A stretch of DNA of 64,000 nt from Rariglobus hedericola (lineage in GTDB: Bacteria > Verrucomicrobiota > Verrucomicrobiia > Opitutales > Opitutaceae). Below the pieces are notes generated by a model that was given only the letters and a program-made list of their open reading frames with translations, did no database searches and was not told the DNA's origin. The stretch is from the NCBI RefSeq assembly GCF_007559335.1, contig NZ_VMBG01000002.1, positions 434,001 to 498,000 of the forward strand, read 5' to 3'. Positions 1 through 64,000 of this stretch are shown here, in pieces. Within the stretch, counting starts at the first letter, position 1; every line of letters starts with the position of its first letter. A program made the position numbers and the translations under genes.

Positions 1-1
1 C

Positions 2-1078
2 GTTAATCCCTCTGTCCTCACCCAGCCGGTTTACGAACCGGGCAAGCCCATCGAGGATGTGGCGCGCGAACTCGGTCTCGATCCGGCGACGATCATCAAG
101 CTCGCGTCGAACGAAAACCCGTTTGGTCCGTCTCCGCTGGCGAAAGCCGCGGCGGTGCGGGCGCTCGATCAAGGCGAGTTGTATCCGGATGGTGGATGCG
201 TAGCGCTGCGGGCGAAGCTGGCGAAGGTTTATCAACTGGAGCCTGCGCAGTTCGTGGTCGGCAACGGATCGAATGAAATCATCGAGCTCCTCGGGCATGT
301 TTTCCTACGTCCGGGCGACGAAGTCGTCATGGGCAACCCGTCGTTTGCGGTTTATAAACTAGTGACGTTGCTCTTCGGCGCGAAGCCGGTGGAAGTGCCG
401 CTGGTCAATCACACGCACGATCTCGCCGCACTGGCGGCGGCGATCACGCCGAAGACTAAACTGGTGTTTGTGCCGAGCCCCAACAATCCGATGGGCACGG
501 CCAATACTGAGGCGGAGCTGCTGGCGTTTGCACGCGGGCTGCCGGAGCACGTGGTGTTCGCTTACGATGAGGCGTATGCGGAGTATTTGGATAATCCGCC
601 GGATCTGCGTCCGCTGATTCGTGAAGGGCGCAAGGTCGTCTGTCTGCGCACGTTTTCAAAAATCTACGGACTGGCCTCGTTGCGAGTGGGTTATGGTTAC
701 GCGTCGCCGGAGCTGGCGTCGCTGCTGAATCGCGTGCGTCAGCCGTTCAACGTGAATGCCATCGGCCAGGCGGCGGCGATCGCGGCGCTGGATGACGGTG
801 CGTTCACGGCGAAGTGCGCCCGTGAAAACCGGGTGGGGCTCGGGCAGCTTGAAGCTGGCTTCAAGGCTATGGGACTGGAGATCGTGCCGAGCGTGGCAAA
901 CTTCCTTCTGGTGAAGGTCGGGGACGGTGCGCGAGTGTTCGTCGAATTGCAGAAACGCGGCGTGATCGTGCGGCCGATGCGGGCTTACGGCATGCCCGAG
1001 TGGTTGCGCGTAACGGTCGGAACGCCGGCGCAGAACCAGCGTTTGCTGACCACGCTGGCCGACGTCTTGCGCGGTTGA
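2..1078 (+). CDS. hisC: Histidinol-phosphate aminotransferase, 5' end cut by window
   Basis: PLP-dependent fold-type I aminotransferase that converts imidazole-acetol phosphate to histidinol phosphate in histidine synthesis. The frame is open to the left edge and already reads family-like sequence (QPVYEPGKPIEDVARELG), so the GTG at 59 is internal and the true start lies outside the window. Visible motifs, numbered from that GTG: substrate loop SNENPFGPSP (17-26), PNNPMG (141-146), PLP-ring aspartate in YDEAY (170) and Schiff-base lysine in SKIYGL (201). A close aromatic aminotransferase is possible, but the N-terminal and lysine motifs fit HisC well. It converges on the TPR gene with a 29-base gap and no clear terminator. 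Confidence 0.9.
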   Translation, partial: VNPSVLTQPVYEPGKPIEDVARELGLDPATIIKLASNENPFGPSPLAKAAAVRALDQGELYPDGGCVALRAKLAKVYQLEPAQFVVGNGSNEIIELLGHVFLRPGDEVVMGNPSFAVYKLVTLLFGAKPVEVPLVNHTHDLAALAAAITPKTKLVFVPSPNNPMGTANTEAELLAFARGLPEHVVFAYDEAYAEYLDNPPDLRPLIREGRKVVCLRTFSKIYGLASLRVGYGYASPELASLLNRVRQPFNVNAIGQAAAIAALDDGAFTAKCARENRVGLGQLEAGFKAMGLEIVPSVANFLLVKVGDGARVFVELQKRGVIVRPMRAYGMPEWLRVTVGTPAQNQRLLTTLADVLRG

Positions 1079-1107
1079 TGGCTTGCGCGCCGGCGTCGCG
1101 ACAGGCT

Positions 1108-2769
1108 TCAGGATTTCGACAGCGACACAGTCAGTGCGGCGCGCAGATCCTGAAGCAGGGCGGTGCGGTCGGGCGAGAAGAGGAAGAGATCGCTGCCGAG
1201 CTGGCGATAGGCGGAACGGAGGACGGCCTGCGAGGGCTTGCGCATCGCGAGGAGCTTGCGGACGTTGGCGGCCAGCGGAGGCGTGTTGTTCAAGTCCAGA
1301 TCGAGCTGCACCAGATTGCTGAGGGCGGCTTGATTCAGCGGATCGGCTTGGACGGCTTGATCGAGCACCTGGCGGGCTTGGGCCTTGGCGCCGACGGTCA
1401 GCAAGCGCTTCGAGACAGCGATGAGGTTGTCGGCGCGGACATTGTTTTGACCAAGGAAATTGTTGAGGAAAAGCTGGGCGGCTTCGGCGTCGCCCAAGCC
1501 ATAGTGGGCGATGGCCTGGAGGCCGTTGAAGACGGAATAGTAGCGTTTGTTCCAATCGGGGTTTTCGCTTTGGAGCAGACGGACCATCTCGATGGCGGCC
1601 TGGTATTTTTTGGCGACGATGTTGGCCTCGACCGTCATGAGGGCGGCGCCTTCCCAGTTCAGGTTTCGGGCCTTGGCGTGATCATAGATGCGGCGGGCGA
1701 GCACGGGGTCGCCGGAATTGGCGGCGAAGTCGGCCAGTGCGAGCAAGGCGTTGGGATCGGAGGAGAAGTCGTTAAAGATCTCCTCGACGTTGGATTTCAC
1801 GGAAGCCGCATCGCCCTCTTTTTGGTAGGCGTAGAGCTGGTCGATGCGGGCACGGGCGTTGCGGGGATTGGCGAGGGCGCGAACAAAACTCTCGCGACGC
1901 GCCTCATCGTCGCGACCCGCTTCGCGGAGGTAGGTCACGGTCTGGGTGTAGAGCTCTTCATCGTTGGGCATCTCCGAGGCGAGTGCACGCAAGCGGTCGA
2001 TCGCCTGATCACGCGCGCCGGTTTCCCAGTTGATGCGGGCGATGAGCAGGCGTCCATCGCGCGAGCCTTCCAGCTGATAGCGTTGGAGAATGGCCTCCGC
2101 TTCATCGTAGTTACCGCGAAAATAGCACGAAGAAGCGGCTGCGAGGGCAACTAATTGGTTGCGAGGGCTGATCGTTGAATCATTGCCCAGCAATTGTTTG
2201 TAATAGCTTATGACCTGTTGATCATCCTGCTGTTGGAGCAGGAATGAGAAGAGCGTCTTCAGGTAGTCGGTATCGTTTTTGTGATACGCAAAACCGTCCA
2301 GCAGGGTCTGGCGGGTGAGGTCCGGGCGTTTCCAGAGGCCGTAGAATTGGGCCAGCAGGAGACGGCCTTCCTTGTTGGCGGGTGATTTGATCAAACCCAA
2401 GCGAAGTCCGTAAAAAGCCTCACGGAACTTTTGCTTCTTCAGGTCCTCCTGAGCGTTCTTAATGAAAAAATCGCCCGCAGAAACCTGATAGGCGTCCCAG
2501 CGCAGGAACATGATGTCGGTAAACCGCGCCTCGGTGAACCCGCGCTTGTATTTTACAAAAACATAGGCGGCGGAAGCGCCACCCAGCCATCCCATGATGC
2601 CCAAAATTACCAAGGATACGGCCAGCCATTTCCAAAACACCTGAACCTGCCAGCCCTTGGATGTGCGGCGGATCCAAAAAGGAGCAAAACGGCGCAATCC
2701 TTTGTGCTGGAGAGGCTGGCGCTGCTCGATGTGTTTTAAGTCGTCCGCGTTGGAAAGAGGCTCGGTCAT
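1108..2769 (-). CDS. Membrane-anchored tetratricopeptide repeat protein
   Basis: About 553 residues from the ATG at 2769; a TTG at 2892 would add a 41-residue proline-rich extension, and neither start has a Shine-Dalgarno sequence. A short cytoplasmic N-terminus is followed by one membrane segment (around VSLVILGIMGWLGGASAAYV, residues 50-70). The rest is almost wholly alpha-helical, with TPR-like repeats such as FREAFYGLRLGL, YDEAEAILQRYQL, KYQAAIEMVRLL and KAQARQVLDQAV. No catalytic motif is seen. It lies divergent from the polysaccharide export genes, so a scaffold role in exopolysaccharide or envelope assembly is possible, but that is inference from position only. Related TPR proteins occur in many EPS loci. 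Confidence 0.75.
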   Translation of the reverse strand: MTEPLSNADDLKHIEQRQPLQHKGLRRFAPFWIRRTSKGWQVQVFWKWLAVSLVILGIMGWLGGASAAYVFVKYKRGFTEARFTDIMFLRWDAYQVSAGDFFIKNAQEDLKKQKFREAFYGLRLGLIKSPANKEGRLLLAQFYGLWKRPDLTRQTLLDGFAYHKNDTDYLKTLFSFLLQQQDDQQVISYYKQLLGNDSTISPRNQLVALAAASSCYFRGNYDEAEAILQRYQLEGSRDGRLLIARINWETGARDQAIDRLRALASEMPNDEELYTQTVTYLREAGRDDEARRESFVRALANPRNARARIDQLYAYQKEGDAASVKSNVEEIFNDFSSDPNALLALADFAANSGDPVLARRIYDHAKARNLNWEGAALMTVEANIVAKKYQAAIEMVRLLQSENPDWNKRYYSVFNGLQAIAHYGLGDAEAAQLFLNNFLGQNNVRADNLIAVSKRLLTVGAKAQARQVLDQAVQADPLNQAALSNLVQLDLDLNNTPPLAANVRKLLAMRKPSQAVLRSAYRQLGSDLFLFSPDRTALLQDLRAALTVSLSKS

Positions 2770-3044
2770 GGGCGAAATGAAGGGCAGGGGGCTTTGTGGA
2801 AAGGGAGCAGCGGCCTTGGGTTCAAAATAGCCTTGCGTTGGGAGGGCGGTTGCATCTTTTTTGCGGCTCTTGTCGGGAGCAGTATTTTCCAACGCAATCT
2901 ATTCGAGCAACCTTGCTCTCAGTCCTTTTTTAGCAACAAACTTCTGCTGAGATTCAATCCCCTGACAGCCAAGCTAAGAATATCTTGATCGAAACAGTTT
3001 TGGATTCCGCCATATAACCGTTCCTAAGTTCGCCACATTTACTC

Positions 3045-4184
3045 ATGAAGAACATCGTCCGTAACCTGACTATCTTGAGCTGCGTGGGCAGTTCTGCGTT
3101 TGCCGCTCCGTTCCTCGCCATTGGCGACAACGCCGAGCTTTTTGCCACTGGTGAAGCCAGTGTCGCCTATAACGACAACATCCTGCTGGCCTCCGGCGTC
3201 CCCGGCTCTCCTGAGCTGGAAGACACGATCTTCACGTTTGTCCCCGGCTTTGATCTTCAGTTCGGCAAGGATTCCCTGATCAAAGGCAACCTGATCGGCA
3301 CCGCCACTCTCACGAGCTACGCTGACAACGACAACTTGAACAACCAGCTCCTCGCCATCGGTGGTAACTCCACCTATGATAACGGCAGCCTCAAGTTGGG
3401 CGCCAACGCCTCGTTCAAAGAGCTCGATCAACCCACGGTTGATGTCGTTCCTAACGGTAAACTCGTCGAGCGTCATGTCGCCGATGTCGGCGTGAACGGC
3501 GAACTCGCCTTCTCAGAGAAGATCAGCGCCGGCGCCGGCATCGCTTACAGCCACGTCGACTACAAAGATCCCGCTTACACTGAAGAGGAGAGCTACACGG
3601 TTCCGGTTAACATCTATTACGAACTGACCCCCAAGGTCGACGTCAGCGCGGGTATTCGTTACACCAACACCGAGCTCGATAACGGTGCTGAATATGACGC
3701 TTACTACTACAACGTCGGTGCCCGTGGTTCCTTTACCCCCAAGCTCAGCGGTTCGTTCAGCGTGGGTTATAACACCCGCAGCGTGAACATCGGCCCGGAT
3801 GACGATGATTCGATCGGTGCGGACGCCTCGCTGGCCTACGCCTACTCTGACAAGACCCAGTTCACCCTCGCTGCTTCGCGTAACTTCAGCAACGCGACCG
3901 CTGGTGGTGCTTCTTACGAGAACAGTGAAATCACCATCGGTGCTTCCAGTGCCATCACGGTTGATTGGCGCCTGAATGCCGCTCTTACCTACCGCATGCT
4001 GGATTACCAGAATGTTTCCCGCACGGATGATTACGTCCAGGCTTCTGTTGGTGCCACCTACCTCATCAACACCCACCTGAGCACCAGCTTGACGTATATC
4101 TTCCGCGACAACTCCTCGGACGCTGGCGCTGCAAACGAGTTCTCCAACAACGTCGTTTCCCTGTCGATCTCGGCTCGCTACTAA
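3045..4184 (+). CDS. Outer-membrane beta-barrel protein of an exopolysaccharide locus
   Basis: 379 residues with a signal peptide (cleavage likely after SSAFA, about residue 21). The mature part has alternating amphipathic strands typical of a porin-like barrel (for example VSAGIRYTNTELDNG, LSGSFSVGYNTRSVN) and ends in an aromatic-terminated strand, VVSLSISARY, the usual barrel-assembly signature. It resembles the BBP2_2-type putative beta-barrels found beside wza/wzc homologues. Likely role: outer-membrane part of polysaccharide export or modification. A strong hairpin terminator lies between it and the Wza-like gene, so it may be expressed at a higher level than the genes downstream. No Shine-Dalgarno sequence precedes the ATG. 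Confidence 0.8.
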   Translation: MKNIVRNLTILSCVGSSAFAAPFLAIGDNAELFATGEASVAYNDNILLASGVPGSPELEDTIFTFVPGFDLQFGKDSLIKGNLIGTATLTSYADNDNLNNQLLAIGGNSTYDNGSLKLGANASFKELDQPTVDVVPNGKLVERHVADVGVNGELAFSEKISAGAGIAYSHVDYKDPAYTEEESYTVPVNIYYELTPKVDVSAGIRYTNTELDNGAEYDAYYYNVGARGSFTPKLSGSFSVGYNTRSVNIGPDDDDSIGADASLAYAYSDKTQFTLAASRNFSNATAGGASYENSEITIGASSAITVDWRLNAALTYRMLDYQNVSRTDDYVQASVGATYLINTHLSTSLTYIFRDNSSDAGAANEFSNNVVSLSISARY

Positions 4185-4210
4185 TAGGGCTGGCTTGACC
4201 ATTCCTTTCG

Positions 4211-4249
4211 ACGGAAGAAGATCATTTGGTCTTCTTCCGTTTTTTTTTC
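4211..4249 (+). terminator. Intrinsic terminator after the beta-barrel gene
   Basis: Perfect 11-bp stem ACGGAAGAAGA (4211-4221) with TCTTCTTCCGT (4230-4240), extendable by a wobble and a GC pair, followed by eight or nine T. It lies inside the apparent operon, 17 bases before the Wza-like start, so it probably gives partial readthrough. Confidence 0.85.
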
Positions 4250-4266
4250 TCCCCTTGCCCGTGCCC

Positions 4267-4872
4267 ATGTCGCCCACGTTTAAAACTTCCGTTCTTTTTT
4301 TCTGCTCCCTGGTTTTTTCGTTTTCGCTTTCGGCCGCCGAGCAACGGCCACTTCCTGCCGCCGCGGCGCAGGACTACGTTCTTCAGCCGTCCGACTTGTT
4401 GAATATTCAAGTATTCCAGGAGGAAAACCTGAAGCGTGACGTGCGCGTCTCCAAAGAGTATTCCATTACCCTGCCGCTGATCGGCAAAGTGGACGTGAAG
4501 GGCAAGTCGCTGCGTCAGGCAGAGGACCTTATTCGCGAGCTCTATGACCGCGATTATCTGGTGAATCCTCAGGTCAACGTCGTGGTGATCGAATATGCCA
4601 AGCGCACGGTTAACGTGATCGGCCAAGTCAATCAACCGGGTGCGGTGCTCTTTCCCCAGGAAGAGGGGCTGACGCTCCTTGATGCCATTTCTCGCGCCGG
4701 AGGTTTCAGTCGTCTGGCCAATCGCTCGCAGGTCAAGCTGACCCGCACCAACAGCGATGGCAAAAGCGACACTTACATTATCAACGTCGATGATCTCATC
4801 AAGGGCAGCTCCAGCAACAGCTGGCCGCTCCTCGTGAACGACATCATCTTTGTGCCGGAACGCATTCTTTAA
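4267..4872 (+). CDS. Wza-type polysaccharide export protein
   Basis: 201 residues from the ATG at 4267, which places a clean signal peptide (FFCSLVFSFSLSAAEQ) at the N-terminus; an upstream in-frame TTG at 4195 would bury it and run through the terminator. The mature protein has the Poly_export domain (DYVLQPSDLLNIQVFQEENL, then ITLPLIGKVDVKG) followed by one SLBB domain (RTVNVIGQVNQPGAVLFP, LLDAISRAGGFSRLAN). It is much shorter than E. coli Wza (about 380 residues) and lacks the long C-terminal part, as is common for GumB/EpsA-like versions. It should form the periplasmic/outer-membrane channel for the polysaccharide handled by the kinase encoded 20 bases downstream. Confidence 0.9.
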   Translation: MSPTFKTSVLFFCSLVFSFSLSAAEQRPLPAAAAQDYVLQPSDLLNIQVFQEENLKRDVRVSKEYSITLPLIGKVDVKGKSLRQAEDLIRELYDRDYLVNPQVNVVVIEYAKRTVNVIGQVNQPGAVLFPQEEGLTLLDAISRAGGFSRLANRSQVKLTRTNSDGKSDTYIINVDDLIKGSSSNSWPLLVNDIIFVPERIL

Positions 4873-4892
4873 AAAGTCAGAGGCGCTTATTC

Positions 4893-7127
4893 ATGGATTC
4901 GAATTTCAAGCATCAGTCCCCGAATCAAAATCAGGGACAACAACAGGGCTCGGGTGATTATGGCTACGGTGGTGGCTATGCGGGTTATTCTGCGGTCGGC
5001 TATGGAGGCGAAACCTCCATGCAGCGCGGATTCCGTGATTACGCGCTGATCCTGCGCGAACGCATCTGGTATATCATCGTGGTGTTCCTCGTCGTGTTCT
5101 CCTCGGCGTTGGTTTACACGTTCAGCCAGACGAAAATTTATCAATCGGTCGCCAGCGTGCACATTTTGCGCAGCGGGCCGACGGTGATGACCAAGGTCGA
5201 ACAGGTCGTTGATGAAACTGTCCGTGGAACCGAAGATCTTAATACGGTCGTCGAAGTTCTGAGCAGTGGTGCGATCATTCAGAAAGTTGCCGAACGTATC
5301 ACCGGCGAAGACATGCGCCAGTTCATGGCTCCTTACGAAAAGGGCAAAGGCAGCGATCCGGTGACGCCGCTCGAAGTGTTGGGCGAAAACCGCAAGATCG
5401 CCCCCAAGCGTCTCAGCTTGGTCATCAATGTGGTTTATCGCCATCCGGACCGTCTGATCGCGGCGAAGGTGGCCAATCTGTTCGTCGATGAGTTCATCGC
5501 GTATAGTTCGCGCGTCCGTATCGACGACTCACTGAAGGCGGTTGAGGAGTTGAAAATCCGCGCCGAGCAGCAGGAGCGCACCGTCAACGATCTGGCCAAC
5601 GAACTCCAGACCTACCGCGAGAAGAACAACATGATCTCGCTGGATCAGCGCAAAGACATCGTTACGGAAAAGCTCAAGGCGCTGAATCTTTATGTGACCC
5701 AGACGGACGCCAAGTTGAAGGACTCGGAGATCCGTTGGAAGCAGGTGCAGGAGCGCAAGGCGACCGGCGGCGATCTGACCGAGCTTTCCTTCATCGCGAC
5801 CCAGCCGCTGATCGACCAGCTGGTGAAAGAAGTTTCCAGCAAGAAGATCATGGTGGCCCAGCTGCGTGATCGTTACCGCGAGAAGCATCCGATCATGATG
5901 GAGACGATGAACTCCCTCGCGCAGGCCGAGCAGGAGTTGAAACGAGCCATCGAAAATGCGTCCGCCACCATCGAATCCGAATACCAAAACGCCCGCCGCA
6001 ACGACGAGCAGGCCCGCGGTTCACTGGTTCAGGCAAGCAAGGAGACGATGGAGCTGGATCGTGCGGCCGTCGAATACGACGAACGCTCCCGCAAGCTGCT
6101 GATCAATCAAGAGCTCTTGCAGAACCTCATTTCACGTATGAGGGACACGACCATGATCGCCACCATGGAAACGCAGAGCGCCCGTGTGGTGGATCGCGCT
6201 TCGCCCTCGCAAGAGGACAATTACGTGTCGCCGAAAATCCCGCTCTATTTGGGCGTGGGCTTCGGTGGCGGTCTCGCCCTCGGCTTGGCCTTTGCGTTCT
6301 TTGTCGCATTCATCGACGACCGCGTGAAGAGCTCGTTCGATATCGAGGCGGTCGTCGGTTTGCCTTTGATCGGCATCATTCCTCAGATCAAAAAGATGGA
6401 GCAGCCGGACAAGGCTCAGATCGTCATCAACAATGCCGATCGCCAAGTGTGCGAAGCTTTCCTCACGTTGCACTCCAGCCTTCGTCTTAAGGACGAGAGC
6501 AAGAATGCGCAGTGTATCCTGGTGACGAGCACGATTCCCGGTGAGGGTAAGTCCTTCACGACGACGAATCTGGCGCTGACCTTCGCCGCCCATGGCGAGC
6601 GTGTGGCAGTTGTCGACTGCGACCTTCGCAAGCCGAACATTCATAAATCGTTCCGTTTGGAGAATCGTAAAGGTGTCATCGATATCTGCGCGGGCACCGC
6701 GACGATTGATGATGTCGTGATTCGCGGCGTGCACCCGAATCTTGATGTGATTCCCACCGGCGGCCGTGCGAAGAATCCGACCCAGATTCTTAACGGTAAA
6801 AACTTCGAGTCGATGATCGCCGATCTGCGCAAGCGCTACGATCGCGTGTTCTTTGATACGCCTCCGCTCGCGGCGGTGAGCGATGCCCTCATCATCCTTC
6901 CCTTGGTCGATGGCTCGGTCTTCACGATTTTCTTCAACAAGGTCCGCCGCAAGGCCGCCCAGTTCAGCGCGAAGAAGCTCTTGGAGGCGAACGTGCCGGT
7001 CTTCGGTGCGGTGTTGAACGGTCTCAACCTGGCGGTATCCGGTTATTACTACGCGCAGTATTACGACAAGTCCTACAAGGATTACTACGTCGTGATGTCC
7101 AAGGACGATGCGACTCCGGAGCGGTAA
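4893..7127 (+). CDS. Wzc/GumC-type polysaccharide co-polymerase with BY-kinase domain
   Basis: 744-residue inner-membrane protein combining a Wzz chain-length domain and a cytoplasmic tyrosine autokinase. A Gly/Gln/Tyr-rich N-terminal tail precedes the first membrane segment (about 58-77); a long coiled-coil periplasmic region follows (about 200-430), then a second membrane segment (about 450-475). The kinase part has Walker A PGEGKSFTTT (about 548), Walker A' VAVVDCDLRKP (about 571) and Walker B VFFDTPPLAAVSDA. The C-terminus has a tyrosine cluster (YYYAQYYDKSYKDYY), the usual autophosphorylation site. An AGAGGCG sequence before the ATG may serve as ribosome binding site. No glycosyltransferase, flippase or polymerase gene follows it here. 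Confidence 0.92.
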   Translation: MDSNFKHQSPNQNQGQQQGSGDYGYGGGYAGYSAVGYGGETSMQRGFRDYALILRERIWYIIVVFLVVFSSALVYTFSQTKIYQSVASVHILRSGPTVMTKVEQVVDETVRGTEDLNTVVEVLSSGAIIQKVAERITGEDMRQFMAPYEKGKGSDPVTPLEVLGENRKIAPKRLSLVINVVYRHPDRLIAAKVANLFVDEFIAYSSRVRIDDSLKAVEELKIRAEQQERTVNDLANELQTYREKNNMISLDQRKDIVTEKLKALNLYVTQTDAKLKDSEIRWKQVQERKATGGDLTELSFIATQPLIDQLVKEVSSKKIMVAQLRDRYREKHPIMMETMNSLAQAEQELKRAIENASATIESEYQNARRNDEQARGSLVQASKETMELDRAAVEYDERSRKLLINQELLQNLISRMRDTTMIATMETQSARVVDRASPSQEDNYVSPKIPLYLGVGFGGGLALGLAFAFFVAFIDDRVKSSFDIEAVVGLPLIGIIPQIKKMEQPDKAQIVINNADRQVCEAFLTLHSSLRLKDESKNAQCILVTSTIPGEGKSFTTTNLALTFAAHGERVAVVDCDLRKPNIHKSFRLENRKGVIDICAGTATIDDVVIRGVHPNLDVIPTGGRAKNPTQILNGKNFESMIADLRKRYDRVFFDTPPLAAVSDALIILPLVDGSVFTIFFNKVRRKAAQFSAKKLLEANVPVFGAVLNGLNLAVSGYYYAQYYDKSYKDYYVVMSKDDATPER

Positions 7128-7146
7128 GCTTCGTTTATTCTACCAC

Positions 7147-7179
7147 AAAAAAGGCGACCCATAACGGGTCGCCTTTTTT
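7147..7179. terminator. Bidirectional terminator between wzc-like gene and tsaC
   Basis: AAAAAAGGCGACCC (7147-7160), loop ATAAC, GGGTCGCCTTTTTT (7166-7179): a perfect stem with A- and T-tracts on opposite sides, serving both convergent genes. The tsaC stop codon overlaps its edge. Confidence 0.9.
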
Positions 7180-8179
7180 AGCGTTTGGCGGCGGCGCGGC
7201 GCAGGCGGTCATTGACCGCCAGCGCCAAGGCATCGGAGCCCGGCGCGAGTTCTGCGTGGATGTGATCCCAGTCGCCGTTGTCCAGTGAGCGCAAACGGTC
7301 GAACAGGTTGTGAGCCGCTTGATCAAAAGCGTTGGGTGCCTCGGCGAGCCAGAAGGTGCGGTCACTGATCTGCGCCGGTTTTTGCATGAAGAGCAGCGCG
7401 TGCTTGTCGCCCGTTTTTTGGATGAGCGCGGGTGTTAATTTGCGAACCAACGTGAGGGGTGTGCGCGGACTGTAGTGGCGCTCGAGCAACCCGGGAGCGA
7501 TCGCCGCAGTCGATGCCGGCGTGGCGCGGCGATGAACAGTGACCGTGCGCCCGAGCACGCGGGCCAAGGCTTCGCGCGATACCGCACCCGGACGGAGCAG
7601 CACTGGGTGTTTGGGGTCACGCAAATCGAGGATGGTGGACTCAACGCCGATCTTGGCTGAGCCACCGTCGAGGATGTGGCCGATACGTTTACCCAGACCA
7701 TCGCGCACATGCGCCGCCGTGGTCGGGCTCACATAGCCGAAGGGATTGGCACTCGGTGCGGCGAGCGGGCAGCCGCTGCGACGGATGAGTTCGCGGAAAA
7801 GTTGATGGGACGGCAGGCGCACGGCGACGCTCGCCAAGCCGGACGTTACGATGTCGGGGACGCCGTCGCGTTTGGGCAGGACCAAGGTGAGCGGGCCGGG
7901 CCAGAAGAGTTTGGCTACCTTGCGCGCGGCATCGTTGAGCACGGCAATCTCATCGGCTTGCTCAATGCTGGCAACGTGGACGATGAGCGGATCATTAGCC
8001 GGGCGGCCTTTGGCGCGAAAAATTGCCCGGCAGGCCTTGGCGTTGAGCGCATCTGCGGCCAGACCGTAGACGGTCTCGGTGGGAGCGGCGACCAGACCGC
8101 CCTCGGCGAGAATCCGCGCCAGCAGCGCGAGATTTCGCGGAGTCGGGCGGTAAACGCGGGCGGTGGGTGTCGTGCTCAT
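7178..8179 (-). CDS. sua5: Threonylcarbamoyl-AMP synthase, two-domain Sua5 type
   Basis: Makes threonylcarbamoyl-AMP from threonine, bicarbonate and ATP, the first step of t6A formation at position 37 of ANN-decoding tRNAs. The YrdC-like domain covers about residues 1-200: APTETVYGLAADA near 32, FRAKGRPANDPLIVH near 55, and PSANPFGYVSPT near 140. At 333 residues it is longer than TsaC (about 190) and carries the Sua5 linker (GLLERHYSPRTPLTLV, about 235) and C-terminal domain, so Sua5 is the better name. The start ATG sits nine bases after the rpsR terminator-like hairpin; there is no Shine-Dalgarno sequence. Confidence 0.92.
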   Translation of the reverse strand: MSTTPTARVYRPTPRNLALLARILAEGGLVAAPTETVYGLAADALNAKACRAIFRAKGRPANDPLIVHVASIEQADEIAVLNDAARKVAKLFWPGPLTLVLPKRDGVPDIVTSGLASVAVRLPSHQLFRELIRRSGCPLAAPSANPFGYVSPTTAAHVRDGLGKRIGHILDGGSAKIGVESTILDLRDPKHPVLLRPGAVSREALARVLGRTVTVHRRATPASTAAIAPGLLERHYSPRTPLTLVRKLTPALIQKTGDKHALLFMQKPAQISDRTFWLAEAPNAFDQAAHNLFDRLRSLDNGDWDHIHAELAPGSDALALAVNDRLRRAAAKR

Positions 8180-8184
8180 GGCAT

Positions 8185-8215
8185 GAAAAAGGCCGGAGGG
8201 ATAAGCTCCGGCCTT
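8185..8215 (-). terminator. Terminator of rpsR, abutting the sua5 start
   Basis: On the minus strand, AAGGCCGGAG, a 7-base loop, then CTCCGGCCTT and further T. Ten perfect pairs. The sua5 ATG (8179-8177) follows the T-tract within a few bases. Confidence 0.8.
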
Positions 8216-8239
8216 GGCTGGGAAATCCTGATCTGTCGC

Positions 8240-8434
8240 TTAGAGGGCGAGCAGGTTGTTACGGGACTGTTTGATGGTCTTCGTAACGGCGCGCTGCTGC
8301 TTGGCGGACAGGTGGGTGTATTTGCGCGGAAGGATCTTACCGGTGTCGGTAACGAAGTTGCGCATGGCCTGGGGCGTGGTGAACGGAATGTTCTCCGCGT
8401 TGACGGTCTGCTGGGTGGTTTCGGTCGTGCTCAT
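8240..8434 (-). CDS. rpsR: 30S ribosomal protein bS18
   Basis: 64 residues from the ATG at 8434; an upstream in-frame start at 8518 would add 28 unrelated residues. The body matches bS18: a short N-terminal tail, then NFVTDTGKILPRKYTHLSAK and a basic C-terminal helix (QQRAVTKTIKQSRNNLLAL). bS18 binds bS6 and 16S rRNA in the platform of the small subunit. It is not in the usual rpsF-ssb-rpsR-rplI cluster here but stands alone between sua5 and a tRNA gene, with its own terminator. The leader before the ATG is pyrimidine-rich (CTCCCCTTTTTCAA) with no Shine-Dalgarno sequence. Confidence 0.88.
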   Translation of the reverse strand: MSTTETTQQTVNAENIPFTTPQAMRNFVTDTGKILPRKYTHLSAKQQRAVTKTIKQSRNNLLAL

Positions 8435-8525
8435 TTGAAAAAGGGGAGAATGAAAGCCTGCGCAGGCAAAGATTGTCAACCTACAATCCAGCCCCCAACT
8501 TCGGCCCGATTCGGTCATTTTTGCC

Positions 8526-8600
8526 GTCCTTGTAGTTCAACGGATAGAACAGTTGTTTCCTAAACAACGGATCCGGGTTCGATTCCCGGCGGGGGCACCA
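8526..8600 (+). tRNA. tRNA-Arg(CCT)
   Basis: 75 bases folding as a full cloverleaf: acceptor GTCCTTG/CGGGGGC (with G-U pairs), D-stem GTTC/GAAC, anticodon stem GTTGT/ACAAC with loop TTCCTAA (anticodon CCT at 8559-8561), T-stem CCGGG/CCCGG with loop TTCGATT, discriminator A, and an encoded CCA. It reads AGG arginine codons. gspG follows closely. Confidence 0.96.
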
Positions 8601-8670
8601 GCTTTCCAATCGCTTTCGCAACATGAGACCGCAACTTTTGTCACCCGTTACCGTCATCCCCTCCAAGCGT

Positions 8671-9117
8671 ATGCATTTCCCCCATCGTAACTCCCTCCGC
8701 GCGGCCCGCCGTGCGTTTACCCTGCTCGAAATTCTTGTCGTGCTGGCTATTATCGGCCTGCTGGTCGGCCTGGCCGTGACCAAAGTTGGCGGCATCTTTG
8801 GCGCTAAACAAGAAGACATCGCCCGCCTTTTCGTTAATTCCAGCGTCAAGACCCCGCTCACCGCGTATCGTATTGATATGGGCGGCTACCCTTCCACGGC
8901 GGAAGGTTTGCAGGCATTGGTCAGCGCGCCGCAAAACAAGGCCGATAACTGGAAGGGGCCATATATCGAAACCCCCGGTGGCAAACTCCCGATGGACCCC
9001 TGGCAGGAAGCGTATGTTTATCGTTTTCCCGGCGTGAAGAACAAGGACAGCTACGATCTCTACTCCAAGGGCGCAGACAAGACCGAGGGAACGCCTGACG
9101 ACATCGGCAACTGGTAA
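8671..9117 (+). CDS. gspG: T2SS major pseudopilin GspG
   Basis: Major subunit of the type II secretion pseudopilus in the periplasm. From the ATG at 8671 a 15-residue basic leader (ending RAARRA) precedes the FTLLEILVVLAIIGLLVGL prepilin helix; the conserved +5 Glu is present, but the residue before the cut site is Ala rather than the usual Gly. The body has the GspG pattern GGYPSTAEGLQALV, WKGPYIE, MDPWQEAYVYRFPG and the C-terminal calcium-site region (DLYSKGADKTEGTPDDIGNW). An alternative ATG at 8623 adds 16 residues. First gene of a seven-gene run with short gaps or overlaps. Confidence 0.93.
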   Translation: MHFPHRNSLRAARRAFTLLEILVVLAIIGLLVGLAVTKVGGIFGAKQEDIARLFVNSSVKTPLTAYRIDMGGYPSTAEGLQALVSAPQNKADNWKGPYIETPGGKLPMDPWQEAYVYRFPGVKNKDSYDLYSKGADKTEGTPDDIGNW

Positions 9118-9147
9118 GGCATCGACGCCGTGCCGGCCCGCGTCCCC

Positions 9148-9669
9148 ATGTGTGCTACCGCTTCGAGATCCGCAAGCGGTTCGCATGGGTTCACGCTGCT
9201 GGAGGTCTTGATCACGATCGCCCTCATCGCGCTGCTCACCAGTGTGCTGGTGGTCGGCACGAACCGTCTGTTGCGCTCGCGTCCGCTAAGTGCGGATGAA
9301 TTGTTTTGGGCGGCCGCGGCCGCGACGCGCAAGGACGCGTTGCTCAACAATCGCGACGTGCGTTTGACGCTTGATGCGAAGTCCAACTCCTTCGTCGCCT
9401 TGTCGGCGGATGGATTGGAAACGCGGTATCCGTTTGTCGTCAAAGAAACGGCGGAGCTGGATTTTCTCGCACCGAAAGCGCTTGGCCTGTCCTCGTCGGT
9501 TTTGCTTGGCGGGCAACTGGTGGAGACCGCCACGATTCCCTTTGTGATGTTTTATGGTGATGGCACGTGCTCACCGTTTCGCGTGCAGTTGAAAACCCGA
9601 CTTGGCGCGCGTGTGCTGGAAATCGATCCGTGGACATGTGCTCCGATACTGGCCGCCCAAGCTCTGTGA
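9148..9669 (+). CDS. gspH: T2SS minor pseudopilin, GspH-like
   Basis: About 173 residues from the ATG at 9148 (a GTG at 9130 is the alternative). The prepilin signature is SGSHG|FTLLEVLITIALIALL with Gly at -1 and Glu at +5. The rest is poorly conserved, as usual for GspH, with a beta-rich C-terminal domain (VRLTLDAKSNSFVALS, IPFVMFYGDGTCSPFRVQL). It should sit near the tip of the pseudopilus. Assigned to GspH by its place directly after gspG and by size; sequence alone would only say type II pseudopilin. Its TGA overlaps the next gene's ATG. Confidence 0.78.
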   Translation: MCATASRSASGSHGFTLLEVLITIALIALLTSVLVVGTNRLLRSRPLSADELFWAAAAATRKDALLNNRDVRLTLDAKSNSFVALSADGLETRYPFVVKETAELDFLAPKALGLSSSVLLGGQLVETATIPFVMFYGDGTCSPFRVQLKTRLGARVLEIDPWTCAPILAAQAL

Positions 9670-10130
9670 TGAAACGCGCGCGCACATCGGGATTCACCAT
9701 TCTGGAGGTCTTGATCGCCATCGCGATTCTGGCGACGGCGGCCATCGCGATCGGGGTCGGCTATGTGAACGTGCTCAATGGCTATGAAGTCGCGCGTCGG
9801 TCCACGGTGAGCGATCCGGAGATGCAGTTTGCGCGTATGCAGCTTCTCTCGCAGCCCGATGTGGAGCTGGCCCGTCAAGGCGGTGAATTCGATGCGACGG
9901 ACGGCCGGCATGTGCGTTGGTCGGCGGTGATCGAGCCGACCGAAACGGCGGATCTTTTTACGGTTACGTTTGAGGGTGAGATTGCCGGCACGCTGCTGCT
10001 CAAGGAGCAAAAAACGCAGCAAGTGTTTCGTGTGCTGCGGCCGACGTGGTCGATCGCGACCGAGCGTGCGACACTGCGGGCGGCATCGAAGGATCGCATA
10101 CTTAAAATCCTGGAGGGCGTGAACAAATGA
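9669..10130 (+). CDS. gspI: T2SS minor pseudopilin, GspI-like
   Basis: 153 residues. The start is the ATG at 9669, overlapping the stop of gspH by one base; an upstream in-frame start inside gspH is unlikely. Leader MKRARTSG is followed by FTILEVLIAIAILATAAIAI, with Gly -1 and Glu +5. GspI normally forms the tip complex with GspJ and GspK, and gspJ and gspK homologues follow at once, which supports the name. The C-terminal part (TVTFEGEIAGTLLLKEQKTQ) is beta-rich and not diagnostic. Confidence 0.78.
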   Translation: MKRARTSGFTILEVLIAIAILATAAIAIGVGYVNVLNGYEVARRSTVSDPEMQFARMQLLSQPDVELARQGGEFDATDGRHVRWSAVIEPTETADLFTVTFEGEIAGTLLLKEQKTQQVFRVLRPTWSIATERATLRAASKDRILKILEGVNK

Positions 10131-10768
10131 AGCGCCGTGGCTTTACGCTGCTGGAGACCTTGGTGGCGCTTGCGCTCACCGGGTTGCTGATGGTCGCGCT
10201 CAACACATTTGTGTTTTCGATGGGCGAGTTGTGGGGACGCAACACCGACTTGCGCCTGTTCGATCAACACGTGCGCGCGGTTACCCGTTTCCTTGAACGC
10301 GAGCTGCACGCCGCTGCGTTGCCGCCGGCGGGCGTCGCGGAGCAGGCGCCCATCGCGGTGCAGGAAATTCGCACGCAGGGCGGCATGACGGAGACGTTGC
10401 TCACGTTTGAGTTGTTCGAGGGCAGCCGGATTTTCAGCTGGCCCGGACAGACGCTGCCCGAGGTGGTCTGCTCGCTGTCGGTGCGTGAAGGCACCGGACT
10501 GTTGTTTTTGTGGCACTCGCGACTGGAGAAGGATTTCGCCGATCAACCGCCTCGCGAGACGCTGGTGTCACCGTTGGTCTCGGCGTTGAGCTACGACTAT
10601 TATGATGCGAGTTTCAAAAACTGGAAAAACGAACCCGCGCCGCGCCGTAACGCCAAAGGTGAATACGAGGCGCCGCAACGCCTGCGCTTGAAGTTCACCT
10701 ATCGCTCACGCTCGCAAGAAGTGTTTCTGGTGTTGCCCACGGTCACTCAAGGTCTGCCGGTTTTCTAA
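10127..10768 (+). CDS. gspJ: T2SS minor pseudopilin, GspJ-like
   Basis: 213 residues, overlapping gspI by four bases (ATGA). Leader MKRRG, then FTLLETLVALALTGLLMVAL, with Gly -1 and Glu +5. The body shows the GspJ-like pattern of an early helix rich in Arg/Glu (TRFLERELHAA), a long beta region, and VSALSYDYYDASFKNW near 150, which resembles the GspJ strand preceding a C-terminal arginine-rich end. Predicted partner of GspI and GspK at the pseudopilus tip. Confidence 0.8.
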   Translation: MKRRGFTLLETLVALALTGLLMVALNTFVFSMGELWGRNTDLRLFDQHVRAVTRFLERELHAAALPPAGVAEQAPIAVQEIRTQGGMTETLLTFELFEGSRIFSWPGQTLPEVVCSLSVREGTGLLFLWHSRLEKDFADQPPRETLVSPLVSALSYDYYDASFKNWKNEPAPRRNAKGEYEAPQRLRLKFTYRSRSQEVFLVLPTVTQGLPVF

Positions 10769-10769
10769 A

Positions 10770-11960
10770 ATGAACCACATGCCTTCATCCTTTCGTAGTC
10801 GCGGTTCGGTTCTGCTCATCGTGCTGGTCACGCTGGTGTTCGCGACTTCGGCGCTGCTGCTCTTCATCGAGAAAGCCACGACGGATCTGCTCGTGCCCAT
10901 CCGCGAGGCCGACGCGAGCCGGTTGCGGCTGGAAGCTTACTCGGCCCTCGAAACCACGCTGGCGGTGTTGGAGGATTTCCGTGAAGCGGGGGATGGACTG
11001 CACAGTCCGGCGGAAGGTTGGGGCGATCCGCTCGGGTTTGCCGGATATGAGCCTACGGAAGGCCGCACGGTCGAGGTGACGATGGAGGACGAGAGTGCGA
11101 AACTGCCTCTGCCATCGGTGAAGGCCGAGGTGCTCGTCGCTCTGCTCAAATACTGGCAAGTGCCGCAGACGGATGCGGAGCGCATCGCGGATTCATTACT
11201 CGGTTGGATCAAAAAAGATTACACGCCGACGGCGATCGGCGCTCCCACCACGCAAGATTACGAAGCAACCGCGCTGCCCTTCGCGCCGCCGGGACGCTCG
11301 CTGCGTTCGTGGGCTGAGCTCTCGGCAATCGAGGGAGTGAGGCAGGCGCTTTTTGACGAGACTACGGGCCTGCCCAATGCGCTTTATCAGCGGCTCACCG
11401 AGACGTTTTCACTCTATCGCTATAATTCCCCCAACATTAACGGCAACCGGCTGGAGCCTCTGCTCGCGCAGGAAATAATCGTCGATCACCAGCAGCAACG
11501 CGTGGCCGAGTATCTGGCGGGAACGGGTAATTATCTGTCGATGGGGCCGGGGTTCTTCAAAAACACGCGCAGCATCGGGGCGGTGGCGGGCGTGCAGGCG
11601 GCGCGGCTCGGTTACGGGGTAACCGTGCAAGCGTTGCGAATCACGGTAACGGTGAGGCAGGGACTCTCGTCATTCCGGTTGTCCGTCGTGGTGGCGCCCG
11701 CCCAAGGTGCGAAAGTCGTGCCCGCCAGTAACACCGCCACCAACGATACCGAGGCTGCCGCCGGCTCTGAAACGTCGTCCGGCGCCGTAGCGACCCGCCA
11801 GGCTTCCACCACTGCCACGACCAACACCACTTCCTCATCCACCCCTACGACGGCCGTTCCCGAGGTCGTTGATCTTAAATACCCGTTTACGTTTCTCGAA
11901 ATCCGTGAAAACGATAAGAGGGTCCCGCCGCCCGCCCCGTCCGACGAACCGACCGCATGA
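10770..11960 (+). CDS. gspK: T2SS minor pseudopilin, GspK-like
   Basis: 396 residues, the large capping pseudopilin. The N-terminus (RSRGSVLLIVLVTLVFATSA) has the hydrophobic helix but, as in GspK proteins, lacks the +5 Glu. The helix-rich middle contains the GspK-like run VLVALLKYWQVP...ADSLLGWIKKDYTP and ALPFAPPGRSLRSWAELSAI, matching the part that inserts in the pilin fold. The tail (about 325-365) is Thr/Ser/Ala-rich and low in complexity. Its stop overlaps the next start by four bases. A start at the second ATG (10779) is possible. Confidence 0.82.
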   Translation: MNHMPSSFRSRGSVLLIVLVTLVFATSALLLFIEKATTDLLVPIREADASRLRLEAYSALETTLAVLEDFREAGDGLHSPAEGWGDPLGFAGYEPTEGRTVEVTMEDESAKLPLPSVKAEVLVALLKYWQVPQTDAERIADSLLGWIKKDYTPTAIGAPTTQDYEATALPFAPPGRSLRSWAELSAIEGVRQALFDETTGLPNALYQRLTETFSLYRYNSPNINGNRLEPLLAQEIIVDHQQQRVAEYLAGTGNYLSMGPGFFKNTRSIGAVAGVQAARLGYGVTVQALRITVTVRQGLSSFRLSVVVAPAQGAKVVPASNTATNDTEAAAGSETSSGAVATRQASTTATTNTTSSSTPTTAVPEVVDLKYPFTFLEIRENDKRVPPPAPSDEPTA

Positions 11961-13216
11961 GTCTCTCTTCGCTTAAACGCTTTCTCCCCGCTCCGCCTCC
12001 CCGCCAGGTTATTTTGGTGTCGGACACGCTCTTCTTTATGCGTTCCGTGCCCGTGACTGAAGGCGCGACTGCGGCCGAAGTGACGGCGCAGGCCGAACTC
12101 GCGATCGAGGCGCTCGCGCCTTTCCCGCTGGCGAATCTTTATTACGGCCACCACTGGCTGGCGGGCGCGACGCATGCCCTCGTGTATGCGGCCTACCGGA
12201 AGCGATTCACGTCGGACGAGCTCGATTTGTGGCACGACGCCGAGGCGGTCCTGCCCTCGTTTGTCACGGTGCTCGACAAGGACAAGGCTCCGAAACCGGC
12301 CACCGCCGTGATCGTGCCCTGTGTGGGCGGACTCACCGGACTTTATTTTTCCGACGCGAGCGGAGTGCCCAGCCAGGTGAGGGTGGAGTCGCTGTCCGCC
12401 GATGCGACCGATATCGAGCGCGCCGCCGTGCGCGAGGGATTGCTCGGTTCGTTTCCTGAAAAAATGCACGTGATCGACGCGGGTGCGGACGCGCAGTTCG
12501 ATCCGGCTTCTCCGCAGGGAGAGTTCATTTTTCGCGCGGGCACGATTGAGACGCATTTCGAGCCGGCGGATATCGCCGCGCTGGATGTGCGCGACAAAGG
12601 TGATCTGGCAGCGCGTCGCCGGGCGCATGCGCGGGATGTTATTTTGTGGCGCACTTTTTTGGGCTGCGCGGCGGCGATCGCGCTCTGCGTCTTGCTGGAG
12701 CTGGCGCTGGTCGGCTCATCGATCTGGCAAAAACAACGGCTCGCACTCGAGGCGCTGCAGAAACCGGTGGTCGAGGGTATCATCACTTCGGATACGCTCG
12801 CGAATCGCATCGAGGAGCTTTCGACGAAGCGCCTGTTACCCTTCGAAATGCTGGCGGTGGTCAACACGGTGCGTCCGCCGGCGATTCAGTTCATGCGCAC
12901 GGTGACCAGTGGACTTTACACGCTGGAGGTCGAGGCGCAGACCAGTTCCTCGGGTGATATCGATGTGTTTCGCTCCGCGCTCAACAAGCTTCCCGGCTGT
13001 GAAAAGGCCGAGGTGCAGGACCCGCGCAGTCGCGATGGTGTTTCGACTTTCCGTCTCGTGGTCACATTTAAGGCCGACGCGTTCAAGAGCGGCATTGAAA
13101 ACCCCGCGGACGTTCCCGCGTTGGAAGCGTCGAAACCAGCGATACCCGCTGCAGCACCCGCAGTCGTGCCGGTCGAAGTGAAAACCCCAGCAGTGCCGGA
13201 GACATCCCAACCATGA
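11957..13216 (+). CDS. gspL: T2SS inner-membrane platform protein, GspL-like
   Basis: 419 residues: a cytoplasmic N-terminal part (about 1-225, actin-like in the GspL/PilM family), one membrane segment (around LGCAAAIALCVLLELALVG, about 233-255), and a periplasmic ferredoxin-like region ending in a Pro/Ala/Val-rich tail. This order matches GspL, which links the GspE ATPase to the pseudopilus. Sequence similarity to classical GspL is weak, so the name rests mainly on topology and on its place between gspK and gspM-like genes with four-base overlaps on both sides. Confidence 0.65.
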   Translation: MSLSSLKRFLPAPPPRQVILVSDTLFFMRSVPVTEGATAAEVTAQAELAIEALAPFPLANLYYGHHWLAGATHALVYAAYRKRFTSDELDLWHDAEAVLPSFVTVLDKDKAPKPATAVIVPCVGGLTGLYFSDASGVPSQVRVESLSADATDIERAAVREGLLGSFPEKMHVIDAGADAQFDPASPQGEFIFRAGTIETHFEPADIAALDVRDKGDLAARRRAHARDVILWRTFLGCAAAIALCVLLELALVGSSIWQKQRLALEALQKPVVEGIITSDTLANRIEELSTKRLLPFEMLAVVNTVRPPAIQFMRTVTSGLYTLEVEAQTSSSGDIDVFRSALNKLPGCEKAEVQDPRSRDGVSTFRLVVTFKADAFKSGIENPADVPALEASKPAIPAAAPAVVPVEVKTPAVPETSQP

Positions 13217-13737
13217 AAGCTTTCTTCCTCAGCCGCCTCCTTCGCGAAAAAATCCTGATGCTGGCCTTCGTGCTGATCGGCGCGCTCATCTGGCTGTCGG
13301 GGGTGAGTGATCGTGTGGGCGCGCAATGGCGTGCGATCAAGGTCACCTCGACGGATCTCGATGTGCAGCAGCGCTGGCTCTTGCAACGTGCGCGTATTGA
13401 AAAAGAGGCGACGGTCGCGATCGAGCATCTCGATCCGTCGCGCACGTTCGACAACGTGCGCCTTCAGAGTGAGCTCAACTCGCTGGCGCGTTCGGCGGGG
13501 CTGTCCAACTACGATGTTTCCGACAGCCGCACGACCCGCACGAGCCAGTTCGCTGTGCACTCGGTGCAGTTCTCCGCGCGCAATGCGGACATCAGTGCGC
13601 TCATCGCATTTTATCAATCGTTGGGCCAGCGGGCCCCGTATCTAGGACTGGAGCAGTTTGCGCTGGCGAGCAACCGGGCGAACCCTTCGCAGCTCACGGC
13701 TTCCTGGCGGGTGACCTCGATCGAGATCGCCCGTTGA
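13213..13737 (+). CDS. gspM: T2SS platform protein, GspM-like
   Basis: 174 residues with a short basic N-terminus (SRLLREK), one membrane segment (ILMLAFVLIGALIWLSGV), a helical linker and a C-terminal ferredoxin-like domain; this is the GspM/PilO layout. Its start overlaps the stop of the gspL-like gene. The stop codon TGA (13735-13737) lies back to back with the reverse-strand stop of gspF (TCA, 13738-13740), so the two operons meet with no gap. No gspC or prepilin peptidase gene follows. Confidence 0.65.
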   Translation: MKAFFLSRLLREKILMLAFVLIGALIWLSGVSDRVGAQWRAIKVTSTDLDVQQRWLLQRARIEKEATVAIEHLDPSRTFDNVRLQSELNSLARSAGLSNYDVSDSRTTRTSQFAVHSVQFSARNADISALIAFYQSLGQRAPYLGLEQFALASNRANPSQLTASWRVTSIEIAR

Positions 13738-15009
13738 TCACATCTTAAAGCTGGAGCTGAGCTGGAAGACGGCGCTGACGATCGCGAAAGCGATGAAGCC
13801 CACGAAGCTGAACACGCCCAACAGCACCACAGTCGCGATGATCTTGGTGAAGGCGTTGAGCTGATTCGAAATCGCCTTCTGATAAGTGGTGGCGATTTTT
13901 TTGAGGCTGGGCACGAGGTTGCCCGTGTTCTCGCCCACGCTCAACTGGTCGAGCACCAGGTCGGGAAAACATTCGGTGCGGGCGAGAGATGCAGAGAGGG
14001 CTTCACCTTCGAGAACGCGATCGGTGGCGGCGTCGAAGGCGGCGCGGTGCACGCGGTTGCCGATCTGGCGCTCGGTCATGCGCAACGCTTCCGATGTGGT
14101 GATGCCGTTTTCGAGGAGCACGGAGAGCGTCTGGCTGAACGACAGGACGGTTTGTGAAACCGAGAACGGGCCGATGAGCGGGAGCTTGAGCGTCCAGGCG
14201 TCGGTTTGCAGGCGGCCGGCTTCGGTGTGGCGCCAGCGCCAGAAAGCGACGGCGGCGAAGGCGAGACCGGCGATGACGAAGATGCCGTATTTGAGACCGA
14301 AGTCGGAGAAACCAAGCAGCAGGCGCGTGGACGTGGGCAGCTCGCCGCCGAGGGATTTGAGGAGCGTCTGCAGGCGGGGTAGCAGGAACACCATGAAGAA
14401 AATGATCACGCCGCCGGCCATCACCATCATGAAGGCGGGATAGGCGAGGGCGTTGAGGATCTGACGACGCAGTTCCTTTTGCTCCTGCAGATGCGTGATC
14501 AGGCGGATGAGCACGTCGTTGAGATTGCCGGTGGCCTCGCCCGATTGGATGAGGTTGATCGTCGAGCTGTCGAAGACGGCGGGGAGCGTGCCCATGGCGC
14601 GCGAGAGCTGCGCGCCTTCACTCAACTGCTCCCAAAGCAGGCCGCAGAGCACGCGCAGGCGCGGCTCTTTAATGCGCACGCTGAGCATGCGCACGGATTC
14701 GCCCGCGGAGAGTCCGCTGGTGGTAAGATCGACCAGCGATTCGAGAAACGGCAGGCGTTCGCGACGCGTCAGCGAGGATGCGGCGGGTGTTTTTGAGGCG
14801 AGGACCGAAGTTGGGGAGTTGAGGGAGCCGGAAGAGGATTTACCTTTGCGTTTTCCGGGCGCGGGGCGGGCGGAAGCCTCGCTGACTTGAACCGGGGTGA
14901 GCCCGCGCGCGGCGAGGAGGCGCACGGCGTCCTTGCGGGTGGGCGCATCGAGCACGTCGTTGACGGTCTGGCCGGAGCGGTTGCGGGCGGTGTAGGTGAA
15001 GGAGGGCAC
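13738..15009 (-). CDS. gspF: T2SS inner-membrane protein GspF
   Basis: 423 residues. Begins with the GspF/PilC N-terminal motif (FTYTARNRSGQTVNDVLDAP), then a variable Ser/Pro-rich linker (about 45-75), and two homologous T2SSF domains: LPFLESLVDLTTSGLSAGES...FDSSTINLIQSGEATGNL, and FSQTLSVLLENGITTSEALR...VLDQLSVGENTGNLVPSL. Three membrane segments are present (about 185-205, 235-255 and the C-terminus). It forms the platform that couples ATP hydrolysis by GspE to pseudopilus growth. Last gene of the gspD-E-F operon, 20 bases after gspE. Confidence 0.93.
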   Translation of the reverse strand: MPSFTYTARNRSGQTVNDVLDAPTRKDAVRLLAARGLTPVQVSEASARPAPGKRKGKSSSGSLNSPTSVLASKTPAASSLTRRERLPFLESLVDLTTSGLSAGESVRMLSVRIKEPRLRVLCGLLWEQLSEGAQLSRAMGTLPAVFDSSTINLIQSGEATGNLNDVLIRLITHLQEQKELRRQILNALAYPAFMMVMAGGVIIFFMVFLLPRLQTLLKSLGGELPTSTRLLLGFSDFGLKYGIFVIAGLAFAAVAFWRWRHTEAGRLQTDAWTLKLPLIGPFSVSQTVLSFSQTLSVLLENGITTSEALRMTERQIGNRVHRAAFDAATDRVLEGEALSASLARTECFPDLVLDQLSVGENTGNLVPSLKKIATTYQKAISNQLNAFTKIIATVVLLGVFSFVGFIAFAIVSAVFQLSSSFKM

Positions 15010-15029
15010 GGAAACGGATCAGTCGCGGA

Positions 15030-16748
15030 TCACTTTTCGGCGACGGTGATGACGCGGAGAACTTCGTCGAGCGTGGTGTTGCCGGCTTTGACTTTCTCCC
15101 AGCCAGACTGGCCGAGCGTGCGCATGCCGTTGGCACGGGCACATTCGGCGAGGGTGCGCGTGCTTTCGCGTTTGAGCACCAAGTCGTGGAGTTCGTCGCT
15201 GGGCTTGAGAATTTCGAAGAGGCCGATGCGACCGCGATAACCGGTGCCGCGGCAGCGGTCACACCCGACCGGGCTGTGGAGATGGGTGACGCCGGCGGCT
15301 TCGGATTCGGCCAGGCCAAGGATGGCCATGGTGTCCTTGAGCTTCGAGGCGGCAACGGGCTCGGCGCGTGAGCAGTCGTGGCAGAGACGACGGACGAGGC
15401 GTTGAGCGATGACGAGCTCGATGGCCGAGGCGACGAGGAAGGGCTCGATGCCCATGTCGATGAGACGGGTGATGGCGCCGGGCGCGTCGTTGGTGTGGAG
15501 CGTGGAGAACACCAAGTGACCGGTGAGCGAGGCGCGGATGGCGATATCGGCCGTGTCGCGGTCGCGGATTTCACCGACCATGATGACGTCGGGGTCCTGA
15601 CGGAGAATGGAGCGAAGGGCGTTCGCGAATGTGAGACCGATCTCGGAGCGGATCTGAATCTGGTTAACACCCGGCACTTCGTATTCGATCGGGTCTTCGA
15701 CGGTGATGATGCGCAGATCGGTCGAGTTGATCTTGCGAAGAAAGGCGTTGAGGGAGGTCGATTTTCCGGAGCCGGTGGGGCCGGTGACGAGGATGATGCC
15801 GTGCGGGTATTCGAGGACGTGGTTGATCTGCGCCTGTTCGTCGGGGCTCATGCCGAGGCGGTCCATCGTGTAGGCTTCCTTCTTCTGATTGAGAAGACGG
15901 AGCGAGACGGATTCCGCGTAGATGGTGGGCGCGGTGGCGACGCGGATATCGAGGACGTTGGCACCGGCGCGGAAGTTGATGCGGCCGTCCTGCGGGAGGC
16001 GTTTTTCCGAGATGTTGAGCTTCGCCATGATCTTCAGGCGCGAGATGATCGCATCCTGGAAGCGGCGGAGATTTTCGGGGACGGGAACTTGCACCAGCAG
16101 GCCGTCAACGCGGTAACGGATGGTGAGCTGATATTCCTGCGGCTCGAAATGAATGTCGGTCGCCTCGTCGGCGACGGCCTGGGAAATCACATCGGTGACG
16201 AAGCGGACCACGGCGGCCTCCTCATCGACCTCGGCGTCGGCCTGCTGAATGGTTTCGGGGGCGACGTAGTCCTCATCGCCGCCTTCGAGGCTGCCGGAGC
16301 CGACGCCGAAGTGCTGGAGGATGAGGTGGTGGATTTTTTCGGGGACGCCGAGATGCCAGACGAGCGGACGCGCGGTGAACGTGCGTATCCAGTCAGACAT
16401 TACAGGCTCCGGCGGCCAGGCGGTGGCGAGATGCAGCGGGACGGAGGACGGAGGACGGAGGACGGACGGATCGGAATCTGTGACCTTGGGACCGAACGCG
16501 ATGGGAACGAGTTGGTAATCGTGGACGAGGCGTGCGGGAAGGAGGCCGAGGGCGTCGTTGTCGGCTTCAAGGTTGCTGGCGACGTCCAGTCCGGCGGCGG
16601 TGGCGAGGGCGGCTAGGGTCTGGGGTTCGTCGAGCGTGAGGGCGGAGGCGAGCAGCTTCAGCCGCTGTCCGCGCGGAGTCTCGGCGATCGTCTGTCGGTG
16701 AGCGTCGGAGATGCGCTCCGCGAGCGAGGCGGGGAGGTCGGCCATCAT
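15030..16748 (-). CDS. gspE: T2SS ATPase GspE
   Basis: 572-residue cytoplasmic secretion ATPase. Walker A is GPTGSGKST (about 323-331), the Asp box and Walker B region reads DPDVIMVGEIRDRDTA, the His box is GHLVFSTLHTNDA, and a zinc tetracysteine motif (CHDC...CDRC) lies at about 455-490. The N-terminal domain is variable. At about residues 93-103 the reading frame passes through a GGACGGA tandem repeat (16440-16470) that encodes a proline/serine linker (DPSVLRPPSS). The start overlaps the end of gspD. A PilB-type ATPase is the alternative, but the neighbouring gspG-M genes favour T2SS. Confidence 0.93.
   Translation of the reverse strand: MMADLPASLAERISDAHRQTIAETPRGQRLKLLASALTLDEPQTLAALATAAGLDVASNLEADNDALGLLPARLVHDYQLVPIAFGPKVTDSDPSVLRPPSSVPLHLATAWPPEPVMSDWIRTFTARPLVWHLGVPEKIHHLILQHFGVGSGSLEGGDEDYVAPETIQQADAEVDEEAAVVRFVTDVISQAVADEATDIHFEPQEYQLTIRYRVDGLLVQVPVPENLRRFQDAIISRLKIMAKLNISEKRLPQDGRINFRAGANVLDIRVATAPTIYAESVSLRLLNQKKEAYTMDRLGMSPDEQAQINHVLEYPHGIILVTGPTGSGKSTSLNAFLRKINSTDLRIITVEDPIEYEVPGVNQIQIRSEIGLTFANALRSILRQDPDVIMVGEIRDRDTADIAIRASLTGHLVFSTLHTNDAPGAITRLIDMGIEPFLVASAIELVIAQRLVRRLCHDCSRAEPVAASKLKDTMAILGLAESEAAGVTHLHSPVGCDRCRGTGYRGRIGLFEILKPSDELHDLVLKRESTRTLAECARANGMRTLGQSGWEKVKAGNTTLDEVLRVITVAEK
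16440..16470. repeat. GGACGGA heptamer tandem repeat inside gspE
   Basis: Plus strand reads GGACGGA four times in a row (16440-16467), followed by CGG. A 7-base unit is out of phase with codons, yet the frame stays open. The same motif, degenerate, fills 61264-61385. Confidence 0.8.
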
Positions 16749-18772
16749 GGCTGGGTGGCGGGCAGGGACTCGGAAGGCGTGACCGGGGTGGCGGCGGCGG
16801 GCCGGGCTTCGATGACGGCGCGGATGGCTTTGCCTTGGGGATTGGTTTCGAGGCGCTGAAGCACCTCGGCATTGTCACGCACGGTGTTGGTCAGAACGAC
16901 GGGGCGCAGGAAGAAGATGAGCTCCGTGCGGCTCTTGGTGCGGCTGCGGCGACCGAAGAGATCGCCAAGGAAGGGAATAGGGCCGAGGCGGCTGGTGATC
17001 TTGGAATTGGATTCCCGTTGGAGACCGCCGAGGACGATGATGTCGCCGTTGGCGGCGCTCACGAAGGACGTGGTGGTGCGGCGTCCGATGCGGGGTTGCT
17101 CGTTGCCGTCGATTGTGACGGTGCCGAGAACGTCTTCGACCTCTTGTTCGATTTCCATCTGCACGGAGCCGTCGGGACCGATCAGCGGGGTGACCTTGAG
17201 GCGGATACCGATTTCCTGCTGGGTGACGGTGGAGGAGGTGGTCAGCCCTGTGGTGCCACCGGAGGCGGCGCTGGTGGTGCCGGAGATGACGGGACGGGTT
17301 TCACCGACGAAGATTTCGGCCTCTTTGTTGTGCGACGTAACGATGGTCGGGACGGAGAGGATCGTGGTATTGTTTTTGCGCGGCGTGGTGGAGAGGCCGA
17401 TGGCGGCGGTGAGATTTTGTCCGTAGCCGGAGCTGGTTGCAAAGTCGGTTCCGATGCCGCCGATGCTGGCACCGGGGCCGGCGGCGCTGAAGCCGGTGAG
17501 TTTGTTGTTTTCGACGCGGAGGCCGAGGCTGTCTACGCCGGTGGTGGAATCGTCGCTCAAGGTGACCTCGGCGATGACGACCTCGACGCGAACCTGGGCG
17601 AGGAGGACGTCGATTTTGGTGACGAGGTCGCGGAGGAGGCGGATGTCGTCAGCGGTGCCGGAGACGACGATGGCGTTGCTGCGTTCGTCGGCGAGGATGG
17701 TGAGGAGACTGCTGAAGGTTTCGGCGGAGGCGGCGTTTTGGACGAGGGCGGCGGCGGGTGCGGCTGCATTGCCGGCGGCGGGCGCCGCGGCGTTGGCACG
17801 GTTGTTATTATTGCGGGCGTCGGGAGTCTGGCCGGCGGTTTTGGCGGCGGCGGTCTGTCCGGTCACGAGCTGGCTGAGGAGAGTGGCGACATCGACGGCC
17901 TTGGCGTTGTTGAGCTTGAGGACGTCGGTGCGGGTGTTGGGGTCGGCCTTTACGTCGAGCTTGGCGATGAGCTCGTCGAAGAACGGATGCTGGCGGGTAT
18001 CGGCGATGAGAATGGCCTGATTGGTGCGGTCATCGGCGTTGAGCGAAAGTGAATTGGCCACCGACTGCTGGCTCGGGCCCTGGAGGAGCTGCTTGATGCG
18101 GGAGACCAAGTCGCTGGCCTTGGCAAAACGGAGAGTGTAGAACTTCGGGGCGAAGTCGGTCGCGGCGGGGCGATCGAGGGAGAGCAGGAGTTGTTCGACC
18201 CGCTGGAGGTTGGAAATCGAGTCGGTGACGAGGAAGGAATTGGTGTTGTTGAAAAGCACCGCGCCGCCGAGCTGGACGTTGAGCAGCGTGTTGAGCTGGG
18301 GGACGAAATCCTGGGCCTTGAGATTTGTGAGCTCGAAGACCTTCGAGGCGACTTTGCCCGACGGCGGCACGTTCATGAGGGAACCGGTGACCAGTTCGGG
18401 TGCCTCGGTGCGGGTCTTGTTGGCGAGCTCGACGATCTTGAGGTATTTGTCGCCCATCTCGACGACGCCGATGTTGTTGAGGGCGAGGACGGAGATAATC
18501 GCCTGCACCGCCTCGGACTTCGGGATGGGCTTGGCGATATTGATCGTGATCTGGGTTTGCGGAAGGGCCTGCGGGCGCAAAACGATGCGACCGGTCCACA
18601 CCTCAAGCCGGTCGATGATCAGATCGAGCGGGGCGTCGCGAAGGCGGAGGGAATCGATGATCTCCTCGGGGGCGCGGACTGCGGGGACGGTGGTGGAGGC
18701 GGGAATCTGCGCGATGACGGCTACAGGGGCGAGGCAGAGTCCGGCGATGACGAACGGGCGAGGAAGTCGCAT
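16745..18772 (-). CDS. gspD: T2SS outer-membrane secretin GspD
   Basis: About 675 residues from the ATG at 18772, which gives a normal signal peptide (PFVIAGLCLAPVAVIAQIPA); an upstream frame to 18877 is not needed. Order of domains: N0 (LRLRDAPLDLIIDRLEVWTG), N1-N3 repeats (KVFELTNLKAQDFVPQLNTL; FYTLRFAKASDLVSRIKQLL; DVLKLNNAKAVDVATLLSQL) and secretin core (VRVEVVIAEVTLSD..., VPTIVTSHNKEAEIFVGE, GDIIVLGGLQRESNSK, PFLGDLFGRRSR). An Ala/Asn-rich insert (about 315-345) lies in N3, as in many GspD. It forms the outer-membrane pore. First gene of the D-E-F operon; the leader has no Shine-Dalgarno sequence. Confidence 0.94.
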   Translation of the reverse strand: MRLPRPFVIAGLCLAPVAVIAQIPASTTVPAVRAPEEIIDSLRLRDAPLDLIIDRLEVWTGRIVLRPQALPQTQITINIAKPIPKSEAVQAIISVLALNNIGVVEMGDKYLKIVELANKTRTEAPELVTGSLMNVPPSGKVASKVFELTNLKAQDFVPQLNTLLNVQLGGAVLFNNTNSFLVTDSISNLQRVEQLLLSLDRPAATDFAPKFYTLRFAKASDLVSRIKQLLQGPSQQSVANSLSLNADDRTNQAILIADTRQHPFFDELIAKLDVKADPNTRTDVLKLNNAKAVDVATLLSQLVTGQTAAAKTAGQTPDARNNNNRANAAAPAAGNAAAPAAALVQNAASAETFSSLLTILADERSNAIVVSGTADDIRLLRDLVTKIDVLLAQVRVEVVIAEVTLSDDSTTGVDSLGLRVENNKLTGFSAAGPGASIGGIGTDFATSSGYGQNLTAAIGLSTTPRKNNTTILSVPTIVTSHNKEAEIFVGETRPVISGTTSAASGGTTGLTTSSTVTQQEIGIRLKVTPLIGPDGSVQMEIEQEVEDVLGTVTIDGNEQPRIGRRTTTSFVSAANGDIIVLGGLQRESNSKITSRLGPIPFLGDLFGRRSRTKSRTELIFFLRPVVLTNTVRDNAEVLQRLETNPQGKAIRAVIEARPAAATPVTPSESLPATQP

Positions 18773-18931
18773 AAAAAGGGATACGAGGCGGCTGGGGCGA
18801 AAGCGCCCAGAAGAGGCGAATGCAGAGGGGTTGTAAATGGAGTTATCGGGGCGAACGCGGTGTTTGTCGGGACGCACGGGGATTTTTGAAACTTGCGGGT
18901 GACAGGGGTGGCCTCAACCGTGACGCTTCGC

Positions 18932-20041
18932 ATGCCCAATAGTTTCGGACATCTTTTTCGTATTACCACCTGGGGTGAAAGCCACGGCCCCGGCATCGGT
19001 GTGGTTATTGATGGTTGCCCGCCGCTTCTGCCGATCACGGCGGAGGAAATCCAGGCGGAGCTCGATCGCCGCCGTCCGGGCCAGAGCGACATCACCACGC
19101 CGCGCAAAGAAGCTGACGTCGTGGAGATTTTGTCGGGTGTGTATGAAGGCAAGACCACCGGCACACCGATCGGGCTGTTTGTGCGCAACACCGACCAGCG
19201 GTCCAGCGCCTACAATGAGATGAAGGCGGCGTTTCGTCCGTCGCATGCGGATTTTACCTATCAAACTAAGTTCGGCGTGCGTGATCCCAATGGCGGCGGA
19301 CGCAGCTCGGCCCGCGAGACCATTGGTCGCGTGGCGGCGGGTGCGTTTGCCCGCAAAATCCTCGCGCTGGCCCATGGCATCGAGACGCGGGCGTATGTGA
19401 CGCGCATTCATGATATTTCCATGCCTGCGGTGACGTCCGCGACGGCGTTTCCCTCGCTGGCCGAGGTCGAGGCGAGCGCGGTGCGTTGTCCCGATCCGGC
19501 CACAGCTGCGGCGATGATCGCGCGCATCAAAGACGTGCGCAGCCACGGTGATTCGGTGGGTGGCGTGATCGAGTGCCGGATTCGCAACGTGCCGGTGGGA
19601 CTTGGCGAACCGGTGTTTGACCGCCTTGAGGCCGATCTGGCCAAGGCGATGCTCTCCTTGCCCGCGACGAAGGGCTTTGAAATCGGCAGCGGTTTCGAGG
19701 GCACGCTGCAAAAAGGCTCCGAGCACAACGACCTCTTTGAAACCCGTGACGGACGCGTGCGCACGATCACCAACCGCTCCGGCGGCGTGCAAGGCGGCAT
19801 CAGCAACGGTGAAGAGATCGTGTTTCGCGTGGGCTTTAAACCCACCGCCACGATCCTCCAGCCGCAGCAGACCGTGGATCTCGAAGGCAACGCGACCGAG
19901 CTCATGGGCAAGGGCCGCCACGACCCCTGCGTGGTGCCGCGCGCCGTGGTGATCGTCGAGGCGATGGCCGCGCTCGTCTTGCTCGATCATGCGATGCGCC
20001 AGTCGGCCCAAAATCGCACGTTTGAGTTTCCGACCGAATAA
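18932..20041 (+). CDS. aroC: Chorismate synthase
   Basis: 369 residues; converts EPSP to chorismate with reduced FMN, the last step of the shikimate pathway. Start chosen at the ATG at 18932 because the protein then begins [20 protein letters not shown], the family N-terminus; a GTG at 18893 would add 13 odd residues. Signatures: [32 protein letters not shown], the Arg-rich substrate loop [18 protein letters not shown], and [15 protein letters not shown] near the C-terminus, ending with [20 protein letters not shown]. Complete and typical in length. The next gene starts 14 bases downstream with a good ribosome binding site. Confidence 0.97.
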
Positions 20042-20055
20042 CAGAAGGTATCACC

Positions 20056-20913
20056 ATGGACCCCGTTCCCTTGCTGGATTCTGATCAACCCACCGCTGCC
20101 GAGAAGCCGCTTATCTACATCATTCTGGGTGCGGCCGGCTCGGGCCGCCGTGAAGTGCTGGCCGACATGATCGAAGGCGGACTCGGCGAAGGCGACCGCG
20201 CCGCCGTGCTGCTTTCCACCGGTGAAACCGCGGATGCCCACGATGAACGCCTGGCCAACATTTCGCGCTGGGCCTGGCGCGAAGGCGTGATTGCCGCATC
20301 GCTGCCCGAGGGCGCGACGCATGTGTTTTTCGTGACCGACGGCCGCCTGAATCCGGTGGACCAGATCGAGGCATTGCAGCCCTGGATCACCGCCGTTTCC
20401 GGCGAGATCGGCCGCATCATCACCGTCGTGAACTGCCAGCTCGCCGAGAAAAACCACGCGTTGGTCGCCTGGTATGAGGCGTGTATCCATTTTTCGGATG
20501 TGGCGTTGCTCAACAAGCGCGAGGGCGTGGCCAACAAGTGGATGTCGGAATTCCAGACGCGTTTTAAAGAGCTCTGTTATCCGTGCCTGTTTGAAATCGT
20601 GAAGAATGGTCGCGTGAAAAATCCGCTGATCGTGCTCGATCCGCAGGCACGCCGCATGTCGCACATTTTCGACATCAACGAGTGGACCGGCATCAACCTT
20701 GAAGGCGTCGAGTTCGGCACCGAGGGCGAAGATGAACCCGAGATCGAGGATGAAGCGCCGGCCAAGCCCGACAGTGGAAAAAAGAAAGGCCACCCCAACC
20801 AGTCGCCGCTGGATGACGATGATTGGCTGCCCGAGAAAGAGCCTTATTTCGAGATCCAGCCCAACGGTCGGCGGGCCAAGGAAATCCCGGACATCGCCAA
20901 GTATCTGGAGTGA
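20056..20913 (+). CDS. CobW/P-loop GTPase-like protein with degenerate Walker A
   Basis: 285 residues. The N-terminus resembles a CobW/UreG-type P-loop protein: IYIILGAAGSGRREVLADMI near 20, then a possible switch region (THVFFVTDGRLNP) and NKRE near 150, a plausible NKxD-like base-recognition motif. The Walker A lysine and Ser/Thr (GxxGxGK[ST]) are replaced by Arg-Arg, so normal nucleotide hydrolysis is doubtful. The C-terminal 80 residues are highly acidic and end with KEIPDIAKYLE. The start has a clear AGAAGG ribosome binding site seven or eight bases ahead. It probably shares a transcript with aroC and is followed by a strong terminator. Function not recognised. Confidence 0.6.
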   Translation: MDPVPLLDSDQPTAAEKPLIYIILGAAGSGRREVLADMIEGGLGEGDRAAVLLSTGETADAHDERLANISRWAWREGVIAASLPEGATHVFFVTDGRLNPVDQIEALQPWITAVSGEIGRIITVVNCQLAEKNHALVAWYEACIHFSDVALLNKREGVANKWMSEFQTRFKELCYPCLFEIVKNGRVKNPLIVLDPQARRMSHIFDINEWTGINLEGVEFGTEGEDEPEIEDEAPAKPDSGKKKGHPNQSPLDDDDWLPEKEPYFEIQPNGRRAKEIPDIAKYLE

Positions 20914-20935
20914 ACCACAGCGGCATCCGCCCACG

Positions 20936-20966
20936 AAAAAGGCCCGGCATCACGCCGGGCCTTTTT
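20936..20966. terminator. Bidirectional terminator between P-loop-like gene and eda
   Basis: AAAAAGGCCCGGC (20936-20948), loop ATCAC, GCCGGGCCTTTTT (20954-20966). Perfect 13-base arms; serves both convergent genes. Confidence 0.92.
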
Positions 20967-21002
20967 CGTTTATCGCGCAGGCTGAGCGCGCGAAGCGGGC
21001 GT

Positions 21003-21647
21003 TTACTTGACGCCGGCGGCGGCCGCCGCGGCGACGAAGGCCTTGGCGCGGGCGGTGATGGCGGCCCAGTTCTTTTCCTTGAGCGACTTGGCGTCGACCA
21101 GCGAGCTGCCGGCGGCGGTCGCGAAGGCACCGGCCTTGAGGAAGTCACCGAGGTTTTCAGCAGTCACGCCGCCGGTTGGCACGAGCTCGATCTGCGGGAG
21201 CGGGGCTTTGATGGACTTGATGTAGTTGGGTCCGAAGAACTCGGCGGGGAAGACCTTGGCGGCGTCGGCACCGGCTTCCCACGCGGCGACGATCTCGGTC
21301 GGAGTGAACGCGCCGGAGAAAATCGGAACGCTGTAACGTTTGCACAGCGTGATGACATCGGGGCGGAGCGCGGGGGTGACGATGAACTTCGCGCCGGCGA
21401 GGATGCCCATGCGGGCGGTCTCGGCATCAAGGACGGTGCCGAGGCCGAAGACGAAGTCGGGAAGCTCGGCGGTGACTTTTTCCAGCACGCGGATCGCGCC
21501 GGGGGTCGTCATGGTGAGCTCGATGGAAGTGAGACCGCCGTCGGCCAGGGCCTTGGCGCAATCAAGCAGGCCGTCCGCTGATTCAGCGCGGATAAGGGCG
21601 ATGACTTTCTCGGCTTTGAACTTAGAGAGAATGGCGTCTTTTTTCAT
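21003..21647 (-). CDS. eda: KDPG / 4-hydroxy-2-oxoglutarate aldolase
   Basis: 214-residue class I aldolase that splits 2-keto-3-deoxy-6-phosphogluconate to pyruvate and glyceraldehyde 3-phosphate (Entner-Doudoroff and uronate routes). Motifs: KVIALIRAES (phosphate-binding Arg), GGLTSIELTMTTPGA with the conserved Glu, GLGTVLDAETA, GAKFIVTPALRP, and the Schiff-base lysine in AAKVFPAEFFGP (about 133). Also LVPTGGVTAENLGDFLKAGA, the phosphate site. The neighbours on the same strand (isomerase-like and acetylxylan esterase genes) suggest a sugar-acid catabolic unit. Confidence 0.92.
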   Translation of the reverse strand: MKKDAILSKFKAEKVIALIRAESADGLLDCAKALADGGLTSIELTMTTPGAIRVLEKVTAELPDFVFGLGTVLDAETARMGILAGAKFIVTPALRPDVITLCKRYSVPIFSGAFTPTEIVAAWEAGADAAKVFPAEFFGPNYIKSIKAPLPQIELVPTGGVTAENLGDFLKAGAFATAAGSSLVDAKSLKEKNWAAITARAKAFVAAAAAAGVK

Positions 21648-21763
21648 GGGGAATGGATGCGGATGAGGTTACGTGGTCGGCGGGGCGCGGCGAGAGGTAA
21701 AAGGCCGTTGGTTAGCACGGAGGCGACTGGATCTAGCACAGGGGCGCGCAGCGACGCGGTTGC

Positions 21764-22543
21764 TCAGTGAATTTCGGAAAAGGCATCGCGGGTCACGGTG
21801 TAAGCGTGCGTAAGTGCGGCGAGTGGGTCGGCGGCGGGGAGGAATTCGTGGCCGATGTAACCTTGGAAACCGGTGCGGGCGATGGCGCGGAGGATCGCGG
21901 GGTAGTTGAGTTCCTGCGTTGCGTTGAGGTCGCCGCGACCCGGATTGCCGGCGGTGTGGTAATGCGCGAACCAGCGGTGATCTCTCGCGATGGTGCGGAT
22001 GATATCACCCTCCATGATCTGCATGTGATAGACGTCGTAGAGTAATTTCACGGCGGGCGAGTTCACGTGTTCGCAGACACGCACGCCCCAGGCCGTGCGG
22101 TCGGCCTGGTAGCCCGGATGATCGACGCGGCTGTTGAGCAACTCGACGGCGAGCGTGACGCCGGCAGCCTCCGCCGCGGGAGCGACACGGGCGAGCGTGT
22201 CGGCACATACGGCCAGGCCTTCGTCGTCGGACGCCCCCTGACGATCCCCGCTGAAGCACACGAGCACAGGAATGGAATGAGCGGCGGCTTTGGCGATGTT
22301 GGCGCGCAATTCGGCCTCGATGCGGGCGGCGTTTTCCGGGCGGTTGAGGCCGTCGCGCAACGTGCCGTGACCGGCGATGCAGGCGACGCGCAAGCCATGA
22401 TGGCGGGCGAGCGGCCAGAGCGTTTCATCGAGCAGATCAACCCCAGCGTAGCCGATGCGGGCAGCGTGGGCCAGGAGCGTGTCGGCATCGACGCCGCGAT
22501 TTGAAAAACACCACCAGGCGAAGGATTGCAGCGGAGCGTTCAA
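21764..22543 (-). CDS. Hydroxypyruvate isomerase-like TIM-barrel enzyme
   Basis: 259 residues, AP-endonuclease-2/xylose isomerase-like barrel. Similar to Hyi, which interconverts hydroxypyruvate and tartronate semialdehyde: SFAWWCFSNRGVD at the N-terminus, GYAGVDLLDE, EAAGVTLAVELLNSRVDHPGYQADR (metal Glu), LLYDVYHMQIMEGD (Asp and His), HYHTAGNPGRGDLNATQELNYPAI, and GYIGHEFLPAADP (last metal Glu). All expected metal ligands appear present. The start is a TTG at 22543; no ATG in frame gives the conserved N-terminus. It follows the esterase gene by 24 bases, and eda follows after 116. Confidence 0.85.
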   Translation of the reverse strand: MNAPLQSFAWWCFSNRGVDADTLLAHAARIGYAGVDLLDETLWPLARHHGLRVACIAGHGTLRDGLNRPENAARIEAELRANIAKAAAHSIPVLVCFSGDRQGASDDEGLAVCADTLARVAPAAEAAGVTLAVELLNSRVDHPGYQADRTAWGVRVCEHVNSPAVKLLYDVYHMQIMEGDIIRTIARDHRWFAHYHTAGNPGRGDLNATQELNYPAILRAIARTGFQGYIGHEFLPAADPLAALTHAYTVTRDAFSEIH

Positions 22544-22567
22544 TGCAAGGAGAGGGTGGTTGGATGA

Positions 22568-23539
22568 TCAGGCGAAGAAGCGGCGCAGGCGTGATTGGAT
22601 TTCCAGCTCTTCGCGTGACTGGCCCGGATAGCCGTCGTAGTGGCCGGCTGTGAGCGGATAAAGTTCCTTGGGGCCGCCGAGCGTGTGATAGACGGAATAC
22701 TGGCCGGCGGGCGGCACGGCGGGATCGAAGGCGGCGGCGGATACGAAGACGGGAATGCGCGTATGTTTCGCGGCTATAGCGGCGTCGAAATACGCGAGCA
22801 CGTCGCGGATTTCCGGCTGACGTTGTGCGAGCAGACGCACCGTTTCACCACTGCCGCTGCATGGCAGTTCAAGGCGCAGCGGGTGGTTTCCAAAGCTGGG
22901 CACGCAGAGGTAAGCCGACTGGATGCGGTTGTCCCACGGCAGGGTGAGGGCGCCCACGCCGCCGCCAAAACTGCCGCCGAGATAATCGGTGCGCGAACGG
23001 GACTCGGGCACGGCTTCGTGCAGAACGGAAATCGCGCGCCAGTGATCCATTACGCAGTGGCGATGGACGTAGGTGTCGCGGTGGGCGATGCCGTGAGCCA
23101 CGTGTTCGCCGCCTTGCGACGGAATGCTGGTGTGCAAGCTGCGCGTGGGCAAGCCGGTGCATACGGGCTGAATCGTGGCGGCGCCGTCAACGGGCGGAGA
23201 GAGGTCGGGTGTATCGCGACCGCCGTAGCCGTGGCCGATCAACAGACCGCGCGAGATGGTTTCGTTGCGCGGCTTGGTGAGCCAGCCGCCGATGCGGTTG
23301 CCGAGCATGCCGGCGAACTCGATGTCGAAAACCTCATAAGTAGCGTTGCTCGGATGCGCAGACGGTTTGATGGACCAATCCAGCGGAGCAGCCATGGCCT
23401 CGTCGAAAGTGGCGCGCCAGAAATCCGAAAAATCGGCCGGCTCATCGATGACAGGTCGCAGCGCGAGCAGTTGAGCGGGCGTGTAACCGCCGGTGGGATC
23501 GAAGGGGAAGGCGTGCGGAAGCGACATGGCGGAGAACAT
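22568..23539 (-). CDS. Acetylxylan esterase, CE7 family
   Basis: About 323 residues; alpha/beta hydrolase removing acetyl groups from xylan or related sugars. Nucleophile Ser in YLGGSFGGG (about 187), acid Asp in SAAAFDPAVPPAGQY and His in TAGHYDGYPG near the end form a complete triad; RGLLIGHGYGGRDTP marks the oxyanion side. No signal peptide, so likely cytoplasmic, as for many CE7 enzymes. Start at the ATG at 23539 (or 23527): the longer open frame to 23659 is an artefact because its first 26 codons lie in the tRNA-Leu gene. The start lies directly after the tRNA's terminator T-tract. Confidence 0.88.
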   Translation of the reverse strand: MFSAMSLPHAFPFDPTGGYTPAQLLALRPVIDEPADFSDFWRATFDEAMAAPLDWSIKPSAHPSNATYEVFDIEFAGMLGNRIGGWLTKPRNETISRGLLIGHGYGGRDTPDLSPPVDGAATIQPVCTGLPTRSLHTSIPSQGGEHVAHGIAHRDTYVHRHCVMDHWRAISVLHEAVPESRSRTDYLGGSFGGGVGALTLPWDNRIQSAYLCVPSFGNHPLRLELPCSGSGETVRLLAQRQPEIRDVLAYFDAAIAAKHTRIPVFVSAAAFDPAVPPAGQYSVYHTLGGPKELYPLTAGHYDGYPGQSREELEIQSRLRRFFA

Positions 23540-23577
23540 AAAAAAGCCGTTATCCGGAAAGGGAATAACGGTTTTTA
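23540..23577 (-). terminator. Terminator of tRNA-Leu, abutting the esterase start
   Basis: Minus strand: CCGTTAT (23571-23565), 11-base loop, ATAACGG (23553-23547), C, then six T ending at 23540. The esterase ATG is the next base. Confidence 0.75.
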
Positions 23578-23580
23578 AAA

Positions 23581-23665
23581 TGGTGCCCGGGAACGGACTC
23601 GAACCGTTACACCTTGCGGCACAGGCTTCTGAGACCTGCGTGTCTACCAATTCCACCACCCGGGC
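23581..23665 (-). tRNA. tRNA-Leu(CAG)
   Basis: 85 bases of class II type: acceptor GCCCGGG/CCCGGGC, D-arm with GGAATTGGTAGACAC, anticodon stem CAGGT/GCCTG with loop CTCAGAA (anticodon CAG), long variable arm (TGCCGCAAGGTGTA), T-arm ACGG-TTCGAGT-CCGT, discriminator A and encoded CCA. Reads CUG, a major codon in GC-rich genes. Confidence 0.96.
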
Positions 23666-23767
23666 AGGGAAGGGAGGGAAACCACACGGATGGCGGACAC
23701 CCTAGGCAAACACAAAATGCACCGTTTGCTGGCGGGGTGGGTCGGCGCGGTGAACAGCCGGGGCTGA

Positions 23768-24043
23768 TTATTTACCCATGGCGGCGAGGTCGGCGCGCGC
23801 ACTTTGCATCTCGGCGATGATTTTGTTGGCGTGATCCAGCAGGTGATGGCCGGGATCGGTCAACGTCACGCGACGGCCCAACCGATCAAATAAACGACAT
23901 TCGAGATCCTGTTCGAGGGACTTGATGGCGTGGCTGATGGCGGACTGGGTAAGGTGAAGCTCATGAGCGGCCAGGGTAAAACTGCCAACTCGTGCAAGTG
24001 TTATGAAGGCGAGCAGCTTGCGGCTGTCGAGAATGGTCGTCAT
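23768..24043 (-). CDS. Short LysR-type protein: HTH domain only
   Basis: 91 residues from the ATG at 24043. It has a canonical LysR winged-helix domain: LLAFITLARVGSFTLAAHEL, LTQSAISHAIKSLEQDLECR, LFDRLGRRVTLTDPG, followed by the start of the linker helix (HHLLDHANKIIAEMQSARAD), and then a stop. Full LysR regulators are about 300 residues with an effector-binding domain, which is absent: only about 100 bases separate the stop from tRNA-Leu. It may be a functional stand-alone DNA-binding protein or a truncated remnant. The HTH shows no frameshift or damaged position, which favours function. Confidence 0.75.
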   Translation of the reverse strand: MTTILDSRKLLAFITLARVGSFTLAAHELHLTQSAISHAIKSLEQDLECRLFDRLGRRVTLTDPGHHLLDHANKIIAEMQSARADLAAMGK

Positions 24044-24174
24044 GTGAGTGGTGGGCGGCCGGAAGAATTTTTCTAATAGCACGTTCCAAGCCAGCCGGCT
24101 GCGATGGGTGGACTTGATGTAAAAAACCCCTCGCGGCGCCGTAGTCTCAATGTCACGTTGCGCCTCTTTTCCTC

Positions 24175-27100
24175 GTGGCCCGCCCTGCCGACAATTCCCC
24201 GCCTGCCTTCCGCATCGACTTCCCCGCCGATCTGCCGATTAGCACGCGCGCGGCTGAGATCGTGGATCTGATCGCGGCCCATCAGGTGATCATTTTAGCG
24301 GGCGAAACCGGGTCGGGCAAAACCACGCAGATTCCCAAAATGTGCCTCGCCGCCGGGCGCGGCCAGCGGGGAGCCATCGCGTGCACGCAACCTCGCCGCG
24401 TTGCCGCGTTGTCGGTTTCGAAACGCGTGGCCGAGGAGCTCAACGTGGAGTGGGGCGGTCCCGTCGGTTGCAAAATCCGTTTCGACGACCGCACCAGCCG
24501 TAACACCGTCATCAAGTTCATGACCGACGGCATGCTCCTCGCCGAGGTGCAGAGCGACCCGATGCTGCGTAATTACGACACGGTCATCCTCGACGAAGCC
24601 CACGAGCGTTCACTCAACATCGATTTCCTCCTCGGTCACCTGCGCAACCTCCGCCACCAGCGGCCCGAGCTCAAAATCATCGTCACCTCCGCGACGATCG
24701 ATACCGAGGCCTTTTCCAAAGCCTTCGATGATGCTCCCGTCGTCCAGGTTTCCGGTCGCACCTATCCGGTCGAGGTCATCTATGCGCCGCTCGACGAATT
24801 CGGCAGCGATGCGGCTGAGGGCGACGAACGCTCCGCCAAATCCGAAGCGCTTCACTACATCGACGGCACGGTCGAGGCGGTGCAACGCATCGTGCGTGAG
24901 AGCGATTCGGGCGACATCCTCGTGTTCCTGCCGGCCGAGCGCGACATTCGCGAAACCACCGAGCTCCTTGAAGGCCGCCGTCTGCCGAATACCGAGATCG
25001 TTCCACTCTTCGGGCGTCTCTCGAACAGCGAGCAGCAGCGCGTCTTCGCCTCCTCGCAGCGCCGCAAACTGATTCTTGCGACCAACATCGCCGAGACGTC
25101 GCTCACGATTCCGGGCATTCGTTACGTCGTCGATACCGGCCTCGCGCGCATCAGTCGCTATTCGCCGCAAGCCCGCACGCGCCGTCTGCCCATCGAGGCT
25201 GTCGCGCAATCCAGCGCCGATCAACGCAAGGGTCGCGCCGGTCGCGTGTCCGACGGCGTCTGCATCCGCCTGTATTCAGAAAAAGACTTCAACGAGCGCC
25301 CGCGTTTCACCCAGCCGGAAATCCAGCGCGCCAACCTCGCCGACGTGATCCTGCGGATGAAGGCGTTCGGCCTCGGCGACATCGAACGCTTTCCGTTCAT
25401 CAACATGCCGGCGGCGAAATCCATCCGCGCCGGCTACGCGCTCCTCGAGGAAATTGGCGCGCTCGACGCCAACGCCAACGAAGCCGCGCGCCAGCTTACA
25501 CCGCTCGGTCGCGAACTGGCGCGCCTGCCGGTTGATCCGACCGTGGGCCGCATGATTTTGCAGGCGCGTGCTGAAAAAGCCGTGCGTGAGGTGCTCATCA
25601 TCGCTTCCGGCCTGAGCATTCAGGACCCGCGCGAGCGGCCGATGGAGGCCCGCGAAAAAGCCGACGCCGCGCACCGCCGTTTCAATCATCCTGATTCCGA
25701 TTTTCTCGCGCTGCTCAATATCTGGGACGCCTACCACGACCAGTTCGACCGCCTCTCGCAGGCGAAGCTGCGCCGGTTCTGCAAAGATCATTTTCTCAGC
25801 TACACGCGCATGCGCGAGTGGCGGGACGTGCATTCGCAGCTTCTCGACGTGATGGAGCAGCGGAAGGATTTTCAGTTCACCTCGGTTTACGACGGACTGC
25901 AGCCGGACAAAATCACCGATGACAAAACCGCGTTTGCCTCGCCCGGTTACCGTGCGATCCATCGCAGTATTCTCGCCGGTCTGCTCGGGAATATCGCGAC
26001 ACGCGACGATGAGAACGGCGGTTACAAGGCCACGCACGACCGTCGCGTGACGCTTTTCCCCGGCTCGGTGCTTGCGGTGCGCGACGAGAAAAAATCCCAC
26101 CCGAAGCGTGGTGACGACGCGCGTGGTAAAAAGGAAAACAAGACGCCGCGTTGGATCATGTCGGCCGAGATCATGGAGACCTCGCGACTCTTTGCTCGCA
26201 CGTCGGCGCGGCTTGATCCGCTCTGGGCGCTCGATCTGGGCGAGCACGTGGTGAAGGTCGCGCACAGCGAACCATTCTGGAACCAGGACGCCGGCCGCGT
26301 GATGGTGAAACAACGCACGCGCCTTTATGGACTCGAACTCGAATCGCGCGCAGTGAGCTACGGGAAAATAAATCCCGTGCACGCGACCGAGCTTTTTATC
26401 CGTGAAGGCTTGGTCAACGACGTGATCACGTGGCCCCTCGATTTCATCGCGCACAATCGAGGCGTGCGCGAAGACATTGAGAACCTGCTCACGCGCACGC
26501 GTGACAGCGGCTACCTCAATCTCGATGAAGGGATATACCGGTTCTACGCGTCACACCTGCTGCCGCAGACCGCCGACGATCCCGTCGTTTCGTCGGTCGC
26601 TGAACTTGTCGATCTGGTGCGCGAGCGCAAAGGCGCCGAGCCGCATTTTCTGGAATTGCAGCCGGACGACCTGCGCGATCCCGAGGAGTTGCAGGCCGAC
26701 ACCGAAGCCTACCCCGAGGCGATGCCCTTGCAGCAAAGCGCGCTGCCGCTCGCCTACGCCTACAAGCCCGGCCAGGCCGACGATGGCGTCACGCTCGACG
26801 TGCCCGTGCGCACGGCTGCGGACCTCACGCCGGCCGCGCTCGATTGGGCGGTGCCCGGTCACCTCGCCGCGAAAGTAGAACATTATCTGCGCGCGCTGCC
26901 GAAGGAACTGAGACGTGATTTTGTGCCGCTGGGCGATGCGGCGCGTCAGTTGGCGAAGGCGGCGGCGCAACATTCGCGGCTCACTGCGCAACGTGAAACG
27001 CTGCCCGAGGCGCTGGCGACGTTGATTGGCGAACGGTTGAAACTGAAACTCGATGCGAGCGTGTTCGCCGAGGATCGTCCGCTGCCCGATCACCTTCGCG

Positions 27101-28188
27101 TGCGCGTGCGGGTGGTCGATGATGAAGGCCGGGAAATCTGCGCGAGCCGCGAGTTGCCCGAGATTGCGACGGCCATAGCGGCGCATCATCGCGAAGCCAG
27201 TGTAAGCGTATCGCGTGAAGATCCCGAGGCCTGGCGACGGGCGCGTGCGAAGCACGAGATGAACGAACAGACTGAATGGAAGTTTGGCGATGTGCCGGCG
27301 CGTGTGCACGTCTGCGATCTGTCGGGCGTGGCGGTGTATGCCTTCCCCGGATTAAAGAATGGTCCGGGTGGCGGCGTGTTGTTGCGACTTTTTAAAACGC
27401 CCGAGGAAGCCGCGGCTTCAACTGCGCCGGCGCTCGAACGTATGATGGAGTGGCAGCTCACCCATCAACTCGCATGTCTGCACAAAGACCTGAAGCAACT
27501 GCGCGAACTGGGTGCGCTCCTCGCGACGCTGGGCACGACTGATACGTTGCGTGAACACGCTTACATCGCGGTGAGCCGCTGGTTGTTGTCGGCGGACCGC
27601 GTGAAACATCTCACGGCCTCCGCGTTTGCCGCCGCCGTGATGAAGGCGAAAAACGATCTGCAAGGCCTCGTGCCGCGTCTGGTCGATTTGCTGCGTGAAG
27701 TTCTCGCGCTACGGCAGACGCTGCTGGTGCATCCGAATCCGTATCGCGGCCAAGGTCCTGAACTCACCGTGCTGGTGCCGGCAGATTTTCTGAGGGTGAC
27801 GCCGTATGAACGGCTCGCGCATTTTCCGCGTTATTTGAAGGCGATGAAGATTCGCGCTGATCGTTGGAAGCAAGGTCAGGTCAAGGACAGCGAGCGCATG
27901 AAACAGCTCGCGCCGTTTATTAACGTGCCGGAGTTGCGCTGGCAGGTGGAAGAGTTGCGCGTGAGTTTGTTCGCTCAGGAACTCGGCACGGCCGAGCCGG
28001 TGTCGGTGCAGAAACTGGAACGCGCCGTCGCTGAATTAAAACAAGGTGGCAAATCGCCGGCCGCCGCACCCGTGGCCGAGACGCCGGTGGCCAAGCCGCG
28101 TGAATCCACGCCGTTGCCCGTGACGACGACCAAGCCGAAGTCTCCGCTGAAGAGCTTCGGATCGCTCGACGCGTTGTTCAGGAAGTAA
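24175..28188 (+). CDS. hrpA: DEAH-box ATP-dependent RNA helicase HrpA
   Basis: 1337 residues, close to E. coli HrpA (1300). Helicase core: motif I GETGSGKTTQIPK (about 42), Ia TQPRRVAALSVSKRVAEE, II DEAH (140-143), III SAT (about 172), IV region DILVFLPAERDIRETTELL, V TNIAETSLTIPGI, VI QRKGRAGRVSDG (about 351). OB-fold and DUF3418 regions follow, containing AGLLGNIATRDDENGGYKAT and FARTSARLDPLW. The C-terminal 60 residues are low-complexity (Ala/Pro/Lys). Linked in other bacteria to mRNA processing and rescue of stalled ribosomes. The start is a GTG; no in-frame ATG lies upstream. Its 3' end overlaps the convergent ABC gene by 11 bases. Confidence 0.95.
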   Translation: MARPADNSPPAFRIDFPADLPISTRAAEIVDLIAAHQVIILAGETGSGKTTQIPKMCLAAGRGQRGAIACTQPRRVAALSVSKRVAEELNVEWGGPVGCKIRFDDRTSRNTVIKFMTDGMLLAEVQSDPMLRNYDTVILDEAHERSLNIDFLLGHLRNLRHQRPELKIIVTSATIDTEAFSKAFDDAPVVQVSGRTYPVEVIYAPLDEFGSDAAEGDERSAKSEALHYIDGTVEAVQRIVRESDSGDILVFLPAERDIRETTELLEGRRLPNTEIVPLFGRLSNSEQQRVFASSQRRKLILATNIAETSLTIPGIRYVVDTGLARISRYSPQARTRRLPIEAVAQSSADQRKGRAGRVSDGVCIRLYSEKDFNERPRFTQPEIQRANLADVILRMKAFGLGDIERFPFINMPAAKSIRAGYALLEEIGALDANANEAARQLTPLGRELARLPVDPTVGRMILQARAEKAVREVLIIASGLSIQDPRERPMEAREKADAAHRRFNHPDSDFLALLNIWDAYHDQFDRLSQAKLRRFCKDHFLSYTRMREWRDVHSQLLDVMEQRKDFQFTSVYDGLQPDKITDDKTAFASPGYRAIHRSILAGLLGNIATRDDENGGYKATHDRRVTLFPGSVLAVRDEKKSHPKRGDDARGKKENKTPRWIMSAEIMETSRLFARTSARLDPLWALDLGEHVVKVAHSEPFWNQDAGRVMVKQRTRLYGLELESRAVSYGKINPVHATELFIREGLVNDVITWPLDFIAHNRGVREDIENLLTRTRDSGYLNLDEGIYRFYASHLLPQTADDPVVSSVAELVDLVRERKGAEPHFLELQPDDLRDPEELQADTEAYPEAMPLQQSALPLAYAYKPGQADDGVTLDVPVRTAADLTPAALDWAVPGHLAAKVEHYLRALPKELRRDFVPLGDAARQLAKAAAQHSRLTAQRETLPEALATLIGERLKLKLDASVFAEDRPLPDHLRVRVRVVDDEGREICASRELPEIATAIAAHHREASVSVSREDPEAWRRARAKHEMNEQTEWKFGDVPARVHVCDLSGVAVYAFPGLKNGPGGGVLLRLFKTPEEAAASTAPALERMMEWQLTHQLACLHKDLKQLRELGALLATLGTTDTLREHAYIAVSRWLLSADRVKHLTASAFAAAVMKAKNDLQGLVPRLVDLLREVLALRQTLLVHPNPYRGQGPELTVLVPADFLRVTPYERLAHFPRYLKAMKIRADRWKQGQVKDSERMKQLAPFINVPELRWQVEELRVSLFAQELGTAEPVSVQKLERAVAELKQGGKSPAAAPVAETPVAKPRESTPLPVTTTKPKSPLKSFGSLDALFRK

Positions 28189-28996
28189 ACGAGGCACCGT
28201 GCTCGCGCGCCGGCAGGCGCAGATGCAGCCGGTGATCGCGATGGCCGAGGAGCACCGGCGTGCCGAAAATCGTGGAGAGATTTTTTGAGGTGAGCGTGGT
28301 GCGGCGCGCTCCGCTCGCGGCGACGCGGCCGGCCTTGAGCAACAACGCGTGCGTGAAAGCCGGAGTGATTTCTTCGACGTGGTGCGTGACGAGCACGAGC
28401 GTCGGAGCCTTGGGCTGGCGGGCGAGCGCGTCGATGAAGTGCAAAAATTGTTCACGCGCGACGGGGTCGAGGCCCGAGCATGGCTCGTCGAGGATGAGCA
28501 GCTTGGGTTTCGCCATGAGTGCTCGGGCGATGAGGATGCGCTGGCGTTCACCTTGTGAAAGTTGTCCCCAGAGCCGCGTGGCGAGTTTGCCCGCGCCGGT
28601 GAAGCGCAACAACCGCATGCCGGCGCGGTGATCGGCCGGAGTGATTTTCATCCACAGGTCGAGCTGCGCGTATTTGCCGCTGATGACGGTCTCGAGCGCG
28701 GGTTCGTCGGGCGGCACGCTGGCTTGGAGTGCGCTGGTAACGAGACCGACTTGCAGGCGCAGGTCGCGCCAGTCGCTTTGGCCGTAGTGTTCGCCGAGCA
28801 GTTCGATTTCGCCGGAGCTCGGCGTGAGGTAACCGGTAAGCGCTTTGAGCAGCGACGTCTTGCCGCAACCATTGGGGCCTAGGATCGCCCAGTGTTCGCC
28901 GCGCTCCACGCGCCAGTCGATGGAGCTGAGCAACGTCGTGCGGTCGCGCAGGATGGAAAGTTTTCGGATGTCCAGAAGAGGTGCCGGCATACGCAT
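28178..28996 (-). CDS. Stand-alone ABC transporter ATP-binding protein
   Basis: About 272 residues from the ATG at 28996 (28990 equally possible). One full ABC domain: Walker A GPNGCGKTS (about 42), Q-loop region near LRLQVGLVTSAL, signature LSQGERQR, Walker B LLILDEPCSGLDP, and switch His in VLVTHHVEEI. The sequence is most like ModF/YlmA-type single ATPases, where VTHHVEEI is typical. No permease or binding protein gene adjoins it, so the substrate and even a transport role are unclear. The 3' end overlaps the end of hrpA on the other strand. Confidence 0.85.
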   Translation of the reverse strand: MRMPAPLLDIRKLSILRDRTTLLSSIDWRVERGEHWAILGPNGCGKTSLLKALTGYLTPSSGEIELLGEHYGQSDWRDLRLQVGLVTSALQASVPPDEPALETVISGKYAQLDLWMKITPADHRAGMRLLRFTGAGKLATRLWGQLSQGERQRILIARALMAKPKLLILDEPCSGLDPVAREQFLHFIDALARQPKAPTLVLVTHHVEEITPAFTHALLLKAGRVAASGARRTTLTSKNLSTIFGTPVLLGHRDHRLHLRLPAREHGASFTS

Positions 28997-29120
28997 GCAG
29001 ACTGATTCGTCACGCACGCGGGTCAAATCGTGCGGCGTTTTTGCAAAGATCAGGAAACAACGGCCTTTCCTTTTGCGTCAGAGAGTTGGTCTGAAAAAAG
29101 CTCACAGGACACTCATTCGT

Positions 29121-30605
29121 ATGCGTAAAATTTTTCTTCTGCTCGCCGTGGCCGTTTCCGTGCCGGCTTCCTGGGCGCGTCCTTTCTCGCTGGTCGTTTA
29201 TAACGTCGAGAATCTTTTCGATGCCGATGGCGTCGCGGTTTACGACGACTACCAGCCGTCCAAATACACGCCCGCGCACCTCACCACGAAGCTCACCAAT
29301 ATCACGCAGGTGCTCTCCAAGGTCGATAAAGGCGTCGGTCCCGACATCATTCTGTTTAACGAAATCGAGGCCGACCAGACGCCCAACAGCACCGTGAGTG
29401 ACGTGCCCAAGTGGCTCGAAAAATACGACAAGCAAAAGTTCTCCGAGCTGCTCGCCCAATCTCCGTTGCCCGCCGAACTCGCAGGCGTGCCGTCCGAAGT
29501 GTGGCTGCAAAAGGCGCTCTACGATGGCGGCCTGCGCGGCTACAATGTCGTCAGTGGTGACGACAAGTCCGGCTCGATCGCGATCAAGTGCGTGATCTTT
29601 TCCCGCTTCCCCGTGAAGCGTATGCGGCTGCATCCGACGCAAAGCGCGCGCCCGATCGTGGAGGCCGAACTCGATGTCGAAGGTTACCCGCTCTATGTGT
29701 TCAACAACCATTGGAAATCCGGCGCGGGCGATCCGAAGACCGAGACCGACCGTCGCGCCAATGCGAAGACTCTGCGCACGCGACTCGATGAGATTCTCGC
29801 GACCGACCCGAATGCCGACATCATCATCGGTGGAGATCTGAACTCCCAATACAACCAGAAGAAGCGTTACCGCGATATGAAGGAGACGGGCATCAACGAT
29901 ATCCTGGGCTCGCAGGGCAACGAACTCGCCATCCGCGGCAAGGACCGTGATCTCTACAACCTCTGGTTCGAGCTTCCGTCCGATGCACGCGGCAGCGACG
30001 TGTTCAAGGGCGAGTGGGGCACGCTCGTTCACATCATTCTTTCGCGCGGCCTCTACGACATGCGCGGCGTGCAATACGAGGATGGCAGCTTCGCGGTGAT
30101 GAAGATCGCCGGCCTGAATGCCGATTCACTCGGACTGCCCAATCGCTGGAAACCGTTTTCCGCAACGGGCAGCGGCTTCTCCGATCACTTCCCGCTTTAT
30201 GCGCGGTTCCGAACGGTGCCCGACAACCGCACCGACCGCTGGATGCCGCTCACCAAGCCCAGCACGGATGAAGTCAGCAACACGGTCGCGGTGGATTACG
30301 CGCGCGTAGATCTCTTCAAAACCGCGCTCAAGCCCGCCGAGTTGCCCAAGGATGCCGACATGCGCGATGGCACTTACACGGGGAAGATTTTCTATATCTC
30401 CGCCAAGAGCTACACCAACGACAAAGGACACGTGAAGGTGAAGGTGAACGGCCAGGAATACGACGTCTTCAGCCATACGAAAGAGATTCGCGATGATCTC
30501 CGCGAGCAGGCGCGTGAGGGGAAGACACTGCAATTCTACGGTGAACTCGGCACGTTTAAGGGTGCTTGGCAGTTCGTCGTGCAGGGCAAAGAGTGGGTGA
30601 AATGA
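29121..30605 (+). CDS. Secreted endonuclease/exonuclease/phosphatase-family protein
   Basis: 494 residues from the ATG at 29121, which begins a signal peptide (KIFLLLAVAVSVPASWA). The EEP fold follows: FSLVVYNVENLFDADG (Asn at start), ILFNEIEADQTP (metal Glu), FNNHWKSGAG (catalytic His), DIIIGGDLNSQYN (Asp and Asn), and GSGFSDHFPLYARF (final Asp-His). All catalytic positions are present, so a phosphodiesterase or nuclease acting outside the cytoplasm is likely. After about residue 390 there is an extra C-terminal domain (TYTGKIFYISAKSYTND...) that may be an OB-like beta barrel. The ArsC-like gene overlaps its stop (ATGA). Confidence 0.85.
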   Translation: MRKIFLLLAVAVSVPASWARPFSLVVYNVENLFDADGVAVYDDYQPSKYTPAHLTTKLTNITQVLSKVDKGVGPDIILFNEIEADQTPNSTVSDVPKWLEKYDKQKFSELLAQSPLPAELAGVPSEVWLQKALYDGGLRGYNVVSGDDKSGSIAIKCVIFSRFPVKRMRLHPTQSARPIVEAELDVEGYPLYVFNNHWKSGAGDPKTETDRRANAKTLRTRLDEILATDPNADIIIGGDLNSQYNQKKRYRDMKETGINDILGSQGNELAIRGKDRDLYNLWFELPSDARGSDVFKGEWGTLVHIILSRGLYDMRGVQYEDGSFAVMKIAGLNADSLGLPNRWKPFSATGSGFSDHFPLYARFRTVPDNRTDRWMPLTKPSTDEVSNTVAVDYARVDLFKTALKPAELPKDADMRDGTYTGKIFYISAKSYTNDKGHVKVKVNGQEYDVFSHTKEIRDDLREQAREGKTLQFYGELGTFKGAWQFVVQGKEWVK

Positions 30606-30985
30606 GCGGACCGCTGACCGTCTACACCTACGCCAACTGTGATACCTGCCGCCGCGCCGTGAAGTGGCTGCGCGCCCAGAAAATCGACTTCACCGAGAAA
30701 CCCATTCGCGAGACGCCGCCCACGAAAGCCGAGTTGCACACGATGCTCGCGCGTCTCGGTGGTGCGGGGTCGTTGCGAAAGTTGTTCAACACATCCGGCG
30801 TCGATTATCGTGCGCAGAAACTCGGCGAAAAACTTCCCGCGATGACCGAGGCCGATGCGATCGCGTTGCTCGCAGGCAACGGCAACCTCGTGAAGCGCCC
30901 GTTCGCGCTGGGTGCCGGCACGGGTGCGAGTGGCGTGGGGTTGGTCGGTTTCGATGAAGCGACGTGGTCGGCCGCGTTGAGCTGA
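30602..30985 (+). CDS. ArsC/Spx-family thioredoxin-fold protein
   Basis: 127 residues, starting at an ATG overlapping the previous stop. The family N-terminus is clear: TVYTYANCDTCRRAVKWLRA with a CxxC (Cys13/Cys16 approx.), then DFTEKPIRETPPTKAEL, LRKLFNTSGVDYR (typical ArsC LFNTxG) and LVKRPFALG with the RP pair before the last strand. This is the yfgD/arsenate reductase-like group that often lacks proven arsenate activity; a redox or Spx-like role is equally possible. Translationally coupled to the secreted EEP gene. No ars operon genes nearby. Confidence 0.85.
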   Translation: MSGPLTVYTYANCDTCRRAVKWLRAQKIDFTEKPIRETPPTKAELHTMLARLGGAGSLRKLFNTSGVDYRAQKLGEKLPAMTEADAIALLAGNGNLVKRPFALGAGTGASGVGLVGFDEATWSAALS

Positions 30986-31074
30986 AGTGTGTCGTGGAGG
31001 GGCGGACTGGAGGCTTTAGCTTTTCGTTTTCCGTTCGTTGACTCCCGGCGGGTTTTTCCTGCACATTCCCTCGC

Positions 31075-31338
31075 GTGACTGCTCCCGTATCCACACCGCT
31101 GCAAAAAACCGTCCGTTGGCTCGCTACTTATGCGAACTTTCCGGGGACGCGTCTGGCTAACCGCGCGGAACTGCTGCTGCTGATCACCACCGCCGCCGAG
31201 CAGGAGCAAGTGGCCCTGCAACGCTCCCCGCGCTTTCTCGTGGAGAGCAACAACATCGCTGCGGATGCATCGCTCCGGGCTTACAACATGAACCGTTCGC
31301 TTGCTCATTATGTGAGCAACAACGCGCAGAAAACCTGA
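31075..31338 (+). CDS. Small hypothetical protein, 87 residues
   Basis: Begins with a GTG at 31075. Rich in Ala, Leu and Asn with helix-forming sequence (ANRAELLLLITTAAEQEQVALQ; LRAYNMNRSLAHYVSNN). No signal peptide, metal site or known motif recognised. A promoter-like pair, TTGACT (31038) and CACATT (31062), ends seven bases before the GTG, so the message may have almost no leader. The codon usage resembles that of the neighbours. Function unknown. Confidence 0.6.
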   Translation: MTAPVSTPLQKTVRWLATYANFPGTRLANRAELLLLITTAAEQEQVALQRSPRFLVESNNIAADASLRAYNMNRSLAHYVSNNAQKT

Positions 31339-31386
31339 GGTCACGGCTTCGCCGCTGGATCGAAGGATTAGAAACTGGGCTTGTTT

Positions 31387-31406
31387 ACTAGGGTAAAAAC
31401 CCTAGT
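31387..31406. promoter_or_regulatory. Perfect inverted repeat just upstream of the DUF4097-like gene
   Basis: Arms ACTAGGGT (31387-31394) and ACCCTAGT (31399-31406) around AAAA, ending eight bases before the start codon. TTGTTT (31381) directly precedes it and could be a -35 box, which would place the repeat in the promoter spacer. A related repeat precedes the CHASE2 cyclase gene. Likely an operator, or a leader hairpin. Confidence 0.6.
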
Positions 31407-31414
31407 TCATAGAA

Positions 31415-32413
31415 ATGCCTCGGGCCCTTTCATACGTATTTGCGATTAGTTGTGCCCTGCTCTCGGTTCCGGTTTTCGCGCTGGTGGAACGCCGTGTTGA
31501 GCGTCGTTTTGACGTTCCGGCGTCCAACGTGGCGCTAAAAATCGATACGTTTAGCGGCTCAGTGCGGATCGAAGCGTCGGATGGCAACACGATCGAAGTC
31601 GTGGTGGTGCAGTCGGCCGACGTGACGACCGAAGCAGCCATGGACGACCGCCTCGCCGCGCTGGATCTCGTGATGACCCAGCAGGACGGCACGGTGATGT
31701 TGACCGCCGATTATCGGAAATACGCGGTGTTCTCCTGGAAAAGTTGGCCGCCGGTGGCGTTGAGTTACGAAATCAAAGTGCCGCGTCGCTGTGACGTGCA
31801 GGTGTTCGCACGCGAAGGCAGTATTGTGGTCGGATCCCTTCAAGGCCGTGTCGTGCTGGGCAACGAAGCCGGCGGTATTTTTACCCGTGATATTGATGGT
31901 CCGGTGACCGCGCGCAGCAAAAGCGGTGAAATCGCCATCACGGCGGCGACCGGCGCGATCGATGCGAGCACTGCCTCTGGAAACATCACGGTGGGGCGGG
32001 CCGGTTCGTCGACGCGGCTCTCCAGTGATGGCGGTTATATCGAACTTCAACAGGCCTCCGGCGAAGTGAAGATCAGCGGCAACGGCTCTGATGCCAAGGT
32101 GGGCTTTACCACACCGATCGCGTATCCGGTCGACATCGCGGTTTCGGGAGGCTCGATCATGCTGGTCGTGGAATCGGGTGGTGCGGCCACGTTTGATCTG
32201 CGCTCCTCGATGTTTGGCAAAGTCTCGGTCCGCGGCGCGATTCCGCTCAAAGTCACTGCCGGCAAACCCGGTCGCTCGAAATTACAAGCGACGTTGAATG
32301 GCGGCGGGCCGGTCATCATGGCGCGGGCCAGCGGCGGCAGCGTGGTGCTGCGAGGAGTGGAGCCGCTTCCCGAAGCGCGCGCGGAAAATCCCAACGGCTC
32401 CGTCGGACCGTGA
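31415..32413 (+). CDS. Exported DUF4097-like beta-helical protein
   Basis: 332 residues with a signal peptide (YVFAISCALLSVPVFA). The mature part is beta-rich with repeated short strands: VRIEASDGNTIEVVVVQSAD, REGSIVVGSLQGRVVLGNE, AGGIFTRDIDGPVTARSKSG, EIAITAATGAIDASTASGN. These repeats of the type 'SGNITVGxxxG' are characteristic of the DUF4097 putative-adhesin family, whose biochemical role is unknown. It is preceded by a striking inverted repeat that probably regulates it. The neighbours give no further hint. Confidence 0.7.
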   Translation: MPRALSYVFAISCALLSVPVFALVERRVERRFDVPASNVALKIDTFSGSVRIEASDGNTIEVVVVQSADVTTEAAMDDRLAALDLVMTQQDGTVMLTADYRKYAVFSWKSWPPVALSYEIKVPRRCDVQVFAREGSIVVGSLQGRVVLGNEAGGIFTRDIDGPVTARSKSGEIAITAATGAIDASTASGNITVGRAGSSTRLSSDGGYIELQQASGEVKISGNGSDAKVGFTTPIAYPVDIAVSGGSIMLVVESGGAATFDLRSSMFGKVSVRGAIPLKVTAGKPGRSKLQATLNGGGPVIMARASGGSVVLRGVEPLPEARAENPNGSVGP

Positions 32414-32501
32414 AGTCGTGCATTGAGGTCGGGCGGGTGTGCGGTGCGTGATTCTTCGTCGCGTGGGTTGACCGGTGCGCTTGCATGGAAAATCTTCCTG
32501 C

Positions 32502-34040
32502 ATGCCCGCCGATTCCTACGAGCGTCTCGTCACTCACCTTAAGCGCGCCCATACGCTGGGCACGGTTGCCGGTCTCTTGGGATGGGACGAGCAGGTCAAC
32601 CTACCTGCCGACAGCGCCGACCAGCGCGCCGAGCAATCCGCGCTCCTCGCCGAACTCCAGCACGCCGCCGCAACCGCCCCTGAAATCGGCGATCTTTTAA
32701 ACCAACTTGAACAGCCGGTTTGTAACTTATTAAGTTACAAACCGGCTGGGGGCTCGGCTGAAAATGCGGATACTGCTGATCGCGCGGTGGTGATTCGTGA
32801 GGCGCGGAAAGACTATGATCGTGTGGTGAAACTCCCGGCGGACTTCGTGGCCGAGAAGGCCCGGCTCTCCAGCGCGGCTTATCACGGGTGGGCCGCGGCT
32901 AAGACGCGGTCGGACTTTTCGGCGTTTGCTCCCTTTCTCGAAAAACACCTCGCACTCGCAAAACAGGAAGCTGCCTATCTCGGCTGGGGTGATCGGGCCT
33001 ATGACTACGCGATCGACAAACACGATCCGGGCATGACGGCGGAAAAACTCACCGCATTGTTCACGGAGTTGAAGGCCGGTCTCGTCCCTCTGGTGCGTGC
33101 CATCGCCGCGTCTCCCGTGCGCGCCCGCACGGATATTTTCAAAGGCTTCCCGATCGCGGAGCAGCGGGAATTCCTGCGCGATGTCACCGAACGACTCGGC
33201 TTTAACTACCGCCGCGGACGCATCGATGTGTCCCTCCATCCCTTCTGCGAAGGCTCGGGGGCGGACATCCGCATGACCACGCGCTTCGATGCGGATAACC
33301 CGCTCGATTCACTCTTCTCGTCGATCCACGAAACCGGGCACGGACTCTATGAACAAGGTCTGCCGCTCGCCGCGCAAGGCACTCCGCTCGGTCAAAACGC
33401 CGGCATGGGCGTGCACGAATCGCAAAGTCGCTTGTGGGAAAACCAAGTGTCGCGCAGCCGTGCATTCTGGGCGTTTTTCGAGCCGCGCTTTCGCGAAAAA
33501 TTCCCCGCGCAACTCGCCGCCGTGTCGTCCGAAGAACTGTATCTCGCGGTCAACGAAGTCGCGCCCACGCTCATCCGTGTCGATAGCGACGAGGTGCACT
33601 ACAACCTGCACATCCTGCTGCGCTTCGAGCTCGAGCGCCGGCTGTTTGCGGGCGAACTCACGGTGGGCGAACTGCCGGCCGCATGGAATGCGTTGTCGCA
33701 GGAATTGCTGGGGCTCACGCCGACGAGCGACAAGGTTGGCGTGCTCCAAGACGTGCATTGGTCCGGCGGGGCGTTCGGATATTTCCCGAGTTACTGCCTA
33801 GGCAACATGATTGCCGCGCAATTGTGGTTCACGGTGCGGGCGAAATTTCCGGAGCTGGATGCGGACTTTGAGCAGGGTGATTTCTCGCGCCTGTTGGGCT
33901 GGTTGCGCACAAACATCCACGAGCAGGGGCGCCGCTACGAAACCCTCGAACTGGTGCGCCGTGTAACCGGCGAGGAGCTCACGCCGAAATACCTGCTGCG
34001 CTATTTGCAAGAACGGTATGCACCGCTGTATTTGAAATAA
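32502..34040 (+). CDS. M32-family metallocarboxypeptidase with inserted palindrome
   Basis: About 512 residues from the ATG at 32502 (a GTG at 32475 would add nine). Zinc carboxypeptidase of the Taq type: HExxH in SIHETGHGLYEQGLP (about 275), the downstream Glu in MGVHESQSRLWENQV, and IRVDSDEVHYNLHILLRFELE, all typical. TTG-ACC (32468) and AATCTT (32491) give a promoter whose start site would fall on the ATG. Between the N-terminal helices, about residues 71-82 (QPVCNLLSYKPAGG) are encoded by a perfect 37-bp palindrome, which appears to be an in-frame insertion; the catalytic part is intact. Confidence 0.93.
   Translation: MPADSYERLVTHLKRAHTLGTVAGLLGWDEQVNLPADSADQRAEQSALLAELQHAAATAPEIGDLLNQLEQPVCNLLSYKPAGGSAENADTADRAVVIREARKDYDRVVKLPADFVAEKARLSSAAYHGWAAAKTRSDFSAFAPFLEKHLALAKQEAAYLGWGDRAYDYAIDKHDPGMTAEKLTALFTELKAGLVPLVRAIAASPVRARTDIFKGFPIAEQREFLRDVTERLGFNYRRGRIDVSLHPFCEGSGADIRMTTRFDADNPLDSLFSSIHETGHGLYEQGLPLAAQGTPLGQNAGMGVHESQSRLWENQVSRSRAFWAFFEPRFREKFPAQLAAVSSEELYLAVNEVAPTLIRVDSDEVHYNLHILLRFELERRLFAGELTVGELPAAWNALSQELLGLTPTSDKVGVLQDVHWSGGAFGYFPSYCLGNMIAAQLWFTVRAKFPELDADFEQGDFSRLLGWLRTNIHEQGRRYETLELVRRVTGEELTPKYLLRYLQERYAPLYLK
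32712..32748. repeat. Perfect 37-bp palindrome within the M32 peptidase gene
   Basis: CAGCCGGTTTGTAACTTA (32712-32729), central T, TAAGTTACAAACCGGCTG (32731-32748): 18 pairs without mismatch. The inner 23 bases recur with one arm mismatch at 55275-55297 in an intergenic region. Confidence 0.95.
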
Positions 34041-34041
34041 T

Positions 34042-34839
34042 ATGACACTGATCGATACGCACACTCACTTGGATGGCTTTGCGCGGGCGGGCACGCTGGA
34101 TGCGGTGCTGGCGCGGGCGCGCGAGGCGGGCGTAACCGAGATGATTTCGATCGGCACGGAGAGCGATGATTGGGCGCTCATTCGCGATCTGGCGGTTGAG
34201 TATGCGGGCACGGTGCATTTTTCGGTCGGGCTGCATCCGTGTTGTGTGCGCGAGAACTGGGCCGATGAGGTGGCGCAGATCGAGATGTTTTGGAGCGGGG
34301 CAAAACTTCCGGTCGCGCTCGGTGAGTGCGGGCTGGATCGGTTCCATCTGCCTAAAGATGACGCGGCCAAGGCGGAGCAGGTGTTCGCCTGGCAGCAGGC
34401 GGCGTTTGCCGCGCAGCTGGACATCGCAAAGCGGTTGGGGTGTCCGCTGGTGGTGCATTCTCGCGGGGCATTTGCGGAGTCGGTCGCGATGATCGATGCT
34501 AGCGGCGTCGACTGGACGCGCGTGGTGTTTCACTGCTTCAGCGAAGGTCCGGCGGAAATGAGCGAGCTCATCAAACGAGGAGCCTACGGATCGATCACCG
34601 GCGTGCTCACTTACAAGAACGCGGAGAACGTGCGCGAGGCGGCGAAGGTGCAGGGACTGGCGCGCCTGATGTTGGAGACGGATGCGCCGTATCTCACGCC
34701 AGTGCCCAATCGTGGTAAGCCCAACGAGCCGGCTTTCATGCGGCACACGGCGGAGTATGCGGCGGAGATGTTTGGCGTGCGTTTGGACGAGCTGGCGGCG
34801 ACGAGCACGAAAACGGCGCGGGCTTTCTTCGGGCTTTAG
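34042..34839 (+). CDS. tatD: TatD-family metal-dependent hydrolase
   Basis: 265 residues, one base after the peptidase stop, so co-transcribed. TIM-barrel amidohydrolase fold with metal ligands in LIDTHTHLDGF (His-x-His), ALGECGLDRFHLP (Glu), PLVVHSRGAF (His), VVFHCFSEGPAE (His) and LETDAPYLTPVP (Asp), all conserved in TatD/YcfH DNases. Members act as 3'-5' exonucleases or D-aminoacyl-tRNA deacylases. SVGLHPCCV matches the usual GxHP motif. Complete and normal in length. Confidence 0.92.
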   Translation: MTLIDTHTHLDGFARAGTLDAVLARAREAGVTEMISIGTESDDWALIRDLAVEYAGTVHFSVGLHPCCVRENWADEVAQIEMFWSGAKLPVALGECGLDRFHLPKDDAAKAEQVFAWQQAAFAAQLDIAKRLGCPLVVHSRGAFAESVAMIDASGVDWTRVVFHCFSEGPAEMSELIKRGAYGSITGVLTYKNAENVREAAKVQGLARLMLETDAPYLTPVPNRGKPNEPAFMRHTAEYAAEMFGVRLDELAATSTKTARAFFGL

Positions 34840-34843
34840 GCGC

Positions 34844-34871
34844 AAAAAAAGCGACCCGGATCGGGTCGCTT
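34844..34871 (-). terminator. Terminator of the HPr gene
   Basis: Minus strand AAGCGACCC (34871-34863), loop of five, GGGTCGCTT (34857-34849) and more T to 34844. A weaker T-tract on the plus side means it mainly serves the minus strand. Confidence 0.85.
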
Positions 34872-34896
34872 CAAGTGTGTCGGTTGGACGGTCGGC

Positions 34897-35193
34897 TCAG
34901 GCCTCGTCGAACTTGCGGGTGAAGAGCTGCTCAAGCTCGGTGAGCATCTGCGGGGCGTCTTCGCCGGTGGCGAGGAACTTGACCTTCGAGCCTTTGCCTG
35001 CGGCGAGCATCATCAGGCCCATGATGGATTTACCATTCACCTGCTCCTCGTCTTTTTCGACGAAGACGTCGGCTTTAAATTTGTTGGTGATGCGCACGAT
35101 CATCGCGGCGGGACGCGCGTGGATGCCCATTTTGTTTTGAACAACCAGCTCTTTTACCTGCTGACCGGCCGCAGTCGTATCGTTCTTTTCCAT
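34897..35193 (-). CDS. HPr-family phosphocarrier protein
   Basis: 98 residues. After a short extra N-terminus (about 13 residues before the conserved start) it has the active-site motif MGIHARPAAMIVRI (phospho-His about 25) and the regulatory serine motif VNGKSIMGLMMLAAGKGSKV, the site of HPr kinase in many bacteria. HPr passes phosphate from enzyme I to sugar permeases or, in PTS-Ntr systems, to regulatory proteins. No enzyme I, EIIA or HPr kinase gene is near, so its partners cannot be named. Divergent from kdsB. Confidence 0.88.
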   Translation of the reverse strand: MEKNDTTAAGQQVKELVVQNKMGIHARPAAMIVRITNKFKADVFVEKDEEQVNGKSIMGLMMLAAGKGSKVKFLATGEDAPQMLTELEQLFTRKFDEA

Positions 35194-35270
35194 TTCGTTT
35201 AGCGGAGGAAAGTCCGGTTTGAGGGGACGGCTTGCAACCCAAAAACCGGACGCACAGGTTTTGCGGCATC

Positions 35271-36017
35271 ATGCCCAAGACTGCGATCATCGTCCCATGC
35301 CGTCTCGAATCGACGCGTTTTCCGCGCAAGTTGCTGCACGTCATCAAGGGAAAGCCCCTGCTGCTGTGGGTGGCGGAGCGCATCAAACAGGAGGCGCCGG
35401 AGTTCCCGCTATTTTTCGCGGTGGATGATGAATTGCTGGCCGCACCGCTGCGGGCGGCGGGGTTTCAGGCGATTTTGACGGGTGTGCAACACCAGAGCGG
35501 CACGGATCGAATCGCCGAGGCCAACCGCACGGTGAAGGCCGACCATGTGATCAACGTGCAGGCCGACGAGCCGTTGGTGACGCGGGCGCAGATCCTGACT
35601 CTGGCGGAATTGATCAGCGGCACGGCGGCGATGGCGACGCTCGGCACACCCTTCACGACCGCGGCGGATTTTAATAATCCGAATCAGGTCAAAGTTGTTT
35701 TCGCGCCGGGTGGAGCGCGTGCGTTGTATTTTTCACGGGCGGCGATCCCGTATGCGCGTGATCGCGCGGGTCAGGTGGATGATGCGTGGGTGCAGGCGAA
35801 CCCGTGCTTCAAGCATCTCGGGCTCTACGCCTACAAAGCGGAGTTAATCGAGAGTTTCGCCAAGCTGCCGCCGGGGCGTTACGAGCAAATCGAAAAATTG
35901 GAGCAATTGCGGGTGATCGAAAACGGTTTCGAAATCCTGTGCGGGGTGACCAATGATCCGACCATTGGCGTCGATACGCCGGAGGATGCGGTGAAGTTTG
36001 GAGAGTGGCTCGGCTGA
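35271..36017 (+). CDS. kdsB: 3-deoxy-manno-octulosonate cytidylyltransferase
   Basis: 248 residues from the ATG at 35271, which gives the family start [20 protein letters not shown]. Activates Kdo as CMP-Kdo for lipopolysaccharide core synthesis, so the organism is expected to make LPS. Motifs: [33 protein letters not shown] (metal Asp), [25 protein letters not shown], and [15 protein letters not shown]-like ending with IGVDTPED. Complete and normal in length. The next gene on the other strand ends nine bases downstream. Confidence 0.95.
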
Positions 36018-36025
36018 GGCGTGCC

Positions 36026-36622
36026 TCAACGCGGCGCGCGCGTGGTGGACAGCTCCGTGATCCACATCACTTCGCAGGCGCCGCCGCGGGTGTCCGAGCG
36101 GCTGAGCGACGAACGCCAGCGCTCGCCTTGGGGGCCGGTCACTTCGATGAGGTAACCTTTGAGCGTGACGACGTCGTGACGTTTGACGGCAAGAAGTTGT
36201 TTACGGATGGCTGGAGTGGCGGGAAGGCAATGGGTGTTGGCGGAGTGTTCGGCGATGGCTTGCGGCTCGAGCGGCGGATCGCCGGCCCAGGTGTATTCAT
36301 ACCAGCGGCCTGATTGGGAGATGTTGAGTTCGTTGATGACACCGGCGGCGGACATCGGGCCCCAGCCGAGGGCGAGGTCGACGGGGCCGATCTTGGCGGG
36401 CTTGTCGTAGCGGTAGCGTTTACGGGAAAGAACGACGGCTTTGATTTCGTAGCGGGCGAGTGGAGTGACGGTGTTGTCGTCGAGTGTGAAAGGTGGCGGC
36501 AGACCGGTGGTGATCTGGATCGGATCAGACGAGGCGGGCAACCCGCGCCAGTCGGCGGCGGGTTCGTGCCACCAATACCAGCAACCTGCGCCGAGCAGAA
36601 TGAGGACGAGCCACTTTTTCAT
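36026..36622 (-). CDS. Membrane-anchored hypothetical protein
   Basis: 198 residues from the ATG at 36622. One hydrophobic N-terminal segment (WLVLILLGAGCWYWWHEP) is either a signal anchor or a lipoprotein signal (Cys in GAGC). The rest, likely periplasmic, contains DLALGWGPMSAAGVINELNI and YLIEVTGPQGERWRSSLSRSDT, with a Cys near the end. Sequences with LxWGxM appear in a small family of uncharacterised exported proteins; no function can be given. Its start overlaps the stop of the YafD-like gene by four bases, so the two are translationally coupled. Confidence 0.7.
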   Translation of the reverse strand: MKKWLVLILLGAGCWYWWHEPAADWRGLPASSDPIQITTGLPPPFTLDDNTVTPLARYEIKAVVLSRKRYRYDKPAKIGPVDLALGWGPMSAAGVINELNISQSGRWYEYTWAGDPPLEPQAIAEHSANTHCLPATPAIRKQLLAVKRHDVVTLKGYLIEVTGPQGERWRSSLSRSDTRGGACEVMWITELSTTRAPR

Positions 36623-37590
36623 GGAAGGGCCAAGGTAACGATGATCGGAAAATGATCGGAGCCGATGTCGGGACCGACGTGGTGGTTGACCACAGAAAGG
36701 GTGCGGGTGGTCAGGCAGTGATCGAGCGGGATGCGGAGATACCAGGGTGTAACCGGCCACGTGGGGGCGAGACCGTAGCCGGTGTCGATGAGCTCACCGT
36801 CAGCGAGTAAGCTGCGAAATGCGGGAGACCACGGCGTGCAGTTGAGGTCGCCGAGCACGATTGCGGGATGCGCGGCGGTGGCGGACCAGCTGGCGATTTT
36901 GGACAGTTGTTTGTCGCGCAAATACTGTCCTTCGGCGCCGCCGGGTGGGAGAGGGTGGGTGGCGAGCAGCAAAATGGATTTGCCGCTGGCAAGAGTGAGC
37001 GTTGCGCGGATGGACGGGACTTCGGCCGGTGAGAAGTAGAGTGTTTGGGTATCGCTCAGCGGAAGGCGGCTAAATACGGCGATCCCGAAATTGTCGGAGC
37101 GAGCAACCCGGACGATGTGCGGATAACTCTCAGCCAGCGGGGCCATGGCGGTCAGCCAAGTGGCGTTTACTTCCAGAAGCGCCACGACATCGGGCTGCTC
37201 GCGGGCGATCAGTTCAAGCACGGCGGCATGGTGGGTGTTTCCACTCTGAACATTCGCGAGCAATAGTTTGAGCTGCGTGGCGTTGGCGGGCGCACGGTCA
37301 TGCGGGATAAAACGAGGCGCGAGGACGATGAAATTGAGCGCGGCGAACAGGGCAAATACACCGGCCCAGCGGAACCGGCGCGCGAAAGCGTAGGTGGCGG
37401 CGCAGATGAGCAGCAAGATGCCGTAGTGCGGACGGAAGTGAGTGGTGATTTCCAGCAACCAGTGAAGCTGGCCGGCAAAGGCGATTGTCGTGAGCAAGCA
37501 AAGGCCCAGCGCTCCGAGCAGGCCGACTGCTAGCGCGGCGTCAGTGAACCCGCGTAAGGTCCAACGAGGGGCGTGGGGTGATGCGGGCAT
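36619..37590 (-). CDS. YafD-like membrane protein with EEP domain
   Basis: 323 residues. Three hydrophobic segments in the first 90 residues (AVGLLGALGLCLLTTIAFAG; YGILLLICAATYAFA; AGVFALFAALNFIVLA) are followed by an endonuclease/exonuclease/phosphatase domain: KLLLANVQSGN, QPDVVALLEVNATW (Glu), LLATHPLPPGG (His), AIVLGDLNCTPWSP (Asp, Asn) and DIGSDHFPIIVTLAL (Asp-His). All catalytic positions are there. The domain should face the periplasm. Substrate unknown. The ATG lies three bases after the T-tract of the carA terminator. Confidence 0.85.
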   Translation of the reverse strand: MPASPHAPRWTLRGFTDAALAVGLLGALGLCLLTTIAFAGQLHWLLEITTHFRPHYGILLLICAATYAFARRFRWAGVFALFAALNFIVLAPRFIPHDRAPANATQLKLLLANVQSGNTHHAAVLELIAREQPDVVALLEVNATWLTAMAPLAESYPHIVRVARSDNFGIAVFSRLPLSDTQTLYFSPAEVPSIRATLTLASGKSILLLATHPLPPGGAEGQYLRDKQLSKIASWSATAAHPAIVLGDLNCTPWSPAFRSLLADGELIDTGYGLAPTWPVTPWYLRIPLDHCLTTRTLSVVNHHVGPDIGSDHFPIIVTLALP

Positions 37591-37593
37591 ATT

Positions 37594-37622
37594 AAAAAAG
37601 CCACCCGGGTGGAGTGGCTTTT
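37594..37622 (-). terminator. Terminator of carA, abutting the YafD-like start
   Basis: Minus strand AAAAGCCAC (37622-37614), nine-base loop, GTGGCTTTTTT down to 37594, then AAT and the ATG of the next gene. Confidence 0.8.
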
Positions 37623-37650
37623 GAGGGAGGTTGTCGTGAGTGCAGGCGAC

Positions 37651-38823
37651 TTAGATTTTGCCGGCTTTGCGCTTGGCGATCAGATTGTAGAAATCGAGGA
37701 AGAGCGGGTCGGCGTCGTTCGGGCCGGGAGCGGCTTCGGGGTGATATTGCACCGAGAAGATCGGGAGCTCTTTGTGGCGCAGGCCTTCGACGGTGTTGTC
37801 GTTGAGGTTGATCTCGGTGACGATGGCGCCGCCTTTTTCGAGGGACTTCGGGTCGGTGGCGAAACCGTGGTTTTGCGCGGTGATGGAGACTTTGCCTGTC
37901 TCGAGGTTTTTCACGGGCTGGTTGCCGCCGCGGTGGCCGAACTTGAGCTTGAACGTATCGCCACCCATGGCGTGCGTGAGCATTTGATGACCGAGGCAGA
38001 TGCCGAAGATCGGATAGTGCGGGACGAGACCGGTGACCGTCTTGTGGATGTAGGCGAGGGCGGCCGGATCGCCGGGACCGTTGGAGAGGAAAACGCCATC
38101 GGGCGCGTGCTCCTTGACCTGCTCGGCGGTGGCGGTGGCGGGGAATACTTTTACGTCGAAGCCGTGGTTGATCAGCTTGCGGAAGATCGAGTGCTTCGCG
38201 CCGAAATCGAAGGCGGCGACGGTGAAGCGTTTCGTCGGGGTGTTCGGAAGGCCGAAGGTGGTGCCGGCGGGAACGTAGACGGCGTTGTGGTTGGCGGCGT
38301 CATCACCGCGCCAGATGTAAGGCTCTTTGCAAGTCGTGTCCTTGACGTAGTCGCTGCCGGCCATGTCGTGCCAGGCTTTGGCCTTGGCGATGGCTTCGGC
38401 ATCGGTGAGCGGGAGCGTGGAGAGACAGCACTTCAACGCGCCATCGACGCGGAGTTTTTTGGTGAGGGCGCGCGTGTCGACTTCGCTGATGCCGGGGATG
38501 CCGTATTTGCGCAGGTAGTCGTGGAGGGAGGACTGGCTGCGCCAGTTGCTCACGATGGGGGAGAGTTCGCGCACGACCAGACCGCTGGCGCGGGGCAGGG
38601 AGGCCTCGGTGTCCTCATCGTTCACGCCGTAGTTGCCGATCATCGGCGCGGTCATCGTGACGATCTGTCCGAAGTAAGACGGGTCGGTGATGATCTCCTG
38701 GTAGCCGGTCATCGACGTGTTGAATACGCATTCACCGGAGATCGTGGCATCGGCGCCAAAGGCGCGGCCGCGAAATACGGAACCATCTTCGAGTGCAAGG
38801 ACTGCGGGCTTGAACGTGGACAT
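37651..38823 (-). CDS. carA: Carbamoyl-phosphate synthase small subunit
   Basis: 390 residues from the ATG at 38823. Glutaminase subunit that feeds ammonia to CarB for arginine and pyrimidine synthesis. N-terminal domain: LALEDGSVFRGRAFGAD, FNTSMTGYQEIITDPSYFGQ, NYGVNDEDTEA. C-terminal class I amidotransferase: FLSNGPGDPAA, catalytic Cys in PIFGICLGHQ (about 273), and the His-Glu pair in SVQYHPEAAPGPND. Complete. carB is not in the window. A longer frame to 38901 exists but lacks family sequence. Confidence 0.97.
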   Translation of the reverse strand: MSTFKPAVLALEDGSVFRGRAFGADATISGECVFNTSMTGYQEIITDPSYFGQIVTMTAPMIGNYGVNDEDTEASLPRASGLVVRELSPIVSNWRSQSSLHDYLRKYGIPGISEVDTRALTKKLRVDGALKCCLSTLPLTDAEAIAKAKAWHDMAGSDYVKDTTCKEPYIWRGDDAANHNAVYVPAGTTFGLPNTPTKRFTVAAFDFGAKHSIFRKLINHGFDVKVFPATATAEQVKEHAPDGVFLSNGPGDPAALAYIHKTVTGLVPHYPIFGICLGHQMLTHAMGGDTFKLKFGHRGGNQPVKNLETGKVSITAQNHGFATDPKSLEKGGAIVTEINLNDNTVEGLRHKELPIFSVQYHPEAAPGPNDADPLFLDFYNLIAKRKAGKI

Positions 38824-38930
38824 TAAAGCCCAACGAAAAGCCCTCCCCCCATGCCTGCCAAGGGTTTTGTGGGGCAACCTTGTAAAACCTGTGCGACGCA
38901 TGGGGCGTTTCCCGTAATTTGCACCACCAT

Positions 38931-38959
38931 TTGACAGCCGAAAGGGTTGAATTTAGCTC
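38931..38959 (+). promoter_or_regulatory. Candidate promoter of kamA
   Basis: TTGACA (38931-38936), 17-base spacer, TAGCTC (38954-38959). The -35 is perfect and the -10 weak. Transcription would start about eight bases before the ATG, leaving no room for a Shine-Dalgarno sequence. Confidence 0.35.
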
Positions 38960-38974
38960 CTTCAACACCCGCCC

Positions 38975-40171
38975 ATGCCCTACACTGAAGATCGTTCCAC
39001 CTGGTTTGAAGGCCAGGGACTTTGGCAGCACGTTCCTGAAAGTGACTGGAAAGACTGGACCTGGCAGCTGAAGAACCGTCTCACAAAGCTCGAGGATCTC
39101 GAGCGTTACATGACGCTCACACCCGATGAACGCGCGGGGGTTCTTTTTGCGGGCCACAAGCTGGCGATGGCGATCACACCTTACTTTTTTAACCTGATCG
39201 ATCGCAACAACCCCAATTGCCCGATCCGCCTGCAAATGATCCCCCGCGCCGGCGAAGGTCAGCTGCACGCCGAGGAAATGCTGGATTCGCTGGGTGAAGA
39301 CGAACATTCGCCGGTGCCGGGTCTGGTGCATCGTTATCCGGATCGAGTGCTGTTCTTGGTGACGGATCGCTGTGCTTCGTATTGCCGCTATTGCACGCGC
39401 AGCCGGTTGGTTTCCAACGCGCAGGACTACAATTTCCACCCCGAATACGAACAGGGACTCCGCTACATCGAGTCGCATCCGGAGATCCGTGATGTGCTGC
39501 TTTCAGGTGGCGACCCGCTGCTGTTGTCCGATCGTAAGCTCGACCATCTCCTTGGGCGCCTCCGCGCGATCAAACACCTTGAGTTCATCCGCATCGGCTC
39601 GCGCATTCCGGTTTTCCTGCCGCAGCGCATTACTCCGGAGCTGTGCGAAATCCTTAAGAAGCACGGTCCGATCTGGATGAGCATTCATGTGAATCATCCG
39701 AAGGAGGCGACCGCCGAACTGCGTGATGCCTGCGAACGCCTGTCGTTTGCCGGTGTGCCGTTGGGTAACCAAAGCGTGCTCCTCAAGGGCGTGAACGACG
39801 ACGCCGACGTCATGAAGGCGCTCGTCCACCGTCTGTTGCGGATGCGCGTGCGTCCTTATTACCTTTACCAGATGGATTTGATTACGGGCGGCGCGCATTT
39901 CAAAGTCGATGTGCGTAAGGGCCTTGAGATCATCCAGGCGTTGCGCGGCCACACGACGGGCTACGCGATTCCCCAATACGTGATTGATGCTCCCGGTGGC
40001 GGCGGCAAGGTGCCGGTCAACCCGAACTACATCGAGAAAATCACCGACGAGGAAGTGGTCTTCAAAAACTACGAAGGCCGCACTTTCCGGTATCCGCTTA
40101 CAGCGACTCCGGTCGTCGAGGGTGAGACGGTTGAAAAGCCCGTGAAGCTCCATGAAGAGCTGCACGGGTGA
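38975..40171 (+). CDS. kamA: KamA-family lysine 2,3-aminomutase
   Basis: 398 residues; radical-SAM/PLP enzyme moving the alpha-amino group of lysine to give beta-lysine. The SAM cluster motif CxxxCxxC is CASYCRYC (about 133-140). The N-terminus (WQLKNRLTKLEDLERYMTLT) and PIRLQMIPRAGEGQ are typical. DVLLSGGDPLLLSD and YYLYQMDLITGGAHFKVDV follow, and the PLP lysine lies in APGGGGKVPVNPNY (about 344). EpmB, which makes beta-lysine for EF-P, is shorter (about 340); length favours KamA, but either is possible. No epmA or efp gene is seen here. Confidence 0.9.
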   Translation: MPYTEDRSTWFEGQGLWQHVPESDWKDWTWQLKNRLTKLEDLERYMTLTPDERAGVLFAGHKLAMAITPYFFNLIDRNNPNCPIRLQMIPRAGEGQLHAEEMLDSLGEDEHSPVPGLVHRYPDRVLFLVTDRCASYCRYCTRSRLVSNAQDYNFHPEYEQGLRYIESHPEIRDVLLSGGDPLLLSDRKLDHLLGRLRAIKHLEFIRIGSRIPVFLPQRITPELCEILKKHGPIWMSIHVNHPKEATAELRDACERLSFAGVPLGNQSVLLKGVNDDADVMKALVHRLLRMRVRPYYLYQMDLITGGAHFKVDVRKGLEIIQALRGHTTGYAIPQYVIDAPGGGGKVPVNPNYIEKITDEEVVFKNYEGRTFRYPLTATPVVEGETVEKPVKLHEELHG

Positions 40172-40199
40172 GGGTGTGATCGCGGGTGCGAGTGCGGAT

Positions 40200-40934
40200 T
40201 TAGCGTAGAGAGAAAGTCGCGGTCACCGTCGTGGTGATGGTTTTCTCCAGCGACGACGTATCGTTGTTACCCTCCCAACTCGTGGCGGTGGAGTAGAGGG
40301 GATTGATCTGAACGACGCCCATGCGGGCGTTGCGCAATTCCTTCAAAACACGGCCGCCTTGAGTCGCGATCTGCTCGGCACGCGTGCGGGCATCCTTGGC
40401 GGCTTCGCCCATCATCTCGATCTTCGCCTCGCCGGCCTTGGTGTAGATGAAGTCCATGCCTTCGGAGGCGAGCGTGACGCCGTTTTCCATCAAGCGGGCG
40501 GCATCGCTGGCGAGTTTGGGCAGAGCGTCCACATCGCCCGAACGCACTTCGAGGTTTTGGCGGATGCGATAGCCGGCGCGGCGGGAGACCTCGCCCTCCT
40601 CTGTCTTGGTGCGCGTAAACAGCTCGGTCACCTGCACGGGTTTGAGCACGTAATCACTTTGATCGGCGGCCTTTAAAAATGCTTCGACTTGGGCGAGATC
40701 GGCTTTGGAGCGCTGGTGGGCTTCAGTCAGCGTGTCGGCATCCGAGGTGAAACTGGCGCGCCAGATGGCGAGATCGGAACGCACTTCTTTGCGCGCGGAA
40801 CCGGTGACATTGATGACCTGGTCTTCGCTGATGCGAGTCCAGGCGCGGGTGAAGGTGATCGAGGCAAAGCAAAGGCCGGCGGAGAGCGCCAAACCTGCGA
40901 GTAAACCGAAGAGATGAGGGCGTGAAGTGGTCAT
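40200..40934 (-). CDS. SIMPL-domain (DUF541) exported protein
   Basis: About 244 residues from the ATG at 40934 (an upstream ATG at 40964 adds ten). One N-terminal hydrophobic segment (LFGLLAGLALSAGLCFASI) acts as signal or anchor. The domain begins INVTGSARKEVRSDLAIWRA and contains YRIRQNLEVRSGDVDALPKL, AKDARTRAEQIATQGGRVL and a C-terminal TTTVTATFSLR, all features of the SIMPL/YggE group. These form periplasmic oligomeric rings and are linked to oxidative stress in some bacteria; the molecular role is not settled. Confidence 0.88.
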   Translation of the reverse strand: MTTSRPHLFGLLAGLALSAGLCFASITFTRAWTRISEDQVINVTGSARKEVRSDLAIWRASFTSDADTLTEAHQRSKADLAQVEAFLKAADQSDYVLKPVQVTELFTRTKTEEGEVSRRAGYRIRQNLEVRSGDVDALPKLASDAARLMENGVTLASEGMDFIYTKAGEAKIEMMGEAAKDARTRAEQIATQGGRVLKELRNARMGVVQINPLYSTATSWEGNNDTSSLEKTITTTVTATFSLR

Positions 40935-41009
40935 GAAAGAACGTGCGAGATCACTCATGCGCACGCGCAGCCATTGTCACTTGGAAGAAATTCACAATTT
41001 GTTAGATGA

Positions 41010-41039
41010 TTGAATTCAATGAGTTGTGGGTTTTATAAA
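41010..41039 (+). promoter_or_regulatory. Sigma70-like promoter of the candidate small RNA
   Basis: TTGAAT (41010-41015), 18-base spacer, TATAAA (41034-41039). One of the better -35/-10 pairs seen in the window, in an AT-rich stretch. Confidence 0.55.
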
Positions 41040-41045
41040 CTTTTC

Positions 41046-41182
41046 CAAAAATCCTTCATTTATTTTTGAGCGTTTCGAGTCCGGCTGCGTCTATCCCCAT
41101 GTAGTCAGTTTTTTAGTTCTTAAGGTTTGTTTGGTGTTCAAGGTCACAAAGGCCGCCTCTCATGAGAGGCGGCCTTTGTATT
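41046..41182 (+). ncRNA. Candidate small RNA or attenuated leader, about 135 nt
   Basis: The stretch between the SIMPL gene start and the glycine-zipper gene has a sigma70-like promoter (41010-41039) and a strong terminator hairpin (41148-41177) but no convincing gene: the only open frame through it (41026-41307) begins MGFINFSKNPS and has no recognisable features. The transcript would start near 41046 and end near 41182. It could be a free regulatory RNA or a leader whose terminator controls the glycine-zipper gene 120 bases downstream. No known RNA family is recognised by eye. Confidence 0.45.
41148..41182 (+). terminator. Strong hairpin with 14-bp stem
   Basis: AAAGGCCGCCTCTC (41148-41161), AT, GAGAGGCGGCCTTT (41164-41177), then GTATTTT. 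Perfect pairing; the T-run is interrupted. Symmetrical enough to work on both strands. Confidence 0.75.
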
Positions 41183-41303
41183 TTCAGGGATTGGAGCGGC
41201 GGAGAAATATGATCGAGTCCACTCCACGCAGGATCAAGGGGTTGGGTGATTTGCGGGAAACGCGTGCAAACATTCACCGCTGGCTGACGTCTCAGGTGAT
41301 GTT

Positions 41304-41783
41304 ATGAAAAAGACATTACTGGCTTTGGGAGTGGTCGCCTTGATAGCGATTCCTGCGCAGGCACAGGCTATCCGCCCTGCCGTGGTGCAGGGCGCGGTTC
41401 TCGGCGGCGTGGCGGGCGCGGTCATCGGACATAATTCCGGCCGCCATACCGGCGAAGGTGCGGTGATCGGCGCGTTGGCCGGTGCCTTGATCGGCACCGC
41501 GGTCGACCGCAGCAACCAGACGACGGTGGTTTACGCACCCGCACCGCAACCGGTGTATTGCCCGCCGCCACCGGTCACCACGCAGGTCGTCTACGTGCAG
41601 TCGGCCCCGGTGGTTTATAGCACGGGCTATTACGCGCCGTCACCGGCGCCCACGGTGGTGATCTACCGGTCCGCGCCGCCGCCTGTGGTCGTGTATCAGA
41701 ATTATGGTTACGCGAGTTATCCGCAGCCGGTTTACCATCAAGGGCCGCGCGGTGGTTATCCGGGCCGCGGCTGGAGGCGTTAA
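41304..41783 (+). CDS. Exported glycine-zipper protein with Pro/Tyr-rich tail
   Basis: 159 residues. A signal peptide (TLLALGVVALIAIPAQAQA) is followed by a glycine zipper of the YMGG/Rick_17kDa type (VVQGAVLGGVAGAVIGHNSG, then GEGAVIGALAGALIGTAVD), which usually inserts in or lies along the outer membrane. The remaining half is rich in Pro, Tyr and Val (PVYCPPPPVTTQVVYVQSAP), ending PRGGYPGRGWRR. No enzymatic role is expected; such proteins are often stress-related envelope components. CAGGTGAT seven bases ahead of the ATG may act as ribosome binding site. Followed by its own terminator. Confidence 0.82.
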   Translation: MKKTLLALGVVALIAIPAQAQAIRPAVVQGAVLGGVAGAVIGHNSGRHTGEGAVIGALAGALIGTAVDRSNQTTVVYAPAPQPVYCPPPPVTTQVVYVQSAPVVYSTGYYAPSPAPTVVIYRSAPPPVVVYQNYGYASYPQPVYHQGPRGGYPGRGWRR

Positions 41784-41803
41784 GCGCCGGAGGAAAGATT
41801 CAG

Positions 41804-41832
41804 GCCGTGCGCTCGCCGCGCACGGCTTTTTT
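41804..41832 (+). terminator. Terminator after the glycine-zipper gene
   Basis: GCCGTGCGC (41804-41812), loop TCGCC, GCGCACGGC (41818-41826), then six T. Perfect nine-pair stem. Confidence 0.93.
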
Positions 41833-41867
41833 GTCGCTTGGCCCGGAGCGCTTGTTTGTGTGGCTGG

Positions 41868-42461
41868 ATGATTTCGCTGCATGAAGGCCGGGGTTCCCGT
41901 GCGAAAAAACCACCGGCGCAAGCCATGGTGCTCGGGTTGTCCGTGGCCGGCTGTGAGCCGCGCATCTGGCGTCAACTGGTGGTGAAGGAGACGATGTGGC
42001 TGGCGCGCTTGCACGATTCGATCCAGGTGGCGTTCGACTGGTTTGATTATCAGACGCACACCTTTACGCTCGAAGACTTGCGATTGGGAAACCCGGCAAA
42101 GAAGGACGGGGTGATCGTGGAAGATGATCGTGACCTCACGCTGGCCGAGCTCGATCTGGCGAAGCGCGGCGGGATGGTTTACGATTATCACTTCGGCGAC
42201 GGCTGGCGCGTGGATATTCGTGTGGAGAAGGTGATTCCAGTGGCGAAGGGCGAAGTGTATCCGCGGTGCGTGGGCGGAGGCCGTGCGGGCCCGCCGGAGG
42301 ATTGCGGCGGGCTGGAGGCTTATCACGACATGCTGGCGTGTATCGCGGAGCCGACCACGGAACTCGGGCGTGAGTGGATGGAGTGGCTCGGCCCGCAGCA
42401 TGATGTGGAACGGTGCGATCTGGTCGCGATCAACAAGGCGTTGAGAAAGTTCGGCAAATGA
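41868..42461 (+). CDS. Plasmid pRiA4b ORF-3-like protein
   Basis: 197 residues from the ATG at 41868 (a TTG at 41838 is possible). It shows the family pattern: LSVAGCEPRIWRQLVVKETMW near 25-45, HDSIQVAFDWFDYQTHTFTL, a Lys/Asp-rich middle with LTLAELDLAKRGGMVYDYHFGDGWRVDI, then PRCVGGGRAGPPEDCGGLEAYHDML. Proteins of this family are found on plasmids, in IS1096-like elements and in many chromosomes; the role is not known. No transposase or inverted repeats adjoin it, so there is no sign of recent mobility. Its TGA overlaps the next start. Confidence 0.88.
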   Translation: MISLHEGRGSRAKKPPAQAMVLGLSVAGCEPRIWRQLVVKETMWLARLHDSIQVAFDWFDYQTHTFTLEDLRLGNPAKKDGVIVEDDRDLTLAELDLAKRGGMVYDYHFGDGWRVDIRVEKVIPVAKGEVYPRCVGGGRAGPPEDCGGLEAYHDMLACIAEPTTELGREWMEWLGPQHDVERCDLVAINKALRKFGK

Positions 42462-43408
42462 GCGCGCGTGCACGAAAGGGCGCCCGGCGCGGCGGGAAGA
42501 TCAAGGCGGTCTTCTGGTTCAATGTGGTGCTGCTCGCGGTGATGGGCGGCTGGTTTGTGATGCAGCCGGAGCCGCGGCGCGCGGAGGTGAGCAAGCTCGT
42601 TGAAAACTATTTCGAGAAGAGCAAACGCATCGAACTGCTCGATGTGGCGCAGGATATCTACCGCCTTTACTACAGCGGGGATTTTGTCACCGCGACGGCG
42701 GCGGGAGATCGCACGCATATCTACGGCGGCCTGCCGGCGACGGGAAAATTTCCCCATGCGATCCGTGTGCTGGTGAACAAGGGCTACATCGCGGGGTATT
42801 GCGACGCGTTGGAGAATCCCGCGTGGGTCGCGTATCGGGTCGGCGATGTGGCGAAAGTGGAGACACCTGCTCCGCGGCCCGATAACTTCGAGACGGATCT
42901 GCGCACGGCGGCGCGGGTGCCGTCATCCGCGTATACGAATAGTGGATACGATCGCGGCCACATGGCGCCGAACTATGCGGTGGCGACGCGTTACGGTGAG
43001 GCGGCGCAGCGTGAGACGTTTCTCATGTCCAATATCGCGCCGCAGCGGCACGCGCTGAATGCCGGCGTATGGAAGGAAATGGAGATGAAGGTGGCGACGA
43101 GCTATCCGGGCCGTTTTGGCGAAGTGTGGGTGTTGGCGGGACCGGTTTTTGGAGTGCGACCGGCAAAGCTGCCGAATGGCACGGCGGTGCCGGAGGCGTT
43201 TTTTATGATCGTGATCGACGAAAGCGACGGGCGTATCCGGGCGCAGGCGTTGATATTTCCGCAAGAGGCGCCGGCCGGGGCCGATGCGAGGCGGTTTGTC
43301 GTGTCGATCGACGAAGTGGAGCGGCGCACGGGATTGGATTTTCTGACCGAGCTTGATGCTGTGGCGGAGGATTCGCTCGAATCGAAACACGTTGACCGGG
43401 TGTGGTGA
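42458..43408 (+). CDS. NUC-type DNA/RNA non-specific endonuclease
   Basis: 316 residues from the ATG at 42458, overlapping the previous stop by four bases. A basic N-terminus and one membrane segment (AVFWFNVVLLAVMGGWFVM, about 16-34) place the domain outside the cytoplasm. The catalytic DRGH motif is YDRGHMAPN (about 165-168), followed by NIAPQRHALNAGVWKEME, which holds the metal Asn, and WVLAGPVF. These are the essential residues of the Serratia-type beta-beta-alpha-Me nucleases. Anchored periplasmic or surface nuclease, perhaps for DNA scavenging. No immunity protein gene is obvious. Confidence 0.92.
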   Translation: MSARARKGARRGGKIKAVFWFNVVLLAVMGGWFVMQPEPRRAEVSKLVENYFEKSKRIELLDVAQDIYRLYYSGDFVTATAAGDRTHIYGGLPATGKFPHAIRVLVNKGYIAGYCDALENPAWVAYRVGDVAKVETPAPRPDNFETDLRTAARVPSSAYTNSGYDRGHMAPNYAVATRYGEAAQRETFLMSNIAPQRHALNAGVWKEMEMKVATSYPGRFGEVWVLAGPVFGVRPAKLPNGTAVPEAFFMIVIDESDGRIRAQALIFPQEAPAGADARRFVVSIDEVERRTGLDFLTELDAVAEDSLESKHVDRVW

Positions 43409-43580
43409 ACACCGGCGCCGCATCCAGCGGAAATCGTTTTCTTGGTGCTGGTTGAGAATGGAGATGTGATGCGCGGGTTGACGTTCGCGGCATGAAATGC
43501 TTTGATAGGGACGTTCTTTGGAAGGTGCGTGGTCAGTCGGGAGGAGTCGGGCAATGAATGTCCGGTGTCTCCATCTGACC

Positions 43581-43781
43581 ATGAACAAGACAAGTAACCT
43601 GTCTCCGATCAGCGCTTTCAGCGCGTTTGCCCGCTCGGGTTTCTTTAAAAAGAACCTGTCCGGAAAAAGCGCATCAGCTGAAATCGTTCGTCCGAGATAT
43701 TATGAAGCCGCGACGGCGGCCCAGGCTGCGCGCCTCACTGAGGTGCTCGGTCGTGGTATGTCGTCGCACCTGCGGTTCTAA
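43581..43781 (+). CDS. Small hypothetical protein, 66 residues
   Basis: From the ATG at 43581; a longer version to 43518 is possible. Basic, with PISAFSAFARSGFFKKNLSG in the first half and a helical second half (EAATAAQAARLTEVLGRGMS). No known motif, signal peptide or membrane segment. Support for a real transcript comes from a strong terminator 30 bases after its stop (43812-43848) that no other plus-strand gene explains, since the endonuclease ends 400 bases earlier. It may also be a non-coding RNA. Confidence 0.45.
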   Translation: MNKTSNLSPISAFSAFARSGFFKKNLSGKSASAEIVRPRYYEAATAAQAARLTEVLGRGMSSHLRF

Positions 43782-43811
43782 GGAGATCGCAGTTAAAACC
43801 AGTAAACAACG

Positions 43812-43848
43812 CCGCCCGGGAGCTTACGCTTCCGGGCGGTTCTTTTTT
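43812..43848 (+). terminator. Strong terminator downstream of the small gene
   Basis: CCGCCCGGGAGC (43812-43823), loop TTAC, GCTTCCGGGCGG (43828-43839), then TTCTTTTTT. Twelve pairs including one wobble. Confidence 0.9.
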
Positions 43849-43868
43849 GGGGGGAATCAGTGAGCCCT

Positions 43869-44879
43869 TTAGAAGCTCATGCTGAGAGTCGCTCCCGCGC
43901 CCAGGTTGGCGGACTTGTAGGAGTAATCGACGATTTCGTCACCTTGCGGGGTGCGCCAGTCGTAGCTGCTGTAGATGCGGGCACTGGCCCAGGGAGTGAT
44001 GCTGTAGCTGACACTCACGCCGATCGAGCCGGTGAGGTCGCTGCGGCTGACATCGGTGAACGCGCCTTCTTGGAAGTGAAGGTAGTCCGAGTAGGTCAGG
44101 CGGGCGTAAGGTCCGACGACCCAGCGGTCCTTCAGGTAATAATAACCGGCATCAACGGTGTAATCGATTTTGTCGTTACGATCGGCGTTGAAACCGAGGG
44201 GGCCGGCGGGGGCTTCGGCGTCGGTGATGAAGTAGGTGACGCCGGCGCCAAACGACAGGATGTGGTCACGGCCCAAGGAAACCAGCTTGCGGGCCGTCAG
44301 TGCGGTCGAGATCGATTTGTAGGTGAGGTTGTAGTCGGGCGGGCCCTCGAGGCTGTAAACCGCGGTGCCGGTGATACCGAAGCCGAACTCCCAGTTGTTG
44401 CCGCAACGATAGCGCAGCTGGAACGGGATGCTGTAGGCATCGAAATCCAGATTCTGGCGGGCCTGGTCGCCGCCGAACAAATCGTGGTTGTAGCGCTGGT
44501 AAACGAGGCTCAGCGAGGGGAGGAGCAGGCCTTGACCGACGGCGATGCTGTTGCCTTCGGCGCGGGCGACGAGGGTGTTGGCGATCACCACGGTTTCGAC
44601 TTCGTTATTCGGCTGAAGGAAGACGTTGTCGGTGTAGAAAACCTGCAGATCGTAGGCGAGGGAGAGCTTGAACGGCAGCTTGCGCGTTTCGGCCATGCGC
44701 TGGGTGCCGCCGTCGAGATCACCTTTTTCATCGGTGCCGGCTTTGCTGGCCGGCGAGGCGGGGGTGGGCGGCGTGGTGGGTTGCTGGGCGCGGTCGATGA
44801 TGACATCGTTGGCGGACTGGGCGAGGAGCCCGCTGGTGGCTGCGGTGCCGACAAGAGCGGCAAGGATGAAGCGTTTCAT
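43869..44879 (-). CDS. Outer-membrane beta-barrel protein of the FecR/CHASE2 cluster
   Basis: 336 residues with a signal peptide (FILAALVGTAATSGLLAQ). A Pro/Thr-rich stretch (about 30-55) is followed by amphipathic strands alternating every 8-12 residues (LSLAYDLQVFYTDNVFL, FQLRYRCGNNWEFGFGITG, YTVDAGYYYLKDRWVVGPYA) and a terminal strand SANLGAGATLSMSF, the outer-membrane signature. FYTDNVFL resembles the opening of BBP2_2-type barrels, as does AYNDNIL in the barrel at 3.0-4.2 kb. It lies 30 bases after the FecR gene on the same strand, so it is probably co-transcribed. Its partner or cargo is not known. Confidence 0.8.
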   Translation of the reverse strand: MKRFILAALVGTAATSGLLAQSANDVIIDRAQQPTTPPTPASPASKAGTDEKGDLDGGTQRMAETRKLPFKLSLAYDLQVFYTDNVFLQPNNEVETVVIANTLVARAEGNSIAVGQGLLLPSLSLVYQRYNHDLFGGDQARQNLDFDAYSIPFQLRYRCGNNWEFGFGITGTAVYSLEGPPDYNLTYKSISTALTARKLVSLGRDHILSFGAGVTYFITDAEAPAGPLGFNADRNDKIDYTVDAGYYYLKDRWVVGPYARLTYSDYLHFQEGAFTDVSRSDLTGSIGVSVSYSITPWASARIYSSYDWRTPQGDEIVDYSYKSANLGAGATLSMSF

Positions 44880-44909
44880 GCGATTTCGGTGAAGCGGAAG
44901 AGGGATGGA

Positions 44910-46661
44910 TTACTGGGGATTGCCGGGCTGACCACTGGGCAGTTTGTCGATATAGATATTCTCACCGTGAGCGTCGAAATTACCGACGCTATTTACTGAA
45001 TTACCGCCATAGGTAACGCCGGAGATGAAGTTGACCCGGCCGACTTTGGAGGAGCCGAAGTGCGGATAATAGCCGGTGCCATCGACGCCGTTGGCCGTGC
45101 CACCGTCGCGTGAGTAAAGATACACGAAGGAGTTGGCGGGCAGGTCGACATTCTTCAGATTGATGGTGGCGGCCTCCATGATGATGTTGGCCATGCCACT
45201 GCTGAAGCGGGTGTTGTTCAGATCGATCAAGTCGGAGGCGATCAGTCGGACCGAGCCGCCGCTTTCGGTGATAAAGGTGTCGGGAATATAGCCGGTGTTA
45301 TCGATGATCAGATTTCGGGTCGCTCCCACGGTCATGTTCGCGCCGGCTTCGCTGGCGTCGAAGCTGACATTATAGAGAGTGTAACCACTACGGCCGGATT
45401 GTCCGGAGAAGAAGAAGTTGTCGCCCAGAGCGGGAGCTCCGTTGCCGGCGTGATAGGTGTTTTCGTCGAGCGCGATGGGGGTTTCAGTGAGATACTGATA
45501 CGCTTTGATCAAGTTACGCAGGCCTTCGATGTCGGCACCGACGGCAGTCGTGTTGTCGCCGCCCAGGATGCCGAGTTGTTGAAGGCGATTGGTGGGAGGC
45601 TGCTCTCCGTTGGTGAAGCCGAGTTCGATGTAGAGATCGACCACCTTGACCAGATCGGCGGCAAATTGGCCGTCTTGCAGGCGGGTTTCGAGGGCGGCCT
45701 GATTATCGAAACCGCGCTCGATAATGTCGCCGATGGCGAACTGTTGGGATTCGTTCAACGAGCCCAGGAATGCGGTGAACGAGGCAAAGCCGGTCACGGC
45801 GGTCTCACCTTGAATCTCGGTGTTGGCCTCGATGATGGTTTTGATGTCCGTGGTCGGCGTCTTCTCGGTGGCCGTGACTTTTTCGATGAGGGACAGGACG
45901 CGGTCAACGAGCGCCTGGGTTTCAGGCGAGAGGGTTACGCCGAGGCCGGTGGCTGCGTCGAGCGCGAGCTGGAGGGCTTCAGGCGAGAGCTCGCCGGATT
46001 CCACGGCGGCGGCGATGGCGGCGACGGTGGTTTCGGCCCAGTTTTGAGCGATGGCCTGATCGGAGGCGGGAAGCTCTTTGATGCTGTTCACGCTTTGGGT
46101 GGAGCCGCCGGTCTGGGTGATCGAAATCTGGCCGGGGGTGATGGAGACCTGGCGGCCATCCGCGAGGGAGAGGGCGATGTTACCGTGGGTCACGACGACA
46201 GTCTGGATACCGGCGGCGTTGATGCCGACCGTGTAGTTGGTGCCGCGCGCGCCGGCGATGCCGCGGACGGTGCGGATGTTGTAGTCGTAGGCGACGCCTT
46301 CGCTTTTTTGCAGGTCTGAAACGACGGCACCTTTTTTAAGGTCGAGGACGGCGGAGTGGGTGACCTCGGTGGGCGAGGTCTGCTTCTCGGAGATGCTTTC
46401 GAGAACGAGGGTGGTGTTGGGCGTGATGATGGATTTCACGCCGGGCATCGGGGTGAGCACCACGCGACCATCGGCACCGGTGACGATGCGGGTGCCGATG
46501 ACGACGGTCTCGCCTTTGACGACGGCGCGCAGGGCGGAGTCTTCAGGGCGCTGAAGCTCGGCCTGGCCGCTGACAAAAACAACACGCACGGTTTGAGCCG
46601 AAAGCCCCAGCGCGGACGCCAGAGCGAGAACGAGAGAGGCGAACAAGATGTTTACTCGCAT
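44910..46661 (-). CDS. Large exported FecR-domain protein with beta-helix-like C-terminus
   Basis: 583 residues. Signal peptide (LFASLVLALASALGLSAQ), then a FecR domain (about 25-180): TRIVTGADGRVVLTPMPGV, LDLKKGAVVSDLQKSEG, YNIRTVRGIAGARGTNYTVG, VVVTHGNIALSLADGRQVSI. A helical middle (about 200-400) precedes a C-terminal part with short repeated strands (GGSVRLIASDLIDLNNTRF, IIMEAATINLKNVDLPANS) like filamentous haemagglutinin beta-helices. Unlike iron-uptake FecR it has no N-terminal cytoplasmic anchor, and there is no sigma factor or TonB receptor here. Divergent from the CHASE2 cyclase gene (57 bases between starts). Confidence 0.85.
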   Translation of the reverse strand: MRVNILFASLVLALASALGLSAQTVRVVFVSGQAELQRPEDSALRAVVKGETVVIGTRIVTGADGRVVLTPMPGVKSIITPNTTLVLESISEKQTSPTEVTHSAVLDLKKGAVVSDLQKSEGVAYDYNIRTVRGIAGARGTNYTVGINAAGIQTVVVTHGNIALSLADGRQVSITPGQISITQTGGSTQSVNSIKELPASDQAIAQNWAETTVAAIAAAVESGELSPEALQLALDAATGLGVTLSPETQALVDRVLSLIEKVTATEKTPTTDIKTIIEANTEIQGETAVTGFASFTAFLGSLNESQQFAIGDIIERGFDNQAALETRLQDGQFAADLVKVVDLYIELGFTNGEQPPTNRLQQLGILGGDNTTAVGADIEGLRNLIKAYQYLTETPIALDENTYHAGNGAPALGDNFFFSGQSGRSGYTLYNVSFDASEAGANMTVGATRNLIIDNTGYIPDTFITESGGSVRLIASDLIDLNNTRFSSGMANIIMEAATINLKNVDLPANSFVYLYSRDGGTANGVDGTGYYPHFGSSKVGRVNFISGVTYGGNSVNSVGNFDAHGENIYIDKLPSGQPGNPQ

Positions 46662-46701
46662 AAAATATGCAGGATTGAATCTTGGAATTAGGGCCGTGAT
46701 A

Positions 46702-46717
46702 CAAGGGTTTTCCCTAG
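46702..46717. promoter_or_regulatory. Inverted repeat at the CHASE2 cyclase start
   Basis: CAAGGG (46702-46707), TTTT, CCCTAG (46712-46717), directly before the GTG at 46718; five of six pairs match. Its complement CTAGGG-AAAA-CCCTTG resembles the repeat at 31387. Candidate operator in the shared FecR/CHASE2 intergenic region. Confidence 0.45.
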
Positions 46718-48988
46718 GTGAAATTGCCCTTCTTCTCTCTATTGCACAAAATTCCCCCGACTTGGCGGGCTCGGCTGGGGGTTACATTGGTGCTGGCGGG
46801 AGGGCTTGGTTTCGCGGCGAATGCTTTGCCATTGAAAAGCTTGGAGTGGATGACCGAAGGGCTGCGATTGCAGTTGAGGGCCAAGGTGGAGGGTGTGCCG
46901 CCGACAGGTGAAGTTGTTTTGATCGGAGTGGATGTCCGGAGCGTGCACGAGCTCGGGCGCTGGCCGTTTCCGCGTTCTTATCACGGGCAATTGATGGATT
47001 GGCTCGGGCGTGGTGAGAAGACGCGACCCTCGGTGCTGGGCTGGGATATTCTATTTACCGAAGAGGATTTGAATCCTGGGATGGACAGCCTCCTGGTCGA
47101 GCCAACGGTGCGGAAAGACTATCCGGTGGTCATGGGCGCACAGTTCGATGAGGCGGCGGCGGGATTAATGGTGGTGACCGGAGGGCGGCCCGCACTGGTT
47201 CCGCCACGGCTGACGGCACCGCTGGCCAAAGCAGAAGGTGCGTTGAAGAGGCTGCCGGATCGCGTGGGCGGGCAGTTGCCCATTCCGCTCTTACTGGAAT
47301 CGACATCGTTTGCTTTTCTTAATGCCGATGCCGACTCCGACGGGGTGGTCCGCCGGTTCCCTCTCGTCGTGAGAGTGGGTGATAATGTCTATCCGAGTCT
47401 GGTGTTGGATCTGATGATGAAGCACCTTCACGTGGGCGCGGCGCAGGTGGAAATCATCCCGGGCGTGGCGGTGGTCATTCACGAAAACGGTGGTGGAGAA
47501 CGACGCATCCCTGTGGATAAGGCGGGGTATTTTACGCTTAACTATCGTTACGAACTGCGATCGGAAAAATTCCCCAACGGCATCGATGAGATCTCCTATG
47601 TCGTCCTGCACGAAACGCTCTTGAAGCAGGTCGAGTTTGGCGAAAAGGGCGAGGCGCCTGCAACCGGCGGCAAAATCGCGATCGTGGGTCAGACGGCGGT
47701 GGGCTTGAGCGATATCGGGCCCAGTCCGCTCAACGGGCAAAGCGCCAAGGTGCTCGTGCATATCAATGCATTGGAAAACATCCTGCGCGGCGATTATCTG
47801 CGACCGGTTTCACGCTGGCCGGGATTGGTGGTGATATTGTTGCTGGGCCTGGGCGCGGCTTGGGTTCTGGAGGTGCGACGCTCGATTTATGTGATCCTGA
47901 TTCCCGTGCTGGCGGTGGCATTCGCCGCTGTTGCGTGGCTGCTGCTGGTGTGGGGCAACTGGATGGTGCCGCTGGCGGTGCCGCTGGTGGCGTTTGCCGT
48001 GCAACAGGCGGCGGTGACGATGTTGAAGATCCGTGAGGAGCAGGCGCAACGTGACCGCATCCGCCGTATGTTTGGCTCCTATGTGTCGCCGGAGCTGGTG
48101 CGGCGCATGGTGGATGCGCGGGTCGAGCCGCAGCTGGGCGGACACGAGGATGAGATCAGTGCGTTCTTCAGCGACATCCAGGGATTTTCGGCGTTTTCCG
48201 AAGTGCTGTCGCCGGCGGACCTCGTTGTATTGCTTAATGAATACCTCGGGGCGATGACCGACATCCTGCAGGACAGCGGCGGGGCGCTCGATAAATACAT
48301 CGGCGATGCGATCGTGGCGATGTTCGGCGGGCTCGTGCCGCTGCCCGATCATGCGCGGCGCGCCTGCGAAGCCACGGCGAAGATGCAACTGAGGCAGGCC
48401 GAGCTGCGTGCCAAATGGACCGCGCAAGGCGATCGCTGGCCGCCACTCGTGCATGCGATGCGCACGCGCATTGGCATCAACTCGGGGAGTGTGGTGGTGG
48501 GCAACATGGGTTCGAGCCACCGGTTCAACTACACGATGATGGGAGACACGGTGAATCTCGCGGCGCGTTGCGAAAGCGGTGCGAAGTCCTTCGGCGCTTA
48601 TGCAGTGGCCACGGGTGCGACGGTGACGGCGGCCAAGGCGGCGGGCTGTGAGTGCGTGTTTCGTTTGCTGGACCGCATCGTGGTCAAAGGCCGCACGGAG
48701 CCGGTGGAGATTTTTGAAATCGTGGCGTTGTCGCCCGCGCATTTACCCGAGGGTGCGGTGCGTTGTCTCGAGCTGTTTGAGAAAGGCCGGATGCATTATC
48801 TGCAACAGGAATGGGATGCGGCGACGCAGTGTTTTGAGGAGGCGATTCCTCTTGAACCGTTACAAGTGGAACGTGACGCGGGCGTGGAGGCCAATCCTTC
48901 GCTGCTCATGCGCGCGCGTTGTATCGGATTGAAGGCGCATCCGCCCGGTGCGGCTTGGGATGGTGTTTACCGGATGACGAGCAAATGA
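46718..48988 (+). CDS. CHASE2-domain class III nucleotide cyclase
   Basis: 756 residues, GTG start. A first membrane segment (about 17-37) is followed by a periplasmic CHASE2 sensor domain (about 45-340; GEVVLIGVDVRSVHELGRWPFPR, LGWDILFTEED, KIAIVGQTAVGLSDIGPSPL). Three membrane segments come next (about 365-440), and a cyclase domain (about 470-665). Metal aspartates are in FFSDIQGFS (about 483) and KYIGDAIVAMFG (about 528), with GDTVNLAARCE giving the remaining catalytic residues, so it should be active; ATP versus GTP use is not settled by eye. A short TPR-like tail follows. It overlaps the second FecR-like gene (ATGA). Confidence 0.92.
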   Translation: MKLPFFSLLHKIPPTWRARLGVTLVLAGGLGFAANALPLKSLEWMTEGLRLQLRAKVEGVPPTGEVVLIGVDVRSVHELGRWPFPRSYHGQLMDWLGRGEKTRPSVLGWDILFTEEDLNPGMDSLLVEPTVRKDYPVVMGAQFDEAAAGLMVVTGGRPALVPPRLTAPLAKAEGALKRLPDRVGGQLPIPLLLESTSFAFLNADADSDGVVRRFPLVVRVGDNVYPSLVLDLMMKHLHVGAAQVEIIPGVAVVIHENGGGERRIPVDKAGYFTLNYRYELRSEKFPNGIDEISYVVLHETLLKQVEFGEKGEAPATGGKIAIVGQTAVGLSDIGPSPLNGQSAKVLVHINALENILRGDYLRPVSRWPGLVVILLLGLGAAWVLEVRRSIYVILIPVLAVAFAAVAWLLLVWGNWMVPLAVPLVAFAVQQAAVTMLKIREEQAQRDRIRRMFGSYVSPELVRRMVDARVEPQLGGHEDEISAFFSDIQGFSAFSEVLSPADLVVLLNEYLGAMTDILQDSGGALDKYIGDAIVAMFGGLVPLPDHARRACEATAKMQLRQAELRAKWTAQGDRWPPLVHAMRTRIGINSGSVVVGNMGSSHRFNYTMMGDTVNLAARCESGAKSFGAYAVATGATVTAAKAAGCECVFRLLDRIVVKGRTEPVEIFEIVALSPAHLPEGAVRCLELFEKGRMHYLQQEWDAATQCFEEAIPLEPLQVERDAGVEANPSLLMRARCIGLKAHPPGAAWDGVYRMTSK

Positions 48989-49761
48989 GTTTCCGCGTGC
49001 CCAGTCTTTTGCTGTTGGTGTTCGGTCCGATCGCCTTGCTGCTGGCTGAACCGGCGGTCGAACTCGGGCATGTGGAAGGGCGGGTCTTGTCACGCGTTGA
49101 AGGAAAGAAACTGGAACGGGTGGGCGCCGCGCATGTGCTGGTGGCAGGCGAGGCGTTGATCACCGGAGATGCCTCGCGGTTTGAGATAAAAACATCCGGC
49201 GGAATTTGGCGGGTCGGTCGGCGCGCGGTGTTTGTTCTCTCTGATAACAACGCGCGATTGCTCGCGGGCACGGCGCTGCTCCAGGTTCCATCCGATCAGG
49301 TCTGGTCGGTGACGAGTCGTCGCAGCGTGCTTGGCGTTCCCGCCGGCACGTGGCTGGTGCAGGCCGTGGATAATGGCGGGTTCAAGATCGTCTGTATCGA
49401 TTCCGACCAGCCGATTCAGGCGAAGGGCGAAACGTCCAAACCACTCGATCCCGCGGTGCAGCTTAAGCTGCGTCCGGGCGAGCTGGTGTTTCTGCAACCG
49501 GGCGGAGCCACGTTCAGTCCGATCGTCACGATTTTTCTCGAAGAGTTGCTGGCCACGAGTCGCTTGGTCGGAGGCTTTCCCGATGAGCTGCCGGGGTTGC
49601 GGCGCATTGTGAATCAAGCGGTGGCCCAACGTGATCGCCTGAAAACGCTTTCCAATGCCGTGGTCGTCGGCGCGACGGAGGCGGGGAGCTTTCAAATCGC
49701 GGTGCCGAATCCTGCGGAGAAAAAAGCCGAGGCGGCAAAACCGTCTGAAGCCAAACCGTGA
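48985..49761 (+). CDS. Second exported FecR-like protein, coupled to the cyclase
   Basis: 258 residues from the ATG at 48985, overlapping the cyclase stop by four bases. Signal peptide (LLLLVFGPIALLLAEP). The N-terminal half resembles a FecR domain: VEGRVLSRVEGKKLERVG, AGEALITGDASRFEIKTSGG, LAGTALLQVPSDQVWSVTSRR, LGVPAGTWLVQAVDNGGFKI. The C-terminal third is helical and ends in a charged Ala/Lys/Pro tail. Coupling to a CHASE2 cyclase suggests that it presents a periplasmic signal to, or is controlled by, that enzyme; this is inferred from gene order only. Similarity to FecR is weaker than for the 583-residue protein. Confidence 0.75.
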   Translation: MSFRVPSLLLLVFGPIALLLAEPAVELGHVEGRVLSRVEGKKLERVGAAHVLVAGEALITGDASRFEIKTSGGIWRVGRRAVFVLSDNNARLLAGTALLQVPSDQVWSVTSRRSVLGVPAGTWLVQAVDNGGFKIVCIDSDQPIQAKGETSKPLDPAVQLKLRPGELVFLQPGGATFSPIVTIFLEELLATSRLVGGFPDELPGLRRIVNQAVAQRDRLKTLSNAVVVGATEAGSFQIAVPNPAEKKAEAAKPSEAKP

Positions 49762-49804
49762 CTTGAGCTTCCGCCGCGGGGCGGGTTGACGCGTAATTCC
49801 GGAC

Positions 49805-50731
49805 ATGGCTTCGCAGTTCAAAACCATCGCCGTTGTCGGGGCGGGCGCACTGGGACTTTATTATGGCGGCCGTCTGGCGCGTGCGGGTAACGATGTGACG
49901 TTTCTGGCGCGCAGTGATCGCGCGTTGCTGCGTGCGCAGGGCCTGACGGTGAAGGCGCCCGATGGTGAGTTCATGGTGCTGCCCGACGCGATTCGTGTGG
50001 AAGCAACGCCGCAGGAAATCGGTCCGGTTGATCTGGTGATCGTGACGCTGAAGGCGACGGCGAACGGGGAGTTGGTGAAGTTGCTGCCGCCATTGCTGCA
50101 CGAGCGGACGGTGGTGATGAATTTTCAAAACGGACTGGGCGTGGATGAGCAAGTCGCGGCGGTGGTGGGCGTGGAGCGGACGATCGGCGGCTTGTGTTTT
50201 GTTTGCGTGAATCGCACCGCACCCGGCGTGGCCGAGTGCACGATGGCGGGGCACATCGTGGCGGGTGAATTCGCGGGGGCCTCGCAGGAGCGCACCCGGG
50301 CATTGAAGGAATTGTTTGTGAAGGCCGGCGTGAAGATGAGCGTTAGCGAGAATCTGCTCGAAGTGCGTTGGCGGAAGCTGGTGTGGAATGTGCCGTTCAA
50401 CGGACTCGCGGTGACGGGCGGCGGCATCACGACGGATATGATTTTGCAGTCGGCGAAGATGGAGGCCGAGGTGTGGGCATTGATGAGGGAAGTGCAGGCG
50501 GCGGCCGCGGCGTATGGCGTGGTGATTCCCGAGGATTTCGTGGTCGATCAGGTGGAGCGGACGCGGCCGATGGGGGCGTATAAGCCGTCCACGATGATTG
50601 ATTTTGTCGCGGGGAAACCGCTTGAGGTGGAGCCGATCTGGGGCGAGCCGTTGCGGCGGGCGAAGGCGAAGAGCGTGAGCACGCCGCGGTTAAAGGCGTT
50701 GTATGCGCGTTTGAAGGAACTGTCGCCGTGA
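49805..50731 (+). CDS. panE: 2-dehydropantoate 2-reductase family protein
   Basis: 308 residues. NADPH-dependent ketopantoate reductase (pantothenate synthesis) or a close relative. Rossmann motif IAVVGAGALGLYYGGRLARAG (GxGxxG), then VDLVIVTLKATANGELV, NFQNGLGVDEQVA (conserved NGLG), and the catalytic lysine in EVRWRKLVWNVPFNGLA (about 190). The substrate region reads YKPSTMIDFVAGKPLEVEPIWGEP. All main family motifs are present, though paralogues of unknown substrate are common in this family. No other pan genes are near. Confidence 0.85.
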   Translation: MASQFKTIAVVGAGALGLYYGGRLARAGNDVTFLARSDRALLRAQGLTVKAPDGEFMVLPDAIRVEATPQEIGPVDLVIVTLKATANGELVKLLPPLLHERTVVMNFQNGLGVDEQVAAVVGVERTIGGLCFVCVNRTAPGVAECTMAGHIVAGEFAGASQERTRALKELFVKAGVKMSVSENLLEVRWRKLVWNVPFNGLAVTGGGITTDMILQSAKMEAEVWALMREVQAAAAAYGVVIPEDFVVDQVERTRPMGAYKPSTMIDFVAGKPLEVEPIWGEPLRRAKAKSVSTPRLKALYARLKELSP

Positions 50732-50764
50732 GCTGAGGATTTTATTTCAACACTTCGCACTTCG

Positions 50765-52090
50765 ATGCTTCCCCGATTAAAGATCAGCGACAACCGGCGG
50801 TTTTTTACCACGGTCTCCGGCGAGCCTTTTTTCTGGTTGGGCGACACGGCGTGGGAATTGTTTCACCGGTTGGATCGTGAGGAGACGCTGGTGTATTTGA
50901 GAGATCGTGCGGCGAAGGGATTTAATGTGATCCAAGCGGTGGCGCTGGCTGAGCTCGATGGGTTGCGCACGCCGAATGCGCAGGGCGAATTACCGCTGAT
51001 TGATCTCGATCCGACGCGGCCCAACGAGGCGTATTTTGCGCATGTGGATGGGGTGATCGAACAGGCGAATGCGTTGGGGATGTATGTGGCGTTGCTGCCG
51101 ACATGGGGTGACAAATGGAACCAACGTTGGGGCGTCGGCCCCGAGGTGTTCACGCCGGAGAATGCCGCTGTATTTAGCGAGTGGTTGGGGCGACGTTATC
51201 GCGACGCGGGCATTGTGTGGGTGGTGGGCGGAGATCGCGGACCGGATCACGAGGTGCATGTGGCGGTGGTGCGCGAGATGGCGCTTGGGCTGAGGCGCGG
51301 CGATGGCGGTGCGCATTTGATTACAATGCATCCGTGGGGCGGACATGGGAGTGCACATTGGTTTCACGGGGTGGACTGGCTGGATTTTAACGTCCGTCAA
51401 AATGGGCATGAGGCGAATTGGAATCGTTACGCGCAGATCAAGGCCGACTACGATCTCGTGCCGGCGCGGCCGGTCTTCGACATGGAGCCGCTTTACGAGG
51501 ACCATCCGATCAACGCGGCGGCGGACACGCATGGGTATTCGACGGCGGCGGATGTGCGGCGGACGTTTTATTGGTCGGTGTTTTATGGCGGCTGTGGTTA
51601 CACCTACGGGCATCATTCGATTTGGCAGTTTTGGGCGGCGGGGCGGGAACCGATCAACAAGCCGGTGATGTTTTGGCGCGAGGCGCTGGATGCGGCCGGT
51701 GCAGCGCAGATGATACACGGACGGAGATTAATGGAGTCGCGACCGATGCTCACGCGTGTCCCGGATGACGACTTGATCGTGCCGGCGGTGAGTCAGTCGT
51801 TCGTGCCGGGGGCGGGGTTATATCGCTTCAACGCGACGCGCGATGCCGAGGGGCGTTATGCGATGATTTACGCGCCGGTAGGGCGGGCGTTTGTCGTGCG
51901 GATGGACAAGCTCGCGGGGCCGCTGGTGACGGCGTGGTGGTTTGATCCGCGCACGGGTGCGGCCACCGCAGCGGGCGAGTTTTCTAACGAAGGCGAGCGT
52001 GAGTTTATTTCGCCCGCGCCCGGCGAGGTGCTCGATTGGGTCCTGGTGCTTGACCAGAGCTCGCAAGGCTACGGCGCGCCGGGGAAGTGA
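50765..52090 (+). CDS. GH140-like (apiosidase-type, DUF4038) glycoside hydrolase
   Basis: 441 residues with no signal peptide. TIM-barrel hydrolase opening with [24 protein letters not shown], the DUF4038 signature. Further motifs: [74 protein letters not shown] (probable catalytic Glu) and [16 protein letters not shown]. After about 350 comes the C-terminal beta domain ([19 protein letters not shown]) annotated as collagen-binding in this family. Characterised GH140 members release apiose from rhamnogalacturonan II; this one's substrate is not known. It ends directly against rhaB on the other strand. Confidence 0.85.
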
Positions 52091-53533
52091 TTACTTCTTC
52101 GCCGGCTTGTAGATCGTCTGCTTGAGGGTCGGGCCGAAGAGGGCGCGGAAAGCGGCGATGGAGCGGACGGCGCGGAGGGAGACCAGTTGGTTGGCGAGGT
52201 TGCCGACGGCGGTGCCTTCGAGGGCGAAGGAGATGACGGGGACGCCGCAAGCGTCGGCGGTGGCCTGGCATAGGAGACGGTTTTTGGAACCGCCTCCGAC
52301 CATGAGGATGCGCTTGAAGGTGCGGCCGCTCATGCGTTCGAAGGCGGCCTTGGCGTCGGCGTGTCCGCGGCCGAGGGAGTCGCAGATGAGGCGGGTGTAG
52401 CCGGCGAGGTTTTTGGGCGCGGGGATGCGGCGCTTTTTGAGTTGGGCGTCGATGGCGGCCTTCATCGATTTCGGATTGGTCAGCGCGGCGTCGGTGACGT
52501 CGAGGAGCGCGGCGGGGGCGGGGAGTTTTTCGGCGGCGGTGATGAGTTTCGCCCAGTCGGCGTCGGACTTCGGGCGAGAGGCGAAGTCTTTCAGGGTGCC
52601 TTCGAGGAGCCAGAGGCCGATGACGTTGGTGAGGGGGCGGTAGCGGCCGTCGCCGATGCGTTCGTTGGCGACGCGCGCGGCGAGGGCGTCGGTGCCGGTG
52701 AGAGGCGTGTCACTTTCGAAGCCGACGAGGGACCAGGTGCCTGAGCTGAGGAAGAGGTCGGTGCCGTCGGGGGAGGCGGGCATGGCGTCGTAGGCGCAGG
52801 CGGTGTCGTGGCCGGGGACGGCGATGACTTGCGTGGTGGCGAGCGCGGGGTGTGGAGGGAGGGCGCGGACTTTGCCGAGTTTGGTGCCGGCGAGGACGGG
52901 TTTGGAGAACCACTGCGCGGGGACGCGGAAGTGATCGAGGGCGGCGCGGGACCAGTCGGTGGAGTGGACGTCGAGGAGTTGGGTGGTGCTGGCGATGGTC
53001 AGCTCGTTGGCCATCTTGCCCGAGAGGAGAAAATTGAAGTAGTCGGGGAGGAAGAGGCAGCGCGTGGCGAGGTCGGTGATCGCGGGGTGGGTGGCGACGG
53101 TTTCCTCGAGTTGGAGCGATGCGTTGTAGAAAACATTGGGGATGCCGGTGGCGGCGTAGATGCGTTTGAGGGCGGCGCGGGTGTTGGCTAGGCGTTTGAG
53201 GCCTGCCTGCGTGCGGTCGTCGCGGTATGCGTGGACTGGATACACGAGGCGGCCGGTGTCGTTGACGAGGGCGTAGTCAACGCCCCAGGTGTCAACGCCG
53301 ACGGAGGCGAGGGTGGCGCCTTTCGGGAGCGCGGCGACGGCAGCGCGGAGTCCGGTGAGGATTTCGGACCAGAGGCCGGCGATGTTCCAGTAGTCGTGTC
53401 CGCCGAGGGACTGGAAGCTGTTGGGGAAGCGGTGCACTTCCTTGAGGGTCAGGCGGGAGTTTTTCCAAGTGCCGAGGATGACGCGGCCGGAGGTGGCGCC
53501 GAGATCGATGGCGGCGAGGTGGAGGGGTTTCAT
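52091..53533 (-). CDS. rhaB: Rhamnulokinase-like FGGY carbohydrate kinase
   Basis: 480 residues. ATP-dependent sugar kinase: LAAIDLGATSGRVILGTW (phosphate-1), RFPNSFQSLGGHDYWNIAGLW, VGVDTWGVDYALVNDTGRLVYPVHAYRD (strongly RhaB-like), PDYFNFLLSGKMANELTIAST, VIAVPGHDTACAY, and ILMVGGGSKNRLLCQATADAC (adenosine motif). Rhamnulokinase is the best name; other sugars cannot be ruled out. rhaA, rhaD and a regulator are not seen. The mqo gene upstream on the same strand is separated by a 100-base stretch with inverted heptamer repeats. Confidence 0.88.
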   Translation of the reverse strand: MKPLHLAAIDLGATSGRVILGTWKNSRLTLKEVHRFPNSFQSLGGHDYWNIAGLWSEILTGLRAAVAALPKGATLASVGVDTWGVDYALVNDTGRLVYPVHAYRDDRTQAGLKRLANTRAALKRIYAATGIPNVFYNASLQLEETVATHPAITDLATRCLFLPDYFNFLLSGKMANELTIASTTQLLDVHSTDWSRAALDHFRVPAQWFSKPVLAGTKLGKVRALPPHPALATTQVIAVPGHDTACAYDAMPASPDGTDLFLSSGTWSLVGFESDTPLTGTDALAARVANERIGDGRYRPLTNVIGLWLLEGTLKDFASRPKSDADWAKLITAAEKLPAPAALLDVTDAALTNPKSMKAAIDAQLKKRRIPAPKNLAGYTRLICDSLGRGHADAKAAFERMSGRTFKRILMVGGGSKNRLLCQATADACGVPVISFALEGTAVGNLANQLVSLRAVRSIAAFRALFGPTLKQTIYKPAKK

Positions 53534-53539
53534 GAGAAG

Positions 53540-53628
53540 TAGTGGGTAGCGAGTAGCGGGTAGTGAGTAGGTAGGAGTGGAGTTCGGAGGGTTTGGAATG
53601 CTCGCTACTCACTGCCCGCTACTCGCTA
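53540..53628. repeat. Inverted arrays of a TAGCGAG-type heptamer
   Basis: Left array, 53540-53567: TAGTGGG, TAGCGAG, TAGCGGG, TAGTGAG. Right array, 53601-53628: CTCGCTA, CTCACTG, CCCGCTA, CTCGCTA, the reverse complement. The 25-base arms 53546-53570 and 53605-53629 pair with one mismatch across a 34-base loop. Intergenic between mqo and rhaB. Confidence 0.9.
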
Positions 53629-53636
53629 CTTTTTGA

Positions 53637-55136
53637 TCAGGCCAGCTGCAGGAGTTCGGAAGCGCGTTGGGCTTGGGTGCGGTAGAAGTCGGCGTTTTCG
53701 GGTTTCTTGATGTCCACGTCGTAGGTGGGGATCATGGCTTTCATGCGGGCTTTGCCTTCCGGCGAGGCGAGGAGTTGTGGGAAGCATTTCTGAATGACTT
53801 CGAGCACGATGTGCACCGACACGGAAGCGCCGGGCGAGGCGCCGAGGAGCGCGGAAATGGTGCGGTCCTGGTCGGTGATGACCTCGGTGCCGTAGTGGAC
53901 GATACCGGCCTGGCCGTCGGTTTTTTTGATGGCCTGCACGCGGATGCCGGCGTCGATGAGTTTCCAGTCTTCCTTCTTCGCGGCGGGGTAGAAAACGTGG
54001 AGGACGTCCATGCGATCGTTCATGGACTGCGTGCCCTGTTGGACGAGGTATTTGACGAGGTCGAGGTTGCTCGCGCCGATCTTGAGGAGCGTGGCGAGGT
54101 TGTGGGGCTTGACCGAGCCGGGCAGGTCGAGGACGGAGCCTTTTTTGTGAAGGAACTTGGTGGTCCAGGCGGCGAAGGGGCCGAAGAGGAGCGTCTTTTT
54201 TCCGTCGAGGATGCGGGTGTCGAGGTGCGGCACGGCCATGGTGGGCGCGGCGTCGAGGGGCTGACCGTAAACCTTGGCCTGATGTTGGGCGACGATGGCG
54301 GGGTTGTCGCAGACGAGCCACTGTCCGCCGATGGGGAAACCGCCGAGGCCTTTGCTTTCGGGGATGCCGGATTTTTGGAGGAGGTGGAGGCTGCCGCCGC
54401 CGGCGCCGACGAAGACGAATTTCGCGGTGTTGCGGCGGGTCTGGCCGGTGGCGAGGTCGCGGATGGTGACGTTCCAGCCGGCGGAGGTTTTATCGAGGTC
54501 GGTGACGCGGTGGTTGGAGGCGATGCCGCAGCCGGGCTGGGCGCCGAGCCAGTGGAGGAGTTTGCGGGAAATCTCGCCGAAGTTCACGTCGGTGCCGGAG
54601 TCCATCTTGGTGGCGGCGATGGGGGCGGCGGGGCGTTCGGCGGTGAGCAGCGGGGCCCAGGAGCCGATGGTGCCGCGATCGGTCGAGAAGACCATGTCGG
54701 CGAAAAAATGGTGCGCGGCCATGCCTGCGTGGCGGGCGCGGAGGTAGTCGACCCACTTGGCGCCGTGCACGAAGCTGAGGTGCTGCACGGGGTTGATGAA
54801 GTCCTTGGGGTTGCTGACCATACCCTCGGCGATGGCGTAGGCCCAGAATTGGCGGGAGCGTTCGAACTGCTCGAAAATCTTGATGGCGTTGGACACGTCC
54901 ACGGTGCCGTCGGCGGCTTGGGTGGGCGTGTAGCTGAGTTCGCAAATGCCGGCGTGGCCGGTGCCGGCGTTGTTCCAACCGTGGGAGCTTTCCTGCGCGA
55001 GCTCCTCGGTGACCTCGTAAACCTGGATCGAGAGCGCGGGGTCGAGACGTTTGAGGAGCGCGCCCAGATTGGCGGACATGACGCCGGAGCCGATGAGGAT
55101 GACGTCGGGGTTCTCGACGTGGGTAGGGGTCTTCAT
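53637..55136 (-). CDS. mqo: Malate:quinone oxidoreductase
   Basis: 499 residues from the ATG at 55136; a frame to 55190 adds 18 unrelated residues. FAD-linked peripheral membrane enzyme oxidising malate to oxaloacetate and reducing quinone. Motifs: DVILIGSGVMSANLGALLKRLDP (FAD GxGxxx), EELAQESSHGWNNAGTGHAG (typical Mqo), FVHGAKWVDYLRARHAGM, KFVFVGAGGGSLHLLQKSGI, GFPIGGQWLVCDNPAI, DTRILDGKKTLLFGPFA and GASPGASVSVHIVLEVI. Complete and typical in length. Confidence 0.96.
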   Translation of the reverse strand: MKTPTHVENPDVILIGSGVMSANLGALLKRLDPALSIQVYEVTEELAQESSHGWNNAGTGHAGICELSYTPTQAADGTVDVSNAIKIFEQFERSRQFWAYAIAEGMVSNPKDFINPVQHLSFVHGAKWVDYLRARHAGMAAHHFFADMVFSTDRGTIGSWAPLLTAERPAAPIAATKMDSGTDVNFGEISRKLLHWLGAQPGCGIASNHRVTDLDKTSAGWNVTIRDLATGQTRRNTAKFVFVGAGGGSLHLLQKSGIPESKGLGGFPIGGQWLVCDNPAIVAQHQAKVYGQPLDAAPTMAVPHLDTRILDGKKTLLFGPFAAWTTKFLHKKGSVLDLPGSVKPHNLATLLKIGASNLDLVKYLVQQGTQSMNDRMDVLHVFYPAAKKEDWKLIDAGIRVQAIKKTDGQAGIVHYGTEVITDQDRTISALLGASPGASVSVHIVLEVIQKCFPQLLASPEGKARMKAMIPTYDVDIKKPENADFYRTQAQRASELLQLA

Positions 55137-55385
55137 GAGAGAAAGGCAGTTATGGGGAGTGAGGGGCTGGCTGGCTATCAATTCTTCCATAATCTACCAG
55201 AAGCTACCAATAAATTTCACGAAGCCGGGATTATGGGTGATCTTAACACTTTTTGGGGCAAGGAGTAATGCAGGTTTGTAACTTATTAAGTGACAAATTG
55301 GATTTGGAGTTGGGTTGGGTAGGGTGAGGTGTTCGGCGGGTGGAATCATTCTTCGCCGTCGAAGTAGCTGACTTCGTTAACTTTG
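55137..55385. other. Intergenic region between mqo and the FAH-family gene
   Basis: About 250 bases without a supported gene. It should hold the mqo promoter near 55140-55200 on the minus strand, but no convincing -35/-10 pair is seen. A copy of the 23-base palindrome core lies at 55275-55297. Confidence 0.6.
55275..55297. repeat. Imperfect copy of the M32-gene palindrome core
   Basis: TTTGTAACTTA, central T, TAAGTGACAAA: identical to the inner 23 bases of the element at 32712-32748 except for one base (T to G in the right arm). Flanks differ and no longer pair. Confidence 0.85.
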
Positions 55386-56183
55386 TCAGATGACGGGGTT
55401 GGTGAGCGTGCCGATGCCTTCGATTTCGATGGCGATGGTGTCGCCGGACTGGAGCCAGACTGGGGGCTTGCGGGCGAAGCCGACGCCTTCGGGGGTGCCG
55501 GTGAGGATGATCGTGCCGGCGGGGAGGGTTTTGTCGGCGCTGAGGAAGGCGATGATCGTGGGGACGTCGAAGATCATGTCGGCGGTCGTGGAGTCTTGCA
55601 TGACGGTGCCGTTGAGGAGCGAGCGGATGCGGAGGGCGTTGGGATTCGGCAGTTCGTCGGGGGTGACGAGCACAGGGCCGAGGGGGCAGAAGGTATCAAA
55701 GCTTTTGGCGTGGCAAAATTGTCCGCCACCAAAGTCACGTTGCCAGTCGCGGGCGGAGACGTCGTTGGCGCAGGTGTATCCAAGAACGTAGGACAAGGCG
55801 TTTTCCTTCGTGGCGTTGATGCAGTCGCGTCCGAGGACGATGACGAGCTCGGCTTCGTAGTCGGCGCGGGTCGTGGGTTGGTTGCGCGGGAGGGTGATCG
55901 GCGAGTCGGGGTGTTGGAGTGCGCCGGGGAGTTTCACGAACCACATGGGGCGGTCGGGCGGGGCCTTGCCGCCCTCGGCGGCGTGTTTGGCGTAGTTGAG
56001 GCCGATGCCGATGATGAGCGGCGAGCCGGCGATGGGCGCGAGGCGTTTGCCGGGCGTGATGGTGCGGTCGGTGATGCGGTGCGTGCCGGCGAGGGAATCG
56101 CCGGTGACTTCGAGGGCGGTGCCGTCGGGTTGGAGGGCGGCGTAAGCGGGGCCGGCGGGGGTGAGGTGGCGGATCAGGCGCAT
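55386..56183 (-). CDS. Fumarylacetoacetate hydrolase-family protein
   Basis: 265 residues from the ATG at 56183 (ATGs at 56192 and 56213 are alternatives). FAH fold: LIIGIGLNYAKHAAEGGKAP, DRPMWFVKLPGAL, then metal ligands in YEAELVIVLGRDCIN (Glu pair) and CANDVSARDWQRDFGGGQF (Asp), plus SLLNGTVMQDSTTADMIFDV and GTIILTGTPEGVGFARKPP. These match acylpyruvate hydrolases or HpcE-type isomerases/decarboxylases. Which 2-oxo acid it uses cannot be told by eye. It is followed on the right by a divergent gene pair. Confidence 0.9.
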   Translation of the reverse strand: MRLIRHLTPAGPAYAALQPDGTALEVTGDSLAGTHRITDRTITPGKRLAPIAGSPLIIGIGLNYAKHAAEGGKAPPDRPMWFVKLPGALQHPDSPITLPRNQPTTRADYEAELVIVLGRDCINATKENALSYVLGYTCANDVSARDWQRDFGGGQFCHAKSFDTFCPLGPVLVTPDELPNPNALRIRSLLNGTVMQDSTTADMIFDVPTIIAFLSADKTLPAGTIILTGTPEGVGFARKPPVWLQSGDTIAIEIEGIGTLTNPVI

Positions 56184-56341
56184 GGGTGGCATTACAGAGG
56201 GCTTTGGGCGCAAGGAAAGGCGTGAAATCGACTGAAATAGCCGCTCCGAGTTTAGTTGATGAGGCTGCAGGCTGAAGTTGTCGGGCGGTGTGACGAAGAG
56301 ATGGTGTTATTACTACAACATCGCACACCCGCAGGAATAAA

Positions 56342-56896
56342 TTGTCCGCTGCCCTTTTGGGACGAGTAGGAGCCTGGTGTGTTTTCGGACTATGGAGTGT
56401 GAGCACTCTGGGAGTGGTGGTGGCGATGAGTCGGGCAGGGTGCGAAACGGGCGGTCGCGAACAGGCGGGGGTGGTGCAAACCTGGTCGGCGGGGTGGCGG
56501 CTGCGCTACCAGTTGCCGGCGGAGCACGCGTTGACTCCGTGGATCGTGGCGCAGCTTGTGAACCGTAGAGCTTTGCCAGGCACGAAGGAGGAAATCGATC
56601 TCCCCGGGCCTGCGAGCGCGTGGGAAGCGGATTTACGCCGGGCGGGGTTTACCGTGCTGTCATCGGGATTGGCCGTGGACGCGGAGCCGCGGTTGGAAAT
56701 TTATGGAATAGACGGAGGGTTGCTATGGAGCGGCCAGTTTCGCGGAGCGGATCCGGAGGAGGAGGGCGCGATGCTGCTGGATACCGTTTTATTGAAACGG
56801 GTGGCCCGTGGCGAGGCGGTTGCGCCGTATGTGCCGGTGGGATGCGTGAGCGTCTTGCCGCCGGGCGGCAGGACGAAGGGTCTTTTTACCTTATGA
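56342..56896 (+). CDS. Hypothetical membrane-anchored protein coupled to an MCP
   Basis: 184 residues if the TTG at 56342 is used; an ATG at 56426 is the alternative and would lose the membrane segment ([18 protein letters not shown]). The rest reads like a thioredoxin-fold remnant: [21 protein letters not shown] in the first half, [22 protein letters not shown] in the second, but there is no CxxC. Cysteines occur near 33 and 169. The stop overlaps the MCP start (ATGA), so the two are co-translated and may work together. No function assigned. Confidence 0.55.
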
Positions 56897-58224
56897 GCTA
56901 CGAGCAAAAACATATCGCCAGCGTGAGCCGCTGGTTCCTTCTCGCCTACTGGGCTCATGTGCCGGTCTTCGCGACCATCGCCTATTATCGCGGGACGAGC
57001 ATCCTGTCGGCCGTGCTGATCGGCGCTCTCGTGGTCAGCGGGCCGACCTTGCTTCATCTCTTGCGGCGCGGGAGCCTGATGACGGCGATGGCGATGGGGG
57101 TGGGTGGTCTGGCGCTGAGCGCTCAGCTGATCCACCTCGGCGGCGGCATGATCGAGATGCATTTCCACGTGTTCGTGCTGTTGCCGTTGCTAGCGGTCTT
57201 CGGACGCGTGCCGGTGGTGCTGGCGGGCGCGGTGACCATTGCGGTGCACCATGTGGCGTTTTTCTTTTTTCTGCCGAGCAGCCTTTTCAACTACAATGCG
57301 ACCCTCTGGATCGTGGTTCTGCACGCGCTGTTTGTGGTGCTCGCGGCAGGGCCGGGTTGTCTGATCGCGCGGATGTTTGGCAACTATGTTGTCGGTGCGG
57401 GCCAGGTAATGGGCGATCTCGGTGGGGCCGGCGCCGCCCTGACCACGTCGTCGGACGAACTCAGTTCGGCGAGCATGTCGGCTTCCGAAGACGCCAATGT
57501 GCAGGCGGCGGCGGTGGAGGAGATCAGCGCGACGTTGGTGGAATTCTCCACCCAGGCGCGGCTCAGCAAAGACCGTCTGACCACGGTGAAGATAAAACAA
57601 CTTGCGCAGATGCGCACGGCGCTCGGCGAGATCGAAACTTCCGGCGCCAAGTTGAACACGACGATGAACGGGGTCCGCGAGTCGAGCCAGGCGATCACAA
57701 AGATCGTGAAAACGATCGAGGAAATCGCGTTTCAGACGAATATTCTAGCGCTCAACGCCGCGGTCGAGGCGGCGCGGGCTGGCGAGGTGGGCGCGGGTTT
57801 TGCCGTGGTGGCGGGCGAGGTGCGCATGCTCGCGGGCCGGGCGGCGCAGGCTGCGCAGGAAACCGCCGGACTGGTGACCTTGGCGGCGGAGCGCGGTGCC
57901 GAGGGCGTGCGCGTCAACCTGGAGGTCTCAAGCCGGCTGTCGTTGGTGCAGGGGGCGTTCAGGGAGTTGGACTCGCTGGTCGGTGACGTGGCTCAGACGC
58001 TCGACCAACAGGTCGCGGGTGTTGACCAGATCACGGCGGCGATGGGGAGCATCGACAATAACGCGCAGGCGGGCAGCGCGCGCTCGGAGGAACTTTCAGC
58101 CACGGCGATTGCGTTGCGCGAGCAGGCTGGATTGGTGTCGGGCGCGATCGGCGAGCTTGAGCGCTTGACCGGACGGCAAAGGCGCGAGAGCGACGGCAAG
58201 TCGAAGCTCGGACTGGCGGCGTAA
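56893..58224 (+). CDS. Methyl-accepting chemotaxis protein with polytopic N-terminus
   Basis: 443 residues from the ATG at 56893. About five or six membrane helices occupy residues 15-165, with the conserved His motif [22 protein letters not shown] and [12 protein letters not shown], as found in a set of membrane-embedded MCPs. There is no large periplasmic sensor and no obvious HAMP domain. The cytoplasmic signalling domain is classical: [58 protein letters not shown] (hairpin tip about 280-295). The input may be membrane-soluble, redox or metal-linked. No che genes are adjacent. Confidence 0.92.
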
Positions 58225-58231
58225 GGGGCCC

Positions 58232-58260
58232 AAAAAAGCGCCGTCCCTTTGACGGCGCTT
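58232..58260 (-). terminator. Terminator of gcvP
   Basis: Minus strand AAGCGCCGTC (58260-58251), loop of five, GACGGCGCTT (58245-58236), then T to 58232. Convergent with the MCP gene. Confidence 0.9.
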
Positions 58261-58286
58261 ATGGTGGCTGCGGTTCCAGGCTTAGG

Positions 58287-61196
<2,910 letters not shown>

Positions 61197-61228
61197 AAAA
61201 AAAGGACGGTAGGCGAGGCCTACCGTCC
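61197..61228 (-). terminator. Hairpin with T7 directly before the gcvP start
   Basis: Minus strand GGACGGTAGGC (61228-61218), CTC, GCCTACCGTCC (61214-61204), seven T (61203-61197), then ATG. Eleven perfect pairs. It may end the upstream transcript or control gcvP. Confidence 0.85.
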
Positions 61229-61263
61229 GGCAAATGGTTTTTAGGGAATGCTGTGGGTATTAG

Positions 61264-61385
61264 GGCGAGACAGAGGACGAGAACGGAAAACAGAGGACTG
61301 AGGACGGAGGATGGACTACGGACGGACTGAGGACTGACGGATGAGCGCTGGGGACGGAGAACAGACGACGGAGTGACAGAATACA
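61264..61385. repeat. Degenerate GAGGAC-type heptamer repeats
   Basis: The plus strand is filled with variants of GAGGACN/GGACGGA: CAGAGGAC, ACTGAGGACGGAGGATGG, GGACGGACTGAGGACTGA, GGGGACGGAGAACAG and others, spaced by about seven bases. Same motif as in gspE (16440-16470). It lies in the 200-base gap between gcvP and the next minus-strand gene. Confidence 0.7.
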
Positions 61386-61427
61386 GAGAGCGGAAAACCG
61401 CATCCGCAGGATGGAAGCCTGTGGGTA

Positions 61428-62207
61428 TTACTTGGCGGCAGGGAGTTCGCCGCGGGCTTCGCGTTGGGTATCCTCAATCGTGGCTTCCAAGGCGGCCGCT
61501 AGGGCCTCCCAAGTCTGTGCACGCCGCAAGGTTTCGATGGTAAGCGGATCGGTTTTCAGGAGGGCGGCGCGGCGGGCTTCGGCTTGGACCTTGGTTGCTT
61601 GGAGCCGGTCGATCATCTCCTTAAGCGGGCTGGGCGCGGTGCGCTCGGCGGCGATGGTCCCTAGAATGGTTGTGCGGATGTCGGGCAGCTCGGAGAGGGT
61701 CTGAATCACGCGAGATTTCAGTTCATGGGACGACATGAGCTCATCCCGGCGATTGAGGACGCTGCCGGGCACGATTTCGGCCTCGGGATAAGTGACTTGG
61801 AAAAGGGCGATGAAGCGCAGGCGGTGATTCAGGACGGAGGCCGAGCTAACGCCAAACTGATAGGCGTTCATTTGCTCCTCAGTGGCCTCGGGCGGAAACA
61901 GGCGTATGCCTATGGCCGGTTGCGGCGCCGAGGTGGCGGGAAACGTGATGATCCAAGCCTCGGGATTGCTGGTGGCTTTGAGGATGTAGCCGGCCTGACT
62001 CAGGGCCTTGATGATTTCGGCGTAACGCGTGGCCCCGGTGGTCGTGGCCCGGGTGGTCGCGCCGTTGAACACTTGGCGGGTTTCGGCGTCGTCCCACTGG
62101 GGGACCAGCGGTTTGGCGTCGGAGCCCTTCTGGGCCAGCGAGGCAACGGGCAATGCAGCGCCCAGTGCAAGGGAGGCTAAAACGATGCGGAGAACGGGAG
62201 ATTGCAT
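61428..62207 (-). CDS. Exported hypothetical protein, 259 residues
   Basis: From the ATG at 62207, which starts a signal peptide (VLRIVLASLALGAALPVASLAQ). Mature part: DAETRQVFNGATTRATTTGATRYAEII, AWIITFPATSAPQPAIGIRL, LNHRLRFIALFQVTYPEAEI, then a long helical C-terminal region rich in Ala, Arg and Glu (LQATKVQAEARRAALL, WEALAAALEATIEDTQREA). No cysteine or enzymatic motif. Probably periplasmic, perhaps with a coiled-coil C-terminus. Not recognised. Confidence 0.7.
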   Translation of the reverse strand: MQSPVLRIVLASLALGAALPVASLAQKGSDAKPLVPQWDDAETRQVFNGATTRATTTGATRYAEIIKALSQAGYILKATSNPEAWIITFPATSAPQPAIGIRLFPPEATEEQMNAYQFGVSSASVLNHRLRFIALFQVTYPEAEIVPGSVLNRRDELMSSHELKSRVIQTLSELPDIRTTILGTIAAERTAPSPLKEMIDRLQATKVQAEARRAALLKTDPLTIETLRRAQTWEALAAALEATIEDTQREARGELPAAK

Positions 62208-62803
62208 GAGGGGCGCAGGGACGGTGATCGAATCGAGGCATGGCCACCAAGGCATAGAACACCGGGCCAGACCAATTTTTATCCGTCGCGGGACGGCGGG
62301 GCGAAAGTTTTAGCGCGGATTTTGAGGGATGTGCGCGTTTTTTTACAAAATCGGTGGTCGTGTCTGCCGATTTGTAAAAAATGCCGTGGAGGGGCCTGGG
62401 CCTAGCTAGAATACACTATCTATTGTGGATGGATGGGTTACGCGTGGTTCTGAATAGAGAGAGCGGCCAATGCATGAAAATGAAAGCTATAAACAATAGA
62501 GGTATGAAAAAATCTCACTCGATGAGTAATTATAATCCGAAGATGACTGCGTATTAATCACCACTCTGAACAGATCGCATAGTAGCAATTGGTTACGGAT
62601 ATCGCAATCGTTAAGCGTCGATAAGTCGCGGGCTTTTTCAGCCGATTTCAATTCACCAAATCGTCACCCCAGCGGTTTGACGGAGGGGTGAGGCATGGTG
62701 ACTGCTAATGATGTTATAGATTAAATCAGTTATTGGTCGGAATTCTAGTTCGACGCGGTTGGACGATGCTAAAATTTAAAAAATAAAGAATATGATATAT
62801 AAA
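62208..62803. other. AT-rich gap of about 595 bases
   Basis: No supported gene. It contains an imperfect inverted repeat (62339-62381), a short repeat CACCCC/GGGGTG around 62660-62690, and a 27-codon open frame (62474-62557, MKMKAINNRG...) that has no ribosome binding site and cannot be called. Base composition turns visibly AT-rich from about 62400. A promoter-like TTGGAC (62759) precedes the PEP-CTERM gene. Confidence 0.6.
62339..62381. repeat. Inverted repeat in the AT-rich gap
   Basis: TTTTTTACAAAATCGG (62339-62354) and CCGATTTGTAAAAAA (62367-62381), complementary except for one extra A, with a 12-base loop. T-runs on both outer sides. Confidence 0.8.
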
Positions 62804-63547
62804 ATGAAGTTACTTGTCGTGATGCTTGGGGCGGTTTTCACCGCACATTTGAATGCGGCGACTTTGGCAGGTTGGGATTTTAACGGTCAGGTTGGAGCTA
62901 GTAACGTATGGGGCCCTAGCCCATTTGCAGCTACTTCGTTAAGCGCGGGTGTTGTAAGTGCCAGCCTTGGGTTGGGTTTTACTACAAGTCAGTCTGGGAC
63001 TAGTGCAAGTAAAGCATGGGGGACCAACGGCTGGTCTTCGACTGCGACGACTGCAAGTGCCGCTCTTGCTGCTAATAATTGGATTACGATTACTCTTAAT
63101 GCAGATGCAGGCTACACAATGTCTTTAGCTTCGATTGATGCCTTTAATGTCCGTCGATCTGCAAGTGGACCGATAACTGGTCTTTTACAGTATTCAGTAG
63201 ATAGTGGAACGAGCTTTAACGATATTGGTTCGGCCATTACATGGGGTAATGTCACGACTTCATCAGGTAATGCGGTGGCATCTATTGATTTATCCGGAAT
63301 TGTGGATCTTCAAAATGTTGCATCCGTAACATTTAGAATATTGAATTATGGTGCGACGGGTGCCAGTGGAACTTGGTATTTGAACGAGCCTACTGCTACT
63401 GCTGGAGTGAGTGATTTTACTCTTTCGGGCACCACGGCATTATCCCAAGTTCCTGAGCCTTCTACCTACGCTATGGTTTTGGGCGGGCTGGTTTTGACAA
63501 TTGTTGTCGCTCAGCGTCGCCGTCAGTCGACTGCCAAGCGCAGCTAA
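62804..63547 (+). CDS. PEP-CTERM sorting-domain protein
   Basis: 247 residues from the ATG at 62804 (an ATG at 62792 is close). Signal peptide (LLVVMLGAVFTAHLNAA), a Ser/Thr/Gly-rich beta-type body without cysteine, and a C-terminal sorting signal: VPEPSTYAMVLGGLVLTIVV followed by AQRRRQS. That tripartite tail (PEP motif, hydrophobic helix, basic end) is recognised by exosortase, which moves such proteins to the surface, usually in EPS-producing bacteria. No exosortase gene is in the window. Codons are more AT-rich (TCT, GCT, AAT) than in neighbours, which may reflect acquisition or relaxed selection. Confidence 0.9.
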   Translation: MKLLVVMLGAVFTAHLNAATLAGWDFNGQVGASNVWGPSPFAATSLSAGVVSASLGLGFTTSQSGTSASKAWGTNGWSSTATTASAALAANNWITITLNADAGYTMSLASIDAFNVRRSASGPITGLLQYSVDSGTSFNDIGSAITWGNVTTSSGNAVASIDLSGIVDLQNVASVTFRILNYGATGASGTWYLNEPTATAGVSDFTLSGTTALSQVPEPSTYAMVLGGLVLTIVVAQRRRQSTAKRS

Positions 63548-63578
63548 TATTAATTAGTCGAGGCTTGATATTAATAGG

Positions 63579-63606
63579 CGGCGACGGCTTCGGCTGTCGC
63601 CGTTTT
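63579..63606 (+). terminator. Terminator of the PEP-CTERM gene
   Basis: CGGCGACGGC (63579-63588), TTCG tetraloop, GCTGTCGCCG (63593-63602), TTTT. Ten pairs including one wobble. Confidence 0.88.
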
Positions 63607-63620
63607 GCGTTTACGGGCTA

Positions 63621-63860
63621 ATGCTGACCGAGATTGATCAAGTATGTGCACAGTGGGAAAACATGATGGCATGTCGGATTTTCTATCCATTTATAGTTAA
63701 TGTGTTAGGAAGTGATTCGGATGTCTACGTATATTGTCGCACTGGCGTTGGCATGGCCGATGCAATGTTACGACTCATACAATTTAATGGCTGCTGGTCT
63801 TCACTCAAACGTCACGCTCGCGGGTTGCCGGTTGAGCAGATCTTAACAGGATTATCCTGA
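63621..63860 (+). CDS. Possible small protein, doubtful
   Basis: 79-residue open frame starting with ATG (MLTEIDQVCAQWENMMACR). No signal peptide, membrane segment or known motif; four cysteines without pattern. It starts only 15 bases after a terminator and has no ribosome binding site. It could be a remnant or chance frame in an AT-richer region. Confidence 0.2.
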   Translation: MLTEIDQVCAQWENMMACRIFYPFIVNVLGSDSDVYVYCRTGVGMADAMLRLIQFNGCWSSLKRHARGLPVEQILTGLS

Positions 63861-63898
63861 CGGTCCGAACCAGTCTGGTTCGTGCTTATTCTGCTACA

Positions 63899-64000
63899 GT
63901 GTCTTCGTCCTTTTCATTCAAGTTTCATTCTGCCGGTCGGCACCTTTCGGTTAAAAAGAACCGTGGGTTTGCGCTTCTCATCACTGTTACGTTATTGGCG
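63899..64000 (+). CDS. Start of a pilin-like exported protein, cut by window edge
   Basis: An open frame reaches the right edge. From a GTG at 63899 it reads a short Ser/Phe-rich leader and then KKNRGFALLITVTLLA. A basic leader ending in Arg-Gly followed by FALLITVTLL is the type IV pilin-like N-terminus without the +5 Glu, as in GspK-like or verrucomicrobial 'Verru_Chthon cassette' proteins. Only 34 codons are visible, so the exact start and family remain open; a GTG start inside a longer frame is possible. Confidence 0.5.
   Translation, partial: MSSSFSFKFHSAGRHLSVKKNRGFALLITVTLLA

Follow-up and report, generated by a model that had tools for sequence, protein, structure and literature searches.

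A perfect palindrome in frame in the M32 carboxypeptidase gene of Rariglobus hedericola belongs to a repeat family whose core tracks the genome more than the site

Introduction

How does a perfect palindrome come to lie in frame within a peptidase gene, and what preserves it there? The question is raised by 37 bp at positions 32712-32748 of the window, the 64,000-nucleotide stretch of the Rariglobus hedericola genome analysed here. These bases form 18-bp arms about one central T and fall within the gene of an M32 carboxypeptidase (32502-34040, plus strand), where residues 71-82 of the protein (QPVCNLLSYKPA) appear as an insertion. A first-pass annotation, made from the letters alone, took the stretch to be a small mobile palindrome able to live inside genes, comparable in behaviour to the Rickettsia palindromic elements (RPEs), and pointed to the number of copies in the genome, their division between genes and intergenic sites, and a REP-associated tyrosine transposase (RAYT) as features to look for.

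An insertion in the M32 gene

The frame at 32502-34040 matches Peptidase_M32 in a profile search with an E-value of 6e-168 and the symmetry of the palindrome within it is perfect, which bears out the described 18-bp-arm palindrome and its in-frame place within the gene of an M32 carboxypeptidase. The 37 bp, as single-stranded DNA, are predicted to form a hairpin with a folding energy of -19 kcal/mol (z -12), a stability equalled by 0 of 200 shuffles. The centre is a conserved 23-bp core (32719-32741, plus strand) in a dialect termed the T type, with GTAAC. Alignments of copies set this core apart from a left outer arm (32712-32718) and a right outer arm (32742-32748), its reverse complement, both of which vary among copies and species and are fully paired in the M32 copy. 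A second copy of the core, with one mismatch to that at 32719-32741, lies at 55275-55297 (plus strand) between two minus-strand genes, as predicted by a home-made codon model. Shuffled versions of the window averaged 0.00 matches, and the claim that the core recurs in the window holds.

That the palindrome had been inserted was at first a proposal drawn from family knowledge, and alignments agree with it. In the genus alignment, which sets the genome of the window (G000) beside 12 congeners (G001-G012), the M32 site carries a core that is intact or almost so in G000, G001, G002, G004, G009, G010 and G011 and a degenerate one in G012. The core is missing in 5 of the 12 congeners (G003, G005, G006, G007 and G008) and in all the outgroup genera aligned at this gene (G013, G017, G019 and G021). 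Among the matches listed, and measured by extrapolated gaps, the site is 42 nt shorter than in G000 in G003, G005, G006 and G007 (17 vs 59) and 51 nt shorter in G008 (8 vs 59); in G001, G004, G010 and G011 it is 21 nt longer than in the first four of these. Eight solved M32 sequences matched the protein; in the two alignments examined, the palindrome stretch falls opposite gaps of 15 residues in 5giv and 8 in 7a03. On these alignments, residues 71-82 are a derived insertion. For the peptidase the palindrome is most likely a tolerated passenger that adds no new function. No clean recent insertion with a target duplication was seen, nor, at the M32 site and the sampled coding sites, an empty site close enough to reveal one. 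In G009, about 78 extra bases stand beside the palindrome of the M32 gene (L098).

A family of copies with two main types

At up to three mismatches, the whole genome of G000 contains 62 forward and 62 reverse matches to the core; since the core is nearly its own reverse complement, these amount to about 62 copies. A reversed control gave 0, and the genome-wide copies sought by the first-pass annotation are thus present. For the alignment of copies, 200 were taken from seven genomes: 60 from G000, 45 (of about 60) from G002, 35 (of about 82) from G010, 34 (of about 71) from G004, 24 from G001 and one each from G009 and G011, copies flanked by less than about 60 nt on one side or the other being excluded. 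The consensus of the core is TGTMACN-TATTA-NGTKACA, and a copy spans about 25-41 bp with its outer arms; on both sides conservation stops no more than about 12 nt from the core, and homology around copies is weak past about 30 nt. There are two main types, T (GTT-TGTMACT..AGTKACA-AAC) and C (AAG-TGTCACC..GGTGACA-CTT), which differ at four positions per half, and a G type found mostly outside the genus. G000 also holds half-changed copies, TTTGTCAC...GTTACAAA.

Within the genus, copy number is very uneven, with roughly 82 in G010 and 0 in G003 and G008. In the family, 110 of 200 genomes contain the general core pattern, as do 36 of 49 genera (reversed control, 1 hit overall), a very patchy distribution in which single hits may be chance. 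Matches to a 17-bp core in a wider genome-contig collection (32 stretches, one match each, in scattered genomes) were taken as chance, near relatives of the window's genome being possibly missing from that collection. Rfam, searched with four loci, returned 13 matches, all below the gathering scores and mostly to microRNA models, which were likewise taken as chance matches to hairpins.

Copies in G000 are clustered: among 57 copies on contigs C1-C3, to which the counts of clustering and orientation refer (three copies on contig C4 being excluded), 12 gaps between neighbours are shorter than 2.5 kb, where 2.2 are expected and the maximum in 2000 simulations was 9. Some cores form inverted pairs 44-66 bp apart, and many listed copies stand alone. 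G002 has arrays with a period of about 90 bp and a C-type palindrome in each unit (L104, 1035-1323; L105, 1051-1250), and four copies of the L104 array lie within one long predicted open frame.

Counting copies in genes and between them, as the first-pass annotation had suggested, places 18 of the 60 mapped G000 copies in genes according to the home-made codon model. Those outside genes lie between tandem genes (21 antisense and 2 sense), convergent genes (12) or divergent genes (6), with one at an edge. Across the seven genomes, with orthologous copies counted separately, 57 of 59 coding copies encode a loose CxLLSxK-like peptide motif, and the remaining two, L128 and L149, seem to be orthologous copies of a single site. 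The reading frame of coding copies is forced, because other frames of the usual core hold stops. The M32 gene was identified by family search and the other hosts were named by eye: we take them to include TrpE-like, TatD-like, YjeF-like, amidase and epimerase genes and, in G002 (L115), UvrA. The view of the palindrome as an RPE-like element living in genes therefore stands in so far as it is a genome-wide repeat, found in frame in many unrelated genes. The mobility attributed to it fares less well; many sites are common to congeners, and it is the sequence type that changes there.

Shared positions and changing sequence

Twelve G000 sites were drawn at random, neighbouring protein segments were searched in the 12 congeners, and the four coding sites were aligned. 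In an Ogt-like gene, the same codon position holds a T-type palindrome in G000, G010 and G007 and a C-type palindrome in G001, G002, G004 and G011; the copy in G012 is C-type and partly decayed, G009 has a third palindrome, and in G003, G005, G006 and G008 the site is decayed or unrecognisable. T and C also alternate among congeners at a site in an amidase gene, with vestiges in G008, G011 and G012, and at the sites in a helicase and an epimerase gene some congeners have a copy, the others being empty or impossible to align there.

Two tests compared orthologous copies with random copies of the same two genomes. The first (169 pairs) left the distances from flank to element unchecked, and the second, strict test accepted only collinear pairs in which both flanks stand at matching distance from the element (82 pairs); the stretches of two intergenic sites were used in both. 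In the strict test, orthologous copies are identical at a mean of 20.8 of 25 positions as against 20.2 for random copies, and type differs in 29 of the 82 pairs and is kept in 53. Memory of the site is visible in the pairs G000-G004 (22.8 vs 20.3 random), G001-G010 (23.2 vs 21.3) and G004-G010 (22.8 vs 21.1); G000-G002 gave 18.3 vs 15.8 on 3 pairs, and G002-G004 18.0 vs 18.9. With distances unchecked, the first test gave 16.9 of 25 vs 15.8 for G000-G002 and 21.1 vs 21.1 for G004-G010, and placed G004-G011, G001-G002 and G001-G011 above random and G004-G007 and G001-G007 below it. Copies within one genome average 22.9 in G000 and 23.4 in G002. For the 77 same-type orthologous pairs of the first set, identity is 90.6% in the core, 64.7% in the flanks and 50.7% in the arms, where the core figure, and with it the contrast between core and flanks, is inflated because copies were collected by their core. 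Collectively, many positions are common to genomes, the arms drift, and the core tracks the genome more than the site, albeit incompletely.

Pairing between the arms

The outer arm from k3 to k9 is bimodal among copies, being either fully paired or near random, and the palindrome of the M32 gene belongs to the fully paired class. Once copies with identical arms had been merged (45 to 41 in G002, 35 to 34 in G010), full pairing over k3-k9 was found in 10 of 60 copies in G000 (0.6 in shuffles), 7 of 41 in G002 (0.4), 6 of 34 in G004 (0.3), 3 of 34 in G010 (0.6) and 0 of 24 in G001 (0.0). Position by position, pairing exceeds that of shuffles (p < 0.05, uncorrected for 45 tests) at k3 and k4 in all three copy sets, at k7 in two of the three and at k9 in two (G000 and G002), and at k5, k6 and k8 in none of the three; in the pooled set, covariation at k1-k3 is partly the difference between T and C types itself. 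This covariation of the arms fits better with a process that acts at the level of the hairpin than with two independent half-sites.

An insertion sequence that duplicates hairpins

An independent hint about structure comes from G002, which has 16 nearly identical transposase genes of one insertion sequence (IS), with a DDE_5 domain (L337, L340, L342, L344, L346 and L348-L358). The transposase scores 44.3 bits against PF13546 (cut-off 27) and 156.1 bits against NF049999 (cut-off 170), and is thus IS701-like at a level below the NCBIfam cut-off. Between the ends found, the element is 1,820 bp long in fifteen copies and 2,937 bp in the sixteenth. Eleven of the 16 copies are bordered by exact target duplications, which by eye are hairpins of 17-43 bp, of several unrelated kinds; at four of the 16 copies the duplicated hairpin (43, 37, 35 and 21 bp) is a member of the palindrome family, and at the remaining five a simple test found no exact duplication. 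If the element inserts at the base of an extruded hairpin, duplications as long as the hairpin would follow, and the duplication of whole hairpins suggests that the repeat is structured in living cells. In the available text of PMC2266710, members of IS701 have 4-bp duplications, which the G002 element, with its 17-43 bp, does not share. ISPsy8 likewise uses a repeat as its target and is described in the accessible part of PMC1525189 as duplicating 3 bp at the symmetry axis of REP hairpins, whereas the G002 element duplicates the whole hairpin. A genome search of G000 found no copy of this IS. Several of the IS copies (L340, L350, L351, L353, L357 and L358) are adjoined by another palindrome, close to CCTTGAGCTCACGCTCAAGG.

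What keeps the core

We propose, at a probability of roughly 0.45, that these palindromes form a REP- or RPE-like family whose core is kept, and perhaps overwritten in place, by a factor acting in trans. The description of the family is solid; the mechanism is what we infer from it. A factor is invoked because, in a dead element evolving neutrally, core and arms would decay equally fast. Such a protein would recognise the core as a hairpin or cruciform and would hold it in the current spelling of the genome, most likely by re-inserting or copying an active version into existing sites, the founding of new sites being a rarer route. Copies in genes would survive where a loop tolerates the extra residues (7 to 14 in M32) and the stop-free frame is used, and sites would decay once the factor was lost. 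No mobilising or binding protein for the core was found.

Maintenance in trans is favoured by the number of copies, the paired arms, the switches of type and the vestiges at fixed codons, the type changes in 29 of 82 pairs, the small margin of orthologous over random copies, the core identity of same-type pairs, the targeting by the IS and the clustering. Overwriting or re-insertion as its means falls somewhat short of an even chance. We favour it over drifting binding sites on two grounds: T and C, with four differences per half, nevertheless swap at a single codon, and positions in the arms covary. The fuller version, in which the factor would home into existing copies, those in coding sequence included, so that positions pass vertically, the sequence changes largely in concert and loss of the factor leaves fossils, we consider rather unlikely. 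Type is kept in 53 of the 82 strict pairs, which speaks against overwriting, as do the half-changed copies of G000, which suggest stepwise change at some sites; against a process at hairpin level stands the fact that fully paired arms are a minority, with none among the 24 copies of G001.

A serious alternative, though on balance a doubtful one, is that the cores are duplex binding sites of a dimeric protein, whether one that organises the nucleoid or chromosome or one with a large regulon, and that its specificity drifted while the sites followed by point mutation and selection. Such a history would suit the conservation of the core above its flanks at shared sites (inflated by the way copies were collected), a dialect that is genome-wide, half-changed palindromes in G000, vestiges in congeners with few or no copies, and the memory that collinear copies retain; indeed, the greater site memory in the strict test moved weight from overwriting toward binding sites. 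Orientation also tracks GC skew, the strand with the central T being the G-rich strand at 42 of 57 copies (p 5e-4; 33 of 45 clusters), which is weak evidence and possibly an effect of composition, because orientation rests on one central base. Separate contacts with two half-sites, by contrast, need no covariation, yet k3, k4 and k7 covary between arms though they vary among copies, and stepwise drift sits uneasily with types that differ at four positions per half and nevertheless replace each other at one site. The neighbouring genes, by eye, looked functionally unrelated, and a regulon was judged unlikely on this mixture of functions. G003 and G008 are without any copy, so any role of the core is dispensable.

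It is improbable that the palindromes are REPs or REPINs moved by a RAYT. Size, copy number, hairpin form and occasional inverted pairs would all agree with this, as would the sites between unidirectional or convergent genes and the large intragenic fraction, which resemble those of REPs in the available text of PMC3733652, and PF01797 is matched in 13 of the 15 genomes searched (43 matches). The tags of such repeats, however, are not enriched: within 15 nt of the core, GTAG occurs at 6 and CGTC at 28 of 200 copies, as against 17 and 47 in control stretches. Among the 43 matches, 30 loci were scanned (the gene and up to about 1.5 kb a side) and none held a clear copy, the PF01797 loci yielding at up to two substitutions only two non-conforming core hits (L200 and L201). 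Nor does presence of the transposase track copy number, for G010 shows only partial PF01797 matches, whereas in G003, which lacks copies, a 319-aa frame matches. A different inverted repeat, which by eye begins GGGGTCAG, borders the RAYT-like gene of G000. The REP-associated tyrosine transposase that the first-pass annotation had looked to is thus not borne out as a partner of the palindrome. The G000 gene itself (L072, about 915-1935) lies between inverted repeats GGGGTCAGGCCGAGTATT..., unrelated to the palindrome by eye and like the GGGGWSAS repeats in the accessible part of PMC3733652.

Still less probable is selection acting locally on transcription terminators or mRNA hairpins. Some fully paired copies between convergent genes do run into T-rich stretches (e.g., L010 and L024), but only 44 of 200 copies have TTTT in the 24 nt beyond the core on one side or the other; moreover, conservation falls on the core and not on the stem in general, and the intragenic copies, 18 of 60 in G000 with that of M32 among them, led us to reject terminators as the sole explanation for coding copies. 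The reading of the stretch as normal M32 sequence, or as a palindrome that arose by chance, has practically no prospect of being right, for although the frame is open throughout and the M32 loop is variable, it is refuted by the copy count and by homologues that lack the stretch, as well as by the empty shuffles and the z-score of the hairpin.

Comparison with known palindromic repeats

Like REPs and REPINs, which are hairpins of 20-40 bp, the palindromes are short hairpins in many copies per genome, some in inverted pairs, mainly between unidirectional or convergent genes and with intragenic copies. REPs of the GTAG/CGTC kind carry a tag at one end, which is not a feature of this family, and in the GTAG class the RAYT gene is flanked by the repeat, an arrangement absent from the 30 scanned loci of the 43 PF01797 matches. 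The family is further set apart from REPs by a dialect that tracks the genome more than the site and by the lack of a linked tyrosine transposase among those loci. In the available text of PMC3733652, intragenic GTAG repeats are reported most of all from O. terrae, where a REP has hit uvrA; the palindrome in G002 (L115) lies in a gene named as UvrA by reading the protein. The same text places different REPs at about the same recB site in two Xanthomonas species, a possible parallel to the switches of type, and the present family may be identical to a repeat family described there. The literature titles and abstracts searched gave no description of the family, which an existing survey of bacterial and archaeal REPs may hold. 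No parent element of the kind expected for a MITE was found.

RPEs, as described in the available parts of PMC10969869 and PMC3733652, are palindromic and occur in frame in numerous protein genes of unrelated kinds, where they encode a recurring peptide. The position in frame in unrelated genes is shared by the palindromes, with their loose motif in 57 of 59 coding copies, whereas the size is not, the RPEs of the reviews, as far as these are available, measuring about 150 bp and the palindromes 25-41 bp. RPE-4 and RPE-6, by the same sources, are CGTC-tagged repeats, and this tag is not enriched here. Unlike RPEs, the palindromes have a documented change of type at shared sites.

Since sites are shared and yet spelled in a way particular to each genome, it seems that the palindromes are not dead relics and not just new arrivals either, but are maintained or rewritten, within genes as elsewhere. 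The persistence of palindromic repeats in bacteria thereby becomes a question that can be tested through a search for the factor. Rickettsia is the best-known source of palindromic repeats in frame, and a survey of tagged families that of REPs within genes; the family described here can be traced over a whole genus.
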